From: Pseudooceanicola onchidii
GTDB lineage: Bacteria > Pseudomonadota > Alphaproteobacteria > Rhodobacterales > Rhodobacteraceae
Length of the DNA stretch: 64,000 nucleotides
NCBI RefSeq assembly: GCF_004959925.1
Contig: NZ_SPUW01000002.1
Span: 310,001 to 374,000, forward strand
Direction of reading: 5' to 3'
Shown piece by piece: positions 1 to 64,000 of the stretch. How positions within the stretch are numbered: position 1 is the first letter of the stretch; each line of letters starts with the position of its first letter. The notes beneath the pieces were generated by a model. It saw nothing but the letters and a program-made list of their open reading frames with translations, was not told where the DNA came from and did not search any database. A program made the translations under genes and the position numbers.

Positions 1-604
1 CGCCCGCAGGCGCGCCGGCTTCGATCATGATCTCGGCGATCTTGAGCGCGCAGAGCGGCGTGGTTTCGGACGGTTTGAAGACCATGGTGTTGCCGCAGGC
101 CAGCGCGGGCGCGGCCTTCCAGCAGGCGATCTGGGTGGGATAGTTCCAAGCCCCGATGCCGACGCAGACGCCAAGCGCCTCGCGCACCGTATAGACCCAG
201 TCCTCACCAAGCGGGATGTGTTCGCCGGTCAGCGTGCCCGCCAGACCGCCGAAATATTCCAGCGCATCGGCGGCCGAGGTCGCGTCGGCGACCAGCGTTT
301 CCTGCAGCGGTTTGCCGGTATCATAAGTCTCTAATACGGACAGATCGTGATTGCGTTCGCGGATGATCTGCGCCGCGCGGGTCAGGATCCGGCCCCGGTC
401 GCGCGGGGTCAGCGCGGCCCAGGCTGGCTGCGCGGCCTTGGCGGCGGCGAGCGCCTGATCGACGATCGACGGGGTGCCTGCATGGACCCGGGCGATTTCG
501 GCACCGGTCGCCGGATAGATCACCGGGATCGCGTCACCGGCGGTGTCTTCGACGTACTGACCGTTGATGAAATGGCTGGCGGTCGGCTGGGTGGCATAGG
601 GCAT
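1..604 (-). CDS. betB: Betaine aldehyde dehydrogenase, N-terminal part (cut by window edge)
   Basis: NAD(P)-dependent oxidation of betaine aldehyde to glycine betaine in the cytoplasm, the last step of osmoprotectant synthesis from choline. About 201 codons are visible, starting at the ATG complementary to 602-604. The start is placed one base after the betC stop codon. The visible part has the aldehyde dehydrogenase N-terminal Rossmann region with the GAWNYP oxyanion-loop motif and the cofactor-binding FKPSE motif. The catalytic Glu and Cys lie beyond base 1. It is co-transcribed with betI and betC; a choline dehydrogenase gene (betA) would be expected next, outside the window. Family identity is firm, and the betB assignment rests on the operon. 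Confidence 0.93.
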
Positions 605-605
605 C

Positions 606-2114
606 TTATTCTCCGCGCGGGAAGCGTTGGTTTTCCTCGACGACGTTCAGGTCCATGTGGTTGCGCATGTACCGGTCGGAGGCTTTCTGGAGCGGCTGGT
701 AATCCCAGGGATAGTAGGCGCCGTTGCGCAGCGCCTCGTAGACGATCCAGCGGCGGGCCTGGCTGCGGCGGACCTCATCGTCAAAACGTTCAAGGTTCCA
801 GCGGGCGTCGGCCTCGGCCTGGAACCGCGCCAGCGTGTCGGCATGGGCCGGGTCATCGGCAAGGTTCGTCAGTTCGTGCGGATCGGCGGCCAGATCGAAC
901 AGCTGATCGGGGTCCAGCGTGCAGCGGTTGTACTTGTATCGACCCTGAACAAGGGAAACCATGGGGGCATAGGAGGCCTCGGCCGCGTATTCCATGCGCA
1001 CGGGCGTTTCGCGGCTGACACCGTTTGCGTAGGGCACGAGCGATTCACCGGCGGTCCAGGGGGCAACCTCCTCCATCGAGATGCCGGCCAGATCGCAAAG
1101 CGTCGGGCAGACGTCGATGTTGGACACCGGATCCGTGACCAGACCGGGCGTGATCCCCTGGCCCGAGATCATCATCGGAACGCGCGACGACCCTTCATAG
1201 AAGGTCATCTTGAACCACAGCCCGCGCTCGCCCAGCATGTCGCCGTGGTCCGACACAAACAGGATCGTGGCTTCCTGCCTCGTGCGGTCGAGCACATCCA
1301 GGATCTCTCCGACCTTCTGGTCGAGGTAAGAGATGTTGGCGAAATAGGCACGGCGCGAGCGGCGGATGTCTTCGCGCGTGATGTCGAAGGACCGCCAGTC
1401 GTTGGCGTCGAAGATCCGTTTGGAATGGTTGTCCTGTTCGTCGTAGGGGATCGCGCCGATCTCGGGCTCAAGATGTTCGCAATCTTCGTAGAGGTCCCAG
1501 AATTCCTTGCGGGCGACATAGGGATCGTGCGGGTGGGTGAAGCTGACGGTCAGGCACCAGGGGCGGTCGTCGTGGCCGCGCGCCAGATCGTACAGCTTGC
1601 GGGTCGCGTTATAGGCGACCTCGTCATCGTACTCCATCTGGTTCGAGATCTCGGCGACCCCGGCCCCGGTGACCGACCCCATGTTGTGATACCACCAGTC
1701 GATGCGTTCACCCGGCTTGCGATAGTCCGGGGTCCAGCCGAAATCGGCCGGGTAGATGTCGGTGGTCAGCCGTTCCTCGAACCCGTGCATCTGGTCGGGG
1801 CCGACGAAATGCATCTTGCCCGACAGGCAGGTCTGGTATCCCGCGCGGCGCAGGTGGTGGGCATAGGTCGGCAGGTCCGACGGAAATTCGGCGGCGTTGT
1901 CATAGACCCCGGTGACCGACGGCAACTGGCCCGACATGAAGGACGCACGACCCGGCGCACAAAGCGGCGAGGCGGTGTAACAGTGACTAAACCGGGCGGA
2001 TTTCGCGGCCAGTTTCTTCATGTTGGGGGCGTGTAGCCAGTCAGCCGGGCCATCGGGGAACAGCGTCCCGTTCAACTGGTCGACCATGATGATGAGGATA
2101 TTTGGCTTGGTCAC
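606..2114 (-). CDS. betC: Choline-sulfatase
   Basis: Cytoplasmic type I sulfatase that hydrolyses choline-O-sulfate to choline and sulfate, feeding choline into betaine synthesis. The protein is 502 residues, the usual length. The formylglycine signature C-x-P-x-R appears as LCAPGRASF with Cys52. The N-terminal metal-binding segment reads NILIIMVDQ, and a second metal-site motif VSDHGDMLG lies near residue 289. It starts with GTG and overlaps the betI stop by four bases (GTGA), which indicates translational coupling. Its position between betI and betB matches the betICB order of rhizobia and roseobacters. Confidence 0.95.
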
Positions 2115-2683
2115 GATACGGCCTTCAGTTCGGAGTCGAGGGTGGCAAGGACATGGTCGGCGGCGTTCTGGCCGGTCATGTCATGGGGGTTCACGGCAAA
2201 GCGCAGGTAGATGCCGTCGATCAGGCCGCCCAGCCGTTCGGCAATGGCGGGGGCGCGGTCGTGGACCAGCGGGCGCAGATCGGCGGTCAGGTTGGATTGC
2301 AGCCGACGGTGATAGACCGACAGCAGGCGCCGCGCCTCGTCCGAGGTCTGGGCCAGGACGTAAAAGTTCAGCCAGGCGGCGACGGTATCGGCGCGGAAGT
2401 TCGACGGGCTGAAGCTGGCCCGGATCACGCCGCGCAGGCGATCGGTGTGCGAATCAGCGGCGGCCAGTGCGCCGCGCACCTCGGCCCCGTAGATCGTCAG
2501 CACGTACCGCATGGCCGCGAGGAACAGCCGTTCCTTGTCGCCGAAATAGTGAAACGCCAGGGCCGACGACACGCCGGCCCGCTTTGCAATCTGCCCTACG
2601 GTCACGTTCAGGGTGCCGGTTGCGCCGATTTCGTGGATCGTCGCTTCGACAAGCTGCTGCTTTCTTTCGGCAGTGGTGGCCAT
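2111..2683 (-). CDS. betI: TetR-family choline-responsive repressor BetI
   Basis: Represses the betaine genes until choline is present (known for BetI). The N-terminal TetR helix-turn-helix covers roughly residues 10-55 (RKQQLVEATIHEIG ... AGVSSALAFHYFGDKE), followed by the all-helical ligand and dimer domain. An in-frame ATG at 2719 would add 12 residues. The ATG at 2683 is preferred because the resulting N-terminus aligns with known BetI proteins, which begin a few residues before the (R/K)xQQL helix, and because a GGA lies upstream at suitable distance. The gene is first in the betI-betC-betB operon and is divergent from choX, with a palindromic operator between them. Confidence 0.92.
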   Translation of the reverse strand: MATTAERKQQLVEATIHEIGATGTLNVTVGQIAKRAGVSSALAFHYFGDKERLFLAAMRYVLTIYGAEVRGALAAADSHTDRLRGVIRASFSPSNFRADTVAAWLNFYVLAQTSDEARRLLSVYHRRLQSNLTADLRPLVHDRAPAIAERLGGLIDGIYLRFAVNPHDMTGQNAADHVLATLDSELKAVS

Positions 2684-2737
2684 GACCGGGGTTCCATCGC
2701 TTACAGAAACATGTTGCAATGTTCTGGTAGCCGTGGA

Positions 2738-2757
2738 TTGATTGACTGGTCAATCAA
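2738..2757. promoter_or_regulatory. BetI-type operator palindrome
   Basis: The 20-bp dyad TTGATTGACTGGTCAATCAA has perfect 9-bp arms around a 2-bp centre. It lies between betI (minus) and choX (plus), 32 bp before the choX start. The half-site resembles described BetI boxes (TTGATTGAAC-like). It is placed to repress both divergent transcripts at once. Binding is inferred. Confidence 0.8.
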
Positions 2758-2789
2758 AAACACGAAACCAAAAACCACAGGGAGTTCAC

Positions 2790-3704
2790 ATGCGCCTACT
2801 TTCCACAGTTTCCGCCCTGTCCCTCTGCCTTGCCGGTGCGGCAATGGCCGAGTGCGACAGCGTTGCGATGTCCGATGTCGGCTGGACCGACATCACCACC
2901 ACCACCTCGGCCGCCAAGCACGTGCTGGAAGCGTTGGGTTATGATGTCGACGTCAAGATCCTGTCCGTTCCGGTGACCTTCGCGTCGCTTGAATCCGACG
3001 ACGTTGACGTGTTCCTGGGCAACTGGATGCCCGCGCAATCCGGCGCCATCGGTCCCTACCTCGAGTCCGGTGAGATCGAATCGATCAACACCAACCTCGA
3101 AGGCACCAAGTACACGCTGGCCGTGCCGACCTACCTCTACGACAAAGGCCTGCAGTCTTACGCCGACATCCACAAGTTCAAGGACGAGCTGGACGGCAAG
3201 ATCTACGGGATCGAGCCCGGCAACGAAGGCAACGCCTACCTCGTGTCGCTGACCGAAGAGAACAAGTTCGACCTCGAAGGTTTCGAAGTCGTCGAGTCCT
3301 CGGAGCAGGGCATGCTGGCGCAGGTGTCGCGTTTCTACAAGAAAGAGGAAGCGGTCGTCTTCCTTGGCTGGGAACCGCACCCGATGAACGCCAACTTCTC
3401 GCTCAAGTACCTGCCGGGCGGCGAAGATTTCTTCGGCGGTGAAGGTGTCGTGCACACTGTGACCCGCAAGGGCTTCTCGGAAGAATGCCCGAACCTCGGC
3501 AAGCTGTTCGGCCAGATGGACTTCTCGCTCGAGATGGAGAACGGCATCATGGGTCAGATCCTGGATGACGGCGCCGATCCGGACGACGCCACGATGGAGT
3601 GGATCAAGGCGAACCCGGACACCGTGATGGGCTGGGTCGACGGTGTCACCACCGTTGACGGTGCCGAAGGCGCCGCCGCCGTGAAGGAAAAGCTGGGTCT
3701 CTGA
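2790..3704 (+). CDS. choX: Choline ABC transporter substrate-binding protein
   Basis: Periplasmic binding protein that delivers choline to the ChoW/ChoV importer. It has 304 residues with a signal peptide (MRLLSTVSALSLCLAGAAMA) cleaved before Glu-Cys. It belongs to the OpuAC/ProX glycine-betaine-binding fold. Trp and Tyr residues that could form the aromatic cation box are visible in DVGWTD, LGNWMP and LGWEPHP. The start was moved 16 codons in from the longest frame to place GGGAG seven bases upstream and a proper signal peptide at the N-terminus. It is first in choX-choW-choV and directly downstream of the BetI-type operator. Betaine or proline betaine are alternative ligands, but the bet context favours choline. 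Confidence 0.9.
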   Translation: MRLLSTVSALSLCLAGAAMAECDSVAMSDVGWTDITTTTSAAKHVLEALGYDVDVKILSVPVTFASLESDDVDVFLGNWMPAQSGAIGPYLESGEIESINTNLEGTKYTLAVPTYLYDKGLQSYADIHKFKDELDGKIYGIEPGNEGNAYLVSLTEENKFDLEGFEVVESSEQGMLAQVSRFYKKEEAVVFLGWEPHPMNANFSLKYLPGGEDFFGGEGVVHTVTRKGFSEECPNLGKLFGQMDFSLEMENGIMGQILDDGADPDDATMEWIKANPDTVMGWVDGVTTVDGAEGAAAVKEKLGL

Positions 3705-3716
3705 TCCGGCATCCAG

Positions 3717-3745
3717 AACCCCGCCGCCGCAAGGCCGGCGGGGTT
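3717..3745 (+). terminator. Intercistronic hairpin between choX and choW
   Basis: Perfect 10-bp GC-rich stem (AACCCCGCCG / CGGCGGGGTT) with a 9-base loop, 13 bases after the choX stop and with no T-tract. Hairpins at this place usually stabilise the binding-protein mRNA or act as partial terminators, so that more binding protein than permease is made. Confidence 0.7.
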
Positions 3746-3815
3746 CGCATTTCTGGGCCGGCGTGCCCGGACAAGACGACAACGACCCCGAAAAGAGGGT
3801 CCAACACAGGGGATA

Positions 3816-4658
3816 GTGCCATTGGATTGGCTCACGGATAACAAGATACCTGTCGGCAAGGCGGCAGCGTCGATCTTCGAATGGGTGCGCGACAACGGGG
3901 AATGGTTCCTTGATTTCCTCTCCATGGTGATGGAGGCGCTGATCGACGGCATCCTCTTCGTCCTGCAGGGACCGCATCCGATGATCGTCGTCGCGGTCTT
4001 CGTCGCCCTCACCTATTACCTGCAGCGCAGCTGGAAGGTCGCGCTGTTTGTCCTGCTGGGCTTCCTGTTCATTCTGAACCAGGGCTACTGGGACGAAACC
4101 ACGGAATCGCTGACGCTGGTGCTGTCGGCCTGCGTGGTCTGCATGGCCATCGGGGTGCCGATCGGCATCTTCACCGCGCACCGGCCCCGGGCCTATACCT
4201 ACGTGCGGCCGATCCTCGACCTGATGCAGACGTTGCCCACCTTCGTCTACCTGATCCCCGCAATCGTGTTCTTCGGCATCGGGATGGTCCCGGGCCTGAT
4301 CGCGACGGTGATCTTCGTGCTGCCCGCACCGATCCGGCTGACGCATCTGGGCGTGTCCTCGACCCCGCAGGCGCTGTTAGAGGCTGCGCGGGCCTTTGGC
4401 GCGACGCCCCGCCAGACGCTCTACAAGGTCGAACTGCCCTATGCGCTGCCGCAGATCATGGCGGGTCTGAACCAGACCATCATGCTGTCGCTGTCGATGG
4501 TCGTGGTCGCCGCGCTGGTCGGCGCCAACGGGCTTGGCGTGCCGGTCGTGCGGGCGCTGAACCAGGTGAACACGGCGCTCGGCTTTGAATCGGGCTTCGT
4601 CATCGTGGTGGTCGCGATCATGCTGGACCGCATCCTGAACCTTGGAGGCCGGAAATGA
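3816..4658 (+). CDS. choW: Choline ABC transporter permease
   Basis: Inner-membrane permease of the ProW/OpuAB type; 280 residues. About six hydrophobic segments are visible (for example MIVVAVFVALTYYL, VALFVLLGFLFILN, LVLSACVVCMAIGVPIGIF). The EAA loop that docks the ATPase is visible as EAARAFGATPRQTLYKVELP, around residues 191-210. It starts with GTG at 3816, preceded by AGGGG. Its last four bases overlap the choV start (ATGA), showing translational coupling to the ATPase gene. Together with ChoX and ChoV it forms a type I importer for choline or related quaternary amines. Confidence 0.92.
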   Translation: MPLDWLTDNKIPVGKAAASIFEWVRDNGEWFLDFLSMVMEALIDGILFVLQGPHPMIVVAVFVALTYYLQRSWKVALFVLLGFLFILNQGYWDETTESLTLVLSACVVCMAIGVPIGIFTAHRPRAYTYVRPILDLMQTLPTFVYLIPAIVFFGIGMVPGLIATVIFVLPAPIRLTHLGVSSTPQALLEAARAFGATPRQTLYKVELPYALPQIMAGLNQTIMLSLSMVVVAALVGANGLGVPVVRALNQVNTALGFESGFVIVVVAIMLDRILNLGGRK

Positions 4659-5683
4659 GCGTCGCCGTCGATATCGATAACGTCTCGATCGTCTTCGGGA
4701 AGGAACCCGACAAGGCGCTGCCCCTGATGGACAAGGGGCAGGAGCGTGGGGAAATCCAGGCTTCTACCGGCCAGGTTCTGGGCGTGCATGACTGCACCCT
4801 GCAGGTCGAAGAGGGCGAGATCCTCGTGCTCATGGGTCTGTCCGGGTCCGGCAAATCGACCCTGTTGCGGGCTGTTAACGGCCTGAACCCCGTCGTGCGC
4901 GGTGCGGTGAAGGTCAACGACGGCAACGGCATGGTCGATGTGACCCATTCCGACCCCGCGACCCTGCGGCGGCTGCGGATGCATCACATCGCCATGGTGT
5001 TCCAGCAGTTCGGCCTGCTGCCCTGGCGGACCGTGCGTGAAAACGTCGGGCTGCCGCTGGAATTGGCAGGGATGTCCACCAAGGAGGCCGACGCCAAGAT
5101 CGACGAACAACTGGCGCTGGTCGGCCTGTCGGACTGGGCCGAACGCAAGGTGGGCGAGCTGTCGGGCGGCATGCAGCAGCGCGTCGGCCTGGCGCGGGCG
5201 TTCGTCACGCAGGCGCCGATCCTGCTGATGGACGAACCGTTCTCGGCGCTCGACCCGCTGATCCGGACCAAGCTGCAGGACGAACTTCTGGAACTGCAGC
5301 AGAAGTTGAAGCGCACGCTGATCTTCGTGTCCCACGACCTCGACGAGGCGTTCAAGCTGGGCAACAAGATCGCCATCATGGAGGGCGGCCGCATCGTGCA
5401 GATGGGCACCCCGCAGGATATCTTCCGCGATCCGAAGAACGACTACGTCAAGGATTTCGTGCAGCATATGAACCCGCTTGGCGTGCTGCGTGCACGGGAT
5501 CTGATGCGGCCTGCGGCGGGAACCCCGGTGATGACGATCGAGGCCGACGGGCTGATCCGCGACAGCATGGAACAGATGATCGGATCGACCGGTCCGATCG
5601 GTGTGGTCGAAAACGGCGCCGTGATCGGAGAGCTGTCGAAGGACGACCTGCTGCGAGGTCTGGCGAACCCGTCTGGCGCGTGA
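4655..5683 (+). CDS. choV: Choline ABC transporter ATP-binding protein
   Basis: ATPase subunit energising choline uptake; 342 residues, ProV/OpuAA type. Walker A is GLSGSGKST (residues 61-69), the signature is LSGGMQQR (about 169-176) and Walker B is ILLMDEPFSALD, followed by the switch His in VSHDLDEA. The C-terminal stretch (PVMTIEADGLIRDSMEQMIG) looks like a short CBS-type regulatory region; in OpuA/ProV transporters such domains sense ionic strength. It starts inside the end of choW and is the last gene of the operon. A hairpin with T-tract follows about 200 bases downstream. Confidence 0.93.
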   Translation: MSVAVDIDNVSIVFGKEPDKALPLMDKGQERGEIQASTGQVLGVHDCTLQVEEGEILVLMGLSGSGKSTLLRAVNGLNPVVRGAVKVNDGNGMVDVTHSDPATLRRLRMHHIAMVFQQFGLLPWRTVRENVGLPLELAGMSTKEADAKIDEQLALVGLSDWAERKVGELSGGMQQRVGLARAFVTQAPILLMDEPFSALDPLIRTKLQDELLELQQKLKRTLIFVSHDLDEAFKLGNKIAIMEGGRIVQMGTPQDIFRDPKNDYVKDFVQHMNPLGVLRARDLMRPAAGTPVMTIEADGLIRDSMEQMIGSTGPIGVVENGAVIGELSKDDLLRGLANPSGA

Positions 5684-5809
5684 TTGGCCCGGTATAGGGT
5701 CGAAACAGACAGAGGGCGGCGCCCGACCGCGGGTGGGCGTCGTCCGGTTCCGGTCTTCGCTTTATGTCGCCTTCACCCGTTCGGTCTAACCCCGCGCTAA
5801 CGGTGAAAT

Positions 5810-5838
5810 AGCGCCCGCCCGGGGGGCGGTCGGGCGCT
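5810..5838. other. GC-rich hairpin in the choV-dapA gap
   Basis: The 255-bp gap between choV and dapA contains no plausible gene. It holds an 8-bp perfect inverted repeat (AGCGCCCG / CGGGCGCT, 13-base loop) and further downstream the shared terminator. The hairpin lacks a T-tract; it may pause RNA polymerase or protect the choV 3' end. Confidence 0.4.
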
Positions 5839-5885
5839 GCCCGGGCCGCTGCGCGGCCGCATCGGGCCGGGATCGACCACCCAAC

Positions 5886-5914
5886 AAAAAAGCCAGCGGG
5901 ATCCGCTGGCTTTT
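5886..5914. terminator. Bidirectional terminator between choV and dapA
   Basis: The 9-bp stem AGCCAGCGG / CCGCTGGCT is flanked by A5 on the left and by TTTT on the right, so it reads as a Rho-independent terminator on both strands. It lies between the convergent choV (ends 5683) and dapA (ends 5939) genes. Confidence 0.85.
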
Positions 5915-5938
5915 CTCATCTCTCAATCCGGGGGATTT

Positions 5939-6814
5939 TCAGTTCAACAGACCCGCGTGGCGCAGACCGGCGCGCAGCTTTTCCTTGGTGTCGTCCGTCA
6001 CCGTCATCAGCGGCAGGCGCACTTCGTCGGAACACAGGCCCAGTTCGGACATGGCGAATTTGACCCCGCAGAGGCCCGGTTCGGTGAACACGGCCTCGTG
6101 CAGCGGCATCAGCCGGTCCTGGTAATCCAGCGCGGTCTTGTAGTCGCCCGCGGCGCAGGCCGCCTGCATCTCGGCGCAGAGCTTGGGCGCGACGTTCGCG
6201 GTGACCGAAATGCAGCCAACCCCGCCCATGGCGTTGAAGCCGACGGCGGTGGCGTCCTCTCCGGACAGCTGGATGAATTCGGCGCCGCAGGTCATGCGCT
6301 GCAGGGCGACGCGATCCAGTTTGGCGGTGGCATCCTTGACCCCGACGATGCGCGGCAGCTTCGCCAGTTCGCCCATGGTTTCGGGGGTCATGTCGATGAC
6401 CGACCGGGGCGGGATGTTGTAGATGATGATCGGCAGGTCACAGGCGTCGTGCATCGCGGTGAAATGGGCGATCAGACCGCGCTGTGTCGGCTTGTTGTAA
6501 TAGGGCGTGACCACCAGCGCGCCATCGGCGCCCACGTCGGCGGCATGCTTGATCAGACGCACGCCTTCCTTGGTGTTGTTCGCGCCCGCGCCGGCGATGA
6601 CCGGAATGCGACCGGCGGCGAATTCCACGACCTTTTCGACGACGATCTCGTGTTCGCGCAGCGACAGGGTCGGCGATTCGCCGGTGGTGCCGACGGGAAC
6701 CAGTCCGTTGGACCCCTGTTCCACATGCCAGTCGACCAGCTTTTTAAGGCACTCAAGATCCAACTCGCCGTCCTTGAACGGCGTGACGAGGGCGGGAAGT
6801 GACCCGTGAAACAT
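5939..6814 (-). CDS. dapA: 4-hydroxy-tetrahydrodipicolinate synthase
   Basis: Condenses pyruvate with aspartate semialdehyde in the lysine/diaminopimelate pathway; cytoplasmic TIM barrel of 291 residues, the typical length. Visible motifs are GTTGESPTL (residues 42-50), the catalytic Tyr in IIYNIPPRS (about 132), and the Schiff-base Lys in IVGVKDAT (about 161). The good match to true DapA, including the conserved Arg of IPPRS, argues against a related N-acetylneuraminate lyase or KDG aldolase. It is divergent from the lytic transglycosylase gene, so a cell-wall precursor gene sits next to a cell-wall recycling gene. Confidence 0.95.
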
Positions 6815-6889
6815 GACACGCTCCTTTCGTGTGGCGGGTAGGCTGAGGCCGTCCCGGTTGCGGATCCCCGCCTGTGATCGTCACAGTCC

Positions 6890-6917
6890 TTGATGCGTCG
6901 CGGGGCTAGGTTACATT
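6890..6917 (+). promoter_or_regulatory. Candidate sigma-70-type promoter for the lytic transglycosylase
   Basis: TTGATG (6890-6895), a 16-base spacer, then TACATT (6912-6917). It would start transcription near 6925, upstream of the chosen start at 6950. This is one reason to reject the longer frame that begins at 6890. Confidence 0.4.
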
Positions 6918-6949
6918 CGTCTGGTGTCTATCCGGGGTCTGCATCGGAA

Positions 6950-8950
6950 ATGCAAGCAATACTGCGCCTTGGCGGGCTGCTCTTGGGGTTGGGTTGGCTT
7001 GGTACCGTGACGGTGCCGGGCGCGCAGGCCATGGACCACCTGATCCGCGATATCGTGCCGCGTCCGCTGGCCTCGGCCCTGTCGGCCGCGCGGTCGGGGG
7101 ACTGGGACAAGGCGGCGTCGATCGCGGCGCGCGACGGCAAGGTGGCCGAGGATCTGATCCTCTGGACCCGGCTTCGTTCGGGCGCGGGCAGGCCGGACGA
7201 AATCCTGGCATTTCTTGACAGCAACGCCCATTGGCCCGGTCTTGATTACCTGCGCCGCCAAAGCGAACCCGCCTTCGACACCGCCAGTGACGCGCAGGTG
7301 CTTGAGTTCTTCGACGGCCGGACCCCGCAGACCGGAAAGGGCGCCTTGCGCCATGCGCTGGCGCTGGCTGAAACCGGGCAGGTGGGCGAGGCCGAGGCGA
7401 CCATCGTGCTGGCCTGGCGGACGCTGGATCTGGACGCCGCCGAACACGACGCCTTCATCGCGCGCTACGGGACCCTGTTGCAGCCGCATCACGCCGCGCG
7501 CCTGTCACAGTCGATCTGGGAAGGCCGCAGCGGCGACATCACCCGGATGATCGAAATCGTCGGCGGCGATCAGGCCCGGCTGGCCCGCGCGCGACTGGCG
7601 CTGAAGGGGCAGGACGCCGGTGTCGATGCGCTGATCGATGCTCTGCCCGAGGCGATGAAGGACGATCCCGGGCTGGCCTATGACCGGTTCACCTGGCGCG
7701 TTGCCAAGGGGCTGCGCGACGATGCCAAGCAACTTCTGCTGGAACAGAGCCGCATTCCGAACGGTCTGGGCTATCCCGAGGACTGGGCGAACCACCGTCG
7801 GTCCTACGCCCGCGAGGAAATGCGCACCGGCAGCGCCGAGCGGGCCTATGAGATGGCGGCGAACCACCAGCTGACCGAAGGCGGCAGCTTTGCCGACCTT
7901 GAATGGCTGGCCGGGTACATTGCGCTGCGGTACCTCAAGCAGCCCGAGGTGGCGCTGACCCATTTCGTCCGGTTGCAGGCCAGGGTGCAGACGCCGATTT
8001 CCCTTGGTCGGGCGGGGTACTGGCGCGGCCGGGCGCTTGAAGCCTTGGGTCGGCAGGACGAGGCGGGCGCGGCCTACCGCGCCGGGGGGGATCAGCAGAC
8101 GACCTTCTACGGGCTTCTGGCCGCTGAAAAGGCCGGTATTCCCTTTGATCAGAGCCTTGCGGGGCAGATGCAGGGCAAGCGCTGGCAAGAGACGACGCTG
8201 GCGCGCAGCGACCTTCGGGCGGCGGTGATGATGCTGCGGGCCGCCGGAGTGAATTTCGAAGCCGAACGTTTCCTGCGGCACATGGCGGAAACCGCGACGA
8301 TGGAGGAACTTCTGAGCCTCGGTCGCATGGTCGAAGAGGCCGGGGATCCGCATCTTGAGGTGATGCTGGGCAAAGAGGCCGCGCAGCGTGGCATCGTCCT
8401 GCCGCGCCACTACTACGCCCTGCATCCGATGGTGGAACAGAAGCTTCCGATCGCCACCGAGATGGCGCTTGCGATCGCCCGGCGCGAAAGCGAATTCGAT
8501 CCGTCGGTCACCTCGCAGGTCGGCGCACGCGGCCTGATGCAGCTGATGCCGCGCACCGCGCAGGCCATGGCGCAGAAGATCGGCGACAGCGAAGACGTGG
8601 CCGCGCGGCTGGGGCAATGGCCCTACAACGCGCGGCTCGGGTCGGCCTACCTGGCGCAGCTGGCGCGCGACTTCAACGGCAACGTCATGCTGGTGTCGGT
8701 TGGCTACAACGCCGGTCCCAGTCGCGCCGAAAGCTGGCGCGCGATCAACGGCGACCCGAGTTTGGGCGGCGTCGATCCTGTCGACTGGGTCGAACACATC
8801 CCCTTCCGCGAAACGCGCAACTACGTGCAGCGGGTGGCGGAAAGCCTGCCGATCTACCGCGCGCGGCTGGGCAAGCCGCCCCTGCCGGTGCCCTTCACGA
8901 CCGAATTGATGGGATCAACGCTGACGACGTTCGCGCCACAGGGTGAATAG
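6950..8950 (+). CDS. Soluble lytic murein transglycosylase (Slt70-like)
   Basis: Periplasmic enzyme that cleaves peptidoglycan glycan strands to 1,6-anhydro products. It has 666 residues. A signal peptide (LGGLLLGLGWLGTVTVPGAQA) is followed by a long alpha-helical superhelix of TPR-like pairs and a C-terminal SLT domain. The catalytic Glu is in IARRESEFDPSV, followed by GARGLMQLMPRTA and NVMLVSVGYNAGP, the standard family-1 motifs. The start at 6950 places the signal peptide at the N-terminus; an in-frame ATG at 6890 would add 20 non-hydrophobic residues and precede the promoter. The last 36 bases overlap, tail to tail, the next gene on the other strand. Confidence 0.92.
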   Translation: MQAILRLGGLLLGLGWLGTVTVPGAQAMDHLIRDIVPRPLASALSAARSGDWDKAASIAARDGKVAEDLILWTRLRSGAGRPDEILAFLDSNAHWPGLDYLRRQSEPAFDTASDAQVLEFFDGRTPQTGKGALRHALALAETGQVGEAEATIVLAWRTLDLDAAEHDAFIARYGTLLQPHHAARLSQSIWEGRSGDITRMIEIVGGDQARLARARLALKGQDAGVDALIDALPEAMKDDPGLAYDRFTWRVAKGLRDDAKQLLLEQSRIPNGLGYPEDWANHRRSYAREEMRTGSAERAYEMAANHQLTEGGSFADLEWLAGYIALRYLKQPEVALTHFVRLQARVQTPISLGRAGYWRGRALEALGRQDEAGAAYRAGGDQQTTFYGLLAAEKAGIPFDQSLAGQMQGKRWQETTLARSDLRAAVMMLRAAGVNFEAERFLRHMAETATMEELLSLGRMVEEAGDPHLEVMLGKEAAQRGIVLPRHYYALHPMVEQKLPIATEMALAIARRESEFDPSVTSQVGARGLMQLMPRTAQAMAQKIGDSEDVAARLGQWPYNARLGSAYLAQLARDFNGNVMLVSVGYNAGPSRAESWRAINGDPSLGGVDPVDWVEHIPFRETRNYVQRVAESLPIYRARLGKPPLPVPFTTELMGSTLTTFAPQGE

Positions 8951-9781
8951 GCCCGCGCCGCAGACGATCACGGCCCCAAGGGCGACGTTGGCGCGGATGG
9001 TTTCGCCGAAGAAGGTCATCCCGATGATCGCCACGAAGACCAGCTGGAAATAGGCGAAGGGCTGCACGGCGCTGGCCTCGGCGACCTCGTAGGTGCGGAT
9101 CAGCAGGTAGTGCCCAAGCGCCCCGGTCATGCACAGCGTCCCCATCCAGAGCGAATCCGTCAGCGTCATGGGTGTCCAGCTCCAGATGCCGACCAGGGTC
9201 ATCATCACGCCGCCGGTGACACCAGTCCAGAAGAACGAGGTGGCCGAACTGTCCTTGCGCGACACGTAGCGGGTCAGCAGGCCATAGACCGCAAACATCA
9301 GCGCGGCGGCGAAGGGCAGCAGTGCATCCAGCGCGAAGACACCGAAGCCCGGCTTCAGCACGATCATGACGCCGACAAAGCCGATCCCGATCGCGGTCCA
9401 GCGGCGCCAGCCGACGGATTCGCCAAGGATAGGGCCTGAAAGCGCGGCAACCAGCAGCGGGTAGGACACGAAGACGGCGTGGGTCTCGACCAGCCCGAGA
9501 CGATGGAAGGCGACGACCATCACGCAGATCTCGGCGGCCAGCAGTACGCCCCGGAAGACCTGCAACGGCAGCTGGGTGGTCCGGGCCGCCTGCGCCAGTC
9601 CGCCCGCCTTTCGCGACGCCAGTGCCATGACGAAGACCGCGAAGAACCAGTAGCGGATCATCACGATCATCAGGACGGGATAGTTTTCGGCCAGCAGGCG
9701 CGAAATGCCGTCCTGCGCCGCAAAGACCATGGTGGTCGCGATCATAAGCGTGATGCCAAGGCGCGTGTTCTGTTCGGTCAT
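8915..9781 (-). CDS. EamA/DMT-superfamily transporter
   Basis: Inner-membrane transporter of 288 residues with about ten hydrophobic segments arranged as two EamA repeats. The repeats are separated near residue 145, with the conserved ends LVETHAVFVSYPLLVAALSG and AEASAVQPFAYFQLVFVAI. Substrate is unknown; relatives export amino acids, metabolites or drugs. Its start overlaps the mnmD stop by four bases, so it is translated from the mnmD transcript although no functional link is obvious. Its 3' end overlaps the lytic transglycosylase gene by 36 bases in antisense. Confidence 0.88.
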   Translation of the reverse strand: MTEQNTRLGITLMIATTMVFAAQDGISRLLAENYPVLMIVMIRYWFFAVFVMALASRKAGGLAQAARTTQLPLQVFRGVLLAAEICVMVVAFHRLGLVETHAVFVSYPLLVAALSGPILGESVGWRRWTAIGIGFVGVMIVLKPGFGVFALDALLPFAAALMFAVYGLLTRYVSRKDSSATSFFWTGVTGGVMMTLVGIWSWTPMTLTDSLWMGTLCMTGALGHYLLIRTYEVAEASAVQPFAYFQLVFVAIIGMTFFGETIRANVALGAVIVCGAGLFTLWRERRQR

Positions 9782-10458
9782 GGGCGGGTGGCTTTCGTCA
9801 TGTGTCTTTTGCGGCCGAAGCCTGCGATGCGGTCCACGGTGAACCCGGCCTCGGCCAGGGCACGGCGCACGTGGCCAGCGGCGGTATAGGTGGCCGCCGT
9901 GCCACCGGACGCGGTGTGGTCATGCACGGCCTGCATCAGCGCGGGGTCCCAGAGTTCCGGGTTCTTGGCGGGGGCGAACCCATCAAGGAACCAGGCATCC
10001 GCCGCGCCGTCCCAGGCGGGCAGGGTGGCGCGCGCATCGCCGGTGACGATGGTCAGGTGCAGATCGGGCAGCGTGATCTCGTTGGGGCCCCAGTAGGGGC
10101 CCAGTTCGGTGACCAGATCGGCCACCTCGGGAAAGGCGGTCTGGGCGCGGATCATGTCATCGGGGGCCATGAGATAGGCCTCGAACGTGGTGAAGCGCAG
10201 CGGGCCTTCGGTACCCGATAACCGCCAGGCCCGCAGCGCGGCCAGCAGGTTCAGCCCGGTGCCGAAGCCCAGTTCGGCAATGTGGAACCCGGGGGCGAAG
10301 CGGGCGGGCAGGTCGTTGCCGGTCAGAAAGACATGGCCGGTTTCCGCCAGCCCGTTTTCCAGGCTGAAATAGGGGTCGTCGAACCGTGTCGACACGGGGG
10401 TCTTGCCCTCGCGCCACGTCAGGTCGGGCTCTTGGGGGCCGTTGGTCTGGCCGGACAT
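9778..10458 (-). CDS. mnmD: tRNA (mnm5s2U34) methyltransferase, stand-alone MnmD
   Basis: SAM-dependent methyltransferase that completes mnm5 modification of wobble uridine in tRNAs for Lys, Glu and Gln (family function). The protein has 226 residues from the ATG at 10458; the longer frame adds 28 residues with no family similarity. The visible SAM-binding motif is IAELGFGTGLNLL and the catalytic segment is AWFLDGFAPAKNPELW. In enterobacteria this is the N-terminal half of bifunctional MnmC. Here the putative oxidoreductase half is a separate gene facing away, 61 bp upstream. DUF752 is the older family name. Confidence 0.88.
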   Translation of the reverse strand: MSGQTNGPQEPDLTWREGKTPVSTRFDDPYFSLENGLAETGHVFLTGNDLPARFAPGFHIAELGFGTGLNLLAALRAWRLSGTEGPLRFTTFEAYLMAPDDMIRAQTAFPEVADLVTELGPYWGPNEITLPDLHLTIVTGDARATLPAWDGAADAWFLDGFAPAKNPELWDPALMQAVHDHTASGGTAATYTAAGHVRRALAEAGFTVDRIAGFGRKRHMTKATRP

Positions 10459-10519
10459 GCTGGAAACCTCTAGAAACCGCGGGGCGCGGGCGGGCGCAGA
10501 ATGCAGCGAGGGCCGGGGG

Positions 10520-11557
10520 ATGACAAGGATCGACGTGACCATACGGGGGGCCGGGGCCTTTGGCCTGGGCTGTGCCTGGGCCTGTGCGAAACGCGGTGCG
10601 AAGGTGCGGGTGATCGACCCCTTCGGCGTGGCGGCGGGATCGTCCGGCGGGGTGGTCGGCGCGCTGGCGCCGCATGTGCCCGAGAACTGGAATGCGAAAA
10701 AGCAGTTCCAGCTGGAGAGCCTGTTGATGGCGGCGGATTGGTGGGCCGAAATCGAGACTAAGTCGCAGCTTAGTGCCGGTTATGGACGCCTGGGCCGCAT
10801 CCAGCCGCTGGCCGATGACAAGGCCGTCGCCCTTGCCCGGGGGCGCGAAGTCACGGCGGCTGACCTGTGGGGCGATCATGCGACATGGCGGGTGGTCGAC
10901 GATGGCGGGGCCTTTGCGCCGGTCAGCCCGACGGGGCTTTTCGTGCATGACACGCTGTCGGCCCGCATGCATCCGCGCAAAGCCTGCCTTGCGCTGGCCG
11001 AGGCGATCCGGCGCGCTGGCGGAGAGATCGTGACGGACGCCCCCGAAGAGGGCGCGGTGATCCACGCCACCGGTACCCCGGGGCTGGAGGAGATGAGCAC
11101 CCAGGCCGGGCGCAAGATCGGGGTCGGCGTGAAGGGACAGGCGGCGCTTCTGGCCCATGATGCGGGGGCGGTGCCGCAGGTGTTCGCGGGTGGGGTGCAC
11201 GTGGTGCCCCATGCGGACGGGACGGTCGCCATCGGATCGACCAGCGAACGCGATTATGACGACCCGACCTCGACCGATGCGCAGCTGGACGCGGTGATCG
11301 CGGCCGCGCGGGCGGCGGTGCCCGCGCTGGCAGACGCCCCCGTGATCCAGCGTTGGGCCGGGGTGCGCCCCCGGTCGCGAAGCCGGGCGCCGATGCTGGG
11401 CAACTGGCCGGAGCGGCCCGGGCATTTCATCGCCAACGGCGGTTTCAAGATCGGGTTCGGCATGACCCCCAAGGTGTCCGAAGTCATGGCCGATCTGGTG
11501 CTGAATGGGCAGGACGCCATCCCCGACGACTTCCGGGCCGAGGCGCTTTTCCCCTGA
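10520..11557 (+). CDS. FAD-dependent oxidoreductase, MnmC C-terminal-domain-like
   Basis: DAO-superfamily flavoprotein of 345 residues. The N-terminal dinucleotide-binding motif is IRGAGAFGLGCAWACAKRG, with the acidic end of the second strand at VIDPF. The C-terminal part GVRPRSRSRAPMLGNW followed by FIANGGFKIGFGM is the FAD-contacting region. Being divergent from mnmD by 61 bp, it most likely supplies the MnmC2 activity, oxidative removal of the carboxymethyl group from cmnm5(s2)U. The start at 10520 follows a GGGGG ribosome-binding site. A related amino-acid oxidase cannot be excluded, because the neighbourhood is the main argument. Confidence 0.78.
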   Translation: MTRIDVTIRGAGAFGLGCAWACAKRGAKVRVIDPFGVAAGSSGGVVGALAPHVPENWNAKKQFQLESLLMAADWWAEIETKSQLSAGYGRLGRIQPLADDKAVALARGREVTAADLWGDHATWRVVDDGGAFAPVSPTGLFVHDTLSARMHPRKACLALAEAIRRAGGEIVTDAPEEGAVIHATGTPGLEEMSTQAGRKIGVGVKGQAALLAHDAGAVPQVFAGGVHVVPHADGTVAIGSTSERDYDDPTSTDAQLDAVIAAARAAVPALADAPVIQRWAGVRPRSRSRAPMLGNWPERPGHFIANGGFKIGFGMTPKVSEVMADLVLNGQDAIPDDFRAEALFP

Positions 11558-11564
11558 TCAGGGT

Positions 11565-12251
11565 CTATGTCAGCCAGCCAAAGGCGCGCCGCAGGAAATC
11601 CCGCGCGTGGGTGGTGACCGGCGTGCCATGGGCCATCAGCACGCGTTGCGCAGGCCAGTCCAGGATCTGATCCACCTGGGGGCGCACGGCCGCGCGCGGG
11701 CGCAGCGCCATGCGGAACTTGCGCGGCACCTGCGGTTCGGTGCCGGTCATCAGATCCAGCCGCGCCACGATCCTCCGCCAGCCGGTGAACCAGTCGGGGG
11801 CGAGGTTCTGCAGCAGGTCCGTGAAGATCACCGTGCCGCTGGCGCGGTGAAACAGCACAAGCTCGTCCGCGATCGAGTTGGGCAGGATCACCTGGTCGAT
11901 CTCACCGCCCCAGGCCAGGTGCGGGGTGCCGGTCAGATCCGAGGCGAACCGAACCTCGGGCCGTTTCGCGGCAACGCCCGGCATCGCGTGGACCAGCGCG
12001 TCGGGAAAGGCGGTGTGCCAGTCCGGCAGGGACATGTGATGCAAGGCGTTCGGCGCGATGATGTGGCGGACAGGGCCAAGGGCGGTGACCTCGGCTTTCA
12101 GCGCCCCGTCCAGCGCGGTCGGGGACCAGATCACCAGATCGTCGGCACCAAGCCGGATCACGGCCATGCGGGTGGGATAGTGAAACCCGGCCATGCCGTC
12201 CACTACGGGGCCGTCGTTCATCCAGATCCCGGGTCCGAAGGATTGCAGCAT
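11565..12251 (-). CDS. DUF4336 protein (metallo-beta-lactamase-like)
   Basis: 228-residue protein matching the DUF4336 family, which has a reduced metallo-beta-lactamase-like fold; its reaction is unknown. Visible are VVDGMAGFHYPTRMAVIRL near the N-terminus, the APNALHHMSLPDW segment where the metal-binding HxHxDH motif would lie (only partly kept), and VLMAHGTPV near the C-terminus. No signal peptide or membrane segment is seen. It stands alone between the convergent mnmC-like gene (7 bp away) and the peroxiredoxin gene upstream. Confidence 0.7.
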   Translation of the reverse strand: MLQSFGPGIWMNDGPVVDGMAGFHYPTRMAVIRLGADDLVIWSPTALDGALKAEVTALGPVRHIIAPNALHHMSLPDWHTAFPDALVHAMPGVAAKRPEVRFASDLTGTPHLAWGGEIDQVILPNSIADELVLFHRASGTVIFTDLLQNLAPDWFTGWRRIVARLDLMTGTEPQVPRKFRMALRPRAAVRPQVDQILDWPAQRVLMAHGTPVTTHARDFLRRAFGWLT

Positions 12252-12284
12252 GGGGCCTCCTGATCTGACCTAAGCACAAACGCG

Positions 12285-12311
12285 AAATGCGCGCCACGGG
12301 GACGCGCATTT
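12285..12311 (-). terminator. Terminator downstream of the peroxiredoxin gene
   Basis: 9-bp perfect stem (AAATGCGCG / CGCGCATTT) with a 9-base loop, 26 bases after the peroxiredoxin stop. On the minus strand the second arm ends in ATTT, giving a short T-run. Confidence 0.65.
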
Positions 12312-12337
12312 CTGTGATTCAGAGACTGAAAATCGGA

Positions 12338-12991
12338 TCAGGACGGGCTTTTGGCAAACCGCAGGTAGGGCAGCTTCTTGTCCAGTGCGCCGTATTTTTC
12401 CTCGGCCTGTTCGTCGTTCAGCGACAGGGCCACGATCACGTCGTCGCCGGGCACCCAGTTGGCGGGCGCGGCCAGCGGCACGTTGTAGGTCGCCTGCAGC
12501 GCGTCCAGTGCGCGCAGCACCTCGGCGAAGTTGCGGCCGATGGTCATCGGGTAGGTCATCATCAGCTTCAACTTCTTGTCCGGGCCGATGATGAAGACGG
12601 ACCGCACGGTGGCGCTGTCGGCGGGCGTCGGGCTGTCGGGCAGGTAGGCCTCGGCTGGCAGCATGTCGAAGGCCTTGGCCACCTCGAGCCCCTTGTCGGC
12701 GATGATCGGGAAGCCCGCCTTGGATCCGGCAAAGCTTTCGATGTCACCTTTCCACTTCTTGTGGTCCTCGACGCTGTCGACGGAAATGCCCATCACCTTG
12801 GTGCCGCGCTTGTCCCATTCGTCGGCCAGCTGCGCGACGGCGCCGAATTCGGTGGTGCAGACGGGGGTGAAATCCTTGGGGTGGGAAAACAGGATCGCCC
12901 AGCTGTCGCCGATCCAGTCATGCAGGGACAGGGTGCCCTGATCGGTTTCAACGGTCAGGTCGGGGATGGTGTCGTTAATGCGAAGTGCCAT
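12338..12991 (-). CDS. 1-Cys peroxiredoxin (Prx6 type)
   Basis: Thiol peroxidase of 217 residues that reduces H2O2 and organic hydroperoxides. The peroxidatic Cys is in HPKDFTPVCTTEFG (about Cys45). The long C-terminal extension (DNA segment near 12350-12560) and the lack of a second conserved Cys identify the Prx6/1-Cys group; the LPAEAYLPDSPTPADSATVR segment is typical of it. The start at 12991 follows GGAGG seven bases upstream; the much longer open frame upstream is antisense to the aldehyde dehydrogenase. It is divergent from that gene across about 160 bp. This gap holds an imperfect GC hairpin at 13050-13077. Confidence 0.93.
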   Translation of the reverse strand: MALRINDTIPDLTVETDQGTLSLHDWIGDSWAILFSHPKDFTPVCTTEFGAVAQLADEWDKRGTKVMGISVDSVEDHKKWKGDIESFAGSKAGFPIIADKGLEVAKAFDMLPAEAYLPDSPTPADSATVRSVFIIGPDKKLKLMMTYPMTIGRNFAEVLRALDALQATYNVPLAAPANWVPGDDVIVALSLNDEQAEEKYGALDKKLPYLRFAKSPS

Positions 12992-13153
12992 GTGTGCCTC
13001 CTTGGTCAAACCACTTTGAGACTTATCTAGATACCGCACATCTGATTTGCACCCCCTCGCCTTGCAAGGTCGGGGGTGGGGTGACAGAGTGGCGCGTAAT
13101 TTTCGGGACCGCCGTCCGCATTGCGGAATGGCGCCCAGATCTGGGAGAGAACG

Positions 13154-14599
13154 ATGATCGAGAAACGCCAGTTTTACATCAACGGGGAATGGGTCGATCC
13201 CGTCACCCCGAACGACCACAATGTGATCGACCCGTCGACGGAAGAGCCCTGCGCGGTGATCTCCCTCGGGTCCGAGGCGGATGTCGACAAGGCGGTTGCG
13301 GCGGCCAAGGCGGCCTTCCCCGCGTGGATGAAGACCTCCCCCGAGGAGCGGATCGCGCTGTGCGAGAAGTTCCTGGAAATCTACGCCTCGCGTCAGGATG
13401 ACATGGGCGCCGCGATCTCGATGGAGATGGGTGCGCCGATCGACATGTCCAAGCAGCAGCAGTGGGGCGCGGGCTACGGTCACACCAAGGACTTCATCAA
13501 GGCCGCCAAGGAGTTCGCCTTTGTCCGCCCGCTTGGCGATCACGCGCCGAACACCCGCATTGTGTACGAGGCTTTCGGGGTCTGCGCGATGATCACGCCC
13601 TGGAACTGGCCGATGAACCAGGTCACGCTCAAGGTGATCGCGGGCCTGATCGCCGGCTGCACCATGGTGCTGAAACCCTCCGAGGAAAGCCCGCTGAACG
13701 CGCTGCTTTTTGCCGAGATGATGGACGAGGCCGGCGTGCCCGCGGGCGTCTTCAACCTGATCAACGGCGACGGCGCCGGGGTCGGCACCGCGCTGACCGG
13801 CCACAAGGACGTCGACATGGTCAGCTTCACCGGCTCGACCCGTGCCGGTATCGCGATTTCGCAGAACGCCGCGAAAACGCTGAAGAAGGTGCATCTTGAG
13901 CTTGGCGGCAAGGGCGCCAACGTGATCTTCGCCGATGCCGACGACAAGGCGGTGAAGCGCGGCGTGCTGCACATGATGAACAACTCGGGCCAGTCGTGCA
14001 ACGCGCCCTCGCGGATGCTGGTGCAGCGCGAACGCTATGACGCGGCGGTCGAGGAAGCGGCGGCGGTCGCCAATGCCGTGACCGTCGGGTCGGCGCACGA
14101 CTCGGGCCGCCACATCGGCCCGGTCGTGAACGAGACGCAGTTCAACAAGATCCAGGACCTGATCCAGAAGGGCATCGACGAAGGCGCCCGCCTGGTCGCC
14201 GGCGGCACGGGCCGCCCCGAAGGTCTGAACCGCGGCTTCTTCGTCAAGCCGACCGTCTTTGCCGACGCCAACAACCAGATGACCATCGCGCGCGAGGAAA
14301 TCTTTGGCCCGGTCCTGACGATCATGCCCTTCGACACCGAAGAAGAGGCGATCGAGATCGCGAACGACACCCCCTATGGCCTGACGAACTATGTCCAGAC
14401 CACCGACGGCGACAAGGCGAACCGCATGGCGCTGTCGCTGCGGTCCGGCATGGTGGAAATGAACGGCCAGTCGCGTGGCGCGGGCGCGCCGTTCGGCGGC
14501 ATGAAGATGTCGGGGCGGGGCCGTGAAGGCGGCGTCTGGGGGCTTGAGGACTTCATGGAAGTGAAGGCCGTGTCCGGTTGGGATGCAAAAACCGCCTGA
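13154..14599 (+). CDS. NAD(P)-dependent aldehyde dehydrogenase
   Basis: 481-residue ALDH-superfamily enzyme oxidising an unknown aldehyde. The motifs are complete: TPWNWPMNQ (oxyanion Asn), LKPSEESP (cofactor Lys), FTGSTRAG, the general base Glu in HLELGGKGANV, the nucleophile Cys in NNSGQSCNAPSR, and EEIFGPVL near the C-terminus. The start at 13154 has GGGAGA nine bases upstream; an ATG 33 bases earlier lacks this. Closest in look to ALDH3-like/aminobutyraldehyde-type dehydrogenases; the substrate cannot be decided. It is divergent from the 1-Cys peroxiredoxin, which would fit a role in clearing lipid-peroxidation aldehydes, but this is only context. Confidence 0.9.
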   Translation: MIEKRQFYINGEWVDPVTPNDHNVIDPSTEEPCAVISLGSEADVDKAVAAAKAAFPAWMKTSPEERIALCEKFLEIYASRQDDMGAAISMEMGAPIDMSKQQQWGAGYGHTKDFIKAAKEFAFVRPLGDHAPNTRIVYEAFGVCAMITPWNWPMNQVTLKVIAGLIAGCTMVLKPSEESPLNALLFAEMMDEAGVPAGVFNLINGDGAGVGTALTGHKDVDMVSFTGSTRAGIAISQNAAKTLKKVHLELGGKGANVIFADADDKAVKRGVLHMMNNSGQSCNAPSRMLVQRERYDAAVEEAAAVANAVTVGSAHDSGRHIGPVVNETQFNKIQDLIQKGIDEGARLVAGGTGRPEGLNRGFFVKPTVFADANNQMTIAREEIFGPVLTIMPFDTEEEAIEIANDTPYGLTNYVQTTDGDKANRMALSLRSGMVEMNGQSRGAGAPFGGMKMSGRGREGGVWGLEDFMEVKAVSGWDAKTA

Positions 14600-14727
14600 T
14601 CAGGCAATCCAGTTTTACTATTGGTTCGGGCGCGGCATTGCTGCGCCCGAAGTTTTTTGCAACAGCGCGGTTGCGGTCTAATCTGGTTCCGTTAGGTAAG
14701 ATTCGCGAAGGGGAAAGGGATCGGGGC

Positions 14728-15363
14728 ATGGCACCTGCAATCATCACTGATCGCTTCGGCTTCGCATTGGCCGGCAGCGTGTTTTGCGCGGCCCTGCTGA
14801 TCCTGACGGTCGGCTGGGGCTTCAACGTCGCGGCCCTGGTGCGCCCGGGGCCCGGGGCAAATGCACTTGTTCCCGGGTCTGCGCTGGTGCTGGCGCTTCT
14901 TTCCTTTGCCTCGCTTCCGATCCTGTCCGAACGGGTGGCGCTGGTGCAGATTGGCGCGGTGATCCTGGCGCTGATCTTCGTGGTTGCCGTGGGCCTTCCG
15001 GCGCTTCTGGCCCATATGCCGGCCAATGGCTGGCTGGTCTTTCCGCCGCGTCTCGGCGACGGGTTCTCCCTGGCCTCACAGGCCGGGGCCCTGCTGGCGG
15101 CGATCACACCGCTGGTCCGGTTGCGGGTCTTCCAGCGCCTGTCGGGTCTTGGCGTGACGGCGGCTTTTCTCGGGTTGGTCTATTTCCTCTGCGCCACGGT
15201 TCTGATCGCCCTCCTCCCGTGGGAGATCAATGCGATCCCGACGCTGCAGTACCTGTCGCTGCACACCTCGACGCTCTTCACCGTGCTTTTCGCGGCCCAG
15301 CTTGTCATCCAGCTGAATAGCGATGCGGTGCTAGCGGATGATGACGACATCCTCTCGGTCTGA
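14728..15363 (+). CDS. Integral membrane protein of unknown function
   Basis: 211 residues with six or more hydrophobic segments (for example VFCAALLILTVGWGFNVAAL, ALVLALLSFASLPIL, IGAVILALIFVVAVGLPALL, FLGLVYFLCATVLIALL, STLFTVLFAAQLVIQL). The C-terminus is acidic (DAVLADDDDILSV). I recognise no family. The start at 14728 has a strong purine-rich ribosome-binding region (GGGGAAAGGG). It follows the aldehyde dehydrogenase by 128 bp and precedes the kinase-like gene by 63 bp, all on the plus strand; whether they share a transcript is unclear. Confidence 0.65.
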   Translation: MAPAIITDRFGFALAGSVFCAALLILTVGWGFNVAALVRPGPGANALVPGSALVLALLSFASLPILSERVALVQIGAVILALIFVVAVGLPALLAHMPANGWLVFPPRLGDGFSLASQAGALLAAITPLVRLRVFQRLSGLGVTAAFLGLVYFLCATVLIALLPWEINAIPTLQYLSLHTSTLFTVLFAAQLVIQLNSDAVLADDDDILSV

Positions 15364-15426
15364 CCCGACATTGCCACCGGGCGCGCAGGCCTGCTAAACG
15401 GCGCCAGTGCCAAAAGGGGTGCCCGC

Positions 15427-16449
15427 GTGTCCGATCCCACCTTCATTGCCGTCACCGTGCTGAAACGGGATGCCTTTTCCGAAACTGTGTCGGGTCATAT
15501 GTCCGACCGGCCGGACCAGCGCGTCGCCTACCGTCGGCTCGAGGGCCTGCCGCTCTGGTCGCAGCCGATCGCCCAGTTCCTGGCGCGGCGCGAGGCGCGG
15601 GCGTTGCGGGCCGTGCAGGGGATCGAGGGCTGCCCGGTGCTGCTGCGCGCCGACCGGCGCGGCATCCTGCGCGACTGGTCCGATGGCACGCCGCTGCACC
15701 TGGCGAAACCTGCCGATCCGGCCTTCTACCGCGATGCCCGGCGGCTGCTGCGTGACATGCGGCGGCGAGGCGTGACCCACAACGACATCGCGAAACCGCA
15801 GAACTGGCTGATGACGCCAGACGGACGCGCGGCCGTGATCGACTTTCAGCTGGCCTCCGTGCACCGACGGCGCGGGCCACTTTTCCGCACCATGGCGCGC
15901 GAGGATCTGCGCCACCTGCTGAAACAGAAACGCGCCTACCTGCCATCGGCCCTGACGCCCTCGGAAATCGCCATGCTCAACCGCAAGGCGCTGCCCGCGC
16001 GGATCTGGATGGCCACGGCCAAGCCGCTTTACAATTTCATCACGCGGCGCCTGATGAACTGGTCCGATGGTGAAGGCACCGAGGACCGGATCGACCGCGA
16101 TGGCCCGGTGATCGCCCGCGCGCTCGACCGGCCCGAGGTCACGGGATACGTCACCTGCACCTTCTCGCTGCCGGGCAAGGGCGTGGGTCTATATACCTTT
16201 GCAGAGACTGATCTGGACGAAGCGACCCTGCGCGGGCCCCTTCCCGACGGGCTGCCTGATCACCTGCATCCGGTCGCCGCGCTGCCCCGTCAGGATGGCC
16301 GCGTCGACGAGGCGCTGCTGGCGCTCATCGCCGCCAACCGCATTGACGAGGTCGAGGCGCACCTGACCGCCCATCCCGATCTGCGGCCCCAGGCTGATCC
16401 GATCCTTGCCAGCCGCCGCAACCTCACCGATCGCTACCTGCGTCCCTGA
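15427..16449 (+). CDS. Atypical protein-kinase-like protein with an AMP-ligase-like tail
   Basis: 340 residues, GTG start after AAGGGG. The middle carries a kinase-like catalytic core: RRRGVTHNDIAKPQNWLM (residues about 112-129) corresponds to the catalytic loop with HND for HRD and the downstream Asn, and AAVIDFQLASV (about 136) replaces DFG with DFQ. This is the pattern of RIO/lipopolysaccharide-kinase-like folds. No glycine-rich loop is clear. The last about 100 residues (VTCTFSLPGKGVGLYTF ... PDHLHPVAALPRQDGRVDE) resemble the C-terminal lid of AMP-forming acyl-CoA synthetases, but without the catalytic Lys. The substrate is unknown. Kinase fold is likely; the tail reading is tentative. 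Confidence 0.65.
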   Translation: MSDPTFIAVTVLKRDAFSETVSGHMSDRPDQRVAYRRLEGLPLWSQPIAQFLARREARALRAVQGIEGCPVLLRADRRGILRDWSDGTPLHLAKPADPAFYRDARRLLRDMRRRGVTHNDIAKPQNWLMTPDGRAAVIDFQLASVHRRRGPLFRTMAREDLRHLLKQKRAYLPSALTPSEIAMLNRKALPARIWMATAKPLYNFITRRLMNWSDGEGTEDRIDRDGPVIARALDRPEVTGYVTCTFSLPGKGVGLYTFAETDLDEATLRGPLPDGLPDHLHPVAALPRQDGRVDEALLALIAANRIDEVEAHLTAHPDLRPQADPILASRRNLTDRYLRP

Positions 16450-16450
16450 C

Positions 16451-16506
16451 TTCCCCTGGTTTCATATCCTGGGGGGGCCGCAGGCGGGGGGCAACGCCCC
16501 CCTCGA
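16451..16506 (-). repeat. Dispersed GC-rich hairpin repeat, copy 1
   Basis: Read on the minus strand: GGGGGGCGTTGCCCCCC hairpin, then CGCCTGCGG, a C7 run, and AGGATATGAAACCAGGGGAAG. The same order (G5-loop-C5 hairpin, CCTGCGG, C-run, GGGATAT) recurs at 34116 and 39181. This copy fills the gap between the convergent kinase-like gene and the rluA-like gene, and probably also acts as their terminator hairpin. Confidence 0.6.
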
Positions 16507-16509
16507 CGC

Positions 16510-17154
16510 TTAAAACGGGACCGGCGCCTTGAAAGTCATGCCGACGCCACCGTCGGGATGCAGCAGGCGCAGCTCTTCCGAATGCAGCATCAGCCGGGGG
16601 TGATCCAGCGCCGCGCCCGTCGCATAGAAGGGATCGCCCAGGATCGGATGCCCAAGCGCCAGCATGTGCACGCGCAGCTGGTGCGACCGGCCGGTCTTGG
16701 GCATCAGCCGCACGCGCGTCTCGTCCTCGCCATACCGCTGCACACGCCAGTCGGTCTGTGCGGCCCGGCCGTTTTCGTGATCCACCATCTGCCTGGGCCG
16801 GTTCGGCCAGTCGACGTTCAGCGGCAGGTCGACCGTCCCCGTGCGCGGCTCCAACCGCCCGGCGACGCGCGCGACATAGGTCTTCTTGGTGCGGCGGTGT
16901 TCGAACTGCAGGCCCAGATGGCGCTGCGCATGGGGCGTCAGCGCAAAGACCATGATGCCCGAGGTGTCGCGGTCGAGCCGGTGCACCAGCAGCGCGGTCG
17001 GAAAGGCGGCCTGGATGCGGGTCAGCAGACAGTCGGCCAGATGGTCGCCCTTGCCGGGCACCGACAACAGCCCCGCCGGTTTGTCGACCAGCAGGATCTC
17101 GTGATCCTCGTGGATCACCTCAAGCGGGGTGTCGGGCGGGCAATAGTCGGTCAT
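16510..17154 (-). CDS. RluA-family pseudouridine synthase
   Basis: Isomerises specific uridines to pseudouridine in rRNA and/or tRNA. The protein has 214 residues. The catalytic Asp lies in the hallmark HRLDRDTSGIMVFA (about Asp61), preceded by ILLVDKPAGLLSVPG. The C-terminal RSHQLRVHMLALGHPILGD motif is also standard. The short length without an S4 domain fits the RluA (23S U746 / tRNA U32) subgroup, but the target cannot be fixed from sequence. Confidence 0.9.
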   Translation of the reverse strand: MTDYCPPDTPLEVIHEDHEILLVDKPAGLLSVPGKGDHLADCLLTRIQAAFPTALLVHRLDRDTSGIMVFALTPHAQRHLGLQFEHRRTKKTYVARVAGRLEPRTGTVDLPLNVDWPNRPRQMVDHENGRAAQTDWRVQRYGEDETRVRLMPKTGRSHQLRVHMLALGHPILGDPFYATGAALDHPRLMLHSEELRLLHPDGGVGMTFKAPVPF

Positions 17155-17213
17155 GCGGGCTCTTACCCTTTGCGCGGGGCAAGGGAAAGCCGGGCCTCGA
17201 TCCGGGACAGGGG

Positions 17214-17585
17214 TCAGGGCGTCTGCGGCAGCCCGTCGGTGATGTCGTAATAATCGCCCTTGTCGGCTGTGAAGATGTGCTTTTCCAACCGCAGGCCCGT
17301 CGGGCCGTCCAGCGCGCCAAGCGCAAAGCTCAGCGTGTCCTCATCATGCGCTTTCCAGAACAGGAAGGATCCGCAGGTCGGGCAGAACCCGCGCCGGGCC
17401 GTGGCCGAGGCTTCGAACCAGCTGACCGGCCCGCTGATGGTCACCGCCGTTTCCGGGGCGAAGGCCGACGACCAGGTATGGCCCGACATCTTGCGGCACT
17501 GGCTGCAGTGACAGACCGAGGCACCCCGCACCGGGCCGTCGACCCGAAAGGTGCAGGCGCCGCACAGGCAGGATCCAGTCCTCAC
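17214..17585 (-). CDS. GFA/CENP-V-domain protein
   Basis: 123-residue zinc protein of the glutathione-dependent formaldehyde-activating (GFA) family. The Cys ligands are in GSCLCGACTF, VCHCSQCRKMSG and GFCPTCGSFLF, giving seven conserved Cys. Real formaldehyde-activating activity is unproven for most members. Its start overlaps the stop of the upstream free-Met-sulfoxide reductase gene by four bases. A second GFA gene lies at 45920-46351; the two differ strongly outside the Cys motifs. Confidence 0.85.
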   Translation of the reverse strand: MRTGSCLCGACTFRVDGPVRGASVCHCSQCRKMSGHTWSSAFAPETAVTISGPVSWFEASATARRGFCPTCGSFLFWKAHDEDTLSFALGALDGPTGLRLEKHIFTADKGDYYDITDGLPQTP

Positions 17586-18043
17586 TGGATGTCGCGCGCC
17601 GCGAAGGTCGCGTCGAGGATCGCGGTAAGCTCAGTCGCATCGGTTTCGGTGAAGGCGTCGGGCTGGTCGCTGTCGATGTCCAGCACGGCGATCACGGCGC
17701 CCGAGGCATCGCGCACCGGGATCACCAGTTCGGACCGGGTCGAGGACGCGCAGGCGATATGGCCCGGGAAGGCATCAACATCCGGCACCAACTGCGTTTC
17801 GCCAGTGCGCGCCGCCGCGCCGCAGACCCCACGCGAAAACGGGATGACAAGGCAGCCGTGCCCGCCCTGATAGGGGCCGATCTTCAGCAGCCCGGGTTCG
17901 GTCACGCGGTAGAACCCAGTCCAGTCAAAACGATCGTCGCTGTGGTGCAATTCGCAGGCCAGCGTGGCCATCAGCGCGACGGTGTCGGTCTCGCCCTCGG
18001 TCAGCGAGGCGATGGTGCGGGCAAGGGCGGGATAGTCGGGCAT
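17582..18043 (-). CDS. msrC: Free methionine-(R)-sulfoxide reductase (GAF domain)
   Basis: Single GAF-domain enzyme of 153 residues that reduces free L-Met-(R)-sulfoxide. The three family cysteines are visible in GGHGCLVIP, GVCGAAARTGE and HIACASSTRSELVIPV. The N-terminal ACELHH and WTGFYRV segments also match. The stop overlaps the downstream GFA gene (ATGA) and the start directly abuts the cupin stop, so cupin-msrC-GFA form one tightly packed set. It complements the protein-bound repair enzymes MsrA and MsrB found at 37.1-38.1 kb. Confidence 0.88.
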   Translation of the reverse strand: MPDYPALARTIASLTEGETDTVALMATLACELHHSDDRFDWTGFYRVTEPGLLKIGPYQGGHGCLVIPFSRGVCGAAARTGETQLVPDVDAFPGHIACASSTRSELVIPVRDASGAVIAVLDIDSDQPDAFTETDATELTAILDATFAARDIQ

Positions 18044-18448
18044 TCAGGGCCCCTCCGGATTGTCGGCGAACCATTGCACGATCTGCGGCATCATCGGTTC
18101 GAATCCACCGGGCAGAAAGACGTTCTGAAGCGCGGCCGGGGCGTCGCCGAGGTTGCGAAAATCATGGGTGACCCCGGCGGGGACGCGGATGAAATCACCG
18201 GGCTTCATCGGGCGCCAGTCTTCCCCAACGAGGATCTCGAAGGTGCCTTCGGTGCCGAAGAACAGCTCGTCATTGGCGTCGTGCGAATGGGCACCGACGC
18301 CGGTGAACCCGGGCTGCATCACCCACTCGGACACGGCATAGCGGTCGCCGGTCTCGGCTCCGTCGGCCTTGAAATGCGCGGTCAGGCGGCCGCAGTCATA
18401 GCTGCGTCCGCCGCGTGCGGGCAGGTGAATCGGGGCCGGATCAGACAC
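18044..18448 (-). CDS. Small cupin-domain protein
   Basis: Single-cupin protein of about 134 residues. Motif 1 is GAHSHDANDELFFGTEG (two His and a Glu for metal binding) and motif 2 is PGDFIRVPAGVTHDFRNLG. Function is unknown; such proteins are often dioxygenases, isomerases or binding proteins. The GTG at 18448 overlaps the end of the thiolase gene by eight bases; an alternative GTG at 18475 would add nine residues. The start is uncertain because neither has a well-spaced ribosome-binding site, so reinitiation after the thiolase gene is likely. Confidence 0.75.
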   Translation of the reverse strand: MSDPAPIHLPARGGRSYDCGRLTAHFKADGAETGDRYAVSEWVMQPGFTGVGAHSHDANDELFFGTEGTFEILVGEDWRPMKPGDFIRVPAGVTHDFRNLGDAPAALQNVFLPGGFEPMMPQIVQWFADNPEGP

Positions 18449-19613
18449 GTTCGATGGCGATGGCGGTGCCCTCACCCCCTCCGATGCAGATGGCGGCGAT
18501 CCCGCGTTTCAGCCCACGCTTTTCCAGCGCGTTCAGCAGGGTGACCATGATCCGCGCGCCCGAGGCGCCGATCGGGTGGCCAAGGGCACAGGCGCCGCCG
18601 TTGACGTTCACCACGTCGCGCGACAGCCCCATCTCGTGCATGAAGGCCATGGGCACGACCGCGAAGGCCTCGTTCACCTCCCACAGGTCGACGTCGTCCT
18701 TGGTCCAGCCAATCCGGTCCAGCAGCTTCTGCGCCGCAGGGACGGGGGCGGTTGGGAACAGGGCCGGGGCCTGGGCGTGGCTGGCGTGGCCCAGGATGCG
18801 GGCGCGGATCGGCAGGCCCTGTGCTTCGGCCGCGTCGCGAGTGGCCAGGATCAGCGCCGCCGCCCCGTCCGAGATGGACGAGGAATTGGCAGGCGTCACC
18901 GTGCCGTCCTTGCGGAAGGCGGGTTTCAGATGCGGGATCTTCTCGGGGCGCGCGGTGCCGGGCTGTTCATCTTCGCCCACCACGACCTCTCCCTTGCGGG
19001 TCTTCACGGTCACGGCGGCGATTTCACCGTCGAAGGCACCGGATTTCTGCGCGTCCAGCGCGTTCTGCAGCGACCGCAGGGCATAGTCGTCCTGCGCTTC
19101 GCGGGTGAACTGGAAGGCCTCGGCGCAGTCTTCGGCGAAGGTGCCCATCAGGCGGCCCTTGTCATATGCGTCCTCAAGCCCGTCGAGGAACATGTGATCT
19201 TTGACCTCGGCATGGCCCAGCCGCGCGCCGCCGCGCATCTTGGGCAGCAGGTAGGGGGCGTTCGACATCGATTCCATGCCGCCCGCGACCATCACCTCGG
19301 CCTGACCAAGCGCCAGCCGATCCCAGGCCATCATCGCGGCTTTCATGCCGGACCCGCACATCTTGTTCAGCGTGGTGGCGGGGACCTCTTCACCCAGACC
19401 GGCGGCAAAGCCGGCCTGCCGTGCCGGGGCCTGCCCCTGGCCTGCAGGCAGGACGCAGCCCATCAGGACCTCGTCCACCTTCGGGTTGCCTGCCCCGTCC
19501 AGGGCCGCGCGGATGGCGGTGCCGCCAAGCGTTGCGGCCTCGACCCCGTCGAAGGCGCCCTGAAAGCCGCCCATGGCTGTGCGGGCGGCGCCCGCGATCA
19601 CGACATCCTGCAT
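18441..19613 (-). CDS. Acetyl-CoA C-acyltransferase (thiolase)
   Basis: 390-residue thiolase that condenses two acetyl-CoA or cleaves 3-ketoacyl-CoA. The nucleophile Cys is in LNKMCGSGMKA (about Cys87), the His in ACALGHPIGASG and the second Cys in AAICIGGGEG. The ATG at 19613 follows GGGAGG eight bases upstream; the longer open frame upstream is antisense to the STAS gene. It looks like a biosynthetic-type (AtoB/PhaA-like) enzyme, but no phaB or acetoacetate gene is adjacent, so the pathway is not settled. It is the first gene of a probable thiolase-cupin-msrC-GFA unit. Confidence 0.9.
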   Translation of the reverse strand: MQDVVIAGAARTAMGGFQGAFDGVEAATLGGTAIRAALDGAGNPKVDEVLMGCVLPAGQGQAPARQAGFAAGLGEEVPATTLNKMCGSGMKAAMMAWDRLALGQAEVMVAGGMESMSNAPYLLPKMRGGARLGHAEVKDHMFLDGLEDAYDKGRLMGTFAEDCAEAFQFTREAQDDYALRSLQNALDAQKSGAFDGEIAAVTVKTRKGEVVVGEDEQPGTARPEKIPHLKPAFRKDGTVTPANSSSISDGAAALILATRDAAEAQGLPIRARILGHASHAQAPALFPTAPVPAAQKLLDRIGWTKDDVDLWEVNEAFAVVPMAFMHEMGLSRDVVNVNGGACALGHPIGASGARIMVTLLNALEKRGLKRGIAAICIGGGEGTAIAIERV

Positions 19614-19697
19614 GATGATCCTCCCTTGTCGGGGACTGAATACCGGATGGTAAGGATTGGCGTCTAGGGTCCGCCTGAGGAGTGTGGAGTGGACGCT

Positions 19698-20036
19698 ATG
19701 AAACTGAATGCCGAAATGACGCAGGATGTCCTGCTGATCCATGTGGATGAACCACGTATCGACGCCGCCGTGGCGATCCGGTTCAAGGACCGGATGCGCG
19801 ACCTGACAGATGGCGCGACGGGTCGGGTGGTGTTGAACCTCGCGGGGGTCGAATTCATCGATTCCAGCGGGCTTGGCGCGATCGTCACGGCGATGAAGCA
19901 ACTGCCCGATGGGGCGGTTCTGGAACTGGCCGACCTGATGCCCAATGTGGACCGGGTGTTCCGGCTGACCCGGATGGATTCGGTCTTCACCATTCACGAC
20001 ACGGCGGCGGAGGCCAAACGCGACCATGCCTGTTGA
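19698..20036 (+). CDS. STAS-domain anti-sigma factor antagonist
   Basis: 112-residue SpoIIAA/RsbV-like protein. The conserved phosphorylatable Ser is in VEFIDSSGLGAIV (DSSG motif). In the partner-switching mechanism the unphosphorylated antagonist binds an anti-sigma kinase and frees a sigma factor or other target. The ATG at 19698 is chosen because GGAG lies eight bases upstream; a GTG at 19689 would add three codons. It overlaps the following ATPase gene by 11 bases, so the two are co-translated partners. Confidence 0.88.
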   Translation: MKLNAEMTQDVLLIHVDEPRIDAAVAIRFKDRMRDLTDGATGRVVLNLAGVEFIDSSGLGAIVTAMKQLPDGAVLELADLMPNVDRVFRLTRMDSVFTIHDTAAEAKRDHAC

Positions 20037-20529
20037 CCCCATGACCCGCGACGGCGGGACGGTGTCCAGTCAACCGATGGTGCGGGGGCTTGCCCCGGCA
20101 CTGATCCTGCGGGCCGACCTGATGGCCGTGCGCGATGCCCTGGGAACCGTCGTGGGCGATCTGGGCGAACAGGGCCTTACGGTCGAGGAACTTGGATCGG
20201 TCGAACTGGTCCTGGCCGAGGTGCTGAACAATATCGTCGAACATGCCTACCTGGGCGATGCGTCGGGTGAAATCCAGCTGTGGTGGACCCTGGGGCGCAG
20301 CGGTTTGCACGTGCGCATCGCCGATGCGGGGCGCGCCATGCCTGATGGCAAGATTCCCCTGACGCTGGAACGCAGGGCCTCAGACCATGCCGCCATGGTG
20401 CCCGAGGGCGGATTCGGCTGGTTCCTGATCGTGGGGCTGGCGCACAACATCGTCTACCGGCGCGAACGCGGGATGAACGTGCTGACCTTCCGCATGGTGG
20501 TCGGCGGCGGGGATTCGCCGGGCGATTGA
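20026..20529 (+). CDS. Anti-sigma regulatory ATPase (RsbW/SpoIIAB-like serine kinase)
   Basis: 167-residue GHKL/HATPase_c protein. The N box is VLAEVLNNIVEHAYL, the G1 box IADAGRAMP and the G2 box EGGFGWFLIVGL. As an RsbW-like kinase it would phosphorylate the upstream STAS partner at its DSSG serine and sequester a target protein. No sigma-factor gene is next to the pair, so the output is unknown; in other alphaproteobacteria similar pairs control sigma factors, biofilm or gene transfer agent release. The start at 20026 lies within the STAS gene end. Confidence 0.85.
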   Translation: MPVDPMTRDGGTVSSQPMVRGLAPALILRADLMAVRDALGTVVGDLGEQGLTVEELGSVELVLAEVLNNIVEHAYLGDASGEIQLWWTLGRSGLHVRIADAGRAMPDGKIPLTLERRASDHAAMVPEGGFGWFLIVGLAHNIVYRRERGMNVLTFRMVVGGGDSPGD

Positions 20530-20850
20530 CCTGATTGCCTGAATTGATCTCCATTCCGGGTCAATCGTCCGAAAATCGCAGGATTGTCGCGATCAGGCCG
20601 GGGAATCGCATCCGCGTCAGGTTGCGTGAAAGGAATGTGGCGCGGGTAAGGTCAAAGATCCTCGAGAATTCTCAAAATGGCCCGAAACGCTCCGCATGAG
20701 CGCCCGAGTTGACCGCGATACAGTAAGGGTAGCTGCATGGCTTCCCTCGGCGTCGCGTCAATTCAGCCCCCACCCAGTACGCGGCGCCGAGGTCTACTTC
20801 CCCCCCAAATCGGAAACGCCTATGGTCCCCACAACTTCGAGGGAGGCACC
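20530..20850. other. Intergenic region without a recognisable gene
   Basis: 321 bp between the anti-sigma ATPase and the gamma-glutamyltransferase. I see no credible coding frame, tRNA or hairpin-plus-T terminator. It contains the 10-bp palindrome GAGAATTCTC near 20660, and just before the next gene a good ribosome-binding site (GGGAGG). It presumably holds the ggt promoter and leader. Confidence 0.5.
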
Positions 20851-22428
20851 ATGCGCGATCTTCAACTTCCGGGCCGTTCGCCCGTCTGGGCAGAACACGG
20901 CGTCTGCGCCACATCGTCCCCCATTGCAGCCGAGGCTGCGGTCCAGATGCTCAAGGACGGTGGCAATGCGCTGGACGCGGCCATCGCAGGCGCGGTCCTG
21001 TTGGGTGTGACCGAACCGCATATGTGCGGGCTGGGCGGCGATTGCTTTGCGCTGATCTCGCCTGCCGGAACCGACGACATCCATGCCTTCAACGGATCTG
21101 GCCGCGCCGTGGCCAAGGCCGACCCGCAGGTGCTGCGCGATCAGGGCCACGCCACCGTGCCGCTGACCGACCCTCTGGCCGTTACGGTGCCGGGCGCGGT
21201 CGACGGGTTCTTCCGGATGAACGCCCTTTGGGGTCGCAAGGGCATGGACGAGGTGCTGGCCCCCGCGATCCGCTATTTCGATCAGGGTGTGGCAATGGCG
21301 TCCCGCGTGACGGCGGATTACGCGCAGCTTGCCGACAAGATGACCGACACCGCGCGCAGGCATTTCCTGCCCTGGGGGCGGGCGCCGAAACCCGGTGACC
21401 GGCTGGCAATGCCGGGCCAGGCCGAGGTGCTGCGGCGACTGGCCAAGGACGGCGCCAAGGCCTTTTACGAGGGCGAGGTGGCCGAGGACATCATCGACGC
21501 GCTCAAGAAACTGGGCGGCCCGCACGAGCTGGACGACCTGGCCCAGCACGCCGGCATGCAGACCGACCCGATCCATGGCGACTACCACGGGACTGAGCTG
21601 TGGGAGCACCCGCCGAACGGGCAGGGCGCCACCGCGATCCTGCTGGCCAACATGCTGGCGCAGTTCGATATCGCCGCGATGGATCCGCGTGGGGCCGAAC
21701 GCGCGCATATCGAGGCCGAGGCGACGCGCCTGGCCTATGACGCGCGCAACCGCTTTGTCGCCGATCCCGACCACATGACGCAGCTCGACTACATGCTCGA
21801 TCTGGACACGGCACGGAAACTGGCCGCGCTGATCGACCGGAAAAAGGCCACCGCGACCCTGATCCAGGGCGCCGAGGCGGTGCACAAGGACACGGTCTAT
21901 ATCACCGTGGTCGATCGCGACCGCATGTCCGTATCGCTGATCTATTCGGTCTTTCATGGCTTTGGCTCGGGCATCTGTTCCGACAAGTTCGGCATCATGC
22001 TGCAGAACCGGGGCGCCGGTTTCAGTCTGACCCCCGGCCACGAGAACGAGATGGCGCCGGGCAAGCGTCCAATGCACACGATCATTCCGGGCATGCTCAA
22101 GCAGGGTGGCAAGGTCATCATGCCCTTCGGCGTCATGGGCGGGGCCTACCAGGCGACCGGCCACGCGCGGTTCCTGTCCAACATCGTCGATTTCGGCATG
22201 GACCCGCAGGAGGCGATGGACTGCCCGCGCCTGTTTGCCGAAGGTGACACCCTGACCGTCGAACGCGGCTATGCGCCCGAGGTGCGGCAGGCCCTGGCCG
22301 ACATGGGCCACAAGGTCGAAGACCCGGGCACGCCGATCGGCGGCAGCCAGGCGATCCGGATCCACGACAACGGCTTTCTCGAGGCCGGGTCGGACCATCG
22401 CAAGGATGGCTGTGCCATCGGGTACTAA
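20851..22428 (+). CDS. ggt: Gamma-glutamyltransferase family protein
   Basis: N-terminal-nucleophile hydrolase of 525 residues that cleaves gamma-glutamyl bonds of glutathione-like substrates after self-processing. The catalytic Thr is Thr348 in VHKDTVYITVVDRD, the expected processing site. The large-subunit part begins with ATSSPIAAEAAVQMLKDGG and contains EPHMCGLGGDCFALI; the small subunit has GSGICSDKFGIML and GGSQAIRI. No signal peptide is apparent from the ATG at 20851 (GGGAGG upstream), unlike periplasmic GGT, so a cytoplasmic or acylase-like role (oxamate amidohydrolase/cephalosporin-acylase-type relatives) remains possible. Confidence 0.85.
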   Translation: MRDLQLPGRSPVWAEHGVCATSSPIAAEAAVQMLKDGGNALDAAIAGAVLLGVTEPHMCGLGGDCFALISPAGTDDIHAFNGSGRAVAKADPQVLRDQGHATVPLTDPLAVTVPGAVDGFFRMNALWGRKGMDEVLAPAIRYFDQGVAMASRVTADYAQLADKMTDTARRHFLPWGRAPKPGDRLAMPGQAEVLRRLAKDGAKAFYEGEVAEDIIDALKKLGGPHELDDLAQHAGMQTDPIHGDYHGTELWEHPPNGQGATAILLANMLAQFDIAAMDPRGAERAHIEAEATRLAYDARNRFVADPDHMTQLDYMLDLDTARKLAALIDRKKATATLIQGAEAVHKDTVYITVVDRDRMSVSLIYSVFHGFGSGICSDKFGIMLQNRGAGFSLTPGHENEMAPGKRPMHTIIPGMLKQGGKVIMPFGVMGGAYQATGHARFLSNIVDFGMDPQEAMDCPRLFAEGDTLTVERGYAPEVRQALADMGHKVEDPGTPIGGSQAIRIHDNGFLEAGSDHRKDGCAIGY

Positions 22429-22434
22429 TGAAAC

Positions 22435-22457
22435 GGGGCCCTGCGGGGCCCCTTTTT
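22435..22457 (+). terminator. Rho-independent terminator of ggt
   Basis: Stem GGGGCCC / GGGCCCC with a four-base loop followed by T5, seven bases after the ggt stop. It also separates ggt from the convergent hspQ gene. Confidence 0.9.
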
Positions 22458-22460
22458 CTA

Positions 22461-22790
22461 TCAGTTCAGCTGGAAGTGCAGCGGATAGGCCCCGTCCTGG
22501 AACGGGCCGAACAGATCGGGGATGTCGGGATGGTCGACCGGTTCGCCGGAATAATCGGCCACCAGGTTCTGTTCCGACACGTAGGCGACGTAGTAGCTTT
22601 GGTCGTTTTCGGCCAGCAGGTGATAGAAGGGCTGTTCGCGCGACGGGCGCGCATCTTCGGGAATGGCGTCGTACCACTCCTCAGTGTTGTTGAATTCCGG
22701 GTCCACATCGAAGACTACACCCCGGAAGGGATGTTTCTTGTGGCGGACCACTTGGCCCAAATGATATTTGGCGCGAGTCTTCAGCATCAT
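22461..22790 (-). CDS. hspQ: Heat shock protein HspQ
   Basis: 109-residue protein of the HspQ/YccV family, a hemimethylated-DNA-binding-like fold that in E. coli is a specificity-enhancing factor for the Lon protease. Typical features are GQVVRHKKHPFRGVVFDVDPEF, QPFYHLLAEND and VAYVSEQNLV. The first of two adjacent ATG codons (22790) has AAGGGG eight bases upstream. It is a single gene, convergent with ggt and divergent from the AEC transporter. Confidence 0.93.
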   Translation of the reverse strand: MMLKTRAKYHLGQVVRHKKHPFRGVVFDVDPEFNNTEEWYDAIPEDARPSREQPFYHLLAENDQSYYVAYVSEQNLVADYSGEPVDHPDIPDLFGPFQDGAYPLHFQLN

Positions 22791-22872
22791 AAATTCAGCC
22801 CCTTGAGTGTGTTAATACCAACAGGACCGGGTAAGAGTCCAACAAAGTAACCGGAAATTAAGGAAACACTCT

Positions 22873-23754
22873 GTGGAACTCGCCTTTACAGTGCTTGAAA
22901 TTGTCGCGCCAGTCTTCCTTTTGGCGGCGATCGGGTTTGTCTGGGTCAAGGCCGGCTTCGAATACAGGGTGGAGTTCGTCACGCGCCTTGCGATGACGCT
23001 GTCGGTGCCCTGCCTGATCTTCGTCGCGCTGATGCAGGCCAAGATCGATCCCAAGGCGCTGACCGCGCTGTCGCTGGCCTCGGTCGTGGCCTACGGCGCG
23101 CTGACTGTGATCGTGGCGCTGGTGCTTTGGGCGACGGGACGCAGCCAGCGGACCTACCAGGCGCCGCTGGTCTTTGGCAACACGGGCAACCTTGGCCTGC
23201 CGCTGGCGCTGTTCGCCTTTGGCGAGACGGGGCTGAGCTATGCGGTCGTGGTCTTTGCGGTCATGGCGATCTGGTCCTTCACCTACGGCATCTGGATCGT
23301 GTCGGGCGGCGGATCCGCTCTCAAGGCGCTGAAGGAACCGCTGGTCTGGGGCACGGTGTTGGGCGGGCTGTTCCTGTGGCAGGGTTGGCAGACGCCGGTG
23401 TTCCTGACCAACACGCTGGACCTGATCGGTCAGATGGCGATTCCGCTGATGCTGATCACCCTGGGCGTCGCGGTGGCCCGTCTGACCCCGGGCAGCATGG
23501 CGATCGCGGTGGTCATGTCGGTGGCCAAGATGGTGATCTGCGTGGCGGTGGCCTGGGGCGTCGGCCTGTATTTCCAGCTGGATGACGTGGCCTTCGCGGT
23601 GCTGGTCCTGCAGATCGCGACGCCGATCGCCGTGACCTCGTACCTGCTGGCAGAAAAGTACGGCGCGGACAGCCAGGCGGTGGCGGGGCTGGTCGTGGCC
23701 TCGACCCTGTTGTCGGTGGCCTACCTGCCGCTGTTGCTGGCGGTTCTGCTCTGA
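22873..23754 (+). CDS. AEC-family transporter
   Basis: 293-residue membrane protein of the auxin-efflux-carrier family with about ten hydrophobic segments in two halves. Conserved points are VTRLAMTLSVPCLIFVALM in the first half, PLVFGNTGNLGLPLALFAFG (crossover region) and the C-terminal IATPIAVTSYLLAEKYG. Bacterial members carry malonate, malate or other anions; the substrate here is unknown. It starts with GTG at 22873. The next gene, a lipoprotein, follows after 89 bp on the same strand. Confidence 0.88.
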   Translation: MELAFTVLEIVAPVFLLAAIGFVWVKAGFEYRVEFVTRLAMTLSVPCLIFVALMQAKIDPKALTALSLASVVAYGALTVIVALVLWATGRSQRTYQAPLVFGNTGNLGLPLALFAFGETGLSYAVVVFAVMAIWSFTYGIWIVSGGGSALKALKEPLVWGTVLGGLFLWQGWQTPVFLTNTLDLIGQMAIPLMLITLGVAVARLTPGSMAIAVVMSVAKMVICVAVAWGVGLYFQLDDVAFAVLVLQIATPIAVTSYLLAEKYGADSQAVAGLVVASTLLSVAYLPLLLAVLL

Positions 23755-23843
23755 CCTTGCCAAAATGTGATTCACCCTTTTGGGCGAATTTGCTATGGTC
23801 CGGCAAAACGTGCGTCAGACACATCGGAACGAGGCAAGAGCAG

Positions 23844-24425
23844 ATGAAACGAGCGCTGAGCGCCGTCCTGATCCTTATGATCGTGGCATCCTGTGGTGGG
23901 CCGAAAGGCACGCCGCGCAATTTGGACAACGCCTGTCTCCTGTTGCAGGAGAGAAAGCCCTATGCCCGGGCCTTCCAGCGCGTGCATCGCAAATGGGGCG
24001 TGCCGACGCATGTCATCATGGCGATGATCCACCAGGAGAGCAAATTCGACGGCAACGCCCGCACCCCGCATCGCTATGCGCTTGGGGTCATTCCCATGGG
24101 GCGGCAGTCCTCGGCCTATGGCTACAGCCAGGCGCTGGACGGCACCTGGGATGAATACCGCCAGGAAACCGGCAACCGTGGCGCCCGGCGCAACAACATC
24201 AACGACGCGACGGACTTCATGGGCTGGTACATGACCAAGACCCGCGACCGCCTTGGCATCCCGATGAGTGATGCGCGCAACCAGTACCTGGCCTATCACG
24301 ACGGTCACACCGGCTATGCCCGCGGTACCTGGAAATCCAAGGCCTGGCTTGTCGACGTGTCGCAGCGGGTCGAGGCGCGGTCCTACATGTACGCGGGCCA
24401 GCTGGCGACCTGTCGTCACCGTTAA
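23844..24425 (+). CDS. SLT-domain lipoprotein (putative lytic transglycosylase)
   Basis: 193-residue lipoprotein. The signal peptide ends in the lipobox VASC (Cys18), so it should be anchored to a membrane facing the periplasm. The lysozyme-like SLT domain has its catalytic Glu in MAMIHQESKFDGNA, followed by SAYGYSQALDGTW and YLAYHDGHTGY, the E-type (EmtA-like) pattern more than the Slt70 pattern. The longest open frame starts at 23757, but only the ATG at 23844 gives a signal peptide. It would cleave peptidoglycan locally, like the larger enzyme at 6.9 kb. Confidence 0.88.
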   Translation: MKRALSAVLILMIVASCGGPKGTPRNLDNACLLLQERKPYARAFQRVHRKWGVPTHVIMAMIHQESKFDGNARTPHRYALGVIPMGRQSSAYGYSQALDGTWDEYRQETGNRGARRNNINDATDFMGWYMTKTRDRLGIPMSDARNQYLAYHDGHTGYARGTWKSKAWLVDVSQRVEARSYMYAGQLATCRHR

Positions 24426-24433
24426 ACCGTCGC

Positions 24434-24456
24434 CGGGGCAGGGAAGGCCTGCCCCG
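24434..24456. terminator. Hairpin between convergent genes
   Basis: 9-bp perfect stem CGGGGCAGG / CCTGCCCCG with a five-base loop, in the 42-bp gap between the SLT lipoprotein and lolA, which converge here. There is no strong T-tract. Confidence 0.6.
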
Positions 24457-24467
24457 TTGACACCGTC

Positions 24468-25070
24468 CTAGCGGTTGAGATCGCGCTGGATGTTGAAATC
24501 AAACAGGTTCTGCGCAAGCCGCACGCCTGTCTTCATGTCCCCCAGAACAACCGTCGTCGCCGTGCCGCTGTCGTCATGCACGACCCACTGGCGCAGCTGC
24601 GTCGGGTTGCCGGTGAAGACCAGCTCGATATAGCCGTACTCGGGGTTCTTCGGGTCCTGCGCCGTCACGATGGTCGACGGGCCGTCTTCGCGGTGGCCGG
24701 TCACCATGTTGGCGCGGCCCAGGTTCACGGTCTTGTCGAGGATGATGCTGAGCGGGGTCCGGTTCAGCGGGTATTGCTCGGGCTGGGGGTCGCCCTTGGC
24801 GTCGAATATCCCGACCGCGCCGTGGTCGGCGATCACGTAGGATTCGTTCGGCGGATCGTATTCGAACCGCATCTGCCCGGGCCGCGCGATATACAGCGTG
24901 CCGGTCGCCACGGTGCCATCATCGGCAATCTGGGTGAACTTGGCCTGCGCCGTCTTGATGCCGTTCAGATAGGCCGACAGATCGTTCAGCGACAGTTTCT
25001 CGGCCCAGGCGGCAGGCGCGGCGAGGGCAAGGGTCAGGGCCGAAGCGGCCAGGATGCGAAGCGGTTTCAT
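24468..25070 (-). CDS. lolA: Outer-membrane lipoprotein carrier protein LolA
   Basis: Periplasmic chaperone that carries lipoproteins from the LolCDE complex to the outer membrane. It has 200 residues with a signal peptide ending AAPAAWA. Family features are the N-terminal LNGIKTAQAKFTQIADDG, GTLYIARPGQMRFEYDPP and PLSIILD. It follows ftsK by 139 bp on the same strand. The pairing lolA-ftsK is common in many proteobacteria, supporting the call. Confidence 0.9.
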   Translation of the reverse strand: MKPLRILAASALTLALAAPAAWAEKLSLNDLSAYLNGIKTAQAKFTQIADDGTVATGTLYIARPGQMRFEYDPPNESYVIADHGAVGIFDAKGDPQPEQYPLNRTPLSIILDKTVNLGRANMVTGHREDGPSTIVTAQDPKNPEYGYIELVFTGNPTQLRQWVVHDDSGTATTVVLGDMKTGVRLAQNLFDFNIQRDLNR

Positions 25071-25162
25071 GCGATGAAATTAGGCCTTGGTCGTGTCACG
25101 TACCAGAGGCCAACTCTCACATTGCGGTCAGTGTTCCGTAACAGTGGGGCAGGGGGGGGGCG

Positions 25163-25182
25163 GCCCGGCGGTGTCGCCGGGC
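25163..25182 (-). terminator. Hairpin between ftsK and lolA
   Basis: 8-bp stem GCCCGGCG / CGCCGGGC with a GTGT loop, 28 bases after the ftsK stop, without a T-tract. It is followed on the minus strand by a run of nine C (nine G at 25152-25160). It may be an attenuator or mRNA stabiliser. Confidence 0.5.
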
Positions 25183-25209
25183 GTCCTCTATGGTCTGCTC
25201 AGAAGCAGC

Positions 25210-28200
25210 TTACTGCTCGGGCACCAGGATCTCGCGCTTGCCGACGTGGTTCGCAGGGGTGACGAGGCCGTTGTCCTCCATCTGCTCGACCAGGCGCGCG
25301 GCCTTGTTGTAGCCGATGCCCAGTTTCCGCTGGATGTAGGAGGTCGAGCACTTGCGGTCCTTGGCCACGATCGCAACCGCCTGATCGTACAGCGCATCCT
25401 CACCGTCGGTATTGCCGCCGGTGTTGAGGCCCAGCACCAGGTCGATGTCGTCCGCCTTGTCGTCGTCGGGCCCTTCAACCACGCCGCCGACATAGTCGGG
25501 CGGGCCAAAGGCCTTGAGGTGGTTCACGACCTCCTCGACCTCTTCGTCGCTGACAAAGGGGCCGTGGCAGCGGGTGATCTTGGACCCGCCGGCCATGTAC
25601 AGCATGTCGCCCATGCCCAGCAGCTGCTCGGCGCCCATTTCGCCCAGGATCGTCCGACTGTCGATCTTGGACGTGACCTGGAAGGAAATCCGGGTGGGGA
25701 AGTTCGCCTTGATCGTACCGGTGATCACGTCGACCGAGGGGCGCTGCGTCGCCATGACAAGATGGATGCCGGAGGCCCGCGCCATCTGCGCCAGACGCTG
25801 GATGCAGGCCTCGATTTCCTTGCCCGCGACCATCATCAGGTCGGCCATCTCGTCGACGATGACGACGATATAGGGCATCTTCTTGGGCGCGAATTCTTCG
25901 GTCTCGAACACGGGATCGCCGGTGTCGTCGTCGAACCCGGTCTGCACCGTGCGCGAGAACATCTCGCCCTTCGACAACGCATCCGCGACGCGGCCGTTGT
26001 AGCCGTCGATGTTGCGGACGCCCATCTTGGACATCTTGCGATACCGCTCTTCCATCTCGCCCACGACCCATTTCAGGGCGACAACCGCCTTTTTAGGGTC
26101 TGTCACAACGGGCGACAGAAGGTGCGGGATGCCGTCGTAGACCGACAGTTCCAGCATCTTGGGGTCGATCATGACCAGACGCAGGTCGTCGGGCGTCAGC
26201 TTGTACAGCAGCGACAGGATCATCGTGTTGATGGCCACGGATTTACCCGACCCGGTGGTCCCGGCGATCAGAAGGTGGGGCATCTTGGCCAGGTTCGCGA
26301 CGACCGGGTCGCCGCCGATGTCCTTGCCAAGCGCCAGCGGCAGCTTCTGGTTGCCGTCGCCATAATCGCGGGTCGACAGGATTTCGCGGAAGGACACCAT
26401 CTCGCGTTTTTCGTTGGGCAGTTCGATCCCGATGACGGACCGGCCCGGCACGGTCGACACGCGGGCCGACAGGGCCGACATGGACCGCGCGATGTCGTCG
26501 GCCAGGCCGATGACACGGCTGGCCTTGAGGCCCGGCGCAGGTTCCAGTTCGTACATGGTGACGACGGGGCCGGGGCGGACGCTGACGATTTCGCCCTTCA
26601 CGCCATAGTCATCCAGCACGTTTTCCAGCATCCGCGCGTTTTCTTCCAGCGCCTCGTCGGACAGCACGTGGCGTTCGACATTCTTTGGATCGCTCAGCAG
26701 GTTCAGCGGCGGCAGTTCGTAATCGGTCTGCGGATCGTCGAACTGCAGGCTCGGCTGCGATTCCAGCTTGGCGCGGGTCGAAGGCACGATGGCCTTGCGC
26801 GGCTGGTGCTGGACAACGCTGCGCCGTTCGGCGGCGGGCTGGGCCACGCGCTGAACGGGGGTCGATGCGGGCTGCGGCGCGGGGCTGTCCTCTTCGACGA
26901 ACATGTTTTCATGCCCATAGGCGTCATCGTCGTAGGTGTAGCCGTCGTCGGCATAGGTCTCGGCCTCGTCCTGCCATGCGACGGGGTCGGCCTGCGGCGG
27001 GGCAGGGGGGGCAGGGGGCGTTGCCGGGACCGCCGGTTGGGCCACAGGCTGGGCCTGCATCGGCGCGGGCGCCGGTTTCGGGGTCGGGGCGGCTGTGGCC
27101 TGCGCGGGCGCGGGCTGGGCCGGTGCAGCGCTGCGCGTCGCGGTCAGCGGCGGTTCGGCGGGCATTGCGGCGGGCGCGGCCGTCAGCGGTGGTTCGCTGC
27201 GACGCAGGGTATTGGCGATCAGCGGGCGGGGGCCATGACCACGACCACGGGTCAGCGGCTTGTCCTGCGCGGGCGGCGCGGGCTGCGGGTCGGGCTGGGC
27301 GGCACCGCCACGCGACCGGACGACCTCGGCGATGCGGGCGCGGATGCGGTCGCTGCCCGGCGCTTCGGGCTCATAGGCCAGCGGTTCCAGCTCCAGCAGC
27401 TCGGGCTCGGGCATCGGCTGATGCGCGGGTTCGGGCTCTGCACGGCGGATCAGGGACGGGATCCGGTCGCGCATCCGCGGCCGTTCCATCGACGGGTCAG
27501 GGGCGGCCCAGTGTTCCTCGTCCGCGTCCGACCAGGGCTGCGCGTCGTCGTCCTCATAGGCCGTGGCATAGGCATTTGCGGCGGCGGCGGCGCGGCGGCG
27601 TTCGCTGCGGTCGCGGTTCATCTGGCGCAGGTGCGCGGCGGTCTGGAAGGCCCCCACGGCGCCTTTGCCGGCGGCCCGCATCAGAAAGGCGTAGATCATG
27701 ATCACGCCAACAAGCAGGTAGCGCCCGATCCGACGCAGTTCGGGACCCGAGAAGCCGGTGACATAAAGGCCAAGCGCGATGACCGGCCCGGCCAGCGCCA
27801 GCGCGATCATCTTGAGCGTCAGGGACGGGCCGACCGGCACGACGCCCAGAACAGTGCCCAGCACGGTGTCACCGAACAGGCCGCCCATGCCGAAGCGGTG
27901 CGACCAGTCCTGATCGGGGACCATGGTCGAGGCATAGATCGACAGCAGGGCGATCCAGATCGGGGCGAAGATCAGCCGCCCGACGGCACGGTCCGCGCCC
28001 TGGTGCAGTGCAAGGCGCAGGCCCCAGGCCAGGATGACGATGGCAACACCCCAGCTGCCGCCACCGATGACCATGTACATCGGCGCGGCGATGGCGGCGC
28101 CGAAACGGCCCATCCAGTTCTGCACCGGCGCATCATGGGCGGACAGCCACGACGGATCGTCGGGCGTGTAGCTGGCGATCAGCAGCACGGCCATGACACC

Positions 28201-28305
28201 GACAAGCAGCAGGACCAGTCCCGCCAGTTCCTTGCCGCGTTTTTCGATCGATGCCTGCATGTCGCTATCGAACAGGGGATCGCCGCCGCGTGTCTGAAAT
28301 GCCAT
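25210..28305 (-). CDS. ftsK: DNA translocase FtsK
   Basis: Division-septum DNA pump that couples chromosome dimer resolution to cytokinesis. The protein has 1,031 residues. Four transmembrane segments lie between about residues 25 and 210. Then comes a linker of about 300 residues that is very rich in Pro, Ala and Gln (27.0-27.3 kb), a RecA-type motor with Walker [10 protein letters not shown] near residue 680 and [11 protein letters not shown] as Walker B, and a C-terminal gamma winged helix ([23 protein letters not shown]) that reads KOPS sequences. It is 12 bp downstream of the aminotransferase gene on the same strand. Confidence 0.95.
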
Positions 28306-28317
28306 GTTGCCTCGTCC

Positions 28318-29493
28318 TCACTGGTACAGATGATCGCGGAGCGTGATCAGCGCCTGCGCCATCTCTTCTTTTGGGGTCACCATTGCGACCCTGATAAAGG
28401 GTTTTCCGGGGTTTTCGCCGTCGACCTCGCGGGCGAGGTAGGCGCCGGGCAGCACCCGGATCCCCGTCTTGGTCCAAAGGTCCAGCGTTGCCTGTTCGCC
28501 GTCCTTCACGGGCAGCCAGAGGAAAAATCCCCCCTCCGGACCCTGGTAACCGGGCACGCCGCTGAAAATGCGGTCGGCCTCGGTGAATTTCTCCTGGTAG
28601 AGCGCGCGGTTGCTGACCACGTGGTCTTCGTCCGCCCACAACTTTTCGGCCACCCGCTGCAACGGCAGGGGCAGTGGCGCGCCGGAATAGGCGCGCAGCT
28701 GCCGCAGGCGCTTGATGCTTTCGGGGCCGGCCGCGATGAAGCCCGACCGCAGGCCCGGCACGTTCGACCGTTTGGACAGCGACTGGAAGATCACGATCTT
28801 CTCGGGGTCGGCGCCCATTTCCTGCGCGACCTCAAGGATGCCCGTGGGGGGCGTGTCGCGGTAGATTTCCGAATAGCATTCGTCACTGAATATGGTGAAA
28901 TCGTGCTTTTCGGCCAGCGCGATCAGGTCTTTCCAATAGGTCCGGTCCGCCACCACGCCCTGCGGGTTGGCGGGCGAACAGATGTAGGCGGCGGTGGCGC
29001 GGTCCAGCACCTCGGTCGGCAGGCTGCCGTAGTCGGGCAGGAACCCGGTCTGGCGCAGCGCGGGCACAAAGACCGGTTCGGCCCCGGCCGACAGCGCGCC
29101 GATCATGTAGACCTGGTAGAAGGGATTGGGGATCAGGACGGTCGGGGTCTTGCCGCGCTTGGTTTCCGGCAAAAGCGCCATGGCGGCGTTGTATAGCCCC
29201 TCGCGCGATCCGTTCAGCGTCATGATCCGGTCGGGCACCACCGTGACGTCATAGCGGCGTGCGATCCAGTCGGAAATCGCCTGCAACAGTTCGGGCGAAC
29301 CGTCGTTCGGCGGATAGACGGCAAAGTCGGCGACGTTGTCGGCCAGCACCTGCGGCAGCCAGTCGGGGAAGGGGTGCTTGGGCTCCCCAATCGTCATGTT
29401 GGTGATATCACCGCCCGGGGCATGGCTCTCCAATAGCGCACGAAGGCGCGGGAACGCATAAGCCGGAAGGTTCGAAAACCGCTCGGGGAACAT
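28318..29493 (-). CDS. Class I/II PLP-dependent aminotransferase
   Basis: 391-residue fold-type I aminotransferase. The PLP Lys is in FQSLSKRSNVPGLR (SLSKRSN), with the cofactor Asp/Tyr region in FTIFSDECYSEIYR and the Asn in ICSPANPQGVV. The substrate-Arg region is FIRVAMVTPKEE. This pattern resembles the DapC-like succinyldiaminopimelate aminotransferases; dapA is at 5.9 kb, but the assignment is by resemblance. The ATG at 29493 follows AGAGG by eight bases; a GTG at 29523 would add ten residues. Upstream of ftsK, with a 12-bp gap. Confidence 0.85.
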   Translation of the reverse strand: MFPERFSNLPAYAFPRLRALLESHAPGGDITNMTIGEPKHPFPDWLPQVLADNVADFAVYPPNDGSPELLQAISDWIARRYDVTVVPDRIMTLNGSREGLYNAAMALLPETKRGKTPTVLIPNPFYQVYMIGALSAGAEPVFVPALRQTGFLPDYGSLPTEVLDRATAAYICSPANPQGVVADRTYWKDLIALAEKHDFTIFSDECYSEIYRDTPPTGILEVAQEMGADPEKIVIFQSLSKRSNVPGLRSGFIAAGPESIKRLRQLRAYSGAPLPLPLQRVAEKLWADEDHVVSNRALYQEKFTEADRIFSGVPGYQGPEGGFFLWLPVKDGEQATLDLWTKTGIRVLPGAYLAREVDGENPGKPFIRVAMVTPKEEMAQALITLRDHLYQ

Positions 29494-29601
29494 CAATACT
29501 GCCTCTGGATCGGGATCATTCACGCCCCGTTTGGATCAGGATAATCCAAATCTGGTGTCCCAGTCCAGAGCAGAACCCACCCACAGAGGGCTTTGTGGCA
29601 T

Positions 29602-30927
29602 TTACGCCAATGCCTTCTCGGCCGCGGCACCAAGGCGCAAAAGCGCGTCTTCGCCCCCCGGACGTCCCATCATCATCAGCCCGCAGGCGGGCGTGCCCGT
29701 GGGCAGGGTCAGCGCCGACAGGCCCAGCACGTTGCCGATGCGGGTGTTGCGCAGGGCCAGCAGGTTTTCCTGCACGTAATAGGCGCTGTCGGTCATCATG
29801 CGGTCGCGATCCGGCGGCAGAATGGGCGAGGTCGGCAAAAGCACCGCGTCCAGCCCGGCGACCCGCGCGGTCCACTTGGCGCGGGCCTGGTGCAGCAGTT
29901 GCCAGCGGCTGACGAACTCCGATGCCAGCATGGATTGACCGTTGCGGAACCGGGCCAGGATCTCGTCAAACATCTTTTCAGGCGCGCTTTCGATGGTGTC
30001 CTTCCACAGCCCGTAGCCTTCGGCGGCGAACAGCGGCGTCTGGTCCATGGCCAGCGTGACCTCGGGCGCGTCGACCGACACGATCTCGGCCCCCTTGGCG
30101 CGCAGCTTGTCGACGGCTGCGTCAAAGGCCCGGCGCGGGTCGTCGCGCACACCGTCCATCGCGATGGTGTTGAGCAGCCCGAACCGCCGCCCGGCAAGCG
30201 ACGCGCCCGACAGGTCCACGGGCGTCGTGCCCTCCATCAATGCCAGCAGCTGCGCGCAGTCTTCGACCGACCGGGACAGCGGGCCGATGGTGTCGAACGA
30301 CAGGCACAGCGGCACCACGCCGTCCAGCGACAGCCGACCCGAGGTCGTCTTGAGCCCCACGAGGTCGTTCCAGGCCGAGGGCACGCGCACCGATCCGCCG
30401 GTGTCGCTGCCGATGCCTGCCGCCGCCAGCCCGAAGGCCGCCGACGCCGCCGCGCCCGACGATGATCCGCCCGGCACCCAGTCGGGGTTGTGGCGGTTGG
30501 GCGGCGTGGCCGTGACCGGGTTGATGCCGATGCCACTGAAGGCCAGTTCCGACATATGCGTCTTGCCCAGGCAGACCAGGCCAAAGGCGGTGGCGACCGC
30601 CAGAACCCGCGCGTCGGCCTCGGGCGTGCGCCCCTTCAGCAGGGCGGACCCGGCCTCGGTCGCGATGCCCGCGGTGTCGAACAAGTCCTTCCAAGACACC
30701 GGCACGCCATCCAGCAGCGATTTGCGCGTCCCGGCCTTGGCGCGGGCACTGGCGGCGCGGGCTTCGGCGCGGGCGCGGTCGTGGGTCACGCGGGCATAGA
30801 TCCGGTCGCGGTGTTCATGGGCATCGATGGCAGAGAGGTAGACCTCGGTCAGATCCACCGGGTCGATCGTGCCCGCCCCGATTGCGCGGCCCAGGTCTGC
30901 CGCGCTCATCCACCGCCAGTCGTCCAT
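29602..30927 (-). CDS. Amidase signature family protein
   Basis: 441-residue amidase hydrolysing an unknown amide. The Ser-cisSer-Lys triad is visible: Lys in GVPVSWKDLFDTAG (about Lys78), the cis-Ser region in PGGSSSGAAAS and the nucleophile Ser in GIGSDTGGSVRVPSA. It looks like a general amidase, not GatA, because the typical GatCAB partners are absent. It stands alone, 108 bp from the aminotransferase gene and divergent from the UbiH-type gene. Confidence 0.88.
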   Translation of the reverse strand: MDDWRWMSAADLGRAIGAGTIDPVDLTEVYLSAIDAHEHRDRIYARVTHDRARAEARAASARAKAGTRKSLLDGVPVSWKDLFDTAGIATEAGSALLKGRTPEADARVLAVATAFGLVCLGKTHMSELAFSGIGINPVTATPPNRHNPDWVPGGSSSGAAASAAFGLAAAGIGSDTGGSVRVPSAWNDLVGLKTTSGRLSLDGVVPLCLSFDTIGPLSRSVEDCAQLLALMEGTTPVDLSGASLAGRRFGLLNTIAMDGVRDDPRRAFDAAVDKLRAKGAEIVSVDAPEVTLAMDQTPLFAAEGYGLWKDTIESAPEKMFDEILARFRNGQSMLASEFVSRWQLLHQARAKWTARVAGLDAVLLPTSPILPPDRDRMMTDSAYYVQENLLALRNTRIGNVLGLSALTLPTGTPACGLMMMGRPGGEDALLRLGAAAEKALA

Positions 30928-31010
30928 GAAGATCCCTCCGGATATTTTGCGCGACGGTAGCGGCAGTGCGGCGCATGGACAATCCCGCGCCTTGGGGCAT
31001 ATTCCACGCC

Positions 31011-32225
31011 ATGGACCATGACAGCGATATCCTGATCGTCGGTGGCGGGCTGAACGGCCCGGCCACGGCGCTTGCGCTGGCCCTGTCGGGGCTGCGCGTC
31101 ACCGTGATCGATGCCTTGCCGGCCGAAACACGCGGCGACGACGGGTTCGACGGGCGGGGCTATGCGCTGGCGCTGGCCTCGGTCCGGTTGCTGCGGCGCA
31201 TCGGGGTCTGGGATCGCGTGGCGGCGCACAGCCAGCCGATGCTTGAAATCAAGGTCACCGACGGCCGCGCCGGAGAGGCGCCCTCGCCCTTCTTCCTGCA
31301 TTTCGACCACGCCGAGATCGAGGAAGGCCCCATGGGTCACATGGTCGAGGACCGCTACCTGCGTCGCGCCCTGACAGAGGCCATGGCCGAGAGCGACCTG
31401 ATAACCGTGCTGGGCGGTGAAACGGTCGTGGCGCAGGCGGTCGACGACACGGGGGCGCGGGTCACGCTTGCCTCGGGCCGGACATTGACCGGCGCGCTGC
31501 TGATCGGCTGCGACGGGCGCCGCAGCGGTACGGCGGAACGGGCCGGGATCAAGCGCACCGGGTGGGATTACGGACAGACCGCGCTGGTCTGCGCGATCGA
31601 CCATGAAAAGCCCCACGGCGGTGTCGCGCATCAGTATTTCATGCCGCCCGGCCCGCTGGCGATCCTGCCGCTGCCCGGTAATCGCAGTTCGATCGTCTGG
31701 ACCGAATCCAAGGACCGCGCGGCGCAGATCCAGGCGCTGGATGACGTGAGCTACCTGCAGGTGCTGCGGCCCCGCTTCGGGGATTTCCTGGGCGAGATTT
31801 CATTGGCGGGCAAACGGTTTACCTATCCGCTCAGCCTGACTGTGGCGAACGACTTCATCGCCGCGCGGCTGGCGCTGGTGGGCGACGCGGCGCATGGGAT
31901 GCATCCGATCGCGGGGCAGGGTCTGAACGCCGGGCTGCGCGACATCGGTGCGCTGGCGCAGGTCCTGTCCGAGGCGCGGGCGCGGGGCGAAGACATCGGC
32001 GCGCTGACGGTGCTGCGCCGCTATCAGGAATGGCGGCGCTTCGACACGGCCTCGCTGGCGCTGGCGACAGACATGTCGAACAAGCTCTTTTCGTCGGACA
32101 ATCCGCTGCTGCGGGCGGCGCGGGATATCGGGATGGGGGCGATCAACGCCATGCCGCGCCTGCGCCGGACCTTCATCCGCGAAGCCGCCGGCCTGACCGG
32201 GGATCTGCCCGACCTGATGCGATAG
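31011..32225 (+). CDS. UbiH/UbiF/Coq6-family FAD monooxygenase
   Basis: 404-residue flavoprotein hydroxylase, probably acting in ubiquinone ring hydroxylation. The FAD-binding N-terminus is DILIVGGGLNGPATALALALSG, the DG motif LLIGCDGRRSGT lies mid-protein and the GD motif is LALVGDAAHGMHPIAGQGLNAGLRD without a break, shown here in two parts: LALVGDAAHGMHP and IAGQGLNAGLRD. All are family hallmarks. The ATG at 31011 starts directly before the FAD motif; ATG codons at 30966 and 30975 would add 12-15 residues. Which ring carbon it hydroxylates cannot be told from sequence. Confidence 0.88.
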   Translation: MDHDSDILIVGGGLNGPATALALALSGLRVTVIDALPAETRGDDGFDGRGYALALASVRLLRRIGVWDRVAAHSQPMLEIKVTDGRAGEAPSPFFLHFDHAEIEEGPMGHMVEDRYLRRALTEAMAESDLITVLGGETVVAQAVDDTGARVTLASGRTLTGALLIGCDGRRSGTAERAGIKRTGWDYGQTALVCAIDHEKPHGGVAHQYFMPPGPLAILPLPGNRSSIVWTESKDRAAQIQALDDVSYLQVLRPRFGDFLGEISLAGKRFTYPLSLTVANDFIAARLALVGDAAHGMHPIAGQGLNAGLRDIGALAQVLSEARARGEDIGALTVLRRYQEWRRFDTASLALATDMSNKLFSSDNPLLRAARDIGMGAINAMPRLRRTFIREAAGLTGDLPDLMR

Positions 32226-32231
32226 GCCGGA

Positions 32232-32426
32232 TCAGTCGTCCAGAACGCGGGCCTCGTCCACCAACATCACCGGAATGCCGTTGCGGATCGGATAGGCCAG
32301 GTTCGCCGTGGGCGAGATCAGTTCCTGCGCCTCGGCGTCATAGCGCAGCGTGGCGTTCGAACGCGGACAGACCAGCGCCTCAAGCATGCGGCGGTCGAAC
32401 AGTGGCGTTTCTGTCTGGTCGGTCAT
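32232..32426 (-). CDS. Trm112/UPF0434-family protein
   Basis: 64-residue protein of the YcaR/Trm112 family. Typical are the MLEALVCP start, [21 protein letters not shown] end and overall length. Only one of the usual zinc-binding Cys is left ([10 protein letters not shown], where CPxC is expected, and SPTANL where another Cys is common), so zinc may not be bound. Its start overlaps the end of the LON-domain gene by four bases. Confidence 0.85.
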
Positions 32427-33088
32427 TGCATCATCCCGTGATCGTCGCCCCCTCGTAGGGCATATTCGATCAGGGTGACAAGGGTTTCGCGCCGCGTGGT
32501 CAGCGACGGTGCCTCAAGCAGGGCCTGCTTGTCCTCGGGGTCGAAGTTCAGAAGCATCGACAGCGAATTGATCAGCATCTCGTCGTCGGCATCTTTCAGC
32601 GTGTCCCAGTCGGTATCGAGTGACTTGGCGACGAAATAGCGCGACAGAAGGGCGAAAAAGCGGTCCCGGTCAAAGTCGGTATCGGCGATCGGCTGGCCCA
32701 GGTCGCCCTCGAACCCGGCCCAGGACACGGCGGCGCGGCGATAGGGCGGGAAGCCGTCGACTTCGTTCTGGATCCGGAACCGCGACAGGCCAGAAAGGGT
32801 GATGAAATACCGGCCATCCTCGGTTTCGGAAAACTGCGTCAGCCGCCCGGCACAGCCGATCTTTTGCAGGGCAGGTCCGTCGGCGGGGGCGGTGGCCTTG
32901 GGGTTCGGATCGGGCTGGATCATGCCGATCAACCGCTCGGGCGTCTTCAGAACGTCCTCCAGCATCGCCAGGTATCGCGGTTCGAAGATGTGCAGCGGCA
33001 GCCGCGCCCGGGGCAGCAGCAGGGCTCCGGGCAGCGGGAAGACGGGGATGACGTCAGGAAGATCCGAAGGTCTGATCATTCCCGACAT
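32423..33088 (-). CDS. LON substrate-binding-domain protein
   Basis: 221-residue protein consisting of the N-terminal (substrate-binding) domain of Lon protease without ATPase or protease parts. The opening [27 protein letters not shown] is characteristic (P-L-x-LP ... I-F-E-P-R-Y). Role unknown; stand-alone LON domains may recruit damaged proteins. It is translated together with the Trm112-like gene (four-base overlap) and follows the thioredoxin gene by 17 bp. Confidence 0.88.
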
Positions 33089-33105
33089 CTAGCGCCCCAC
33101 CCGGT

Positions 33106-34038
33106 TCAGGCAAATATCATCGAAGACAGTTTCCGCCGCCCCGCGAGCGCCACCGGATCCTTGGCATCCAGCGCGTCGAAAATGGTCAGAAGCTGCGCCT
33201 TGGCGGCGGCCTCGTTCCACTCGCGATCGCGGCGGAAGAGGTCCAGAAGCTGATCAACCGCGCCCGCGGTGTCGCCACTGGCCTGCAGCGCCTGGGCCAG
33301 GTCGAACCGGGCCTGGTGATTGTCCGGCTCTGCTTCGACCTGCGCCTGAAGCTCGGCCACCGGGCCTGCGTTTGCGGACTGCCGGGCCAGCTGGATCTGC
33401 GCGTGCGCGCCTTCCAGTTCGGGCGTCTTGCTGATCTCGGCGGGCGCGCCGTTCAGCACGGCCTCGGCCTGGTCGACCTGGTCAAGCGCGATATAGCTTT
33501 TGACCAGCCCGGCATAGGCGCGGGCGTGCATCGGGTCTTCCTGCAGGATCGCGGCGAAGGTTTCGGCGGCGTCCGAGGCAGCACCCTGCTCCAGCATCTC
33601 TTCCGCGGCGGCGACCGCGTCATCCAGCCCGTTCGAGGAATCGCCGCCCCCGGCTTCGATCGCCCGCTTGATGAAGGCGTCGATTTCCGACGCAGGCACC
33701 GCGCCCTGGAACATGTCCACGGGCCGTCCTTTGACAAAGGCCACGACGGTCGGGATCGACTGCAGCGGCAGACCCTGTTGCGCCAGCGCCTGCGCCAGCC
33801 GCTGGTTCTGGTCGACGTCGATCTTGGCCATCTTCACCGCGCCCTTCGCGGCAGTCACGGCCTTTTCCAGCATCGGCCCAAGCGTCTTGCAGGGGCCACA
33901 CCAGGTCGCCCAGAAATCGACGATCACCGGCACCTCGTTCGAGGCATCGACGACATCGGCCATGAAGTTTGCTTCGGTGACGTCCTTGATAAGGTCGCCT
34001 GCGGGGGGTGTCTGTTGCGCGCCGCCCAGTTCGATCAT
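33106..34038 (-). CDS. Thioredoxin with TPR tail (CnoX/YbbN-like)
   Basis: 310 residues: thioredoxin domain (about 15-125) with the redox motif VDFWATWCGPCKTLGP, then a helical tetratricopeptide-like C-terminal region of about 180 residues. In E. coli the relative CnoX is a holdase cooperating with GroEL under hypochlorite stress; there the WCGPC motif is degenerate, while here it is complete, so redox activity is likely. It heads a thioredoxin-LON-Trm112 operon that resembles a protein quality-control unit. Confidence 0.9.
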   Translation of the reverse strand: MIELGGAQQTPPAGDLIKDVTEANFMADVVDASNEVPVIVDFWATWCGPCKTLGPMLEKAVTAAKGAVKMAKIDVDQNQRLAQALAQQGLPLQSIPTVVAFVKGRPVDMFQGAVPASEIDAFIKRAIEAGGGDSSNGLDDAVAAAEEMLEQGAASDAAETFAAILQEDPMHARAYAGLVKSYIALDQVDQAEAVLNGAPAEISKTPELEGAHAQIQLARQSANAGPVAELQAQVEAEPDNHQARFDLAQALQASGDTAGAVDQLLDLFRRDREWNEAAAKAQLLTIFDALDAKDPVALAGRRKLSSMIFA

Positions 34039-34115
34039 CGTCCGTCTCCCGGCTGAATTCCGTCGTTGCCCCCTATATGGACCGCAGGACGCCGGTTTCC
34101 AAGGCGTCGCTGTCA

Positions 34116-34168
34116 GGGGGCTCTGCCCCCGTCCTGCGGACGCCCCCGGGATATGGGACCAGAGGAAG
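34116..34168 (+). repeat. Dispersed GC-rich hairpin repeat, copy 2
   Basis: Reads GGGGGCTCTGCCCCC (hairpin), GTCCTGCGGACG (second small hairpin), then CCCCCGGGATATGGGACCAG. It has the same order as the copies at 16451 and 39181. It lies in the 204-bp gap between xthA and the thioredoxin gene; the gap has no coding frame of note. Confidence 0.6.
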
Positions 34169-34184
34169 CCGGACCGCGCCGTTG

Positions 34185-34225
34185 CTTCATCTTGCCGAAA
34201 ATACTCCCGCCGGAGGCTTCCGGCC
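34185..34225 (-). repeat. Related short repeat with GGAGTATTTT tail
   Basis: Read on the minus strand: GGAAGCCTCCGGCGGGAG, then TATTTTCGGCAAGATGAAG. It matches a short intergenic motif I associate with roseobacter genomes and shares the purine-TATTT-GGCAA tail of the hairpin repeat at 39181. It ends 18 bases before the xthA stop. Confidence 0.5.
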
Positions 34226-34242
34226 CGGACGCCACCGCGCGG

Positions 34243-35031
34243 TCAGAGGTCGAACGTCGCCAGCACCGGTGCGTGGTCCGAAGGCTGGTCATAGCCGCGC
34301 ACATGCCGCAGCACGCGCGAGCCGTGGGCGGCGTTCGAAATGTCTGGCGTGGCCCAGACGTGATCCAGCCGCCGCCCCTTGTCCGCCGCGTCCCAGTCGG
34401 GCGAACGGTAGGACCACCAGGAATAGAGGTTACCCTCGGGAATGTCCTGCCGGGTCACGTCGACCCAGCCGCCCGCGTCCTGCACCGCGCCCAGGTGATC
34501 GACCTCGATCGGCGTGTGGCTGACGATCTTCAGCAACTTCTTGTGATCCCAGACATCGTCTTCGCGCGGGGCGATGTTCAGGTCCCCCACGAGGATCGCC
34601 TTTTCCGGTTTCTCGCCATGGAACCAGTCGCGCATCTCGGTCAGGTAATCGAGCTTCTGACCGAACTTCACGTTGATCTCGCGGTCCGGCTTGTCGCCGC
34701 CGGCGGGGACGTAGAAATTGTGGATCGTGACGCCGTTTTCCAGCCGGCCGGCGATGTGGCGGGCATGGCCAAGCGCGGCGAAATCGCGGTCGCCTGCGTC
34801 TTCGATCGGCAGTTTCGACAGGATCGCCACACCATTATAGCCCTTCTGGCCGCGCGCGATCATGTGGGTGTAGCCAAGCGCGCGGAATCCTTCGACCGGG
34901 ATCTTGTCGACCGGCGACTTGCATTCCTGCAGGCACAGGATGTCGGGGCTTTCTTCCTGCAGCAGGCGCAGAACCAGCGGTTCGCGCAGGCGGACGGAGT
35001 TGATGTTCCAGGTGGCGAGGGTGAAGGACAT
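34243..35031 (-). CDS. xthA: Exodeoxyribonuclease III
   Basis: 262-residue AP endonuclease and 3'-5' exonuclease for base excision repair. The metal Glu is in LCLQECKSP (about Glu36), the catalytic DLN in LVGDLNIAPRE, and the terminal SDHAPVLATF holds the Asp-His pair. Length and motifs fit XthA over the APE1 group. It is a single gene; the repeats described at 34.1-34.2 kb follow its 3' end. Confidence 0.93.
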   Translation of the reverse strand: MSFTLATWNINSVRLREPLVLRLLQEESPDILCLQECKSPVDKIPVEGFRALGYTHMIARGQKGYNGVAILSKLPIEDAGDRDFAALGHARHIAGRLENGVTIHNFYVPAGGDKPDREINVKFGQKLDYLTEMRDWFHGEKPEKAILVGDLNIAPREDDVWDHKKLLKIVSHTPIEVDHLGAVQDAGGWVDVTRQDIPEGNLYSWWSYRSPDWDAADKGRRLDHVWATPDISNAAHGSRVLRHVRGYDQPSDHAPVLATFDL

Positions 35032-35135
35032 GGGCGGCTCCGGTCTTTGTGCCGGTCCTGCCTAGCATGGCAAGGGGGCGGGGCAAGTCCGTTTCCTGCG
35101 CGTTCGGCTTAACCGGGTGGCAATTTTTCGGCGCT

Positions 35136-35459
35136 ATGCCGGTCGGCGTGATGAACTGGCGCACATATCTGGCCTGGACCCTTGGGCTGTCGATGGCCCT
35201 CGTGGGCCCCTTCCTGTCGCTGCTGACCCTGCCTGCGGGTGCGGATGGCATGCTGCTGGTCGTGACCCCGCCCTGGCGCGATGCCCTGGCCGTGATAGGG
35301 GACGCCGGGGGGCGGCCGATCGGGCCCGAGGCCTCTGTTCTGGGTCAGTTCGCCACATCCGATACCCCGGACTTCCCCGACCGCCTGCGTGCCGCCGGGG
35401 CTTGGGTCGTTCTTGACGGAGAAGCCATATCCGCGCTCTGCGGGTGGGAGGTGACATGA
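35136..35459 (+). CDS. Small membrane-anchored protein upstream of the chemoreceptor
   Basis: About 107 residues. A single N-terminal hydrophobic segment ([21 protein letters not shown]) is followed by an approximately 70-residue soluble part with [22 protein letters not shown] and ending in LCGWEVT. I recognise no family. Its stop overlaps the chemoreceptor start by four bases (ATGA), so the two are translated together. It might modify or assist that receptor. The exact start is uncertain (35136, or ATG at 35151), as no strong ribosome-binding site is seen. Confidence 0.6.
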
Positions 35460-37090
35460 CAGACAACGCCTTTGCCGTGGCGCAGGATCAGGCCAAGCGA
35501 CGGATCGCCCTGGCCGCCTGGGTCCTTGTGCCGCTGGCGCCGATCTCGGCCTTTCTGGCGGGCAATGCGCCTGTGCCGGTGCTGATCTTCGCGGTGATCG
35601 CCGCGGCTGGCGGCCATGCGGGATCACTGGGGGCGGGGTCGTCCGCCCGGGTTGCGGCGGCGCTTGGCCTGATCGGGCAGGCCATGGCCTTTACCGCCGC
35701 GCTGACCGGCCACCCCTGGCAGATCGACAGCCACATGCTGTTCTTCGCGCTGCTGGCCGTGACCATGGCGATGGCGGATCAGCGGGTGATCCTGGCCTCG
35801 GCGGGCGTGATCGCGCTGCATCACGGCGTGCTCTCGGTTGCCCTGCCCGGCATGATCTATCCGTCGACCGACGTGCTGGAAAACCTGGAACGAACCGCCC
35901 TGCACGGCGCCATCGTGGTGATGGAGGCCGCGGTGCTCTACATCGCGATCCGGCAGCGGGTCGACATGGACGCCGAAGTGGCCCGCTCCAACGCCGAGGC
36001 GAAGCGCGTCGGGGACGCCGAAATGGCACAACGCCGTCGCATCCTCGATGCTCAGCGCGAGATCGTGCAGCACATGCGCGACGCCGCGGCCCGGCTGGCC
36101 CGGCGTGATCTGACCGTGTCGATCACGGAAAGCTTCGGCGCGGAACACGACCAGCTGCGACAGGACTTCAACTCTGCCGTGGGTGAACTTCGCGAAACCG
36201 TGGGCAGCGTGACCGACAACGCCGCGCTGGTGTCGTCGGAAAGCCAGTCGATCTCGGCCGCGGCCAATGATTTGGCGGCGCGCACCGAACGCCAGGCCGC
36301 CAGCCTCGAAGAGGCCGTTGCCGCCATGCAGGAGATCTCGGCCGCCGTCCGGTCCTCGGCCGAGGCGGCGGTGGACGCAAAGCGCGTGGTCGCCGAAGCG
36401 GGCACGCATGCGACGGATTCGGGCACGGTGGTCGGCCGCGCGACCGAGGCGATGTCGGCCATCGAACAATCGTCCCTCGCCATTTCGCGGATCACCGAAG
36501 TCATCGATGAAATCGCCTTCCAGACCAACCTGCTGGCGCTGAACGCGGGGGTCGAAGCCGCGCGGGCGGGTGAAAACGGGCGCGGTTTTTCGGTCGTGGC
36601 GACAGAGGTGCGGGCACTGGCGGCCCGGTCGTCGGACAGCGCCCGTGAAATCAAGCAGCTGATCGAGGAATCGAATGGCCACGTGGTCAACGGTGTCTCG
36701 CTTGTCCGCGAAACCGGAGAGGCCCTGTCGCGGATCACAACCTCGGTGTCCGAAGTGGCGAACCACATATCCGCCATCGCGGGCTCTGCGGCCGAACAGG
36801 CAACGACGATCACCGCGATCGAGACGACCATGCAGGAACTGGACGCGGTGACACAGCAGAACGCGGCGATGTTCGAAGAAACCTCGGCCGCCAGCGTGTC
36901 GCTGTCGAACGAGGCCGCGTCGCTGAACGCCGCGGTCAGCCGGTTCCACATCGGCCGGGCCCGCAGCCCGGCGGCCATGGTCGCCCCCATAACCCCGCCG
37001 ACGGCGATGCCCGTCGCCACACCAGCGCGGCAGGTTGCCAATGGCGCGTCGATATCTGGCGGGTCGGATGCGGACTGGACCGAGTTCTAG
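35456..37090 (+). CDS. Methyl-accepting chemotaxis protein with multi-pass N-terminus
   Basis: 544-residue chemoreceptor. The first about 170 residues are hydrophobic with some six transmembrane segments and several in-membrane His ([23 protein letters not shown]), not the usual two segments with a periplasmic sensor. A HAMP-like helix and the methyl-accepting coiled coil follow; the conserved hairpin tip is [20 protein letters not shown] followed by [15 protein letters not shown]. The protein ends in DWTEF, matching the WxxF pentapeptide that tethers CheR/CheB in other receptors. Start at 35456 follows GGGAGG and overlaps the preceding small gene. Confidence 0.93.
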
Positions 37091-37105
37091 GTCCCGATAC
37101 GAAAA

Positions 37106-37130
37106 GACCCGGGCCGATCTGGCCCGGGTC
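37106..37130. terminator. Terminator between chemoreceptor and msrA
   Basis: Perfect 10-bp stem GACCCGGGCC / GGCCCGGGTC with a five-base loop. Read on the minus strand it is followed by TTTTC, making it a Rho-independent terminator for the msrB-msrA operon. It also separates the convergent chemoreceptor gene. Confidence 0.85.
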
Positions 37131-37135
37131 CTGGA

Positions 37136-37642
37136 TCATTCCGCCGCGCGGCGCGGCAGCACCCAGTCGGGACGCGGGAAGTGGCAGGTATAGCCATTGG
37201 GAATGCGCTCCAGGTAGTCCTGATGCTCGGGCTCGGCTTCCCAGAACTCACCGACGGGTTCCACCTCGGTCACCACCCGGCCGGGCCAGAGACCCGAGGC
37301 ATTGACGTCGGCGATCGTGTCTTCGGCGACCTGTTTCTGATCCTCGTCGACATAGTAGATCGCCGACCGATAGCTGAGCCCGATGTCGTTGCCCTGCCGG
37401 TTCAGCGTGGTCGGATCGTGGATCTGGAAGAACACCTCAAGCAGCTGGCGATAGGTGATCCTTGCCGGATCGAAGATCACCTCGATCCCCTCGGCATGGG
37501 TGCCATGGTTGCGATAGGTGGCATTGGCCACGTCCCCGCCGGTATAGCCCACGCGGGTGCGCAGAACGCCGGGAAGCTTGCGGATCAGGTCCTGCATGCC
37601 CCAAAAACAGCCCCCCGCCAGAACAGCACGTGCTTCAGTCAT
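37136..37642 (-). CDS. msrA: Peptide-methionine (S)-S-oxide reductase MsrA
   Basis: 168-residue enzyme repairing S-form methionine sulfoxide in proteins. The catalytic Cys is in [10 protein letters not shown], the family signature GCFW. Other conserved points are [20 protein letters not shown] and [11 protein letters not shown]. The start overlaps the msrB stop (ATGA), giving a coupled msrB-msrA unit that covers both sulfoxide stereoisomers. The longer open frame upstream is antisense noise within msrB. Confidence 0.95.
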
Positions 37643-38088
37643 CGGATGTCCTCCACCTGGTCGATGTAATCGCCATAGCCTTCGGCCTCCATCTCCTCTT
37701 TCGGGACAAAGCGCAGCGAGGCCGAGTTGATGCAATAGCGCAGCCCGCCGCGATCGACAGGCCCGTCGGGAAAGACATGACCGAGGTGGCTGTCACCATG
37801 GGTCGACCGCACCTCGACCCGGATCATCCCGTGCGAGGTATCGCGCAGTTCCGCGACATGCGCCGGTTCGATCGGCTTGGTAAAGCTGGGCCAGCCACAG
37901 CCGCTGTCATACTTGTCGGCCGAGGCGAACAGCGGCTCACCGGACACGACGTCCACGAAGATCCCGGGGCGCTTTTCGTTCAGCAGGGGGCCGGTGCCCG
38001 GGCGCTCCGTGCCGTTTTCCTGTGTGACCCGATACTCTTCGGGCGTGAGACGCGCCAGCGCCTCGTCGGTCTTGGCATATGTTGGCAT
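37639..38088 (-). CDS. msrB: Peptide-methionine (R)-S-oxide reductase MsrB
   Basis: 149-residue enzyme repairing R-form methionine sulfoxide. The motifs [27 protein letters not shown] and the catalytic Cys in [14 protein letters not shown] are intact. The two CxxC zinc sites of many MsrB proteins are missing (VSGEPLFAS occupies the first), so this is the non-zinc type with SGCGW Cys as a possible resolving residue. Translationally coupled to msrA downstream. Confidence 0.95.
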
Positions 38089-38138
38089 GGGGTCCTCCGG
38101 TTGCCTTGAGCACAGATATGGACCGTGCAGGCACGGTT

Positions 38139-39176
38139 TCAAAGGGGGGCAAGACGGCCAAGCGCCCAGGACGCGGCGTCCGCCACCACCGGGTCCGGGT
38201 CGTTCAGATGCGGACGGGCAGCCTCGGCCAGGGCCGGATCGCCGCTGTTTCCGATGGCATAAAGCACGTTGCGGACAAAGCGGTTGCGCCCGATCCGCTT
38301 GATCGGCGATCCGCTGAACATCGCACGAAACGCGGCGTCGTCCAGTGCCGCCAGATCGGCCAGCGCGGGGGCCACCAGCGCATCCCGCGCGTGATACTTC
38401 GCCTCGCGCGCGACCTCGGCGAACTTGTTCCAGGGGCAGACCGCCAGGCAGTCGTCGCAGCCATAGATGCGGTTGCCCAGGCCTGCGCGTAGGTCGGGGT
38501 CGACGGGGCCGGCATGTTCGATCGTCAGGTAGGAAATGCAGCGCCGCGCATCCAGTTGATAGGGCGCGGGAAAGGCATCGGTCGGACAGGCATCCAGACA
38601 GCGGCGGCAGGAACCGCAGTGATCGACTTCGGCCGCATCGGGCGCCAGATCCAGCGTGGTGAAGATCGCGCCCAGAAAGAACCAGCTGCCCAGATCGCGG
38701 CTCACCAGGTTCGTATGCTTGCCCTGCCAGCCCAGCCCGGCGGCGGCGCCCAGGGGTTTCTCCATCACCGGGGCGGTGTCGACAAAGACCTTCACCTCGC
38801 CCGATCCGGCTTCGGCCAGCAGCCAGCGCGCCAATCGTTTCAACCGTTTCTTCACCACGTCGTGGTAGTCGCGGTTGCGGGCATAGACGGAAATCGCCGC
38901 GCGGTCCGGCGTTTCCAGCAGGGCCAGCGGATCTTCCTCGGGGCCGTAATTCTCGGCCAGCATGATCACCGATCGCGCCTCGGGCCAGAGCGCCGACGGA
39001 TCGCCGCGCCACTGCGTGCGCTCGGCCATCCAGCCCATCTGCCCGTGGTACCCGGCCTCCAGAAAGGTCTTCAGACGCGCGGGGGCAAGGGGGATGTCGG
39101 TCGGCCGACAGATCCGCGCGGCGTCAAAGCCTTCGGCCTGCGCCTGATCCACCAGCTTTTGTTTCAGATCGCCCAT
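38139..39176 (-). CDS. queG: Epoxyqueuosine reductase QueG
   Basis: Cobalamin-dependent iron-sulfur enzyme performing the last step of queuosine synthesis in tRNA. It has 345 residues. Two 4Fe-4S clusters are shown by [16 protein letters not shown] and [13 protein letters not shown]. The N-terminal cobalamin domain includes [11 protein letters not shown] and the catalytic region [19 protein letters not shown], followed by a C-terminal HEAT-like end. Its start codon lies only a few bases after a dispersed repeat whose tail (GGCAAAAAGAAC) directly forms the leader. Confidence 0.94.
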
Positions 39177-39180
39177 GTTC

Positions 39181-39236
39181 TTTTTGCCAGAAATATCCCG
39201 GGGGAGTCGCCGCAGGCGACGGGGGCAGCGCCCCCA
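39181..39236 (-). repeat. Dispersed GC-rich hairpin repeat, copy 3
   Basis: Read on the minus strand: GGGGGCGCTGCCCCC (hairpin), GTCGCCTGCGGCGAC (second hairpin), TCCCCCGGGATATTTCTGGC, then AAAAAGAAC, abutting the queG start. It has the same element order as the copies at 16451 and 34116. It lies between the GST stop and the queG start, all on the minus strand. Confidence 0.65.
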
Positions 39237-39262
39237 TCCGTCCTAGCACGGGGCCTCCGCGA

Positions 39263-39928
39263 TCAGAAATCCAGATCGGCGTAATGGGCGGGCGGCGGAA
39301 AACCCGGCACGACATCGGCCAGGATCGACCGGAAGGCCGGGCGCGACTTGATCTTGGCGTACCAGTCCTTGACGTTCTGCGACCGGTTCCAGTCCACGTC
39401 CGAGATGTAGTCGAGGCAGCTCAGCTGCGCGGCGGCGGCGAAATCGGCCAGCGTCATCGAATTGCCGGCCAGCCAACGACGGTGGTCCAGCAGCCAGCTC
39501 ATGTAATCCAGGTGGAACTTGATCTTCTGCGCACCGGCCTTGATGTTCTTGCTTTCCGGATAGCCCGATTTCATCAGCTTCTTGTTGACGCGTTCGTACA
39601 GAAGGTTCGCGGTGACCTCCTTGTGGAACTTGTCGTCGAACCAGCCGATCAGGCGGCGCACCTCGGCGCGGTCTTCGGGGCGGGCGGGCATCAGGGCGGG
39701 CTCGGGCCAGACTTCCTCGACCCATTCGCAGATCGCCGCGCTTTCCGCCATGTAACGGCCTTCGGTCTTCAGCACCGGCACCTTGCCGGCCGGGTTGCGG
39801 CGCAGGAAATCGGTGTCGCGATCCCAGTAGCGTTCCTCGACCAGCTGGACTTCGACCCGTTTCTCACCAAGCGAGAGGCGAACCTTGCGGCAGAACGGGG
39901 ACAGGGGAACGTGGTACAGGGTCAGCAT
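39263..39928 (-). CDS. Glutathione S-transferase family protein
   Basis: 221 residues: N-terminal thioredoxin-like domain with YHVPLSPFCRKVRLSLGEK (Ser/Cys near the active site) and the glutathione-binding NPAGKVPVLKTEG / YMAESAAICEW, then an all-helical C-terminal domain with LAGNSMTLADFAAAAQLS. The substrate is unknown. The ATG at 39928 is chosen over an upstream TTG. It precedes queG on the same strand with a repeat in the gap. Confidence 0.88.
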   Translation of the reverse strand: MLTLYHVPLSPFCRKVRLSLGEKRVEVQLVEERYWDRDTDFLRRNPAGKVPVLKTEGRYMAESAAICEWVEEVWPEPALMPARPEDRAEVRRLIGWFDDKFHKEVTANLLYERVNKKLMKSGYPESKNIKAGAQKIKFHLDYMSWLLDHRRWLAGNSMTLADFAAAAQLSCLDYISDVDWNRSQNVKDWYAKIKSRPAFRSILADVVPGFPPPAHYADLDF

Positions 39929-39980
39929 GGTCAATCTTTAAAATGGCTGTGGGTCACTTAGCCTTCTGCGCGGGTGGATT

Positions 39981-40721
39981 TCAATCCTCGAAGCAGGCTG
40001 CACGGCCATCCGCGCGGATCGTCGCGGCCCCGTCCATGATCGCCGAAGCGCGCCTGCTGACGAAATCCGTGGGGCGGCTGGCCGAACGCTGCTTGGGCGA
40101 AGGCAGGATCGCGGCCAGCAGCGCCGCCTGTCGCGCCGAAAGCTCGTCGGGCCCGATGCCGAAATAGTGATGAGCCGCGGCATCCACGCCGAACACGCCT
40201 TCGTCGAACTCGGCCATGTTCAGATAGACTTCGAGGATGCGCTGTTTCGACCAGACCAGTTCGACCACCGGAGTCATCAGCGCCTCAAGCGCCTTCCGCG
40301 TCCAGTTGCGCCCGTGCCAGAGGTAGACGTTCTTGACCACCTGCTGCGTCAGGGTCGAGGCGCCGCGATTGCCGCCCGCGTCGATGGCGTTGCGGATCGC
40401 AGCCATGTCAAAGCCCCAGTGCGTGCAGAAATTGGCATCTTCGGCAGCGACGACGGATCGGGCCATGACCGGCGCGATCTGATCGAAATCCACCCATTCC
40501 TGGTCGATCGACCCAAGGCGAAGTTCTTCGGTTTTCATGTAAAGGCCGGTGATCGGGTTCACGATCGTGTAAAGGCCCGTCGCAAACAGGACGAGTCCCG
40601 CAACCAGCAGGACAAGGCGCAGGATCCAGCGCCGCAGCCAGCGCAGCGGGCGGGGCCGGGTGCGCGTAGGGCTTTTGCGGCCGGTCGTGCGGCTGGGTTT
40701 GCGGGTGGTGCGTCTGGCCAT
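39981..40721 (-). CDS. mtgA: Monofunctional peptidoglycan glycosyltransferase
   Basis: Inner-membrane GT51 enzyme polymerising lipid II into glycan strands; 246 residues. A very basic N-terminus (many Arg/Lys/Thr) precedes one transmembrane anchor (LRLVLLVAGLVLFATGLYTI). Catalytic Glu in SVVAAEDANFCTHWG, then GASTLTQQVVKNVYL, RKALEALMTPVVEL and ILEVYLNMAEF, the five GT51 motifs. No transpeptidase domain follows, so it is not a class A PBP. Confidence 0.94.
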   Translation of the reverse strand: MARRTTRKPSRTTGRKSPTRTRPRPLRWLRRWILRLVLLVAGLVLFATGLYTIVNPITGLYMKTEELRLGSIDQEWVDFDQIAPVMARSVVAAEDANFCTHWGFDMAAIRNAIDAGGNRGASTLTQQVVKNVYLWHGRNWTRKALEALMTPVVELVWSKQRILEVYLNMAEFDEGVFGVDAAAHHYFGIGPDELSARQAALLAAILPSPKQRSASRPTDFVSRRASAIMDGAATIRADGRAACFED

Positions 40722-40727
40722 CCCGCC

Positions 40728-41186
40728 CTATCCCGCCTTTTGACCGGCGGGGTCAAGGTCCATGTCCGGCGGCCCCATGGCGCCAAGCGACTGCAGGATC
40801 GCGGCAATCCGCTTCAGGTCGCCGGCCCAGCTTTCCAGTTCGACCTGTTCACCGTTGCGCAGGTTCAGCGTCAGGACAGGCCCGTCAGAGGAGGCGTCGG
40901 ACAGGCTCAGGTCATGGATGTGCTGCACCGGGATGCGGCGATGCAGGCGCAGGGGATGCAGGATCACCTCGCGCTGGGTGATCCAGATGTGGATGATCGG
41001 CGGCAGCATCAACAGCGCCACCCCCGCCAGCATCAGGGACGAGGCCAGCGCCCAGAGCCCCCATGTTCGCCAAAGCCCTTCGGTCGGCGCGATCACCTGC
41101 ATGGCCACGATGCCGATCCCCGCAAGGATCAGCGCGGCCTTCAGCCCGGTCCGGGGCGGGTTTCGATGTTCATAAAGCAGGCGCAT
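40728..41186 (-). CDS. Two-TM membrane protein, PH-like, unknown function
   Basis: 152 residues. Two hydrophobic segments (AALILAGIGIVAMQVIA and WALASSLMLAGVALLMLPPII) form a hairpin, followed by a soluble domain of about 80 residues whose pattern (WITQREVILHPLRLHRRIPVQHI ... LTLNLRNGEQVELESW) resembles bacterial PH-like (YdbS/DUF304) proteins. Function unknown. It lies seven bases upstream of mtgA on the same strand and is probably co-transcribed with it. Confidence 0.65.
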   Translation of the reverse strand: MRLLYEHRNPPRTGLKAALILAGIGIVAMQVIAPTEGLWRTWGLWALASSLMLAGVALLMLPPIIHIWITQREVILHPLRLHRRIPVQHIHDLSLSDASSDGPVLTLNLRNGEQVELESWAGDLKRIAAILQSLGAMGPPDMDLDPAGQKAG

Positions 41187-41290
41187 GGGGGATCCGGCTG
41201 TCGTCCCCCTCAGCCTAGCGCGATTTCGGCAGGTGGCGACAGTGGGTTGCGACCTGTGGCGGGCCGGGGGATGCAGTGACCCGCAAGGCA

Positions 41291-41322
41291 AAGGGCCCGC
41301 CAGATCGCTCTGACGGGCCCTT
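41291..41322 (-). terminator. Terminator downstream of gltB
   Basis: Stem of AAGGGCCCG / CGGGCCCTT extended by CAGA / TCTG after one mismatch, with a four-base loop. It lies 19 bases after the gltB stop. On the minus strand the arm ends in CCCTTTG, a short T-run. Confidence 0.7.
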
Positions 41323-41340
41323 CGGCAGGTTCCGGTCCGA

Positions 41341-45879
<4,539 letters not shown>

Positions 45880-45919
45880 GCGAGGTTCCTTTCGAAACGG
45901 GGCCCCGGGGGGCGGAAAA

Positions 45920-46351
45920 TCAATCGAGGCTTACGCCATGCTTTGCCATCACCTCGGCGCGTGTGGCGCGGGGATGGTCGCCCGAAAAGGCGTAGGATCC
46001 GGGCTTCTGGTCGATGAAGATCTCTTCCTCGAGCGTGAAATCCGAAGGGGTGTCGAACAGGCCAAGCGACAGTTCCGTCGTCGTGGCCGTATCGCCGGTG
46101 AGCCGGTAGTAGAGGGTCGATCCGCAGCGCCCGCACCAGGCCCGTTCGGCCCAGTCCGAGCTTTGCAGCGTTCGGATATGTGCAACCCCTTGGAACCGCA
46201 GCCCGTCATTGGGAACAGAGACGCCCATGAAGGCCGATCCGGTCCAGCGGCGGCACATCTCGCAATGGCAGATCTGGAACGTGAGCGCGTCGGTCAGCGC
46301 GGTGAATTTCACCGCGCCGCACATGCACTGTCCTGTCTTTTCCTGAGCCAT
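45920..46351 (-). CDS. GFA-family protein between gltD and gltB
   Basis: 143 residues of the glutathione-dependent formaldehyde-activating (GFA) fold. Zinc Cys in TGQCMCGAVKF, ICHCEMCRRWTG and AWCGRCGSTLYY. Same family as the protein at 17214-17585, but longer and with low similarity outside the motifs; the function is unknown. It sits inside the glutamate synthase gene cluster on the same strand (111 bp after gltD, 40 bp before gltB), an unusual insertion. The start at 46351 is preferred over a longer frame to 46378. Confidence 0.85.
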   Translation of the reverse strand: MAQEKTGQCMCGAVKFTALTDALTFQICHCEMCRRWTGSAFMGVSVPNDGLRFQGVAHIRTLQSSDWAERAWCGRCGSTLYYRLTGDTATTTELSLGLFDTPSDFTLEEEIFIDQKPGSYAFSGDHPRATRAEVMAKHGVSLD

Positions 46352-46462
46352 TGATCCGGGCCTTCTTGCTGGGATCACATTACTACGGGGATGCGGGGTG
46401 TTGCCTGTCGGCGGCCACCGCGCGGTGAGATTTCTTTGCTTGCGCCTGAAAGCGCAGGCTTT

Positions 46463-47899
46463 TTATTCGGCCGCGACCGCCTTTTCGGCGGTCAGATCGT
46501 CCAGCAGGGCCGCCACGCAGTCCCGGCCGTCGCGAATCGCCCACACGACGAGCGAGGCGCCGCGGACGATGTCCCCAATTGCATAGACACCATCGAGGCT
46601 GGTCTTGCCGGTGCCGAATTCGGCGCGGATGGTGCCCCAACGGGTCACGGCCAGTTCCGGCTGATCCCACAGCGTCGGCAGATCCTCGGGTTCGAACCCA
46701 AGCGCCTTGATGACCAGGTCGGCCTCTTCGACGTAGTCCGAGCCTTCGATCAGTTCGGGGGACTGGCGTCCCGAGGAATCCGGCGCGCCAAGGCGCATCT
46801 TCTGGATGGTCAGGCTGGACACCGCATCGCCCGAGAAATCCAGCGGGTTGGACAGCCAGACAAATTCGACGCCCTCTTCCTCGGCGTTCTGCACTTCGCG
46901 CTGCGATCCCGGCATGTTGGCGCGGTCACGGCGATAGAGGCACTTCACACTGGTCGCGCCCTGGCGGATCGCGGTGCGCACGCAGTCCATCGCGGTGTCG
47001 CCACCGCCGACCACGACGACCTTCTTGCCGTTGGCGTTCAGCTCTCCGCTTTCGAACTCGGGGACCTTGTCGCCAAAGTTCGACGCCTTGTTCGAAGCGG
47101 TGAGGTAGTCGATTGCGCGGACGATCCCCTTGGCATCACTACCGGGCTGGGTCAGTTCGCGGGTCTTGTAGACACCGGTGGCGATGATGACCTTGTCGTG
47201 CTTGGCGCGGATGTCGGCGAAAGAGATATCCTCGCCCACGGTCGTGTTCATGATAAATTCGACGCCCGACTGTTCCAGCTGGTCGATGCGCCGCATCACG
47301 ACGTCCTTTTCCAGCTTGAAGCCGGGGATGCCGTAGGTCAGCAGCCCGCCGCCACGGTCGTAACGGTCATAGACGGTCACCTGCACGCCGGCGCGGCGCA
47401 GCATGTCGGCGGCGGCAAGGCCACCGGGGCCCGCGCCGATGATGCCGACCGATTCCTTGCGCTCGATCGAGGGGGTCACCGGTTTGACCCAGCCATTTTC
47501 CCAGGCCGTGTCGGTGATGTACTTTTCAACCGCGCCGATGGTGACGGTGCCGTGGCCGGATTGTTCGATGACGCAGTTGCCTTCGCACAGACGGTCCTGC
47601 GGGCAGATGCGGCCGCAGATTTCCGGGAAGGTGTTGGTCGCCTGGCTGACCTGGTAGGCCTCTTCCAGGCGATTGGTCGCGGTCAGGCGCAGCCAATCGG
47701 GGATGTTGTTGTGCAGCGGGCAGTGCGACTGGCAGTAAGGCACACCGCACTGGGAACAGCGCGAGGCCTGCTCTTCCGCCTTGGTGGCCGCGTATTCTGC
47801 ATAGATTTCGTTGAAGTCCTTGTTCCGGGCCTCGGCGTCACGCTTTTCAGGCATGTCGCGGTTCACGGTCACGAATTTCAACATCGGTTGCTTGGCCAC
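46463..47899 (-). CDS. gltD: Glutamate synthase (NADPH) small subunit
   Basis: 478-residue flavoprotein that transfers electrons from NADPH to the large subunit. Two N-terminal 4Fe-4S clusters (CSQCGVPYCQSHCPLHNNIP and CGRICPQDRLCEGNC), FAD site VGIIGAGPGGLAAAD and NADPH site KKVVVVGGGDTAMDC. It is transcribed first, ahead of the GFA gene and gltB. The upstream region shared with the divergent uppP holds overlapping AT-rich palindromes that could be an operator. Confidence 0.96.
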   Translation of the reverse strand: MAKQPMLKFVTVNRDMPEKRDAEARNKDFNEIYAEYAATKAEEQASRCSQCGVPYCQSHCPLHNNIPDWLRLTATNRLEEAYQVSQATNTFPEICGRICPQDRLCEGNCVIEQSGHGTVTIGAVEKYITDTAWENGWVKPVTPSIERKESVGIIGAGPGGLAAADMLRRAGVQVTVYDRYDRGGGLLTYGIPGFKLEKDVVMRRIDQLEQSGVEFIMNTTVGEDISFADIRAKHDKVIIATGVYKTRELTQPGSDAKGIVRAIDYLTASNKASNFGDKVPEFESGELNANGKKVVVVGGGDTAMDCVRTAIRQGATSVKCLYRRDRANMPGSQREVQNAEEEGVEFVWLSNPLDFSGDAVSSLTIQKMRLGAPDSSGRQSPELIEGSDYVEEADLVIKALGFEPEDLPTLWDQPELAVTRWGTIRAEFGTGKTSLDGVYAIGDIVRGASLVVWAIRDGRDCVAALLDDLTAEKAVAAE

Positions 47900-47957
47900 G
47901 CGGAATCCCTCGCTTCTGCTTGCTGAGGGGTTCTTAGAGGAAGCCTGGGGAAAAGAA

Positions 47958-47978
47958 AAGTCATAAGTGCTGACTTAT
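47958..47978. promoter_or_regulatory. Overlapping palindromes in the gltD-uppP divergent gap
   Basis: Two nested dyads share the sequence: AAGTCA-7 bases-TGACTT (47958-47976) and ATAAGT-4 bases-ACTTAT (47963-47978). They lie about 60 bp upstream of gltD and 136 bp upstream of uppP in an AT-richer stretch. The position suits a regulator-binding site, but the regulator is unknown; T/A-runs on both sides also allow a hairpin reading. Confidence 0.4.
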
Positions 47979-48113
47979 TTTTCTGAATTCGACGCGGCAT
48001 CCCCGAAAAACGAATGAGTCGCGGTCGATTTTTGGTCCGAACCGGACCTTACATCTCTCTTCCCATATCCCATCAAAGGCTTAAACACGGCAGCAAAGGC
48101 GAAAGGTGTCCCC

Positions 48114-48917
48114 ATGCCCCTGTTTCAACTGATCCTGCTGGCCGTCATCCAGGGCGTCACGGAGTTTCTGCCGATTTCGTCCTCGGGGCACCTGATTCTT
48201 CTTCCCCAGCTTACTTCGCTGGCGGATCAGGGTCAGGCGCTGGATGTCTCGGTGCATGTGGGGACCCTGGGCGCGGTGATTCTGTACTTCTGGTCCGACG
48301 TGCGCGAGGCCGTGGCGGGCCTGCCGCGGCTGCTGCGCGGCAGGCTGGACACGCCGGGCGCGCGGCTGGCCTTCCTGCTGATCGTCGCGACGATCCCGGC
48401 GGTGGTCATCGGCTTCATCCTCAAGGCCACGGGCGCGATAGACCTGATGCGCTCGGCCTTCGTGATCGGCTGGACCATGCTGATCTTCGGCGTGGTGCTG
48501 TGGTGGGCCGACCAGAAGGGCGCCGAGGTGAAGGAGGCGCAGGACTGGACCCTGCGCGAAGCCTGGCTGCTGGGCCTGTGGCAGGCGGTGGCGCTGATCC
48601 CCGGCACGTCGCGGTCGGGCATCACGATCACCGGCGCGCGGTTCATGGGCTACAGGCGGACGGATGCGGCCAAGGTGTCGATGCTGATGTCGATCCCGGT
48701 GATCCTGGCCTCGGCCGCGCTGCTGGGCGTGGACGTGGTGAAGGAACATGATCTGGGCAAGCTGTCGGATCTGGCGATCGCGACGGCGCTGGCTTTCGTG
48801 TCGGCGCTTCTGGCGCTGACGCTGATGATGCGGCTGCTGCGGTCGGTCAGCTTCACGCCCTACGTGATCTACCGCGTGGTGCTGGGCGTGGGGCTGATCT
48901 GGTGGGCCTGGCCGTAG
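48114..48917 (+). CDS. uppP: Undecaprenyl-diphosphate phosphatase
   Basis: Inner-membrane enzyme regenerating the lipid carrier undecaprenyl phosphate for peptidoglycan synthesis (also known as BacA); 267 residues with about eight hydrophobic segments. The N-terminal motif VIQGVTEFLPISSSGHLIL contains the catalytic Glu and the Ser-rich loop; the second conserved motif is LIPGTSRSGITITGARF with the Arg. Divergent from the glutamate synthase cluster. Confidence 0.95.
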   Translation: MPLFQLILLAVIQGVTEFLPISSSGHLILLPQLTSLADQGQALDVSVHVGTLGAVILYFWSDVREAVAGLPRLLRGRLDTPGARLAFLLIVATIPAVVIGFILKATGAIDLMRSAFVIGWTMLIFGVVLWWADQKGAEVKEAQDWTLREAWLLGLWQAVALIPGTSRSGITITGARFMGYRRTDAAKVSMLMSIPVILASAALLGVDVVKEHDLGKLSDLAIATALAFVSALLALTLMMRLLRSVSFTPYVIYRVVLGVGLIWWAWP

Positions 48918-48978
48918 GGCCGAGTGCGTATCGACCAACTGGCTCTTGTTTCCGCGCGAAGCAGCGGCGAAGCCGCCG

Positions 48979-49108
48979 CGCAGCGTCTGCCCGCCCCCAG
49001 GGCAGGCGCTTCTTCACCGCAGTAAAGATCTTGGGCGGCGCGCTATCACGGTGCCATAAATCGAGAGGCCATACCGCGCCAGCGCCTCCCCTTGGGCAGA
49101 CGCTGCGC
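48979..49108. repeat. 130-bp element bounded by perfect 15-bp inverted repeats
   Basis: The arms GCGCAGCGTCTGCCC (48979-48993) and GGGCAGACGCTGCGC (49094-49108) are perfect inverted repeats separated by 100 bp. Flanking and inner sequence is also partly symmetric (GCAGGCGC inside the left arm, GGCGCT inside the right). The 203-bp gap between uppP and the NDUFA9-like gene otherwise has no plausible gene. It looks like a small non-autonomous repeat or a structured RNA; I cannot tell which. Confidence 0.6.
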
Positions 49109-49120
49109 GGCTCGCGCCAA

Positions 49121-50104
49121 TTATGCCCGCAGGTTCTTTGCCGAATCCTTGATCGCGTCGTACTGGCCCGAGGGGCGGAACCGCCAGAGATAGCTGTCGA
49201 GCATTGCCTCGGCCGCGACGGGGGTGATGCCAACGTCGGCAAACCCCTTGTGGTCGCCGGACACCACGTTGTCCCTTTGCAGGTTCACGATCTGGTCGGC
49301 GGTCAGGGTGTTGTTGTGGATCAGCCCGAAGGTCACCGCCTGCACGAGGCTGAGGCCGAACGCCATGATCCGCGCGACGAACACCGGCAGGTTCAGCAGG
49401 ATGCGGCGGCGGTGGACCACGGCCAGCATGTCTTGCATGAGCTCGCGGAAGGTGCGGACCTCGGGCCCGCCAAGTTCGTAGATGCCGCCCGGTGCGGTGC
49501 CCAGCACGCCCATCTCGGCCACGGCTGCCACGTCGTCGACGTAGACCGGCTGAAACCTGGTATTGCCGCCGACCATCGGCAGGATCGGGGTCATGCGCGC
49601 CATGCCGGCGAACCGGTTGAAGAATTCGTCCTCGGCCCCGAACAGGATCGAGGGGCGCAGGATCATCGCGCCGGGCATGTGATCCAGCACGGCGGCTTCG
49701 CCTTCGGCCTTGGTGCGGGCATAATCGCTGTCGCTGTCGGCATCCGCGCCGATGGCCGAGATCTGGACCATCCGGGTGATTCCGGCCGCCGCGGCAAGGC
49801 GCGCGATGCGGCCCGCGCCTTCGGTCTGCACGGCGTCGAAGCCGTTCTTGCCCTTCTCTGACAAGATGCCGACGCAGTTCACCACGGCCTGCGCGCCGGT
49901 CAGCGCCGCCCGCACCGAGGCGTCGTCGCGGATGTTGCAGAAGATCGGTTCGACCTGTCCGACGGCACCGTAGGTCCGAACGAACATGGAATCGTTGGGA
50001 TGGCGGGTCGCGACGCGCACGCGCCAGCCCTGTTTCGCCATGCGGCGGGCGATATATCGCCCGAGGAAGCCCGATCCGCCGAAGATGGTGACAAGCCCGG
50101 TCAT
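49121..50104 (-). CDS. NDUFA9-like SDR protein (complex I-associated type)
   Basis: 327-residue atypical short-chain dehydrogenase of the NDUFA9/NAD(P)H-binding family. The Rossmann glycine motif is VTIFGGSGFLGRYIARRM, followed by VNCVGILSEKGKNGFD, ISAIGADADSDSDYARTKAEGE (the Tyr-x3-Lys pair), ILRPSILFGAEDEF and VYVDDVA. In mitochondria NDUFA9 is an accessory subunit of complex I; the bacterial role is likely the same or in quinone metabolism. The ATG at 50104 is preferred over an upstream TTG. Confidence 0.85.
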   Translation of the reverse strand: MTGLVTIFGGSGFLGRYIARRMAKQGWRVRVATRHPNDSMFVRTYGAVGQVEPIFCNIRDDASVRAALTGAQAVVNCVGILSEKGKNGFDAVQTEGAGRIARLAAAAGITRMVQISAIGADADSDSDYARTKAEGEAAVLDHMPGAMILRPSILFGAEDEFFNRFAGMARMTPILPMVGGNTRFQPVYVDDVAAVAEMGVLGTAPGGIYELGGPEVRTFRELMQDMLAVVHRRRILLNLPVFVARIMAFGLSLVQAVTFGLIHNNTLTADQIVNLQRDNVVSGDHKGFADVGITPVAAEAMLDSYLWRFRPSGQYDAIKDSAKNLRA

Positions 50105-50209
50105 GCGCAAACCCCTGCTATCCTTCGTCTTGTGACCCTGTACCTACCCCTCTGATGGCACTCGGGCAAGGCGATATGACTTTCGGGGTAAAAAAGCCGC
50201 AAATGGCCG

Positions 50210-50238
50210 TTGACACCCCCTTCGGCTCAGTCTACATC
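50210..50238 (+). promoter_or_regulatory. Strong sigma-70-type promoter of tRNA-Leu
   Basis: Consensus TTGACA (50210-50215), exactly 17 bases, then TACATC (50233-50238). Transcription would begin about 50245, just before the tRNA at 50259. Confidence 0.8.
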
Positions 50239-50258
50239 GCGGCCTCACGCAGTTTCGT

Positions 50259-50344
<86 letters not shown>

Positions 50345-50345
<1 letters not shown>

Positions 50346-50374
50346 ACTGCGGAGATCTCAGGATCTTCGCAGTT
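50345..50374 (+). terminator. Hairpin abutting the tRNA-Leu 3' end
   Basis: 13-bp stem (AACTGCGGAGATC / GATCTTCGCAGTT, one G-T pair) with a TCAG loop, beginning at the last A of the CCA end. No T-tract follows. It probably helps 3' processing or partial termination before the next gene. Confidence 0.6.
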
Positions 50375-50467
50375 CGCAAAACTCCCCCGATATTCCAAGA
50401 CTTACGCCAGATGCCGCCGCGCAGCTGCAGCTTGACACATGTGCCCCGTCGTGACGACAGTCCGGCC

Positions 50468-50941
50468 ATGAGACGCCTTGCCCTGATCGCCTGTTTCGCC
50501 GCCGCCCCCGCCCTGTCGCAAGAAGTGCAGACGCATCGGGACTGGTCCGTTCTGAAGGGGCAGGGCGGGTGCGTGGCGACCACCAGCGTCGGGCTGAAGG
50601 AACCGGGATCCGGGCTGGCGACGCTGGCGTTCTATGACCGGAACGATGCGGCGGTGCCTGCCACCGTGACGGTCCGGGTGCCGCTTGGCGCGGATCTGGC
50701 CAGCGATATTGCCTATACCCATGCCGGTCGCGACGATGCGGTCGGTCTGGCGTGGCAGTTCTGCGATGACCGGACGTGCCTGGCCAGCGGCGCCGTGTCG
50801 GCGACCGAGATCGCGCGGTTGCAGCGGGGCGAGCGGGTGTTCCTTGCCTTCCGGCCCCTGCCGGGATCGCGGGCGCTGATCCTGCCGGTATCGCTGATGG
50901 GGTTCACCCGAAGCTGGGACGCGGTTCAGGCCTGCGATTGA
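50468..50941 (+). CDS. IalB-family (invasion-associated locus B) secreted protein
   Basis: 157 residues with a signal peptide (RLALIACFAAAPALS, cleaved before Gln18). The mature part has the IalB pattern: a Trp-containing N-terminus (RDWSVLKGQGGCVA), Cys35, a second Cys pair in WQFCDDRTCLA and a final Cys near the end. It should be periplasmic; in Bartonella IalB is linked to host-cell entry, but environmental alphaproteobacteria carry many IalB-like genes of unknown role. Its last 16 bases overlap the 3' end of the LuxR-type gene in antisense. Confidence 0.72.
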   Translation: MRRLALIACFAAAPALSQEVQTHRDWSVLKGQGGCVATTSVGLKEPGSGLATLAFYDRNDAAVPATVTVRVPLGADLASDIAYTHAGRDDAVGLAWQFCDDRTCLASGAVSATEIARLQRGERVFLAFRPLPGSRALILPVSLMGFTRSWDAVQACD

Positions 50942-52680
50942 TTGCGCAGCGCGCGGATGGCCTGCACGACCTGGTCCGGGCGCCGGTAGAACAGCAGCTG
51001 CCCGGTCGAGGGCAACATGTTCAGCACCACCCGATCCGCATGTCGTTCGGCAAAGGCGCGGACCGAGTCGGACGACACCACGGGGTCGGTTTCGCCATGC
51101 ACGATCCGGATCGGCACGTCCGAGCCCACCATGTAGCGTGACCAGTCGGTGACGACGTGGCGGCTGTCGATCTCGAAGGCGCGGTGGCCGCGCGCGGTGG
51201 TGAAGCGATAGCCGTTCAGCACGATCTCCTGCACCTCGGGATCGACCACGGACGGCAGGTCGTCGGGCGAATTTTCGTACAATGACATCAGGAACTTGCG
51301 TTCGCCCCCGCTGCGCATCTGGCGGATGCCGGCGCGCAGCATGAAGGGCAGGACGCGCGGGGTGTAGCGGGCGGTATAGGCCACGACGCGCTGGCGGGCC
51401 GACATGGTGGCGAATTGCCCCGGACCCAGGATCGGGACGCCGCCGGCCACCGACACGATCCCGGCGATCTGGCCGGGTTCGGCGGCAGCGGCCGTCGCAT
51501 AGGCATAAAGCGCGCCGCCCATGTGGCCCAGCAGGATCGGCCGGTCCAGCCCGGTCTGGCGGATCATCTCAAGCACGTCGGCGGCAAAGCGGTCGGGGCT
51601 GGTGGTGATGTCGCCGTGATCGGGATCGGCGGCGCCGAACCAGGGGCGCACCGGGCAGAGAAACCGCAGGCCGTGTTCATACAGCAGGTCGCGGCAGTGA
51701 TCGGTGATGGCGTTACCATCCAGCATGCCGTGAAAGAAGATCACCGGCGTCCCGGTGTCGGGCCCGTGAATTTCGACCGGCATGACGCGGCCGTCGGGCA
51801 GGGTGATCCGGCGCAGGCCCGCGCCCTGCGGCATCAGCGGCGCACGGTCGGGGTTGTCTACCGCGATCCGCGCCAGCAGGTGCAGCAGCCGGACCAGTTC
51901 GGGCTGCGCGGTGGTGCGGGTCTTGGCCATGATCTTCTTGATCTGGGTGCGCACCGTGGCCAGCGAGGCGCCGCGCATCTCGGCGATCTCGGCCGCGGAA
52001 TTGCCGTCGGCGATGCCTTCGCAAACGTCGATCTCGGCCTGGGTCAGTCCGAAGTTTTCGCGCAGCAGGGGCACCGTGCCGGCAGGCCAGACGGTCGACA
52101 GCTTGGAGACCATGATCAGCTCGTCGCCGGTGCCTTCCGTGATCACGCGCGCCTGGAAATGCATCGGCCGGTCGCTTTTGCCCGAGGGCATCGGGAAGAC
52201 CTGCGGCCGCAGCGTCCGCCCGCCGGCGGGACTGGCCACGGCGGCGGCCATGTCGCGCAGGCCCTGCAACCGGTCCTCGGGCAGGTCCAGCCGGTCGAGC
52301 GTGTCGCCCCGGCGGAACCGGAACAGCCGTTCGGCAGCGGCATTGTACCAGACCACGATGCCGCGCCCGTCGATCAGGAAGCGCGGGGCGCTGCGGTTGT
52401 CACCGGGGGCGAGGGTTGAATGTCCGTCCGCCGTGGGCGGGGGCATGGTTTCCTCAAGCAGTCGCGAGGCGATGGCGAAGTGTGATTCAAGCTCGGCCAC
52501 GCCGTCTTCGGTGCGGGATTCGATCCGTTCCGCGACGTAGGCGTCCCAACGATCCATGAAGGTGTCGTAGCTCTGCGAATCAAGGGCGATACGGTAGATC
52601 GCTTCGATCAATTGGTCTTTGCGTTCGGCCGCAGAATGGCTGGCCTGGTCTGAAATGGTCATACACCATTTGTGGTACAT
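50926..52680 (-). CDS. PAS-LuxR regulator fused to an inactive alpha/beta-hydrolase domain
   Basis: 584 residues in three parts: a PAS-like domain (about 90-200, with RFLIDGRGIVVWYNAAAERLF), a LuxR-type helix-turn-helix (about 210-260, FGLTQAEIDVCEGIADGNSAAEIA), and a C-terminal alpha/beta-hydrolase fold (about 285-580, HGMLDGNAITD near the oxyanion loop). The nucleophile elbow reads GHMGGALYA: the expected Ser is Met387. The expected catalytic His near the end is Gln561 (STGQLLFY), while the acid Asp532 (GETDPVV) is kept. The domain therefore probably senses a ligand. A downstream start at 52662 is possible. Divergent from the giant adhesin gene. Confidence 0.85.
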   Translation of the reverse strand: MYHKWCMTISDQASHSAAERKDQLIEAIYRIALDSQSYDTFMDRWDAYVAERIESRTEDGVAELESHFAIASRLLEETMPPPTADGHSTLAPGDNRSAPRFLIDGRGIVVWYNAAAERLFRFRRGDTLDRLDLPEDRLQGLRDMAAAVASPAGGRTLRPQVFPMPSGKSDRPMHFQARVITEGTGDELIMVSKLSTVWPAGTVPLLRENFGLTQAEIDVCEGIADGNSAAEIAEMRGASLATVRTQIKKIMAKTRTTAQPELVRLLHLLARIAVDNPDRAPLMPQGAGLRRITLPDGRVMPVEIHGPDTGTPVIFFHGMLDGNAITDHCRDLLYEHGLRFLCPVRPWFGAADPDHGDITTSPDRFAADVLEMIRQTGLDRPILLGHMGGALYAYATAAAAEPGQIAGIVSVAGGVPILGPGQFATMSARQRVVAYTARYTPRVLPFMLRAGIRQMRSGGERKFLMSLYENSPDDLPSVVDPEVQEIVLNGYRFTTARGHRAFEIDSRHVVTDWSRYMVGSDVPIRIVHGETDPVVSSDSVRAFAERHADRVVLNMLPSTGQLLFYRRPDQVVQAIRALRNQSQA

Positions 52681-52683
52681 GAC
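52658..52683. promoter_or_regulatory. Imperfect palindrome over the regulator start
   Basis: A dyad with 9 of 13 positions symmetric (GTCATACACCATT / TGTGGTACATGAC), covering both candidate start codons of the LuxR-type gene. It could be an autoregulatory site or chance. Confidence 0.3.
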
Positions 52684-52717
52684 TGCGGAAGCTCAAGAAA
52701 AATCGTGAAAACCTGCG

Positions 52718-52729
52718 TTGGTTAACCAA
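52718..52729. promoter_or_regulatory. Perfect 12-bp palindrome upstream of the adhesin
   Basis: TTGGTTAACCAA is a perfect dyad in the 132-bp gap between the divergent LuxR-type regulator and the adhesin, 84 bp before the adhesin start. LuxR-type regulators bind dyads, so it is a candidate operator for either gene. Confidence 0.4.
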
Positions 52730-52812
52730 TTGAGAGCGCGGCTTGATTGACCGGACGCGGCGCTGCCACGCACCTTGTCTGGGTGTGAACCTGTATTTGA
52801 AGTTATGCATTT

Positions 52813-55800
52813 ATGAAGCAACCGGGACATTTGACCCAAGCCATTGGCGCGGGAAAATCCATTGGTCGGCCTCTTCGGGGGTACCTGGCTGCTTTGATCA
52901 TTGCCTCGTCCAGTATTCAACCGGTCGCGGCACAGGTCGTCAGTGACGGACAAACGCAGACCGGCGTGTCCGTCACTGGCACCACAACCAACGTCACCAC
53001 GCAGACGATCAGCCAGGGGCACGGCGTCAATTCGTTCTCGTCGTTCAATGTCGGGTCCGGCCAGACGGTGAACCTGCATGCGCCGACGGGCACGGCGGGG
53101 ACCGTCAACCTGATCAACGGGTCGCAAAGCCAGATCAACGGCGTGGTCCAGTCGATGCAGGGCGGGCAGGTCGGCGGCAACATGTACCTGGCCAACCCGC
53201 AGGGATTCGTCGTCGGGCCGAACGGTGTCGTGCGCGGCGGATCGGTGTCGATGAGCACCCCGAGCCAGGGGTTCATGGACGGCGCGCTGTCGGGCGGGAT
53301 CAGCGGCAGCCATGTCCAGGGGATCGTCAGCGGCACCGCGCCGCTTGGCGACGGATCGATCGACATCCAGGGCCGGGTCGAGGCGGGCAGCCGCATCGGG
53401 CTGCGCGCAGGTGGTCAGGTCATCGTCGGCGGCACCCTGTCGGCCGGAGAGATCATCAACGGTGGTCAGGGCGCCATCGACATCGAAGGCCATCGTGGCG
53501 TGATCTTTGGCAGCGGCGCGCAGGTCACGGCGCGCAACGGGGCATCCGGCGGGTCGATTTCGGTGCGCAATTCCGACCGGATCGAACTGCGTCCGGGCGC
53601 GCGGATCCGGGCGGATGGCGAAGGGGCGGGCCAGGGCGGCACGATCATCATCTTCGGCGGCGACGCGGCGGTTCTGGACGAGGGCGCGGTGGTCAGCGCG
53701 GTGGCGCATGGCACGGGCGACGGCGGGTTCATCGAATTCAGCGCGCACAACCATGTCGAGGCCCTGGGCGAGCTGGACGTCTGGTCGCAGGCCGGTGACG
53801 GCGGCACGGTCCTGATCGATCCGCTGACCCTGACGATCAACGATCGCGACACCAACGGCGGCGACCTGATCCTGACGGCGACCGAAACGATCACCCTGAC
53901 CGCCGGATCGCGGATCGACCTGGTTGGCAGCGACAGTGTCGGCAACCTGACGATGACGGCGCCACACATCATATTGGAAGAGGGAAGCGAGATCATCGCG
54001 CTCGCCGCCGACGGAAAGTCGGGGGGCGATGTTCTGATTCTGGCCAGCCGCAATGACAGCCTGTCGGGGCAGGACGATGCTTCGGGCGACAGCGCGGGCA
54101 ATGCCTCACCTCTCGGGTCGGCGCGGATCTCGGCCACCGGGGCGCTGATCATGGGGGCGAACGTCCGGCTGACGGCAGTCGCGCTGAAGGACAACCTTGT
54201 CGACATCGAAACGGCGGCGGATGCCTATGTGAACGGGCTGATCGATCCGAACGGCAATATTCCCGGTGCGGCGGATCTGAACGCCATGGCCAAAAGCGTG
54301 GTCGACGGGCTTGTCGACCTGCTGCCGGATATCGATTTCTCCGTCCTGCCCAGTTTCCAGCAGGCCAAGGCCTTGATCGAGATCGACGGCAGCTATATCC
54401 GCGCCCTCAACGAGGCCGAGGTGATCGCAGAGGCGACCACCGTCCTGCATATCGAGCCGGCCAATTCCAACCTCGCGCTGGCCATCGGGGCCAGCAACAC
54501 GGTGGCCACGACGATCTTCCAGGACAGCGCCATCGACGCGGGCGACATCAAGGTGAAGGCGGTGGTGAACGAAGATCACCGGATGGTCGCCAAGTCGGGC
54601 CTGCAGGGCGATGCCGACAGTGCCGAGGTCGCGGCGATGAACCTGGCCATCGCGGCCTCGATCCGGCGGTCGCGGGCGACGGTGATCGTGAATGGCGCGC
54701 GCCCGGCGCTTGGCTTTGACGAAAACGCCAGCCGCGATCCGGATGTGAACCGTTATCTGCCGTGGTCGCCCAACTTCGATCAGGGGGAATATGCGCTTCT
54801 GGTGTCGCAGGGCGGGCTTGAGATCGCGTCGGAGACCGTCAAGAACATCGTGCTGAAATCGGACGCGGTGACCAACGATCAGACCCGCGCCATCGCGCTG
54901 AGCCTGTCGATCGACGACACCAAGACCGAAACCCATTTCGGCGGCGTCATCGCCGGAGAGGCCGGTCACGCCAGCATCACCGCAACCACCACCTATGAAA
55001 CCTTCGGGTCGCGGGCGCGGGTCAGCGGCGGGCGGTATGCCGTGGCGGCGGTTTCCCCGGATGCGGCAGATCAGGAGATCACGCCGGAAGAGCAGCAGGC
55101 GCAGCAGGATGTGGCGGTCGATCTGGCGCTGGACATCGCGGCGGCGATGGATCCGTCGAGCGCGGTGCTGAATGCCCTGTCCGGCGGCGGCGCGGGTTCG
55201 GGCGGGGATTCCAATGACGGTCGGCTTGGCGTGTCGGTCAACCTGTCCGGTCACCGGACGCAGACCACGGTCAACTTCGGCAGCACGACCTTCCAGTACG
55301 AGGCGCCGGACGGCACCCTTCGGTCGCTGCATGCGCCCAAGGTGGAAGCCATCGCTGACGGGTCCTATGGCCGGTCAGGCGGCCAGTTCTACGGCGATCA
55401 CACCAAGGTCGACCTGGCCTCTGATCCGACGGTGGTGGTCGCGGCGCGCAATGTCTTCGAAGACATCCGGGTCGAGACGATCACCCAGCTTGGGTCGGTG
55501 CCGGAAAGCGATCCCGAGACCCCGGGCGAGCTGACCGGAGAGAGCGAAGAGGACCTGGCGCAGAGCGGCGAGACTGCGATCCTGATCGCACTTGGCTATG
55601 CCGACTGGCAGTCGCAGGCCGAGGTGCTTCTGGACGACGGTGGCCTTGATCAATACGGCGCCGAGATCCGCGCCGTGTCGGATATCGAGGTGATCGCCGA
55701 GAACCGCTTTGCCGAGACAGAGGGCCGCGCCGACGTGGGCGACTGGTGGGGCGATTATCGCGAGGCGCTGGTCGAAACCGAAGCCAACCCCGAGGGCGCC

Positions 55801-58800
55801 GATGCCGAGCCCGCGCCGGATGCGGGTGAAGGTGCCGGCGGTGAAGGCGATGCGGGCGAGGGCGACGCCGGGGATGCCGAGGCCGAGGACGACGAAGCCG
55901 AGGGCGAACAGGGCCGCAAGGGTCGGATCGGCGGGATCGCGGATGGCCGTCGGGCGTCCCTGACCGGCGATGCCGTGGACGGCGACGACGACGGCAAGCC
56001 CGAAGCCGCCCCCGATGCAAGCGACGCCCCCGAAGACCCCGACAGCGCCGAGGACGAGGTCGCGGCCAGTCCGACGGACGCGCGCATGTTCGTGTCCGAA
56101 ACCACCGGGCGGGGCAAGGAAATCGGGATCGGCGTCAACGGCTTCCTCGTGCGGATGAAGCTTGCCGCCGATGTGACCGTGAATGCCGCGACGCTGGAAC
56201 AGGAAGACTATTATCGTCCGGAAGGCAGCCTGTCGGATCTGAACGCCGACGCCGCGATCCGCATCCACGCGGCCAACCGGGGCGACATCGTCCTGGGCGC
56301 CGGGGCGCCCGGCACCTCGACCGGCGGTGAGAAGGCGGGCTTTGGGGCGGCCATCGGGCTGGCCATCATCAATGCCGAGGCGAAGACCACGGTCAGCGAC
56401 GCAGCCCGGCTGTGGATGCACGAGGTCGAACAGCGGTCGGATCAGGACCTGCTGGTGGTGAACACCGCCCGGGCGCATTCGATGAACGACGACGGCGGGT
56501 CCGGCCTGAACGCGGGCCTTGCCATCACGCGCTACAAGGCGGTGACGCAGGCCTTCAACCACGCTGACGAGATCGCCTTTTCGGACAAGTCCGTGTCGAT
56601 TGCCGCGGTCGACGGATCCAGCGTCGTGACGCTGGCCGGATCGGGTACAAAGGGGGCGAAGAACAACCTTGCGATCGGCGTCGCGATCAACCTGACCGAC
56701 CGCACGACGCGGGCGACGCTGACCAGTTCGCGGGTCAATGTCGACGGCGACATCAGCGTGCTGGCGGAAACCAGCGGCTCGGTTCTCGCGGCAGGCACGG
56801 CGTCGTCGCAGGATCGCGAGGCGCCGGAAGAGCCGGAAGACGCGCCCACGGACCCGGACGCGCCCGAGGCCGAGGCGCCCGAGGAAACCGACGCGAACAC
56901 CGAAAAGGCCGAAAGCGTCGACATCGGGGAAGACCTGCTGGGCGATCAGGCGGATGCCATCGCGGCGGCGGCGGGCAATGGCGATGATGGGACGGGCGGA
57001 GGTTCGGGTGGCGGTGATGCGAAGCGCACCTTCAGTTTCTCGGGCGATTTCGCGGGCACCTTCGGCAAGACGACGACCAGTCTGCTGATGGAAGGCGCCG
57101 ACGTGGCCACGGGCTTTGGCGCGACCGCGACGTTCGATGCGCTGACCAACGTCCAGTACGGGCAGGCCTCGGCCGTCAATGCTGTGGCGGTGGACGGTGT
57201 CGGGATCGCGGGCAGCTTTGGGCTTGCCTTCGTCGATCATTCGACCACGGCACGGATGCTGGGGTCGGCGCTCTATTTCTACGAAAGCGGTCTTGAGGAG
57301 TTCGACGGAACGGACCCGGCCCTGTCGCGGCTGAGCGCCCGGGATCAAAGCGTCTTCGACGTCATCGTCACCGGCCGCAGCAGCCATGCCGAAGACGGCT
57401 GGGGCGTGGCGGTCAGCGCCAGCTTCAACCGGATGCGCATCGATGCGGAAACCGAGGTCGCCGACAGTTCGATCACCAACGGCATGTTCTGGGGCACGCC
57501 CGGCACAGGCGGTGGCGATGGCGGCTTCGGCGAAGGCGGGGAAGGTGATCTGGGCGAGCTGGAGGGCGGTTTCGGCGAAGGCGAATTCGAACTGGACCTT
57601 GGCGGTGGTGAAGGCGAGGGCGAAGGCGGCGGGGACGACGACTTCTGCATCGATGGCATCTGTTCCGACAACACGCGCGGCCGGGTTCTTGAAATCGCGT
57701 CCGAGGCGAATGCGACCTCGTCGGTGACGGTTCTGGCGGCACGCGATGCGGTCGGTGCGGAATCGAGCGGCGGGCAGCAGATGGACAAGGTGTCGAACCA
57801 GTTCACCGATGCCGCCGATCAGGCCAAGGATCCCGGGACGGTGCCGGATCAGGCCCCCGACGCGGGCGACGGATCCGGCGGCGACGCCCCGGACCAGAAA
57901 GAGAAGGGGCAGGGCTTCAAGGGGGTCGATATCGCGATCGCCCCGTCCCTGGTCGAGGCCGACAGCCGCACCCTGATCCGCGACAGTCTTCTGCTGGTGG
58001 ATCGCGATGCGGATACGGTGAAAGCCGACGGCGAATTCACCGCCGGGCGCATCGACATCACCAGCCTTGCGCGCACCCAGGCCGTGGTCGACGCGTCCTC
58101 GGGGACGGTCGGGCTGAGCTTTGCGCAAAGTCGGACCAGCGGTCTGGTCAAGCTGGATCGCAGCGTCGTCACTGCCTCGGGTAACGGCAGCATCAACGTG
58201 ACCTCGCGCGTGCAGGAGGTGCAGGAGGTCGCGGCGCGGGTCGACAACCAGAGCCGGTTCAAGGTGGCGGGCGTGCTGTCGCTGCGCGATGCGCTGAACC
58301 GGGTCGAGGTCGACACCGATCATGACCAAGCTGTGTCGGTCCTGACGGGCGGGGCCGGTGTGGCGATCAAGGCGGATACGACCCATGACGTGCAACTGTC
58401 GGCGATCGCCTCGGACAGTTCGTCGCTGATCCTGGCGGGGGCCGGGATCGTGTCGCTGGCACAGTCGGACACGGCGTTGCTGTTCGGCGGGTCGGTCGGC
58501 ACGACCGCATCGGGCGCGGCGACGCTTGGGGCGTCGGACGTCTTTGAACGATTCAGCGCGACGGCGGTGACGACAACAGGCGCCTTCACGCCCGAAGACC
58601 TGGACGCGAAGATCGCCGAGGACGAGGCGGCAGAAGGCGGCGACACCGACACCCCGGCCGGTGCCAAGGGTGAACGCGAACCCAAGACCGTCGGACGGCA
58701 GGGGCGTCCCGCCGGGGTCGACAACGCGGGCCTGATGAACGCGCTGGCCGACGTGACCGACAGCGCCAACGAAGACATCACCGCCCCGGCCCAAGGCGAC

Positions 58801-61800
58801 GCGCCCGACGCGGGCGATGCGCCGGACGACGACAAGAAGGCCCGGACCGCGCCGACCTTTGCCGTCGCCGTCAACATCGACCGGCACGACAGCACGGTGC
58901 GGGCGCTGATCGGTGGGGCCGGCGTGGATGCCGGGACCGACCGGGCCTATGACCTGCGGGGCGCGCAGCTGTTCGGCGGGGCGACAGGCGCCACGCTGTC
59001 GGCGCTGAACCAGGTGCAGGCCTACAACAAGCTGACGATGACCCGGGCGGGATCGGTCGACGGCACGTCGTTCGGGTTCATGGCGTCGGTGTCGCTTGGT
59101 TTCGGCAAGATGGAAACGCTGGCCGAACTCGGCACGACCAAGGCCGGTGGCACGGCGCAGAGCCTCACGCTCGATGCACGCACGCGGCTGCCCGATCCGG
59201 CCATCGCGCCGCTTGAGCAGGCGCTGACCGACAGCGGCGACAGCATCGTCGGGACCGTCGATGCGGCGGGGCTGCTGGCCGACGACCTGATGCCGGATCC
59301 GGCCCTGACGCTGGATCGTGACGCCTGGAACGTGACCAACCGGACAGAGGGCGAGGCCAACGTCGGGTTCGTCTTCGACGTCGGGCTGCAGAGCTATGAC
59401 CTGACCACCACGGCGCGCGTTGCCGACGGTGCGCTGGCCCAGTCGACCGGGAGCCTGTCGGTCACGGCCCAGACCAGCGGCGGCGTGATCACCCTGCGCG
59501 ATATTCCCGCCGCCGCCGCGAAGGCCCCGGAGGACGAGGCCGAGGATGATCCCGACAAGACCCAGGACGACAAGCGCGAAGAGACCGCGCAGGACGTGGG
59601 CAAGTTCGGGCTGGGCGGTGCGCTGCAATACGTGCGGTCGCGCGTCGATACCCGGGCCGAGGTCAACGCCACCGCCGCCCCGCTGACCCTGGGCAGCCTG
59701 TCCATTTCGGCTGTGAACGACATTACCGCCCTGACGACGGCCAAGTCCTTCGGCGGAGCGGACGGGTTCGCCTTCAACGCGGGCGTCGCGATCATCGACC
59801 ACAAGGGCAGCGCCATCGCGCGGCTGGACGACGACACGCCGCTGACCGTCACGGGCACCACGCAGATCGCCGCCACGGACAGTGCCAAGTTGCTGGCGCT
59901 TGGCGGGGCGGGCACGCAGGCGGGCAAGGTCGGCTTTGGCCTTGGCCTTGGACTGGTCTTTGCCGACCGGCTGGCCACCGCCAATGTCGGGGATCAGTCG
60001 GGGGAAGCGCTGGCGGACAGCCCCGCCGCGACAACCGGGGTCGCCATGGATCTGGGGACCGCCACCGTGACCTCGACCACCGCCGGCTGGAGCGCGGCAG
60101 GCGCCACGGCCGGTGCAAGCGGGCTTGAGGCCGAACGCGAGGCGCGCAAGACGCCAGAGGCTCCCGAGGATCCCGATGCCGATCCGGAGGACAAGTCGCC
60201 TGAGAAAATCAGCCTGCCGGGCAACCTGACCGCTGATCGCGAGGCCGAGCATGCCGAGGGTCTGGGCGAGCAGACAACCAGCGACGAGACCGACAAGGAC
60301 GAGGTGTCGGACAAATCCTTCGGGCTGGCCTTCGCCGCAGATTTCGCTGGGGTCTTCGGCACGAATCGGTCCGCCGCCGGGCTGACCACGACCGGCGCGC
60401 TGGATCTGGACGGGCTGACCGTCACCGCCAGCAACACGGCCGCGGCGCGGCTGGCCTCGGGGGCGAGCGTCGGGGCGGGTGGCAGCGTCGGGCTGGCCGG
60501 GTCGGCCTCGATTTCGGGGATCAAGACCTCCGTCACGGCGCTGAACATCGGGTCGGACCGGGTGATGAACGACGGCGACGCGCAGGTCGTGGCGCAGGAC
60601 AGCGGTGATCTGATCGCCACGGCGGCGGGGCGCGGCGGGTCGGGCAACGACTTCAGCTTTGTCGGCGCGGCCGCGCTGCATCTGGGTCGATCGGACGTGT
60701 CGGCGCTTCAGACCTCGGGACTGTTCGGCGTGGGCGATGCGGCGCTTGGCGCGCAGCTCAAGGGCCATACCGCCGCCATCGCGGGGTCCCTGTCGGTCGA
60801 GGCGGTGGACGAAGCCAAGGCCGAGGCCACCGGGGACGATACGAAAGAAGATGCGTCGTCGCTTCTCAATGATCTCGACATGAGCGACACGCCGATCCCG
60901 GACGAGGCGGCGGATGAAGGCGGCGATGCGGGTGACGACTCCGGCGACGGGTCGGGTGGCGAAGACAACAGTGCCTTCGGCATCGGGATCTCCTATGCCT
61001 CGACCCTGCGCGCGGAAACCGTCACGGCGCGGCACACCGGCGGTGTGATTTCGGGCGATGCGTTCGAGATCGAGGCCGAGACCAAGCGCAACGTGCTGTC
61101 CGTCGCGGCCTCGACCGGCGGCGATTTCACGATCCAGCTGAATGCCTCGGTCGTGGTGAACCTGCTGACCCAGACGACGCAGGCGATCTACGAAGCCGTC
61201 GAATGGCAGGGCAACAGCCTGGACGACATCACGGTCGAAGCGAAGAACGCCACGACGAACCTGGCGCAGGTCGGGTTCCTGGGCACGTCGGCCGGTGATT
61301 TCGGGCTGGGCCTGTCGGTCACCGCGCAGGTGGATCGCCGGACGACGACGGCCTGGATCGTCGACAGCATCATCGACCACCACACTGCGCGCGGTACGGC
61401 ACATGTCACGGCGGCGCAGACCGGCGACGTGCGGTCGCTGATCGTGGCGGGGCAGCGGTCTTCGGACATGGCGGCCAACGTTCCGGTCGGGGTAATCGCG
61501 AACAGCTGGACCACCACCGCCAAGGTCGAGGAATCCCGGCTTCTGGAATTCGACAGTGTCGACATCACGGCGCGCGAGGCCGCAACGGTCGACAACCGTC
61601 AGGACGCCAAGACCTATGCCGACAGCGCGGGCACCTTCGGCAATGCGATCACGCGGCACGCGTCGTCGGTGCTGGCCCTGGTCGAAGGCGGAGAGATCCG
61701 CGCCGCCGGGTCCTCTGCCAGTGCCACCAGCGAAACGCTGCACCACGTCATCGCCCTGCGCGACGGCGAGGCCGAGGATACCGCCGCGACGCTCTTCGCC

Positions 61801-64000
61801 CTGCTGGACGCGGTTGGCGAAACGCGGGCCCAGGTGACCGATGCCACCGTGCGCGGCGGGCTTGGGCTGACCGCCACGGATGCCACGCAGCGCGACCTGC
61901 TGGTCAACGGCAATGCGATCAACGAGGGCACGGGCGTGTCGGGCGGTGTGTCGCTGGACCTCTACAAGCGGGACGTGATTGCCCGGGCGCTGCGGTCGTC
62001 GCTTGGCGGCGCGGGTGACACGGCCGTCCGCGCGCTGTCGGCGACCAAGGCGTCGAACGTGGTCATCGGGCGCAACGGCGGGTCGTCGGACAATGCCTTC
62101 CAGGCGAATGTCAGCTGGATCACCGATGCCCGCGACGTGGTAGCCGAACTGGTCGCAAGCCAGTTTGACGGCAGCGGAAACCTGGCGTTGACGGCCACGC
62201 GCGACGATCAGTTCTTCGCGGCGCAGGGCAGTGACAACCGGGCATCGTCGAGCGTGGGTCTGGGTGCGGGGATCTTCAAGTTCCACGGCACCACGGCCGC
62301 ACGGATCACCGGGGTTTCGGCGATTTCGACCGGCGGCGACCTGGCGCTGACGGCGCGGAATTCGACCAAGGTCCTGACCGTGGGCATCGGCGTCACCGTC
62401 GGCGGCAGCTTTGGCGGCGTCGGCAGCTTTGCCTATGTCGATTACGGCCAGCGCCCCGACGACCTGCCGCAGATCGACGGTGACGAGCGCGGCCTGCTGC
62501 TGCGCGACGCGATCGAGACGGGCTATGGCACGGTGCGCGACTGGGTGGACGACACGACCGGGATCGGCCTGCCGCAGCTGGATCTGACCCGCGAGACGTC
62601 GATCGTGGCGCGTCTGGCCGTCACGGCGGACGAGCTGACCATCGGTGGCGACCTGAGCCTGACCGCACTGGATGCGCGCAAGGCCGATGCGGTGACGGGT
62701 GCGATGTCGCTTGGGCTCGATATCGGGTTCGTATCGGGGATCATCGACAAGTGGACGATTTCCCGGAACGAGGAGACCGGCAAATTCAAGATCGTCAAAC
62801 GCGACATCCTGCCCAAGGCCGACGAGGCCGCCGGTGATGACGCGGAGAGCGAGAATGAAGTCGATGCGCCCGATGACAGTGCCGGGGGCGATGCCTTTGA
62901 CGGTGCGGGTGACAGCGCGGATGGCGACAGCGGTGACGGGGACGGCGAAGGCGACAGCAGCTATTCCATCGGCGTCGGCCTGAGCTGGGTGCGCGTCGGC
63001 GGCATGGTCGAGGCCGACCTTGACCTGAGCCGCACGCAGTCGATCGGCGTATCCGGCGCGACGCAGCTGTCGGCAGGGTCGACCACGGCGACGATGACCG
63101 GATCGGCCGGGGCGGCCTTCCTTGGCAACGCCGTGGGCGCAGGCGGGGCCGTGTCGCGGCAGGCCCAGTGGGTACGGTCGCGTATCCATGGCGGCGGTAC
63201 GTTGCGGACCGGATCGCTGTCGATGGACAGCCTGTCGGACAACCGGATGTGGGCCATCGGCGGCGCGCTGGCGATCGGCGAAGACGTGGCCCTTGGCGCG
63301 ACCATCGGGCTGAGCGAACTGCATGCCCGCACCTCGACCCTGATCGAAGACGGTGCCGTCATCGCGGCGGGCGGGGCGGCCAGCCTGTCGTCGCGCGATG
63401 ACACCCGCGCGCTGTCGGTGTCGATCTCGGCCGGGGGGTCCACCGGCAGCACGGCGGTGGCGGCGGCGAACGGGCTGATGTTCAGCCGTGCAGCAGTGGA
63501 AACGCGCCTGCGCGGGAATTCATCGCTTGAGGCCGGCGGTCGGGCGACCCTGCTGGCCACCCGAAGCCAGGAACTCGCGGGCCTCGCCTACACCGTGTCG
63601 GTGGCGGATACGGTTGCGGTCAGCGGCGGGCTTGCGCTGGCCTGGGATCGCGGGATCACGACCGCGCAGGTCGAGGACGCGGCCCTGAGCGCCGGGTCCG
63701 ACGCGCAGGTCGCCGCGCGCAACACCACCAAGGTGGTCACCAGCGCGGTTGGCGGATCGATCGGCATGACGGTCGGGGTGGTCGGCTCGGCGGCGATGAC
63801 CCTCAAGGAAGACACAGTGCTGGCGGAAATCGCCGACAGCACCGTCACGGCGGAGGACACCGTCGTCGTCGAGGCGCTGAACGGCGGTCGTCTGGATACC
63901 GTGGGCGGCGGCAACGAAAGCTTCTTCGGGAACTTCGATCAGGTCGGCGGCGGGCTGACCTATGGTGGATCGGCCGGTATCGGGGTGTCGATCGGGGCGA
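52813..64000 (+). CDS. Giant filamentous haemagglutinin-like adhesin, two-partner secretion type (3' end outside window)
   Basis: The reading frame is open from ATG 52813 to the window edge: 3,729 codons with no stop found. A signal peptide (through AQPVAA, about residue 40) precedes the TPS/haemagglutination-activity domain (about 41-300), with SFNVGSGQTVNL, a run of Gln/Asn/Gly, and NPQGFVVGPNGVV (near residue 128), the family's NPxG-type motif. The rest is a degenerate beta-solenoid of short repeats (patterns like VGVSVxxxxxxAxI and LSVTAxxSG), similar to LktA-type filamentous adhesins. Nine acidic linkers interrupt it near 55774-56085, 56815-57024, 57496-57684, 57820-57918, 58591-58851, 59518-59604, 60124-60315, 60826-60969 and 62815-62961. 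A TpsB outer-membrane transporter should lie downstream; not seen here. Confidence 0.88.
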   Translation, partial: MKQPGHLTQAIGAGKSIGRPLRGYLAALIIASSSIQPVAAQVVSDGQTQTGVSVTGTTTNVTTQTISQGHGVNSFSSFNVGSGQTVNLHAPTGTAGTVNLINGSQSQINGVVQSMQGGQVGGNMYLANPQGFVVGPNGVVRGGSVSMSTPSQGFMDGALSGGISGSHVQGIVSGTAPLGDGSIDIQGRVEAGSRIGLRAGGQVIVGGTLSAGEIINGGQGAIDIEGHRGVIFGSGAQVTARNGASGGSISVRNSDRIELRPGARIRADGEGAGQGGTIIIFGGDAAVLDEGAVVSAVAHGTGDGGFIEFSAHNHVEALGELDVWSQAGDGGTVLIDPLTLTINDRDTNGGDLILTATETITLTAGSRIDLVGSDSVGNLTMTAPHIILEEGSEIIALAADGKSGGDVLILASRNDSLSGQDDASGDSAGNASPLGSARISATGALIMGANVRLTAVALKDNLVDIETAADAYVNGLIDPNGNIPGAADLNAMAKSVVDGLVDLLPDIDFSVLPSFQQAKALIEIDGSYIRALNEAEVIAEATTVLHIEPANSNLALAIGASNTVATTIFQDSAIDAGDIKVKAVVNEDHRMVAKSGLQGDADSAEVAAMNLAIAASIRRSRATVIVNGARPALGFDENASRDPDVNRYLPWSPNFDQGEYALLVSQGGLEIASETVKNIVLKSDAVTNDQTRAIALSLSIDDTKTETHFGGVIAGEAGHASITATTTYETFGSRARVSGGRYAVAAVSPDAADQEITPEEQQAQQDVAVDLALDIAAAMDPSSAVLNALSGGGAGSGGDSNDGRLGVSVNLSGHRTQTTVNFGSTTFQYEAPDGTLRSLHAPKVEAIADGSYGRSGGQFYGDHTKVDLASDPTVVVAARNVFEDIRVETITQLGSVPESDPETPGELTGESEEDLAQSGETAILIALGYADWQSQAEVLLDDGGLDQYGAEIRAVSDIEVIAENRFAETEGRADVGDWWGDYREALVETEANPEGADAEPAPDAGEGAGGEGDAGEGDAGDAEAEDDEAEGEQGRKGRIGGIADGRRASLTGDAVDGDDDGKPEAAPDASDAPEDPDSAEDEVAASPTDARMFVSETTGRGKEIGIGVNGFLVRMKLAADVTVNAATLEQEDYYRPEGSLSDLNADAAIRIHAANRGDIVLGAGAPGTSTGGEKAGFGAAIGLAIINAEAKTTVSDAARLWMHEVEQRSDQDLLVVNTARAHSMNDDGGSGLNAGLAITRYKAVTQAFNHADEIAFSDKSVSIAAVDGSSVVTLAGSGTKGAKNNLAIGVAINLTDRTTRATLTSSRVNVDGDISVLAETSGSVLAAGTASSQDREAPEEPEDAPTDPDAPEAEAPEETDANTEKAESVDIGEDLLGDQADAIAAAAGNGDDGTGGGSGGGDAKRTFSFSGDFAGTFGKTTTSLLMEGADVATGFGATATFDALTNVQYGQASAVNAVAVDGVGIAGSFGLAFVDHSTTARMLGSALYFYESGLEEFDGTDPALSRLSARDQSVFDVIVTGRSSHAEDGWGVAVSASFNRMRIDAETEVADSSITNGMFWGTPGTGGGDGGFGEGGEGDLGELEGGFGEGEFELDLGGGEGEGEGGGDDDFCIDGICSDNTRGRVLEIASEANATSSVTVLAARDAVGAESSGGQQMDKVSNQFTDAADQAKDPGTVPDQAPDAGDGSGGDAPDQKEKGQGFKGVDIAIAPSLVEADSRTLIRDSLLLVDRDADTVKADGEFTAGRIDITSLARTQAVVDASSGTVGLSFAQSRTSGLVKLDRSVVTASGNGSINVTSRVQEVQEVAARVDNQSRFKVAGVLSLRDALNRVEVDTDHDQAVSVLTGGAGVAIKADTTHDVQLSAIASDSSSLILAGAGIVSLAQSDTALLFGGSVGTTASGAATLGASDVFERFSATAVTTTGAFTPEDLDAKIAEDEAAEGGDTDTPAGAKGEREPKTVGRQGRPAGVDNAGLMNALADVTDSANEDITAPAQGDAPDAGDAPDDDKKARTAPTFAVAVNIDRHDSTVRALIGGAGVDAGTDRAYDLRGAQLFGGATGATLSALNQVQAYNKLTMTRAGSVDGTSFGFMASVSLGFGKMETLAELGTTKAGGTAQSLTLDARTRLPDPAIAPLEQALTDSGDSIVGTVDAAGLLADDLMPDPALTLDRDAWNVTNRTEGEANVGFVFDVGLQSYDLTTTARVADGALAQSTGSLSVTAQTSGGVITLRDIPAAAAKAPEDEAEDDPDKTQDDKREETAQDVGKFGLGGALQYVRSRVDTRAEVNATAAPLTLGSLSISAVNDITALTTAKSFGGADGFAFNAGVAIIDHKGSAIARLDDDTPLTVTGTTQIAATDSAKLLALGGAGTQAGKVGFGLGLGLVFADRLATANVGDQSGEALADSPAATTGVAMDLGTATVTSTTAGWSAAGATAGASGLEAEREARKTPEAPEDPDADPEDKSPEKISLPGNLTADREAEHAEGLGEQTTSDETDKDEVSDKSFGLAFAADFAGVFGTNRSAAGLTTTGALDLDGLTVTASNTAAARLASGASVGAGGSVGLAGSASISGIKTSVTALNIGSDRVMNDGDAQVVAQDSGDLIATAAGRGGSGNDFSFVGAAALHLGRSDVSALQTSGLFGVGDAALGAQLKGHTAAIAGSLSVEAVDEAKAEATGDDTKEDASSLLNDLDMSDTPIPDEAADEGGDAGDDSGDGSGGEDNSAFGIGISYASTLRAETVTARHTGGVISGDAFEIEAETKRNVLSVAASTGGDFTIQLNASVVVNLLTQTTQAIYEAVEWQGNSLDDITVEAKNATTNLAQVGFLGTSAGDFGLGLSVTAQVDRRTTTAWIVDSIIDHHTARGTAHVTAAQTGDVRSLIVAGQRSSDMAANVPVGVIANSWTTTAKVEESRLLEFDSVDITAREAATVDNRQDAKTYADSAGTFGNAITRHASSVLALVEGGEIRAAGSSASATSETLHHVIALRDGEAEDTAATLFALLDAVGETRAQVTDATVRGGLGLTATDATQRDLLVNGNAINEGTGVSGGVSLDLYKRDVIARALRSSLGGAGDTAVRALSATKASNVVIGRNGGSSDNAFQANVSWITDARDVVAELVASQFDGSGNLALTATRDDQFFAAQGSDNRASSSVGLGAGIFKFHGTTAARITGVSAISTGGDLALTARNSTKVLTVGIGVTVGGSFGGVGSFAYVDYGQRPDDLPQIDGDERGLLLRDAIETGYGTVRDWVDDTTGIGLPQLDLTRETSIVARLAVTADELTIGGDLSLTALDARKADAVTGAMSLGLDIGFVSGIIDKWTISRNEETGKFKIVKRDILPKADEAAGDDAESENEVDAPDDSAGGDAFDGAGDSADGDSGDGDGEGDSSYSIGVGLSWVRVGGMVEADLDLSRTQSIGVSGATQLSAGSTTATMTGSAGAAFLGNAVGAGGAVSRQAQWVRSRIHGGGTLRTGSLSMDSLSDNRMWAIGGALAIGEDVALGATIGLSELHARTSTLIEDGAVIAAGGAASLSSRDDTRALSVSISAGGSTGSTAVAAANGLMFSRAAVETRLRGNSSLEAGGRATLLATRSQELAGLAYTVSVADTVAVSGGLALAWDRGITTAQVEDAALSAGSDAQVAARNTTKVVTSAVGGSIGMTVGVVGSAAMTLKEDTVLAEIADSTVTAEDTVVVEALNGGRLDTVGGGNESFFGNFDQVGGGLTYGGSAGIGVSIGA

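What the first reader, a model, noticed from the sequence alone, without database searches (positions are those of the whole stretch)
50926..52680. LuxR-type regulator whose hydrolase domain has lost both nucleophile and catalytic histidine
Seen: the C-terminal domain has the alpha/beta-hydrolase layout, but the nucleophile elbow is GHMGG (Met387 where GxSxG requires Ser) and the position of the catalytic His is Gln561 (STGQLLFY), while Asp532 stays. Known: PAS-LuxR-hydrolase fusions exist, and hydrolase folds have become hormone receptors elsewhere (for example gibberellin and strigolactone perception in plants). Inference: loss of two of three triad residues in an otherwise well-kept fold suggests a ligand-binding sensor coupled directly to a DNA-binding domain.
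Basis: partly seen in the sequence, partly recalled or inferred. Interest (0 to 1): 0.75.

Follow-up and report, generated by a model that had tools for sequence, protein, structure and literature searches.

The report
Dead-enzyme domain repurposed in bacterial regulator
A bacterial gene switch carries an enzyme-shaped domain that has lost its cutting residues across its whole branch of the family yet is still strongly preserved, and it probably senses a small molecule to control its own gene and a giant surface adhesin next door.

Summary
In detail: the 584-aa minus-strand protein (N-terminal helices, PAS-like domain, LuxR/GerE HTH, alpha/beta-hydrolase domain) has Met387 in the nucleophile elbow, Asp532 kept, and Gln561 in place of His. 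The state is clade-wide. In a 139-row tree the window's 28-row clade has Ser387 in 0 rows, Asp532 in 27 and Gln561 in 24. Intact Ser-Asp-His triads (7 of 139 rows) lie only in a separate 16-row clade. The domain is not decaying: dN/dS is 0.05-0.17 in 11 close pairs. The lid, least conserved part of the hydrolase domain in the clade that holds the intact triads, is its most conserved part in two triad-less clades. New here: a palindrome of the ATACMCCAWWTGGKGTAT type at the gene's start, the best match in the host genome, recurs upstream of many relatives, and its half-site variants go with one HTH residue. The gene is divergent from a giant LktA-family filamentous adhesin, a pairing repeated in other genera. 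Best reading: an autoregulated one-component regulator whose ex-hydrolase domain is a non-catalytic sensor, working like plant GID1. Ligand binding, DNA binding and adhesin control are inferred, not shown.

The parts
50926..52680 (-). regulator gene, 584 aa as called; likely start Met7 at 52662
   Evidence: alternative start inferred from the palindrome
52447..52632 (-). N-terminal helices, residues 17-78
   Evidence: DSSP of the model; motif (L/V)I..IY conserved in A1
52093..52395 (-). PAS-like domain, about residues 96-196
   Evidence: five strands in the model; Pfam PAS 18.4 bits, below its cut-off
51886..52047 (-). LuxR/GerE helix-turn-helix, residues 212-265
   Evidence: Pfam GerE above cut-off; T242, R244, Q246 and K253 in at least 62 of 63 Gln561 rows
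50947..51816 (-). alpha/beta-hydrolase-fold domain, residues 289-578, non-catalytic
51514..51528 (-). nucleophile elbow GHMGG, residues 385-389, Met387 for Ser
51136..51450 (-). lid (cap) region, residues 411-515
   Evidence: helices in the model; lid conservation
51085..51087 (-). Asp532, retained triad acid
   Evidence: D in 121 of 139 rows
50998..51000 (-). Gln561 at the catalytic His position
   Evidence: Q in 81 of 139 rows, 24 of 28 in the window's clade
52661..52678 (.). 18-bp imperfect palindrome GTACCACAAATGGTGTAT (minus strand), candidate operator at the regulator start, 135 bp before the adhesin ATG
52813..64000 (+). divergent giant filamentous adhesin (NF012204, leukotoxin LktA family filamentous adhesin), runs beyond the window
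   Evidence: (open frame 7392 aa)
50468..50941 (+). convergent IalB-family gene (start Met read from the sequence)
   Evidence: Pfam IalB 49.3 bits; neighbour in relatives

Best explanation
This is a one-component transcription regulator whose C-terminal alpha/beta-hydrolase domain has become a non-catalytic sensor. Shown: the triad is lost in the whole clade, the domain and above all its lid are under purifying selection, and a palindrome recurs just upstream of many members. Inferred: a dimer of the GerE HTH binds this palindrome at its own promoter; a small, probably hydrophobic or ester- or lactone-like molecule enters the former active site, where Asp532, Gln561 and the His317-Gly oxyanion loop remain, and is held rather than cut; lid closure changes HTH geometry or dimerisation and so transcription of its own gene and, in the adhesin-linked loci, of the LktA-family adhesin and IalB genes. 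The PAS-like domain may supply a second input.
For: Clade-wide loss: Ser387 0 of 28, Gln561 24 of 28, Asp532 27 of 28. Purifying selection in 11 close pairs: ABH dN/dS 0.050-0.165, lid 0.025-0.135; lid below PAS in the 10 pairs where both could be computed. Lid/core identity ratio 1.12 in the window's clade and 1.14 in the LGxD clade, against 0.56 in the 16-row clade that holds all 7 intact triads. Palindrome core at 9/10 or better upstream in 38 of 75 window-clade and pattern-retrieved loci (0 of 75 inside genes; 3.7% of shuffles) and 9 of 13 of the intact-triad clade, but 1 of 67 in the LGxD/DDQ clades. Best match in the host genome is at this gene; reversed-pattern control 0. Half-site follows HTH residue 245: 11 of 13 Asn245 rows have ATGACCC, 0 of 18 others. 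Adhesin pairing and sites before IalB or IalB-adhesin genes in two relatives. GID1 precedent of His loss plus lid adaptation: passages of PMC3531792.
Against: No ligand, pocket or DNA-binding measurement exists. The nearest relative (L002/L078, 63%) has only a weak palindrome (12 of 18) and no adhesin within 10 kb. The window's own site is imperfect (2 mismatches to the degenerate consensus; 8 of 10 on the core, under the 9/10 threshold). Only 10 of 54 pattern-retrieved loci have a divergent giant TpsA/RTX ORF within 1.5 kb, so the adhesin link is not general. Lid conservation could equally reflect a protein interface. The Asn245 rows are mostly one subclade, so they are few independent events.
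Confidence: 0.6

Rival explanations
1. The ex-hydrolase domain is a protein-protein or dimerisation module, not a small-molecule receptor: the conserved lid is an interface with another protein or the second subunit.
For: Same data: the lid is the most conserved part of the domain in the triad-less clades. The elbow residue drifts among Met, Leu, Arg, Gly, Asp and others, which does not look like one fixed ligand contact.
Against: Residues of the former active site stay fixed: H317, G318, R345, G389, D532, G560 in all 63 Gln561 rows of the window clade and pattern set (the 63 were selected on Gln561). A pure scaffold has no obvious need for them.
Confidence: 0.22
2. The domain is still an enzyme with a non-canonical mechanism, or acts on a cognate substrate with Asp532 and water.
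For: Asp532 is kept in 121 of 139 rows and the oxyanion HG motif in most of the window's clade; some relatives have Asp at 387 with Asp532 and His (L067, L146), the epoxide hydrolase/dehalogenase arrangement (recalled).
Against: In the window's clade both Ser and His are missing in 27 of 28 rows (L205 keeps His); the His-Asp-only enzymes of this fold known to me (cofactor-free dioxygenases, recalled) need the His.
Confidence: 0.1
3. The palindrome is an RNA hairpin or other element of the 5' region and not an operator of this regulator.
For: An 18-nt inverted repeat with a 4-nt centre can also form a stem-loop; a similar sequence lies between the convergent recN and paralogue genes of the host, where a terminator is likelier.
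Against: Half-site letters change with HTH residue 245. In G082 and G418 the site stands before IalB or IalB-adhesin genes instead of, or as well as, before the regulator. No T-run follows the window's site.
Confidence: 0.15
4. The hydrolase domain is a decaying remnant without function.
For: Loss of two triad residues.
Against: dN/dS of the ABH region 0.050-0.165 in 11 pairs; conservation close to the HTH (0.39 against 0.42) and above the PAS-like domain (0.22).
Confidence: 0.02

Closest known systems
LuxR/FixJ-type (GerE) one-component regulators
   Same: GerE HTH above the Pfam cut-off; palindrome at the own promoter
   Different: HTH in the middle, not at the C-terminus; no autoinducer-binding domain hit in Pfam; C-terminal hydrolase fold
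GID1 gibberellin receptor (plants), derived from hormone-sensitive lipases
   Same: alpha/beta-hydrolase receptor that lost the catalytic His, with lid adaptation (passages of PMC3531792)
   Different: GID1 keeps Ser and Asp, is a separate protein and signals through DELLA/SCF; here Ser is lost too and the domain is fused to an HTH. Works like, not member of
KAI2/D14 receptors and Bacillus RsbQ
   Same: alpha/beta hydrolases used in signalling, four-helix cap (passages of PMC3548789)
   Different: triad intact in KAI2 and treated as active-hydrolase-like in DAD2 and RsbQ in those passages; not fused to a DNA-binding domain (recalled)
PAS-LuxR-hydrolase relatives with intact Ser-Asp-His (L073, L211, L217, L218, L221, L225, L226)
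   Same: matched by the same full-length profile; palindrome upstream in most of that clade (9 of 13 rows tested)
   Different: triad complete; lid poorly conserved
Proteins annotated 'alpha/beta fold hydrolase' in Rhodobacterales plasmids, e.g. Ruegeria sp. TM1040 TM1040_RS01565
   Same: full-length relatives, 24-28% identity
   Different: named as enzymes: 29 of the 30 listed rows (of 36 records) bear 'alpha/beta (fold) hydrolase', one a LuxR name

Membership tests
LuxR/GerE HTH regulators | GerE-type helix-turn-helix | tested here: met
   Pfam PF00196, 24.6 bits, cut-off 23.5, residues 212-265
LuxR/GerE HTH regulators | binds a palindromic DNA site | not testable with these tools
   only sequence evidence: palindrome upstream, half-site tracks residue 245
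AHL-type LuxR quorum-sensing receptors | autoinducer-binding domain | tested here: not met
   no such family among Pfam hits to E 1
alpha/beta-hydrolase fold | fold | tested here: met
   Pfam above cut-off; model and Foldseek
active serine hydrolases | Ser nucleophile in GxSxG | tested here: not met
   Met387; 0 of 28 clade rows have Ser
active serine hydrolases | catalytic His | tested here: not met
   Gln561; 24 of 28 rows Gln, 1 of 28 His
active serine hydrolases | catalytic acid | tested here: met
   Asp532; 27 of 28 rows
GID1-type receptors | binds a small ligand in the former active site under the lid | not testable with these tools
   no ligand data; analogy only
GID1-type receptors | orthology to plant GID1/HSL | not tested
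   no comparison run; best PDB sequence and fold hits are bacterial esterases and perhydrolases

The most novel reading that the evidence does not exclude
A large alphaproteobacterial family of one-component receptors in which an alpha/beta hydrolase, fused to a LuxR HTH, lost its nucleophile and then its His and became a small-molecule receptor, a bacterial parallel to GID1 with the DNA-binding domain in the same chain. The window's subfamily uses it to control a giant two-partner-secreted adhesin and IalB proteins through an ATACMCCAWWTGGKGTAT operator.
Probability: 0.4. Interest if true: 0.85.

Novelty: new variant of a known kind. Interest (0 to 1): 0.72.

Why it matters
Databases name such proteins as hydrolases (29 of 30 listed plasmid rows), while the sequence says that this branch cannot be classical ones. 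If the sensor reading is right, it shows in bacteria the enzyme-to-receptor route argued for plant hormone receptors, with both active-triad and triad-less members of one architecture available for comparison. The palindrome and the adhesin neighbour make it directly testable, and a ligand found here could be an unrecognised signal of surface attachment in marine Rhodobacteraceae.

Tried and rejected
Decay or pseudogene: rejected by dN/dS and conservation. Single-protein oddity: rejected, clade-wide. Chance palindrome: in the 64-kb window one match with up to 3 mismatches against 0.08 expected; 8 of 100 shuffles had one; the genome scan with its reversed-pattern control is stronger.

Other host-genome matches at 3 mismatches are not counted as targets: one lies between convergent recN and the paralogue, terminator-like, and one inside a hydrolase coding sequence. 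Among 11 sites with at most 2 mismatches in 10 genomes, 5 are at the regulator and 2 before IalB or IalB-adhesin genes. Of the other 4, one lies by coordinates beyond the 3' end of a second family member (G141), and three (G277 C9, G418 C36, G266 C45) were not looked into. With up to 3 mismatches there are 37 sites against 14 for the reversed pattern, so weak sites are mostly noise. No site at 3 mismatches or fewer stands at the regulator in G012, G082, G141 and G266.

Rooting: on five plain hydrolases the outgroup did not hold together (2 of 5 on the wrong side, one a 5.06-long branch probably read in a wrong frame), so the order Ser-His, then Asp-His, then no His is only suggested (supports 98/99, 88/84, 85/77).

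Promoter scan: one consensus-like site on the plus strand at 52831-52858, inside the start of the adhesin ORF; no help.

Reverse test caveat: the 43% identity cut was chosen after seeing the list; taking all 15 adhesin-bearing genomes, 5 carry the window-clade regulator (hypergeometric 0.001).

Control caveat: the 53 control loci (drawn from L141-L195) hold up to three window-clade genes (L180, L184, L189). Neither set is phylogenetically independent, so the Fisher values are guides only.

Literature: searches gave no paper whose listing describes a LuxR-HTH fused to a non-catalytic hydrolase; PMC4338825 was checked by passages and does not. Subscription papers are not in the library.

Full report
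What is there. Pfam finds a GerE HTH at 212-265 and an alpha/beta-hydrolase domain at 312-548, with a sub-threshold PAS match. AlphaFold2 on an alignment of 44 sequences gave pLDDT 88.6 and pTM 0.79: N-terminal helices, PAS-like sheet, HTH, then a complete hydrolase fold with a helical lid. Foldseek's best PDB match is the alpha/beta hydrolase 9wlv, TM-score 0.86 by target length. By phmmer Met387 stands on the Ser of 9wlv and 1a88, and Gln561 on the His of 9wlv.

How widespread. Relatives at E 1e-25 or better are in 14 of 22 genomes of the genus, at 1e-30 in 84 of 394 of the family, and with profile A1 at 1e-30 in 14 of 385 of the class. In large searches only three candidates per genome were scored, so these are lower bounds. 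After dropping partial and duplicate rows (229 hits to 189), 139 rows came by protein or profile similarity and 50 by DNA patterns containing HGML and GHM, which are biased toward Met387 and left out of the state counts.

Triad states. Of the 139: position 387 Gly 50, Met 19, Ser 19, Asp 17, Leu 10, others; position 532 Asp 121; position 561 Gln 81, His 20, others. Seven rows have Ser-Asp-His, all in one 16-row clade. Of the 19 Ser387 rows 13 are in that clade; the other six (L017, L020, L027, L182, L192, L194) lack His. In the tree on HTH and hydrolase columns, triad columns removed, the window sits in a 28-row clade (SH-aLRT 97, quick search): 387 is Met 16, Leu 7, Arg 3, Ile 1, Val 1; 561 is Gln 24, and one each Ala, Thr, Gly, His; 532 is Asp 27, Asn 1. 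The His row, L205, is a long branch of unsure place. A FastTree of all 189 rows draws a wider clade of 89 around these (support 92): 49 of the 50 pattern rows fall in it, and its 12 further profile-retrieved rows lack Ser387. Relatives with Asp at 387, Asp532 and His (L067, L146) suggest intermediates; a tree rooted imperfectly on plain hydrolases puts Ser-His rows first, Asp-His rows next and His-less rows last.

Not decay. In 11 close pairs dN/dS of the hydrolase region is 0.050-0.165, of the lid 0.025-0.135, of the PAS region 0.123-0.225 in the 10 pairs where it could be computed (one pair, L068/L069, is of the Asp-Ser-His type). Against 27 clade rows the window's identity is 0.42 in the HTH, 0.39 in the hydrolase domain, 0.22 in the PAS region. 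Mean pairwise identity of lid and first core part, aligned within each group: window's clade 0.389 and 0.349, LGxD clade 0.534 and 0.469, the 16-row clade with the intact triads 0.207 and 0.373 (same trend). So the lid passes from the least to the most constrained part of the domain where the triad is gone. In GID1 the same pair of changes, loss of the active-site His and adaptation of the lid, is proposed (passages of PMC3531792).

A candidate operator. Upstream of the adhesin-linked regulators stands an 18-bp palindrome, e.g. ATACACCAACTGGTGTAT in L085 and ATACCCCATATGGGGTAT in L105. The core CCCAWWTGGG at 9/10 or better occurs within 260 bp upstream in 38 of 75 window-clade and pattern-retrieved loci, 9 of 13 of the 16-row clade, 1 of 67 LGxD/DDQ loci and 2 of 24 of the rest; inside the genes 0 of 75, 0 of 13, 1 of 67 and 1 of 24; shuffles 3-5%. 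The window's site, GTACCACAAATGGTGTAT at 52661-52678, has 2 mismatches to ATACMCCAWWTGGKGTAT and only 8 of 10 core letters, but it is the best match in the 3.67-Mb genome, with two others at 3 mismatches and none for the reversed pattern. In nine relatives, counting G000 too, a site at 3 mismatches or fewer lies at the regulator in 6 of 10 genomes. In 12 genomes with the ATGACCC variant, 8 of 12 sites found lie upstream of the regulator, reversed-pattern control 0 (the consensus came from these loci, the rarity elsewhere did not). Among 31 window-clade and pattern-retrieved loci with a strong palindrome, 11 of 13 with Asn at HTH position 245 have ATGACCC half-sites, 0 of 18 with Thr, Ala or Ser do. 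This supports direct binding, with few independent events.

The neighbour. Divergent from the regulator, its ATG 135 bp beyond the palindrome, is a giant ORF, 7392 aa open frame in the genome, matching NCBIfam NF012204, leukotoxin LktA family filamentous adhesin (111.8 bits; a family label). A TpsB-like ORF follows it (L227:977-2776, read by eye). An IalB gene lies convergent. Of 54 pattern-retrieved loci with at least 1.5 kb upstream, 12 have a giant TpsA- or RTX-type ORF within 6 kb and 10 have it divergent within 1.5 kb; among 53 comparison loci 2 and 1 (caveats in Tried and rejected). TpsA: L083, L085, L086, L087, L098, L103, L104, L122. RTX-motif ORFs: L088, L089, L096, L105. In reverse, of 394 family genomes five carry an adhesin at least 43% identical (G000, G418, G273, G082, G277); all five carry a window-clade regulator, found in 24 of the 394, and in three the two are adjacent and divergent. 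In G082 the two genes are on different contigs, and the best palindrome of that genome (1 mismatch) lies upstream of an IalB-like gene directly before the adhesin. In G418 a 1-mismatch site stands about 120 bp before a second IalB-like gene. Against this, the nearest relative (L078, 63%) has no adhesin within 10 kb.

Conclusion. The data support a non-catalytic hydrolase-fold domain kept by selection in a DNA-binding, probably autoregulated protein; a sensor for a small molecule is the most likely role (about 0.6 with the operator and target inference), a protein-interface role the main rival. It files as a LuxR/GerE-HTH regulator and an alpha/beta-hydrolase fold, not as an active serine hydrolase and not as an AHL receptor; it works like GID1 by analogy. 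No listed paper in the held library describes it.

Noticed in passing
window 52661-52680: Annotated start codon 1 overlaps the palindrome; codon 7 ATG (52662) is a likelier start.
   Followed up: partly
window 52813-64000 and L227:977-2776: Very large two-partner-secretion locus: LktA-family filamentous adhesin of 7392 aa open frame followed by a TpsB-like ORF.
   Followed up: partly
L262:2746-4569 (host genome C1): Paralogue in the same genome, of another clade (Asp387, Asp, Ser561), convergent with recN; relatives of the LGxD clade often sit beside a recN-like gene (14 loci).
   Followed up: partly
L099; L064/L077 (G535); L181 (G372): Tandem copies of the regulator family in one locus.
   Followed up: no
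L131-L140 (mostly Leisingera): Subclade with Arg at 387 and Ala or Asp at 561 (Arg-Asp-Ala, once Arg-Asp-Asp), a further way of losing the triad.
   Followed up: no
L068-L070, L195, L210; L067, L146: Relatives with Asp at the nucleophile position and His kept, resembling epoxide hydrolase or dehalogenase elbows; in the first five the acid is Ser.
   Followed up: partly
window 50259-50345: tRNA-Leu (cag) upstream of the IalB gene.
   Followed up: yes
window 55375-63324 (-): 2649-aa antisense ORF inside the adhesin gene, a mechanical by-product of high G+C.
   Followed up: no
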